From contig JAFKJZ010000470.1 of the NCBI GenBank assembly GCA_017305815.1, positions 1-15,671 of the forward strand: a DNA stretch of 15,671 bases, read 5' to 3'. Shown in pieces: positions 1-15,671 of the stretch. The notes below the pieces were generated by a model. The model was not told the origin of the DNA, did no database searches, and saw nothing but the letters and a program-made list of their open reading frames with translations. This DNA comes from Hyphomicrobiales bacterium (lineage in GTDB: Bacteria; Pseudomonadota; Alphaproteobacteria; Rhizobiales; Kaistiaceae). Numbering within the stretch: the stretch's first letter is position 1; the number at the start of each line of letters is the position of its first letter. A program made the translations under genes and the position numbers.

Positions 1-333
1 TGGGCGGTCTCGGCGAAGCAGGCGATGGACATGCGCGGCCGCAGCGACGTGACGCTGGTCGACCTGCGCGAAAAGGCCGAGCGCGAGCGGCACGGCATCA
101 TCCCCGGCACGCTCCACGCCCCCTACCCCGCGCTGCAGGAGAACCTCGGCGTCGGCGGCATGCTGCACGCGCTGGCGGTCGATGGCGGCAAGCGGATCGT
201 CTTCTACTGCGCCTTCGGCGAGCGCTCGGCCATGGCCGTACAGGCCGCGCAGGACGCGGGCCTCGATACCGCCCGCCACATCGAAGGCGGCTTCGACGCC
301 TGGAAGAAGGCCGGCGGCCCGATCGGGGCCTGA
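1..333 (+). CDS. Rhodanese-domain protein, C-terminal part (5' end outside window)
   Basis: The reading frame is open to the left edge of the window, so the gene starts upstream; the ATG at 25 is probably internal. The visible part is a single rhodanese (sulfurtransferase-like) domain. It has the early 'VDLRE' strand, the 'HGIIPGTLHAPY' loop, the active-site loop 'YCAFGERSAMA' with the presumed sulfur-carrying cysteine, and the closing 'HIEGGFDAWKKAGGP' motif. Such domains move sulfane sulfur from a donor such as thiosulfate to an acceptor, or serve in sulfur relay and detoxification. The acceptor here is unknown. It ends 15 bp from the convergent alcohol dehydrogenase gene. Whether other domains lie upstream cannot be seen. 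Confidence 0.9.
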   Translation, partial: WAVSAKQAMDMRGRSDVTLVDLREKAERERHGIIPGTLHAPYPALQENLGVGGMLHALAVDGGKRIVFYCAFGERSAMAVQAAQDAGLDTARHIEGGFDAWKKAGGPIGA

Positions 334-348
334 TCCATCGGCGCGCCT

Positions 349-1332
349 TCAGGGAACCAGGACGGCCGCGCCCTGGAACCGGCCGGCGCGCAGGTCGGCG
401 AGCGCCTCGTTCGCCCGCGCCAGCGGATAGACCGTGGTCGTGGTGCGGACGCCGGCGCGCGGCGCGACCGCTAGGAAATCGACCGCGTCCTGGCGCGTGA
501 GATTGGCGACCGAGACCAGCTGCCGTTCCTCCCACAGAAGTTCATAGGGAAAGCTCGGTATGTCGCTCATGTAGATGCCGCCGCAGACGACGCGGCCGCC
601 CTTGCGGACGGCACGCAGCGCCAGCGGCACCAAAGCACCGACGGGCGCGAACAGGATCGCCGCGTCGAGCGGCTCCGGCGGCGATTCCTCCGAACTCCCC
701 GCCCAGACGGCGCCGAGCGACCGCGCCATCTGCTGCGCCGCCTCGTCGCCGGCGCGGGTGAAGGCATAGACCTCGCGCCCCTGAAAGCGGCAGACCTGCG
801 CCAGGATGTGGGCGGCGGCGCCGAAACCATAGAGGCCGATCCGCCTGCCCGCGCCGGCAATGACGAGCGAGCGCCAGCCGATCAGCCCGGCGCACATCAG
901 CGGCGCCGCCGCGACCGGATCGTCGAAGCCCACGAGCGGAAAGGCAAACTGCGCATCCGCCACGACATGGGTGGCGAAGCCGCCATTGCGCGTGTAGCCG
1001 GTAAAGAGCGGCTCGTCGCAGAGGTTTTCCTGCCCGGCCCGGCAATAGGGACAGTGGCCGCAGGTATGCGCCAGCCATGGCACGCCGACGCGCGCGCCGA
1101 GCGCCGGCGCCGTCACGCCCGGCCCCAATGCGTCGACGATGCCGACGATCTCATGGCCTGGAATGATCGGCAGCTTCGGATCGGTGAGGTCGCCGTCGAC
1201 GACATGCAGATCGGTCCGGCAGACGCCGCACGCCTCGACGCGCACGCGGATCTCGCCGGGACCGGGAACCGGATCCGGCCGCGTCTCCTCCACCAGCGGC
1301 CGGCCGACCGCGCGAAGCACCATCGCCCTCAT
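349..1332 (-). CDS. Zinc-dependent alcohol dehydrogenase family protein (adh_fam_2 type)
   Basis: This 327-residue protein is a medium-chain dehydrogenase/reductase. The catalytic zinc site is visible as Cys38 in 'CGVCRTDLH' and the pair His60-Glu61 in 'IPGHE'. The structural zinc site is complete: Cys91, Cys94, Cys97 and Cys105 in 'CGHCPYCRAGQENLC'. The nucleotide-binding turn is 'GLYGFGAAAH', a G-x-G-x-x-A form instead of the usual G-x-G-x-x-G, as in the zinc-binding alcohol dehydrogenase subfamily of about 330 residues. It probably oxidises an alcohol or reduces an aldehyde with NAD(P). The physiological substrate is unknown. The start is supported by a GAGG ribosome-binding sequence about 7 bases ahead of the ATG. 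It is convergent with the rhodanese gene and has no obvious operon partner. Confidence 0.92.
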   Translation of the reverse strand: MRAMVLRAVGRPLVEETRPDPVPGPGEIRVRVEACGVCRTDLHVVDGDLTDPKLPIIPGHEIVGIVDALGPGVTAPALGARVGVPWLAHTCGHCPYCRAGQENLCDEPLFTGYTRNGGFATHVVADAQFAFPLVGFDDPVAAAPLMCAGLIGWRSLVIAGAGRRIGLYGFGAAAHILAQVCRFQGREVYAFTRAGDEAAQQMARSLGAVWAGSSEESPPEPLDAAILFAPVGALVPLALRAVRKGGRVVCGGIYMSDIPSFPYELLWEERQLVSVANLTRQDAVDFLAVAPRAGVRTTTTVYPLARANEALADLRAGRFQGAAVLVP

Positions 1333-1508
1333 GGCAGCCGCCTCGCATCGGCAAACCGGGCGTCGCGGGAGACGGGCCTTCCTGCTGCATCGACCAAGAC
1401 CGACATCCTTCGGGCTATCCGACGAGCATTCAGCGCCGGCTGGCCGCTGGATGCAAGCGCACCGACTGGGCAGGCGATCAGCGGGGATACGCAGAACCGA
1501 ACGTCTCG

Positions 1509-3184
1509 CTAGGCCGGCTCCGGAGGTTCCGGCCGCGCGGAACGCTGGCGCACATGCGTGCGGGCAAGATAGGCATCCTCGAGGCTGGCGAAGATCATGC
1601 CGGAGCCGATCCGCGCCGAAACGCCGGCCCGATCGAGCAGGGCGCGCACATCGGCGTGCATTTCCGCGAGGCCGAGGGTGACGTTGGTCGCGGCGAGCTC
1701 GTTACGCAACTCGTCGAGCATCGCCGCAGCGGAGCTGTCGAGCTGCGGGATGGCGCTCGCATCCACCACCAGCCATGTGCCGTCGCCGGCTTGCTCGCGG
1801 GCGATCCGCTCCAGCCGGGATTTCACATAGTCGCTGTTGCAGAACAGCAGGCTGCCCTGGATCAGGCAGACGGTCATGCCCGGAACGGGCTGGGAGCCCT
1901 GGAAGCGATGCAGCTTGTAGAAGCCTTCGCGACCCGGGATGCGCCCGAGCAACGCGTCGCGCGGGTACATAAGCTTCTGCATCAGATAGACCAAGGTCGC
2001 GCCGATGGCGATGACGACGCCGTTGAGCACGCCGAGGCCGATCGGCCCCCACATGGCGATCAGCGCGAAGACGAACTCGGCCCGGCTGATGCGCCAGAGA
2101 TTGCGGAGTTCCGTCAGATCGATGAGGCTGAGCGCGGTGGCCGCCAGGATGGCGCCAAGCGCCGGAATCGGGATGACGGCAAGCGCCCCGGTCAATAGCA
2201 GCAGCGCGAGGCCAAGTGCCGACGCGGCGATCAGGCTGACCAGTTGCGTACGGCCGCCGATGGTCGCGTTGACGGCGGTGCGCGAATCCGAAGCCGATAC
2301 GGCGAAGCCGCCGCAAAGGCCGGCGGCGATGTTGGCGGCGCCGAAGCCGGTCAGCTCGCGGTTGGGATCGACGGCATAGCCGCCGCGCACGGCGAAGCTT
2401 CGCGCCGTCACGATGCCCGAGCCGAAACAGACGAGGAAGATGGCGCCGGATCCGAGCAGGAGCGCCGGCAGCATGCTCATCGATATGCGCGGCAGCGACA
2501 GCGACGGCAACGCCGCCGGCACGTCGCCGACGACGGCGATGCCGCGGCCGGCGAAATCGAAGAGATAGGAGAGCAGCGCCGAGACGATGATGACGAGCAC
2601 CGGCCCGGGAATCGGCGATCGCAGGCGCTTCGCCAGCAGGAGCAGCGCGAACATGACGAAGCCGAGGACGAGCGTCGGCCCATGGATCGCGTGCGCCTCG
2701 CGGAACAGTTCGACGATCGGCGCCACGAGGCCGTCGGCAGAGATGTCGAGCCCGGTGAAGCGGTCGATCTGGCCGGTCCGGGGATCGACGATGTTGACCT
2801 CTTCGCCCTTGTCGAAGCGGATGCCGGTCTGGCTCAGGGCCGTGGTGATGCGGCGCGGTGGGCGATGGTCGATCAGGTAGCCGTCGATCACCGCCTGCCG
2901 GTAGCCGTAATGAAACACCGGCGGCCCGAAAATCTCGCAGGCGTGGCGTTCGTCATCGTCGCCAATCCGCGCCGCGCGCTGGCGCTGGCCGCCGCACTGC
3001 CGGTCTCGGGCGGCAATCCGGCAATCGCCGGATAGGCGATGGCGCTGGGCAGCCCGACCGCGGCAACGGCGAGGCCGGCGGAGATGTCCTCCTTCAGCCA
3101 GGCGGGGCGATAGCCGGCGAGGCCGGCGAGAAGCGGCAACCGCCAGCGCCGGCCCTGCGAAACGAGGGGTCGATCGCCACTCAT
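1509..3184 (-). pseudogene. SulP-family anion transporter, disrupted (chimeric with an HsdR-like segment)
   Basis: The N-terminal frame (3184 to about 2999) reads as a SulP start: 'GYRPAWLKEDISAGLAVAA', then 'PSAIAYPAIAGLPPETG', the first transmembrane segment and the family signature. From about 2765 down to 1509 a different frame continues as the rest of a SulP protein. That part has several membrane spans ('GPTLVLGFVMFALLLLAKRL', 'ALWGP'-type segments), 'GYAVDPNRELTGFGAANIAA', and a C-terminal STAS domain with 'LVVDASAIPQLDSSAAAMLD'. The stretch between, which should hold roughly 100 residues of transmembrane helices, is missing. It is replaced by sequence resembling a restriction helicase. 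The two halves are in different frames, so no intact transporter can be made. SulP proteins move sulfate, bicarbonate or other anions across the inner membrane. The ATG at 3184 has GAAAGG upstream. A GTG at 2918 would give a 469-residue product with a non-SulP N terminus. Confidence 0.85.
2760..2970 (-). pseudogene. Fragment resembling a type I restriction R subunit (HsdR helicase region)
   Basis: Read on the minus strand, this stretch gives 'EIFGPPVFHYGYRQAVIDGY', then 'LIDHRPPRRI', 'GIRFDKGEEV' and 'DPRTGQID'. This is the pattern that follows helicase motif III in type I restriction R subunits (xTATPA...EIFGxPVxxYxYREAVIDGYLIDHEPP). Just upstream, in the neighbouring frame (2965-2936), 'LATMTNATPA' resembles motif III. 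The two frames overlap by one base exactly where ATPA should run into EIFG, which fits a one-base deletion. Only about 70 residues of a protein of roughly 800-1000 are present, with no nuclease domain, so it cannot be functional. It sits inside the SulP gene and joins it near 'TGQIDRF', a place where both families have similar sequence. The family match was made by eye. Confidence 0.72.
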
Positions 3185-3372
3185 GGCCGCGGCCCTTTCA
3201 ACGCTTCGTTCGAAAACGCCCTGGCCGGCCGGGGATCGGAAATGACGGTCTTCGGGGAATGAGCTGCAAGCGCCACCTGCGCCTCCTCCGCATGCCCAAT
3301 CTGCGAGACCGCTGCCGTGCAGGCGTCAGCCGCGCAACACTCCGCAGCATAGGCCTCCGCGGCGGAATCGTG

Positions 3373-4498
3373 TCAGAATTTTACCAGCGCGCCGCCGAAG
3401 ATCGCCTGGCCCCTGTCGAAGGAGAGGCTGGCCTCGTCATAGGAATAGGTCCGCCACAGCAGCCAGAGCTTGAGATTGGCGGCGTCGACGTTCTGCACCG
3501 CCGCGATGCCGATCGAGCTGCTGTCCGAGCTGGCATTGGCGATATCGCTGCCGAGGTAATAGTCGATCGAGAAGGCGGTGCTGCCGGCGTCGAAGAAGGC
3601 GTGCTCGTAGCCGAGCTTGGCATAGCCGTAATAGCCGGTGGGTCCTGCGGCGTCCTGCTCGCCGGCGGCGACCGTGATGCTGATGCCGCTCGGCTTGTGC
3701 AGCGCCGAGAACGAACCGTCGAAGCGGGTCGATTCGTTCTGGTCGTTGCGCGACAGCCCGACCGCGCTCGCGACCGTCGTACATCGGCTTCGGATCGCTG
3801 ACGAGCCAGTCATAGCCATAGGAAACCTGCACGCCAAAGCCGCCGAAGGTCGGCGTGTCGTAACGGATGCGGAACTTGCGGCTGAGGCCGTCATAATCGT
3901 TGAAGGCGTCGCCGACCGTGACGTCGGAAAGCGCGCCGCCGGGGGCGCGGAAAAAATAGCCGCCAGCCGTGTCGGAGACGCTCGCATAGGCGATGACGGT
4001 CGTGCCGGATTTGTCGACCTCGGCCGTCCCGTCGCTCGCCATGCTGCCTTGGCCGAGCCAGAGCTTGCCGTAGCTCTTGTTGCTGATCGCCGCCTCGGCC
4101 TTGCGGATGTCGCCCTGATCGAAACTCCATTCGGGCCGGTCGTCGAGCTGGCTGACGACGTTGGAGGCGAGCGGCTGGTACTCGACCTCGAAAATGGCCT
4201 CGAACCTCCAGTCGAAATTCGGACTGGAGAACAGCTGGATGCGCGCGCGCGTGCTCGAATTGTCGTTGTCGACGAAATTGCCATAGCTCTGCTGGCCATC
4301 GTCATAGCCGAGATAGCCCATGTTCACCTGGCCGGACAGGCGCACCACCGTCCCGTCCGGAAAGCTGTATTCGATCGGCTTCGGATCTTCGGCATGCGCG
4401 GCCGCCGCGCCGGCGAGCAGGAGGATGAGGCCCGCGCCGATGGGCGCAACACGATTCGTCCGCCGTCTTGCGCACGGAAATGAGGAAAATCGCGCCAT
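3373..4498 (-). pseudogene. Outer-membrane porin, interrupted by a frameshift
   Basis: The N-terminal frame begins 'MARFSSFPCARRR', followed by a hydrophobic stretch 'GAGLILLLAGAAAAHA' that ends in a signal-peptidase-type AHA site. The mature part has porin-like beta-strand sequence: 'VRLSGQVNMGYLGYDDG', 'RARIQLFSS', 'KLWLGQGSMASDG', 'FRIRYDTPTFGGFGVQVSYG'. After 'SDPKPMYD' (about 3777) the sense continues in another frame as 'VASAVGLSRNDQNESTRFDG', 'GYYGYAKLGYEHAFFDAGS' and the end 'AIFGGALVKF'. The terminal phenylalanine is typical of outer-membrane beta-barrels. Rejoined, the protein is about 375 residues, a normal porin size. The shift equals one extra base or two missing bases. An earlier ATG at 4528 is also possible. 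It lies 50-80 bp downstream of the oxidoreductase gene on the same strand, so it may serve uptake of the same substrate. Confidence 0.85.
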
Positions 4499-4579
4499 TT
4501 CGGGGGCCCCGTGGCAAATCACCACCATGCCCCAGCGTAAGCAATAATGGACCGTTCGGATAGACCGTCGGAACCTCCC

Positions 4580-7413
4580 TCAGCCGAATCGGGCGGGCGA
4601 GAAGGCGGCGAGATCACGGCCGGGATCGCGGCCGAGAACGAGGGCGGCGGTCATCTCGCCCATGATCGGGCCGAGCGTGTAGCCGTTCGAGGTGACGGCG
4701 TGGAACAGGCCCTTCTGGCGCGGATCCTCGCCGAGGATGGGGGCGCCGTCGATGTTGATGTTCATGGCGGCCCAGCTGCGGATCACATGCAGCTTGCGCA
4801 GGCCCGGCACGACATGCTGCGCCACCCAGAGATTGCCCTCGAGGCTGTCGAGCCGGGGGCGCGGATGGTGGTGAACGGGATCGAGGCCCGCCGTCCAGCC
4901 GCCGCCGATGATGAAATTGCCGTTCGCCGCCTGCTTCAGCGTCAGATGGCGATCCGCATGGGCGACGAGTGCCGTGATCGCCGGAGCCGCCGCCTCGGTC
5001 ACCACCATCTGCAACGGCGCGCCGAAGACGGGGATTTCGCAGCCGAGCAGCCCGCCGACCTGGCCTGCGAAGGCGCCGGCCGCGTTGACGATGCGGCGCG
5101 CCAGCACGGGGCCGCGCGAGGTCTCGATCCGGAAGCCGCCCGACTCGGCGTAGATGGCAAGCACGCTGCAGCGCTCGTGCAGGATGGCCCCCGCGACACC
5201 GGCGGCATCCAGCAGATGGCGGGTCGCGACCAGCGGATTGATCTTGCCCTCCTGCGGACACCAGGCCGCGCCGACGAACTCGGGATTGAGGGCCGGCTCG
5301 CGCCGCGCCAGTTCCGCCGCGTCGATGACGTGGCTCTCGATCCCCTGCGCCCGCTCCAGCGCCGTCTTCGCCTCGAGGAAACGGAGATGCGCCTCGGTCT
5401 CGGCGACCATCAGGCCGCCGGTGATCTTCATCTCGAAATCGCGGCCGGTCTCCTGCTGCAACCGGCCCCAGAGCGCGATCGAATCGCGCTGCAGCGGCAG
5501 CGTGCGCGCCGCCGGCCCCCCGCCGGCCTCGGCGCGGGCGCCATAGTCGAAGGAGAGAAGCTGGGCGTGCAGGCTGCCGGCATTGCCGCCCGAGGCGACG
5601 CCGTTCGAGAAGCCGTGTTCGAGGATGGCGACGTCGGCGCCGCCGCGCGCCAGGAACAGCGCCGTCGACACGCCGGCGACGCCGGCGCCGATGACGACGA
5701 TGTCAACCCGTGTCTCCGGCAAGCGCGGCGCGCCGTCGAGCGGTGCCCGATCCGGCAGCAGCGCCCGCTTGTGACCACCCCATTCCGGCTTCTCGACGCC
5801 GAGCGAAGCAAGCGGCACCGGCCGGATCGGCATCTGCGGCGCGACAAAATCCTGCGTTTCGCTCGCCGGCTGCCGCGCCCCCGCGATCGCGCCGAGCCGA
5901 TGACTGCAATAGCGGCCCTGGCAGCGGCCCATGCCGGAACGCGACAGCCGCTTCAGCGTCGCGAGATCGGGCGCCGCCGCGGCGGCATCCCGCTCCAGCG
6001 TGGCGCGCGTGACCTCCTCGCAGCGGCAGATCACCGTGTCCGGCGTCGGCGACGGCGGCTCGATCGCCGGGCGGAACAGGTTCCAGAGCGCCGACTGGAA
6101 GGCGAGGCTGCGCGCCCGCCGCCGCAGCGCCAGGCGGACGTCGCCGGACGCGGCTCCGCGCAGCTTGCGGACCGTCGCGCGGCCCGCCAGCTCGCCCTCG
6201 GCCTGCGCCACCAGCGCGCCGCCGAAGCGACCCGCCTCGCCGATGATATGGATGTCCGGCAGCGAGCTTTCGCCATCCGGCTGACGGCGCGCCACCAGCG
6301 CGCCGTCGACGACGTCATGCGCGCAGCCGAGCAGCCGCGACAGGCTGTTGTCGGAGGCGAAGGCGCCGCCGAGCAGGATCGTGTCGGCCTCGATCTCGTG
6401 GACACCGGCGGCGGCGGTCACGGAAGCGCCGGTGACGCGCCCCTCCCCCCGGATCGCCGTGATGCGCGCGCTCCAGTGCACCGGCACGCCCGCGCTCGCG
6501 AGCCGGCGCAGCTGCCGGGTGCCGGCCAGCGCCAGCGCCGGATCGGCGGCGAGAAGCTGAAGGGCCGCGAGCGACTTGCGATAGGGCGACGCGGCCGCCT
6601 CGACGACGCCGACGACGGTGGCGCCAGCCTTGTGCAGTTCGAGCGCGACCTGGAAATCAAGCGGGCCGTTGCCGGCGACGAGCACCCGGCCGGGCGGCAC
6701 GGTGCCATAGGCGCGCAAAAGCGTCTGCGCCGCGCCGGCCGTCATCACGCCCGGAAGCGTCCAGCCCGGCACCGCCGGCACCCGCTCATAGGCGCCGGTC
6801 GCGATCACCAGCAGACGCGGCGCGAAGTAGACCGCGCCTTCCGGACCGTGACAGCCGATCCGCAATTCGCCGTCGCGCCGCTCGGCGCCCCAGACCAGGG
6901 TCTGGCCGAGGATGACGGCGCCGGCGGAACGGGCCCGCGCGATCAGCGCCGCGCCGGCGCCCGCCTGGGCGTCCTCGGCCAGCGAGACGCGCGCCGGCGC
7001 GGTCTCGCGGCAACAGAAGCCGCGCTGAGCCCGGCCGGACCGGCGCCGATCACCAGCATTTCGACCGGACGGACCGGAATGGCTCGGGGCGGCACTCCGA
7101 CGTCGCGAAGGCCGGGATCCCGGATGTCGGGCCGCGCGCTCTGGCGATCGATGACCATGCCGTCGGCGACTGGCGACATGCAGGCGCGCTGGCTGGTGCG
7201 CCCGTCGATCGTCACCAGGCAGTCGTGACAGGCGCCCATGCCGCAGAAGACGCCGCGCGGCGCGCCGGATTTCGACCGAGAAAAGCCGATTTCGCCAGTC
7301 GCAACCAGCGCCGCCGCGACGGAGAGACCCGGCTCGACGACGCGCGAAACGCCGTCGATCGTGATGCGGCAGGCACCGGCGGAAGCGGCCGGCGCAGCGG
7401 GCTTTATGGTCAT
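4580..7413 (-). pseudogene. Fused [2Fe-2S]/FAD-NAD(P)/BFD/DAO oxidoreductase (opine/hydroxyproline dehydrogenase-like), one frameshift
   Basis: Four parts follow in one gene of about 944 residues. First is a ferredoxin-like [2Fe-2S] domain with Cys57, Cys62, Cys65 and Cys78 (C-x4-C-x2-C-x12-C). Second is a two-dinucleotide flavoprotein domain, with 'VIGAGPAGLSAA' at about residue 121 and a second site 'VLVAGNGPLDFQVALELHKAG'. Third is a BFD-like [2Fe-2S] domain, 'CRCEEVT' then 'GRCQGRYC', ending in the 'MPIRPVPLASL' tail typical of HcnB/OoxA proteins. Fourth is a DAO-type FAD domain from about 5705, starting 'VDIVVIGAGVAGVSTA'. These correspond to HcnA, HcnB and HcnC, or to the gamma, alpha and beta subunits of heteromeric D-hydroxyproline dehydrogenase, normally separate proteins. 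The expected reaction is FAD-dependent oxidation of an amino or imino acid to an imine. The frame changes between about 7005 and 7035, equivalent to one missing base. The ATG at 7413 has GGAGA upstream and follows the DapA-family gene by 26 bp. Confidence 0.85.
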
Positions 7414-7439
7414 CTCCGTCTCCGAGCGGCGGCCAAGGA

Positions 7440-8345
7440 TCAGAGCGCGAAGCGCAGTCCGAACTCGTCGACCAGCGCCTTCATCGCCGCATCGCGGCCG
7501 GCCGGCAAGGGCAGGCGCGGCGGCAGCGGCGCGCCGGCGTCGAAGCCCATATGGCGCAGCAGCGCCTTCGAACCGCCGACATAGGCCTGGCCGCCGACCG
7601 CCTGGATCAGCGGCACCCATTTCCGGTAGACGGCGCGCGCGCCGTCATAGTCGCCGGCGGCGGTGCGCTCGAAGATCTCGACCATCGCGGCCGGCGCGAC
7701 GTTGGAAGCGACAGCGACCCAGCCCTCGGCTCCCATCACGAAGCTCTCGAAGCCCATGATGCCGCCGAACACCGTCATCCGGTCACCGGCCAGGCGGATG
7801 ATGTCGCGCACGCGCGTCACGTCCATGGTCGATTCCTTGACGTAGTCGCAGCCGTCGATCTCGGCGATGCGGGCGAGCAGCTCCGGCCCCATGTCGACAT
7901 TGGTGGTGGCGGGATTGTTGTAGACCATGACCGGGATCGAGATCGCCTCGGCGATGGCGCGGTAGTGCGCCACCAGTTCGTCGTCGGTCGGGGTCGAATA
8001 GAAGGGCGGGATCACCATCACGCCGTCGGCGCCGAGTTCCTCGGCCTCGCGGCTGCGGCGGATGACCTCGCGGGTATCCTCGTGACCGGTGCCGATCAGC
8101 ACCGGAACCCGGCACTTCGCCGTCTCGATCACCGTGCGCGCGACGGAGCGGCGATCCGCGTCCGAAAGCGACAGGAACTCACCGGTCGAGCCGAGCGGGA
8201 TCAGGCCATGGATGCCCTGGCGGATCTGCCACTCGGTAAAGTCGCGCATGCCGTCGAGGGAGACGGCGCCATCGACGCGGGTCGGCGTGATCATCACCGT
8301 GAAGACGCCGCGGAAATTCTTCTTCATTCGATCCAATCCAGACAT
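7440..8345 (-). CDS. Dihydrodipicolinate synthase/N-acetylneuraminate lyase family enzyme, probably a lyase or deaminase
   Basis: This TIM-barrel Schiff-base enzyme has 301 residues, the usual family length. It shows 'LGSTGEF' (residues 51-57), the catalytic tyrosine Tyr142 in 'MVYNNPATT' and the Schiff-base lysine Lys170 in 'DYVKEST'. True dihydrodipicolinate synthases have an arginine after the tyrosine motif (YNxPxRT) that holds the substrate carboxylate; here the position is threonine. Lysine biosynthesis is therefore unlikely. Next to an oxidoreductase of the hydroxyproline dehydrogenase type, the best guess is 1-pyrroline-4-hydroxy-2-carboxylate deaminase or a related keto-acid lyase; this is inference from context. 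The ATG at 8345 has an AGAGCGGA ribosome-binding sequence; the ATG at 8327 is an alternative. A conserved 20-bp element lies about 55 bp upstream. Confidence 0.85.
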   Translation of the reverse strand: MSGLDRMKKNFRGVFTVMITPTRVDGAVSLDGMRDFTEWQIRQGIHGLIPLGSTGEFLSLSDADRRSVARTVIETAKCRVPVLIGTGHEDTREVIRRSREAEELGADGVMVIPPFYSTPTDDELVAHYRAIAEAISIPVMVYNNPATTNVDMGPELLARIAEIDGCDYVKESTMDVTRVRDIIRLAGDRMTVFGGIMGFESFVMGAEGWVAVASNVAPAAMVEIFERTAAGDYDGARAVYRKWVPLIQAVGGQAYVGGSKALLRHMGFDAGAPLPPRLPLPAGRDAAMKALVDEFGLRFAL

Positions 8346-8400
8346 TGCAATCCGCTCTAGCCGGTCGCGCGGCCATGGCTGCCCGTCCTGCGACCCTTTC

Positions 8401-8420
8401 TGGATTATTGCGGTATCCCA
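8401..8420 (-). promoter_or_regulatory. Putative GntR operator upstream of the DapA-family gene
   Basis: The minus strand reads TGGGATACCGCAATAATCCA. It matches the element before the ABC binding-protein gene at 18 of 20 bases. Both have the imperfect palindrome TGG-N2-TA-N6-TA-N2-CCA, a plausible dimer site for an FCD-GntR repressor. It ends about 55 bp upstream of the start codon. A weak -35-like TTGCTC lies at 8441-8436, so the element could overlap the -10 region. Binding by the neighbouring GntR proteins is inferred. Confidence 0.6.
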
Positions 8421-8452
8421 CCTGAATACGCAAGGGAGCAACCCGCGCCGGA

Positions 8453-8490
8453 CCGTCGCGGGCGGATCGACGCGACCGCTGCTGCGACGG
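8453..8490 (-). terminator. Possible hairpin after the GntR gene
   Basis: Directly after the stop codon of the minus-strand GntR gene, arms CCGTCGC and GCGACGG can pair (7 bp), enclosing a second short stem GCGG/CCGC. No T-run follows, so it would be at best a weak or factor-dependent terminator. Confidence 0.3.
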
Positions 8491-8491
8491 C

Positions 8492-9139
8492 TCAGTAGCG
8501 CTTCAGCACGCCGGTGCGGACGATTTCGAGGTGAAAGCTCATGGCGGCGCGGGCGACCTCGGCCTCGCCGTCGAGCAGCGCCTCCAGCACGGCGGCATGC
8601 TCACGCATGCCCGGCTTGATGCGGATCACCGGCATCTGGCGCTCGAAGATGGTGGTGTAGCGGCGCAGGTCGCGGACAAAGGGAAACATGAAGGAATTGC
8701 CGCTCTGCTGGGCGATGTAGTCATGCAGTTCGTCGTCGAAGGTCCAGACATCCTCGAGATCCGGGGCCGGATTTTCCTGCAGGGCGAGGAAATGCCGGTG
8801 GATCACGTCGAGGCGCTGCCGGTCGGGATTGCCGCTCGCCTTGGCGGCGGCGGCCGGCTCCAGCAGCATGCGCATCTCCAGACTGTCGAGATAATCGCGC
8901 AAGGTGATCGTGCGGACGACCAAGCCGGCCGTGTCGTCGCGCACCAGCAGGCCCTCTCCTTCCAGCCGGCTGAGCGCATGCCGCATCGGCGAGCGCGACA
9001 CCTCGTACTGAAGCGCAAGACGCCGTTGCTGGATCGGCGTGCCGCCCGGCAGCCGCGCCGCAAGAATATCCTTGAGGAGCGCCGCGTAGACCTCCTCGCC
9101 AAGGTTCGAATCCGTCTCGGGTGTTTCGTCTTCGAACAT
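8492..9139 (-). CDS. GntR-family transcriptional regulator, FCD subfamily
   Basis: This 215-residue protein has a winged helix-turn-helix at about residues 15-75, including 'QQRRLALQYEVSRSPMRHAL' and then 'RLEGEGLLVRDD'. A helical FCD effector domain of FadR type follows. The FCD metal/ligand residues appear present: Asp and His in 'DDELHDYIAQQSGN', His in 'GMREHAAVLEALLDGE' and His in 'MSFHLEIV'. It most likely represses nearby catabolic genes and is released by the substrate or an intermediate. It is transcribed toward the DapA-family gene and starts back to back with a second FCD-GntR gene. The ATG at 9139 has AAGG about 7 bases upstream. Confidence 0.92.
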   Translation of the reverse strand: MFEDETPETDSNLGEEVYAALLKDILAARLPGGTPIQQRRLALQYEVSRSPMRHALSRLEGEGLLVRDDTAGLVVRTITLRDYLDSLEMRMLLEPAAAAKASGNPDRQRLDVIHRHFLALQENPAPDLEDVWTFDDELHDYIAQQSGNSFMFPFVRDLRRYTTIFERQMPVIRIKPGMREHAAVLEALLDGEAEVARAAMSFHLEIVRTGVLKRY

Positions 9140-9292
9140 CTTGCAACCTTTGCCGCGTCATGCACACGATATAGGATGTACGGGATCGCGCCGGATTGAA
9201 AGTGACCGCGATTTCAAAGTGATGCGCCGCGACCGCAATACCAGCCCGCTGCGGCTGGACAGGTGAATCGGCCAAGGACAGGCGGCAAGGCA
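9140..9292. promoter_or_regulatory. Divergent intergenic region between two GntR genes
   Basis: This region must hold the promoters of both regulators. It contains an inverted repeat TTGAAA (9196-9201) / TTTCAA (9212-9217) with a 10-bp spacer, a candidate autoregulatory operator. It also has ACCGCAATACCAG at 9232-9244, which resembles the right part of the 20-bp element upstream of the DapA-family gene with two bases missing. No clear -35/-10 pair could be assigned. Confidence 0.45.
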
Positions 9293-9955
9293 ATGGACGA
9301 ACTGGCCCAACTCAGCAAGCCGGCGAGGGGCTTGGGAGCCAATCTGAGCGCCCAGGCCTATCGCGCCGTTTCCGACATGATCCGGCAGCGCCGCCTGAAA
9401 GGCGGCCAGTCGATCCTCGAGGCGCCGCTCGCCGAGGCGCTCGGCATTTCGCGCACGCCGTTGCGCGAGGCGCTGCAGCGCCTCGAAGGCGAGCGGATGG
9501 TCTGGAAGAGCGACGGCCGCAACTATGTCGTGCGCAAGGTCGATATCGGCGAATATTTGCAGAGCCTGCGGCTGCGCCTGCTGATCGAGCCGGAAGCGGC
9601 CGTTCTCGCCATGCCGATGATCCCCCGCGCCAAGCTGCACGACGTGCGCCGCGAGGTCCACGAGTTGATCCTGAGTTCGGCCTCCCACACCGACTATCAC
9701 TGGGACACCGACGATCGGCTGCACGGCCTGATCATGGATTTCTGCGGCAACGCCGTCATGGCCAAGGTGCTGAGCGACCTGCGCGTGACGACGCGGCTGT
9801 TCGAGATCGACCGCCTGAAGGACCGCCTGAAACCCGATTCGACCGAGCATCTGGAGATCCTGGATGCGATCGCCGCCGAAGACATCGCGCGCACCCGCCG
9901 CGCCGTCGCCGCCCATGTCGAAAGCCTGATCGCCTTCGCCCGCGGCAATCTCTGA
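9293..9955 (+). CDS. GntR-family transcriptional regulator, FCD subfamily (second copy)
   Basis: This 220-residue protein has a winged helix-turn-helix at about residues 15-75 ('LSAQAYRAVSDMI', 'LAEALGISRTPLREALQRLE'). A C-terminal FCD domain follows, with 'DTDDRLHGLIMDFCGN', 'STEHLEILDAIAAED' and 'AVAAHVESLIAF', which carry the expected Asp and three His ligands. It is clearly diverged from the minus-strand neighbour, so the pair is not a recent duplication. The ATG at 9293 was chosen because AAGGACAGG lies about 10 bases upstream; a GTG at 9263 in the same frame would add ten residues. It lies upstream of and codirectional with the ABC transporter operon, which has its own promoter. It probably controls that operon, the catabolic genes, or both. 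Confidence 0.9.
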   Translation: MDELAQLSKPARGLGANLSAQAYRAVSDMIRQRRLKGGQSILEAPLAEALGISRTPLREALQRLEGERMVWKSDGRNYVVRKVDIGEYLQSLRLRLLIEPEAAVLAMPMIPRAKLHDVRREVHELILSSASHTDYHWDTDDRLHGLIMDFCGNAVMAKVLSDLRVTTRLFEIDRLKDRLKPDSTEHLEILDAIAAEDIARTRRAVAAHVESLIAFARGNL

Positions 9956-10191
9956 GCCCGCCGGCCCAGCCCTCCCCTTTTCTCCGGCCCCCGTCGCCCC
10001 AATGTCACCCCCGCCAAGCCCGCCGAAAGGCCGGATGGTGGCGCCGCAGGCCCGTGCGATGACGCAGCGCCGCCAGCTCGCCGAGCGCCAGTGAGTGTTC
10101 AGGGGCCTGCGAAAGCCAAACATTCCAATGACTTGGACCTCATCCGGCAAATGTGCCCGCCAAAGAGGCAGGCGTGACGCCGGAAAGAGGT
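9956..10191. other. Intergenic stretch with no recognisable gene
   Basis: Between the GntR gene and the transporter promoter there is no ORF with coding character, no clear terminator and no repeat. It ends at the -35 box of the downstream promoter. Confidence 0.5.
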
Positions 10192-10219
10192 TTGACAATC
10201 AAATGGGCGGTGCTAGCGT
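10192..10219 (+). promoter_or_regulatory. Predicted sigma-70-type promoter of the ABC transporter operon
   Basis: A perfect -35 box TTGACA (10192-10197) is followed 16 bases later by TAGCGT inside TGCTAGCGT, a common alphaproteobacterial -10 form. Transcription would begin near 10226, inside the adjoining operator-like element. Both the spacing and the strong -35 support this call. Confidence 0.65.
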
Positions 10220-10238
10220 GGGATACCAGAATAATCCA
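10219..10238 (+). promoter_or_regulatory. Putative GntR operator at the ABC operon start
   Basis: TGGGATACCAGAATAATCCA differs at only two central bases from the element upstream of the DapA-family gene. It spans the predicted transcription start and touches the AGGGGA ribosome-binding sequence. A bound regulator would block transcription initiation there. The identity of the regulator is inferred from the two neighbouring GntR genes. Confidence 0.62.
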
Positions 10239-10252
10239 AGGGGAACGAAAAC

Positions 10253-11809
10253 ATGAAATTCCTGGCTCCCGTCCTGTCTGTGAGTGCGGCAGCACTGCTG
10301 GTGCTGTCGGCGACGAATCTCTCCTGGGCGGCTCCGACCGGCGTGCTGGTGATCGCGGAAAACGAGACGCCGGAGAATCTGGATCCGGCCAACGCGACCA
10401 ATTCCACCGTCGACCAGCTGCTGCTCGGCGTCTATGACGCCCTCGTCCAGTTCAAGGCGGGCCAGCTCGAGGCGACGCCGCAGCTGGCCAAGAGCTGGGC
10501 CATCTCGGAGGACGGACGCACCTACACCTTCACGCTGCGCGACGACGTCACCTTCCATGACGGCAGCAAGCTGACCGCCGCCGACGTGAAGTTCACGCTC
10601 GACCGGCTGAAGGCGGCGAACGCCGGCGTCATGAACAATCTCGGCAGCTACAGCTCGGCCGAGGTGATCGACGACCACACCGTGGCGCTGAAGCTCGACG
10701 CGCCGTTCGGGCCGTTCGTCTCGGCGCTGTCGCGCATCTACATCGTCTCGAAGGCGATGGTCGAGCCGCATATGGGCGAGGACAATGCCCGCCAGTGGCT
10801 CGCCGTCAATACGGCCGGCTCCGGCCCCTACAACATCTCCGAATACGCCCCTACCGAAGCGGTCACGCTCGACGCCGTGCCCGAATACTGGGGCGGCTGG
10901 AACGGCAACCACGTCGCCACCGTCGTGTTCCGCTATGTCTCGGAGCCGTCGACCCAGCTCGCGCTGCTGCAACGCGGCGAAGTGCAGATCGCGCCCGACG
11001 TCACGCTCGACGACAAGATCACGCTGAAGACGACGCCGGGCTATGTCGTCGATATCGGCGCGGCGGCGACGCCGCTGTTCTTCACCATCAACACCGCCTC
11101 GGCCGGCCCGACCGGCAATCCGGAATTCCGCCGCATGCTGTCGATGAGCTTCGACCGCAAGCTGCATCTGGAACAGGTCCTGCGCGGCTTCGGCACGCTC
11201 GCCGACGGTCCGTTGCCGCCGACCTGGATGGGCTACGAGCCGAAGTCCGAGACCGGCTTCGACCTCGAAGGCGCCCGAGCCCTGGTCGAGAAGAACGGCT
11301 GGAAGGGCACCACGCTTACCGTGCGCTACCTGCCGGCCATCCAGGAAGAACAGCTCGCCGTCGAGCAGCTGCAGTCGAACCTCGGCCAACTCGGCATCAC
11401 CCTGAAGGCCGAGGGCATGACCTGGCCGGCGCAGGCCGCGACCATGGGCAAGCTGGAGACGACGGCGGATCTGAACGTCACCTACAGCTTCCCGGCCTTC
11501 CCCGACCCGCACGCCATCCTGAACACCAGCTTCAACGGCGCGTTCACCGGGCTGAAGGGCGGTCTGAACTGGTCGCAATACGACAATCCCAAGGTCAACG
11601 ACCTGCTCGACCGCGCCGCCCTCTCCGCCGATCCGGCCGAGCGCGGCGAGCTCTACCGCGAGGCGCAGAAGCTCCTCGGCGCCGATCACGTCGCCATCAC
11701 GGCGTCGCTGCCCGGCTCGGTGGTGGCGCTCTCCGACAAGGTCGAGGGCTATGTCTACAACCCGGCCCACCACCAGACCTTCAACTACATGGACATTGGC
11801 CTGAAATAG
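10253..11809 (+). CDS. ABC transporter substrate-binding protein, family 5 (peptide/opine/nickel type)
   Basis: This 518-residue periplasmic binding protein has a signal peptide (Met-Lys, hydrophobic core 'AAALLVLSA', cleavage probably after 'LSWA' at residue 26). Family-5 landmarks are visible: 'NLDPANATN', 'TPQLAKSWAISEDGRTYTFT', 'LRDDVTFHDGSKLTAADVKF', 'GSGPYNISEY', 'EFRRMLSMSFDRK' and the C-terminal 'RGELYREAQKLLGAD'. It captures the substrate and delivers it to the permeases encoded downstream. Relatives bind di- or oligopeptides, opines, nickel complexes or other small ligands, so the ligand cannot be named. It starts eight bases after AGGGGA and is the first gene of the operon. A hairpin separates it from the permease genes. 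Confidence 0.92.
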   Translation: MKFLAPVLSVSAAALLVLSATNLSWAAPTGVLVIAENETPENLDPANATNSTVDQLLLGVYDALVQFKAGQLEATPQLAKSWAISEDGRTYTFTLRDDVTFHDGSKLTAADVKFTLDRLKAANAGVMNNLGSYSSAEVIDDHTVALKLDAPFGPFVSALSRIYIVSKAMVEPHMGEDNARQWLAVNTAGSGPYNISEYAPTEAVTLDAVPEYWGGWNGNHVATVVFRYVSEPSTQLALLQRGEVQIAPDVTLDDKITLKTTPGYVVDIGAAATPLFFTINTASAGPTGNPEFRRMLSMSFDRKLHLEQVLRGFGTLADGPLPPTWMGYEPKSETGFDLEGARALVEKNGWKGTTLTVRYLPAIQEEQLAVEQLQSNLGQLGITLKAEGMTWPAQAATMGKLETTADLNVTYSFPAFPDPHAILNTSFNGAFTGLKGGLNWSQYDNPKVNDLLDRAALSADPAERGELYREAQKLLGADHVAITASLPGSVVALSDKVEGYVYNPAHHQTFNYMDIGLK

Positions 11810-11832
11810 GCCGGCTCCGCCCGCAATAGAAC

Positions 11833-11868
11833 GTATCGCCCCGCGTGCCCGGCATGGCGGGGCGATAC
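11833..11868 (+). terminator. Intercistronic hairpin between binding protein and permease genes
   Basis: Arms GTATCGCCCCGC (11833-11844) and GCGGGGCGATAC (11857-11868) form a perfect 12-bp stem with a 12-base loop. No T-run follows. Such hairpins after binding-protein genes can protect the upstream mRNA from 3' exonucleases or cause partial termination, giving more binding protein than permease. Confidence 0.6.
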
Positions 11869-11896
11869 AACGCCGACGGCACGATCAGGAACGCCA

Positions 11897-12904
11897 ATGT
11901 CTTACATCCTTCAACGGATCGGCTTCTCGATCCTCTCCCTGCTTGTGCTCGTCTTCATCACCTTCCTGCTCAGCCATGTGGTGCCCGGCGACCCGGCCTA
12001 TGTGGCGGCGGGACCGAATGCCGGCGTGGAGAAGATCGCCGAGGTGCGCGCCCAGATGGGGCTGGACCGGCCCTTCCTGGTGCAGTTCGCGATCTATCTC
12101 GGCAGCATCCTGCGCGGCGATTTCGGCACGTCCTGGTTCACCCACCAGCCGCTCCTGAACGACATCCTGCGCGAACTGCCGCCGTCGCTCGAACTGGTGG
12201 CGATCGCCATGGCGATCAACCTCGCCGTCTCGCTGCCGCTCGGCCTGCTGACGGCGCGCTACAGCGGCTCCCGCTTCGACGACCTCGTCCGCCTGGTATC
12301 GATCGCCGGCGCCGGCCTGCCGATCTTCTGGACCGCGATCCTGCTGCAGCAGAAATTCGCCGTCGACCTGCAGATGTTCCCGGTCGCCGGCCGGCTCGAT
12401 TTCGCCTTCCGCTCCTTCAAGTCGCCGACCGGCTTCGTGCTGCTGGACAGCCTCCTGCAGGGCCGGCCCGACGTCTTCGCCAATGCGCTGTCGCATCTGC
12501 TTTTGCCCGCCGTGGCGCTGTCGCTCCTGTTCACCGCCGTCGGCGTCCGCATCACCCGCACCTCGATGATCAGCGAATTCCGCAAGGACTACGTGACGCT
12601 GGCCCGCGCCAAGGGCGCCGGCGAGCGGCGGATCATGCTGCGCCACGTCTTCCCGAACGGCGCGACGCCGGCGCTCACCGTGTTCGGCATGCAGTTCGGC
12701 TGGATGCTGGGCGCCACCGTGCTGGTCGAGGAGATCTTCGGCCGGCCCGGCATCGGCCGCTACGCCGTCAAGGCGGTGACGCAGTCCGACATCCACGGCG
12801 TCGTCGCCGTCGTCTTCGTCATCGGCGTCATCTTCCTGATCTCCAATCTCGTGGTGGACCTGCTGCTCTACGTCCTCAATCCGCGCAAGCACCAGGGGGC
12901 CTGA
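11897..12904 (+). CDS. ABC transporter permease, DppB/OppB type
   Basis: This 335-residue inner-membrane protein has the typical DppB start: 'MSYILQRIGFSILSLLVLVF' with the first helix, then 'VVPGDPAY' and 'RAQMGLDRPFLVQF'. Several hydrophobic helices follow. The coupling (EAA) loop is 'DYVTLARAKGAGERRIMLRHVFPNG', where it contacts an ATPase. The end 'EEIFGRPGIGRYAVKAV' is also a family signature. With the next permease it forms the channel for the captured substrate. AGGA lies 8 bases before the start. It is followed by the second permease after 3 bp, showing tight operon structure. Confidence 0.93.
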   Translation: MSYILQRIGFSILSLLVLVFITFLLSHVVPGDPAYVAAGPNAGVEKIAEVRAQMGLDRPFLVQFAIYLGSILRGDFGTSWFTHQPLLNDILRELPPSLELVAIAMAINLAVSLPLGLLTARYSGSRFDDLVRLVSIAGAGLPIFWTAILLQQKFAVDLQMFPVAGRLDFAFRSFKSPTGFVLLDSLLQGRPDVFANALSHLLLPAVALSLLFTAVGVRITRTSMISEFRKDYVTLARAKGAGERRIMLRHVFPNGATPALTVFGMQFGWMLGATVLVEEIFGRPGIGRYAVKAVTQSDIHGVVAVVFVIGVIFLISNLVVDLLLYVLNPRKHQGA

Positions 12905-12907
12905 GCC

Positions 12908-13744
12908 ATGTGGTCGGAACTGCGCCGCTATCCCAAGAGCTCGGTCGAGCGCCTGTCCGTCGCGCTGGCGATCCTGATCATCCTGGTCGCCGTCGTCGGC
13001 GTCTGGCTCGCCCCGCACGATCCGCTGCTGATCGATTTCCGCTCCAAGCTTTTGCCGCCCTCCCCCGAGCACTGGCTCGGCACCGACGGCTCCGGCCGCG
13101 ACGTGCTGAGCCGCCTGCTCGCCGGCGCCCGGCTCACCCTCACCTCGACCATGGTGGTGATCCTCTCCGCGCTGGTGATCGGCTGCACGATCGGCATCGC
13201 CTCCGCCTTCCTCGGCGGCGCCATCGACAATCTGCTGATGCGGCTCACCGACATCTGGCTCGGCTTTCCGCCGCTGATCCTGGCGCTCGGCTTCGCCGCC
13301 GCCATGGGCGCGAGCCTGGAAGCAGCGATCTGGGCGCTCGTCTTCTCCTGGTGGCCGAACTATGCCCGGCTCTGCCGGATGATCACGCGCGACATCCTCG
13401 CGCAGAAATACATGGCGAGCGCCAGCGCGCTCGGCGTCTCGACTCTGCGCAAGGTGTTCCGCTATGTGCTGCCGAACGCCTTCGACGTGCTGATCATCCA
13501 GGTGACGCTCGACATCTCGGCCGTCATGCTCGGCATTTCCGGCCTCTCCTTCATCGGCGTCGGCGCGCAGATCCCGACCCCCGAATGGGGCGCGATGATC
13601 TCCGACGGCCGCTCCTTCGTCAGCAATGGCTGGTGGATCGTCGTCTTCCCCGGCCTCGCGATCTTCCTCACCGCGCTCAGCTTCAACGTCATCGGCGACA
13701 TGCTGCGGCGGGAGCTCGATCCCACCTCGCGGCGCCGGCAGTGA
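12908..13744 (+). CDS. ABC transporter permease, DppC/OppC type
   Basis: This 278-residue inner-membrane protein pairs with the preceding permease. After an N-terminal helix, 'APHDPLLIDF' and 'HWLGTDGSGRDVLSRLLAGA' are the family's conserved periplasmic and turn motifs. The EAA loop is 'QKYMASASALGVSTLRKVFRYVLPN'. Later helices hold 'GLSFIGVGAQIPTPEWGAMI', a standard DppC signature. The length and all landmarks are complete, so it is probably functional. The start codon lies 3 bp after the upstream stop. The ATPase gene follows at 13774. Confidence 0.93.
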   Translation: MWSELRRYPKSSVERLSVALAILIILVAVVGVWLAPHDPLLIDFRSKLLPPSPEHWLGTDGSGRDVLSRLLAGARLTLTSTMVVILSALVIGCTIGIASAFLGGAIDNLLMRLTDIWLGFPPLILALGFAAAMGASLEAAIWALVFSWWPNYARLCRMITRDILAQKYMASASALGVSTLRKVFRYVLPNAFDVLIIQVTLDISAVMLGISGLSFIGVGAQIPTPEWGAMISDGRSFVSNGWWIVVFPGLAIFLTALSFNVIGDMLRRELDPTSRRRQ

Positions 13745-13773
13745 CCCCGATGCACGATACAGCGAGGACTGAC

Positions 13774-14745
13774 ATGGAACGCCCGCTCATCGAGCTCGAG
13801 AACGTCTCCGTCACATTGCGCAACCTCGAGATCCCGATGGTGACCGGCGTGTCGTTCGCGGTCAGGCCGCGCGAGATCTTCGGCATCGTCGGCGAATCCG
13901 GCTCCGGCAAGACGCTTTTGACGCGCACCATCTTCGCCCTGCACGAGGACACCTATCTCTCGGCCGGCAAGGTGACGTTCGACGGCGAGGTGCTGCCTCT
14001 CAACGGCTACATGAAGGCGATGAAACGGCGGCTCGGCCATGCCATCGGCTACATCCCGCAGGATCCGTTCGCGTCGCTGAACCCGACCATGCGCGTCGGC
14101 GAGCAGATCACCGAGGCGCTCTACCTGGCCAAGGGCTATCCGCAGAAATCCGAACGCGCCCGCGAGGCCGCCATCGGCCTCCTGGCCGAGGTCGGCATCG
14201 CCGAGCCGGCGCTCGCCTTCCGCCAGTTCCCGGACCAGTTCTCCGGCGGCATGCGGCAGCGCATCGTCATCGCCATCGCGCTGTCGCAGGATCCACGCCT
14301 GCTGATCGCCGACGAGCCGACCACGGCGCTCGACGCCTTCACCCAGCGCCGGGTGATGGAGCTCCTGCTGGAGCGCTCGCGCAACCGCGACCTCGCCGTT
14401 CTGCTCATCAGCCACAATCTCGAACTGCTGCGGCAGTCGGTCGACCGCATGGCCGTTCTCTATGGCGGCCAGCTGCTGAACGTCACGCCGACGGCCGATA
14501 TCGGCACGCGCGCGGTGCACCCCTATGCGCAGGCGCTGTTCGACTGCATGCCGACGCGGGACAAGGCGCTCTCCGACATCCGCTCGATCCCCGGCGAACC
14601 GGTCGGCGCCGGCTTCGGACGGCGCGGCTGCGCCTTCGCCTCGCGCTGCGCCCACGCCGCCGAGACCTGCCGCACCCAGGACCTGCCGATCAACCAGGGC
14701 CATGGCGACCGCTTCAGCGCCTGCCTGCTCGGAATGGGAGCGTAG
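13774..14745 (+). CDS. ABC transporter ATP-binding protein, DppD/OppD type
   Basis: This 323-residue ATPase has Walker A 'GESGSGKT' (residues 40-47), Q-loop 'IPQDPFASLNP', signature 'FSGGMRQR', Walker B 'RLLIADEPT' and the switch histidine in 'LLISHNLE'. The C-terminal oligopeptide-transporter domain is present with its conserved cysteines ('GCAFASRCAHAAETC' and the final 'SACL'). It couples ATP hydrolysis to transport as one half of a heterodimer with the next gene product. The ATG at 13774 is preferred because GAGGA lies 5 bases upstream; an in-frame ATG at 13750 is less well placed. Confidence 0.92.
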   Translation: MERPLIELENVSVTLRNLEIPMVTGVSFAVRPREIFGIVGESGSGKTLLTRTIFALHEDTYLSAGKVTFDGEVLPLNGYMKAMKRRLGHAIGYIPQDPFASLNPTMRVGEQITEALYLAKGYPQKSERAREAAIGLLAEVGIAEPALAFRQFPDQFSGGMRQRIVIAIALSQDPRLLIADEPTTALDAFTQRRVMELLLERSRNRDLAVLLISHNLELLRQSVDRMAVLYGGQLLNVTPTADIGTRAVHPYAQALFDCMPTRDKALSDIRSIPGEPVGAGFGRRGCAFASRCAHAAETCRTQDLPINQGHGDRFSACLLGMGA

Positions 14746-14748
14746 CCG

Positions 14749-15528
<780 letters not shown>

Positions 15529-15540
15529 AAGAGGGAAGAA

Positions 15541-15671
15541 TGGACAGGTACAAGCTCTCGATCGACATTGGCGGGACGTTCATCGACGTCGTGCTGTTCG
15601 ATTTCGAGACCCGCGAAGTCCGCGCGTTCAAGCTGCCGACGACGCCGCATGACCCGGCCGAAGGCGTCATC
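15541..15671 (+). CDS. Hydantoinase A/5-oxoprolinase-type protein, N-terminal part (3' end outside window)
   Basis: Only about 43 residues are in the window. They begin 'MDRYKLSIDIGGTFIDVVLF', then 'KLPTTPHDPAEGVI'. The phosphate-binding 'DIGGTFxDVV' turn followed by 'K.PTTP.DP..GV' is the hallmark N terminus of HyuA/oxoprolinase subunit A proteins. These ATP-dependent enzymes open hydantoin or 5-oxoproline-like rings. AGAGGGA lies a few bases before the ATG, and the gene follows the last ABC ATPase by 12 bp. It therefore belongs to the transporter operon and suggests a cyclic amide or lactam substrate. A partner HyuB subunit would be expected downstream. Confidence 0.85.

Follow-up and report, generated by a model that had tools for sequence, protein, structure and literature searches.

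A sulP gene interrupted by fragments of murE and hsdR in a draft Hyphomicrobiales genome is best explained as an assembly artefact

Transporters of the SulP family combine a Sulfate_transp domain (PF00916) with a STAS domain (PF01740). Two intact members serve as reference here: P0001, known from metagenome data and 92% identical to the SulP protein of the locus under study, and P0111 from Kaistia granuli, as which the 565-residue SulP of a same-genus genome (G003) also reads. Short-patch illegitimate replacement by foreign DNA occurs during natural transformation. De Bruijn assemblers usually need a long shared word for a join. Local errors and chimeras of metagenome-assembled genomes are treated in PMC7111523, which takes as test for a local error whether any read supports the region. 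The same source has scaffolds chimeric between two organisms as rare, a point that counts against the assembly-error reading proposed below.

The window, that is the whole stretch of 15,671 nucleotides that was analysed, corresponds to the entire contig C436 of a Hyphomicrobiales draft genome (G000). This draft has 4.21 Mb in 719 contigs, is 92.07% complete and shows 5.28% contamination; its fragmentation and contamination suggest that it is a metagenome bin, and its incompleteness means that absences from it fall short of proof. The sequence of the window does contain the chimera, in which part of the front half of sulP appears to be replaced by short pieces of two genes unrelated to it (Table 1).

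Table 1. Features of the chimeric sulP locus and of the genes next to it (window positions).
Feature	Position	Strand	Basis or remark
SulP carboxyl-terminal part with STAS, from GQID	1512..2775	-	P0001 alignment; Pfam Sulfate_transp 129-379, STAS
469-residue chimeric ORF	1509..2918	-	GTG inside the hsdR piece; ORF list
Piece of hsdR (type I restriction R subunit)	2757..2939, could reach 2945	-	DNA and protein matches
Right join, 14-nt word CGGCCAGATCGACC	2762..2775	-	Compatible with hsdR relatives and with the GQID reading of SulP in the window
98-residue ORF, SulP amino terminus out of frame through the insert	2888..3184	-	ORF list
murE fragment, on the strand opposite to sulP and hsdR	2943..2996	+	DNA matches; fetched stretches read as MurE
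SulP amino-terminal part, residues 1-63	2998..3184	-	Start ATG 3184; P0001 alignment; Pfam Sulfate_transp positions 1-33
Porin gene (Porin_4)	3373-4528	-	Domain search; frame break about 3773
Apparent fused oxidoreductase gene: Fer2_4, Pyr_redox_2, weak BFD and DAO	4580-7620	-	Domain search; frame break about 7010-7040
DHDPS-family gene	7443-8441		Adjoins the fused oxidoreductase gene

Both flanks of the break fit one SulP protein in the correct order and orientation. The amino-terminal part is identical to P0001 at 61 of 67 aligned residues, the last few of which lie past the break, and it stops at GLPPETG about position 2998-2999, in agreement with an earlier note on this DNA that had it end near 2999. 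The same note was right that SulP sequence resumes beyond the break, the point of resumption being GQID about 2775 and not 2765. From there to the stop codon at 1509-1511 the gene reads as SulP; it agrees with P0001 at 400 of the 434 residues of an alignment whose first dozen or so are still HsdR. Residues 64-161 of P0001 are missing, which amounts to 98 residues or 294 nt; a tblastn search with a G003 protein describes the break as 221 nt inserted against 98 residues lost. The Sulfate_transp domain is incomplete, its two matched portions being found in different ORFs and positions 34-128 of the 380-position profile having no match, while the STAS domain is recognized at the SulP carboxyl terminus (PF01740, 1.9e-13). 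A search of G000 with P0001 returned the two flanks and distant paralogues, with no separate copy of residues 67-159 on another contig. The presence of the true segment elsewhere in the assembly is not something that a misassembly requires. G000 has a second, distant SulP at G000:C512:2217-3899, 34% identical to P0001 and with one TGA inside the match.

The earlier note had assigned the sequence between the two SulP parts to HsdR. This identification stands for the larger piece. A scan of genome contigs found the hsdR-encoding stretch in 64 loci, the best DNA match among them (L031) being 88% identical over 186 nt (2756-2941). At the protein level the piece is related to HsdR by identity at 58 of 58 residues with P0159, a metagenomic HsdR of 1129 residues found among the best 120 of 784 HsdR proteins. 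The similarity stops about 2939-2945 instead of continuing to 2970-2999; of the 2765-2970 interval over which HsdR had been expected, the part covered by 2757-2939 does match, and the upper part is murE. A whole helicase and nuclease protein is not encoded, only residues 616-689 of the 1138-residue HsdR query finding a match in G000. Whether G000 was probed with the peptide encoded in the window or with full HsdR, this place alone was hit, and no source elsewhere; HsdM was not found in G000 in a search that had no positive control. The hsdR stretch is present in two of 28 genomes of the family, G000 itself and one of another genus (G043). A DNA search of plasmids gave one record matching the HsdR part, an Allochromatium hsdR.

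HsdR is not the sole filler of the gap, as the earlier note had supposed: a third piece, inverted and derived from murE, had been missed. Its best match, 91% over 54 nt, is found in a genome of another family (G061) within an ORF that reads KVPFVTVANPRRALALAAARFFP and then TAVTGTSGKTSVA, a motif by which we take this ORF to be MurE, the UDP-N-acetylmuramyl-tripeptide synthetase. Two other fetched stretches concur with the MurE identity, and the frame model used without homology likewise puts 2938-3029 on the plus strand. Among 397 genomes of the order, nine including the own genome match the piece at E 1e-8 or better, and seven of the eight foreign ones belong to one genus; matches within genomes of the family are all weak. 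A tblastn search of plasmids with the 21-residue piece of the 2943-2996 region gave nothing. The own murE, on contig C484, was rejected as source since it reads VPVLRAADPRIALAHLAARFYP there and differs. Two other identities considered for 2943-2996 were dropped in favour of murE, namely an ABC-transporter signature word (26-nt matches) and, at 86% over 42 nt, a mandelate-racemase-like gene of G000. The word SGGQRQR is the ABC-transporter signature. Positions 2969-2994, inside the murE piece, are up to 96% identical over their 26 nt to SGGQRQR-coding DNA of several own contigs, and many short matches of this coding word occur across the family's genomes.

The assignment of 2943-2996 to murE rules out hsdR as single donor, and nothing speaks more strongly against a single recombination than this fragment. 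The insert of ~221 nt belongs to a mosaic in which three genes, one inverted, are represented within about 240 bp. The observation that the right junction falls where the two families look alike proved correct, the word CGGCCAGATCGACC being common to hsdR relatives and to the SulP reading. It occurs in the hsdR relatives L031 (from the second base) and L037; the sulP relative L011 has CGGCCAGATCG, then a single differing base, then CCGCTTCACCGGG, the sulP relatives L012 and L013 share CGGCCAGATC, and P0001 reads IGQIDRF at this point. The 14 nt are a length compatible with both hsdR and sulP and not a measured identity, relatives standing in for the sulP of the strain. The other two joins have little or no overlap.

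A word common to both genes at the right join is also what a real illegitimate recombination could leave, in which about 294 nt of sulP would have been replaced by murE and hsdR DNA of related bacteria joined end to end, the right edge making use of short homology and the transporter being inactivated. Such short-patch replacement has the merit of being a described process. The event is nevertheless unlikely, because it takes two unrelated foreign donors, one in inverted orientation, in a space of about 240 bp, a clear shared word is found at one join only, the mosaic is present in no other database protein listed, and the site lies in a fragmented and contaminated draft. That multi-donor illegitimate recombination took place in the chromosome of a natural population, with about 294 nt of sulP lost to murE and hsdR and the sulfate transporter inactivated, is quite improbable. 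A composite of short pieces, one inverted and with little overlap at two joins, is also what would be expected of a chimeric DNA molecule formed during library preparation or amplification and carried into a low-coverage contig. Nothing at this locus tells that origin from an assembler error, and the chimeric molecule would have had to outweigh the true reads; we regard it as very unlikely.

The insert length of 221 nt is not divisible by three, and the frame of the SulP amino terminus is therefore not continued into the carboxyl-terminal half; it ends at 2888 after 98 residues. The 469-residue ORF starts at GTG 2918, as reported before, and stays open as far as the stop codon of SulP, which could suggest a new functional SulP variant, made and working, that reads across the joint VDPRTGQIDRFTG. 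This would be a most improbable protein. Its start is an internal valine codon of HsdR, residues 1-161 of P0001 are gone, QLIVGPDAAT among them, and the HsdR part is found in none of the best 120 of 1502 relatives. With such a start and without the first 161 SulP residues, the ORF provides no evidence of a working chimera and is not a credible protein. Neither chimeric reading occurs in any listed protein (the best 120 of 1502 in one listing, all 90 in another). The QLIVGPDAAT stretch of the lost segment is presumably a neighbour of the third helix of SulP/SLC26 proteins, which binds the anion, and the intact SulP relative aligns with solved prestin and SULTR chains over the lost region; on these grounds a protein devoid of this segment would not be expected to transport.

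The window has two further frame breaks according to a Viterbi frame model, one in the porin gene and one in the fused oxidoreductase gene. The same model found 5 breaks in 269 kb from 40 other G000 contigs, which were hand-picked, several since earlier searches had matched them, against a single break each in G010 (400 kb) and G003 (800 kb, 40 of 80 stretches). By rough Poisson estimates, two or more breaks in the window would have P = 0.035 if the other contigs set the rate, and five or more breaks in the other contigs would have P = 1e-4 at the control rate. A first frame scan, which required segments within 60 nt, had yielded 2 breaks in the 40 other contigs and none in the window, in 400 kb of G010 or in 1.6 Mb of G003; the porin segments are 68 nt apart, and the Viterbi version was adopted after that result. 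In a homology survey, 51 reference proteins were matched in G000 with no frameshift and no patch besides the sulP one, and the control G010 had two frameshifts and no patch among 175 matched proteins. The survey saw no frameshift in G000, so that the excess of breaks rests on the Viterbi frame model, joined by homology for the porin. The lack of a second patch implies that errors of this kind do not abound in the assembly and that the patch is not typical of it.

The porin break is backed by five same-genus genomes that match the ORF up to residue 239-240 only; a genome from a different genus gives, in addition, a weak second match (251-358) that contains stops. The fusion in the oxidoreductase gene is natural, its Pyr_redox-BFD-DAO part being matched end to end at 46-49% in seven of 27 other genomes of the family. 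Together with the DHDPS-family gene it may represent a D-hydroxyproline dehydrogenase with its deaminase. At 8492-15528 the ORFs, judged by eye, comprise two GntR-like regulators and the components of a peptide-type ABC transporter, namely a binding protein, a pair of permeases and a pair of ATPases.

Taken as a whole, the mosaic is best explained as an artefact and not as a real feature. It is very likely a local misassembly in an otherwise normal sulP, bridged with reads of co-occurring bacteria. This explanation is favoured by the three gene origins in so short a space with one inverted, by the lack of a source elsewhere in the incomplete G000 draft, by the existence of an intact relative at 92%, by the absence of either chimeric reading from the proteins listed, by the fragmented and contaminated nature of the draft, and by the two further frame breaks in the window. 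The patch comes from more than one source (hsdR and murE), neither found elsewhere in G000. The choice between recombination at short homology and mis-assembly, which had been left undecided, is tilted by this evidence to the latter. Points against are that no other patch was seen in the 51 comparisons, an observation that speaks for real recombination, that the first frame scan found no break in the window, and that two of the three joins have no long shared word.

A misassembly could have arisen if coverage was poor at sulP and the assembler or a gap filler bridged the region with reads of co-occurring Rhizobiales. The right side would have been joined through the short word common to hsdR and sulP, and the other two joins made with little or no overlap. 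In the cell itself SulP is most likely intact and the chimeric protein is not produced. As an artefact, the locus illustrates how a gene that looks like a fusion, and withstands ORF and domain tests, can arise in a draft genome. It also offers a way to expose such a case without reads, by tracing every piece of the insert and finding several absent donors. A genuine event would document, in nature, an illegitimate recombination that drew on more than one donor.

Compared to the intact SulP proteins P0001 and P0111, the window has the same 63 amino-terminal residues and everything from GQID on, but lacks residues 64-161 and has its two parts in different frames. It shares about 60 identical or nearly identical residues with HsdR (P0159 and L031; solved relative 3h1t), which is only about 5% of the 1129-residue P0159. 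The likeness to MurE is limited to 54 nt at 91% to G061, about 18 codons only, and these are inverted. The local assembly errors and chimeras of metagenome-assembled genomes, as portrayed in PMC7111523, likewise consist of a short wrong stretch in an otherwise correct contig from which an incorrect gene results.
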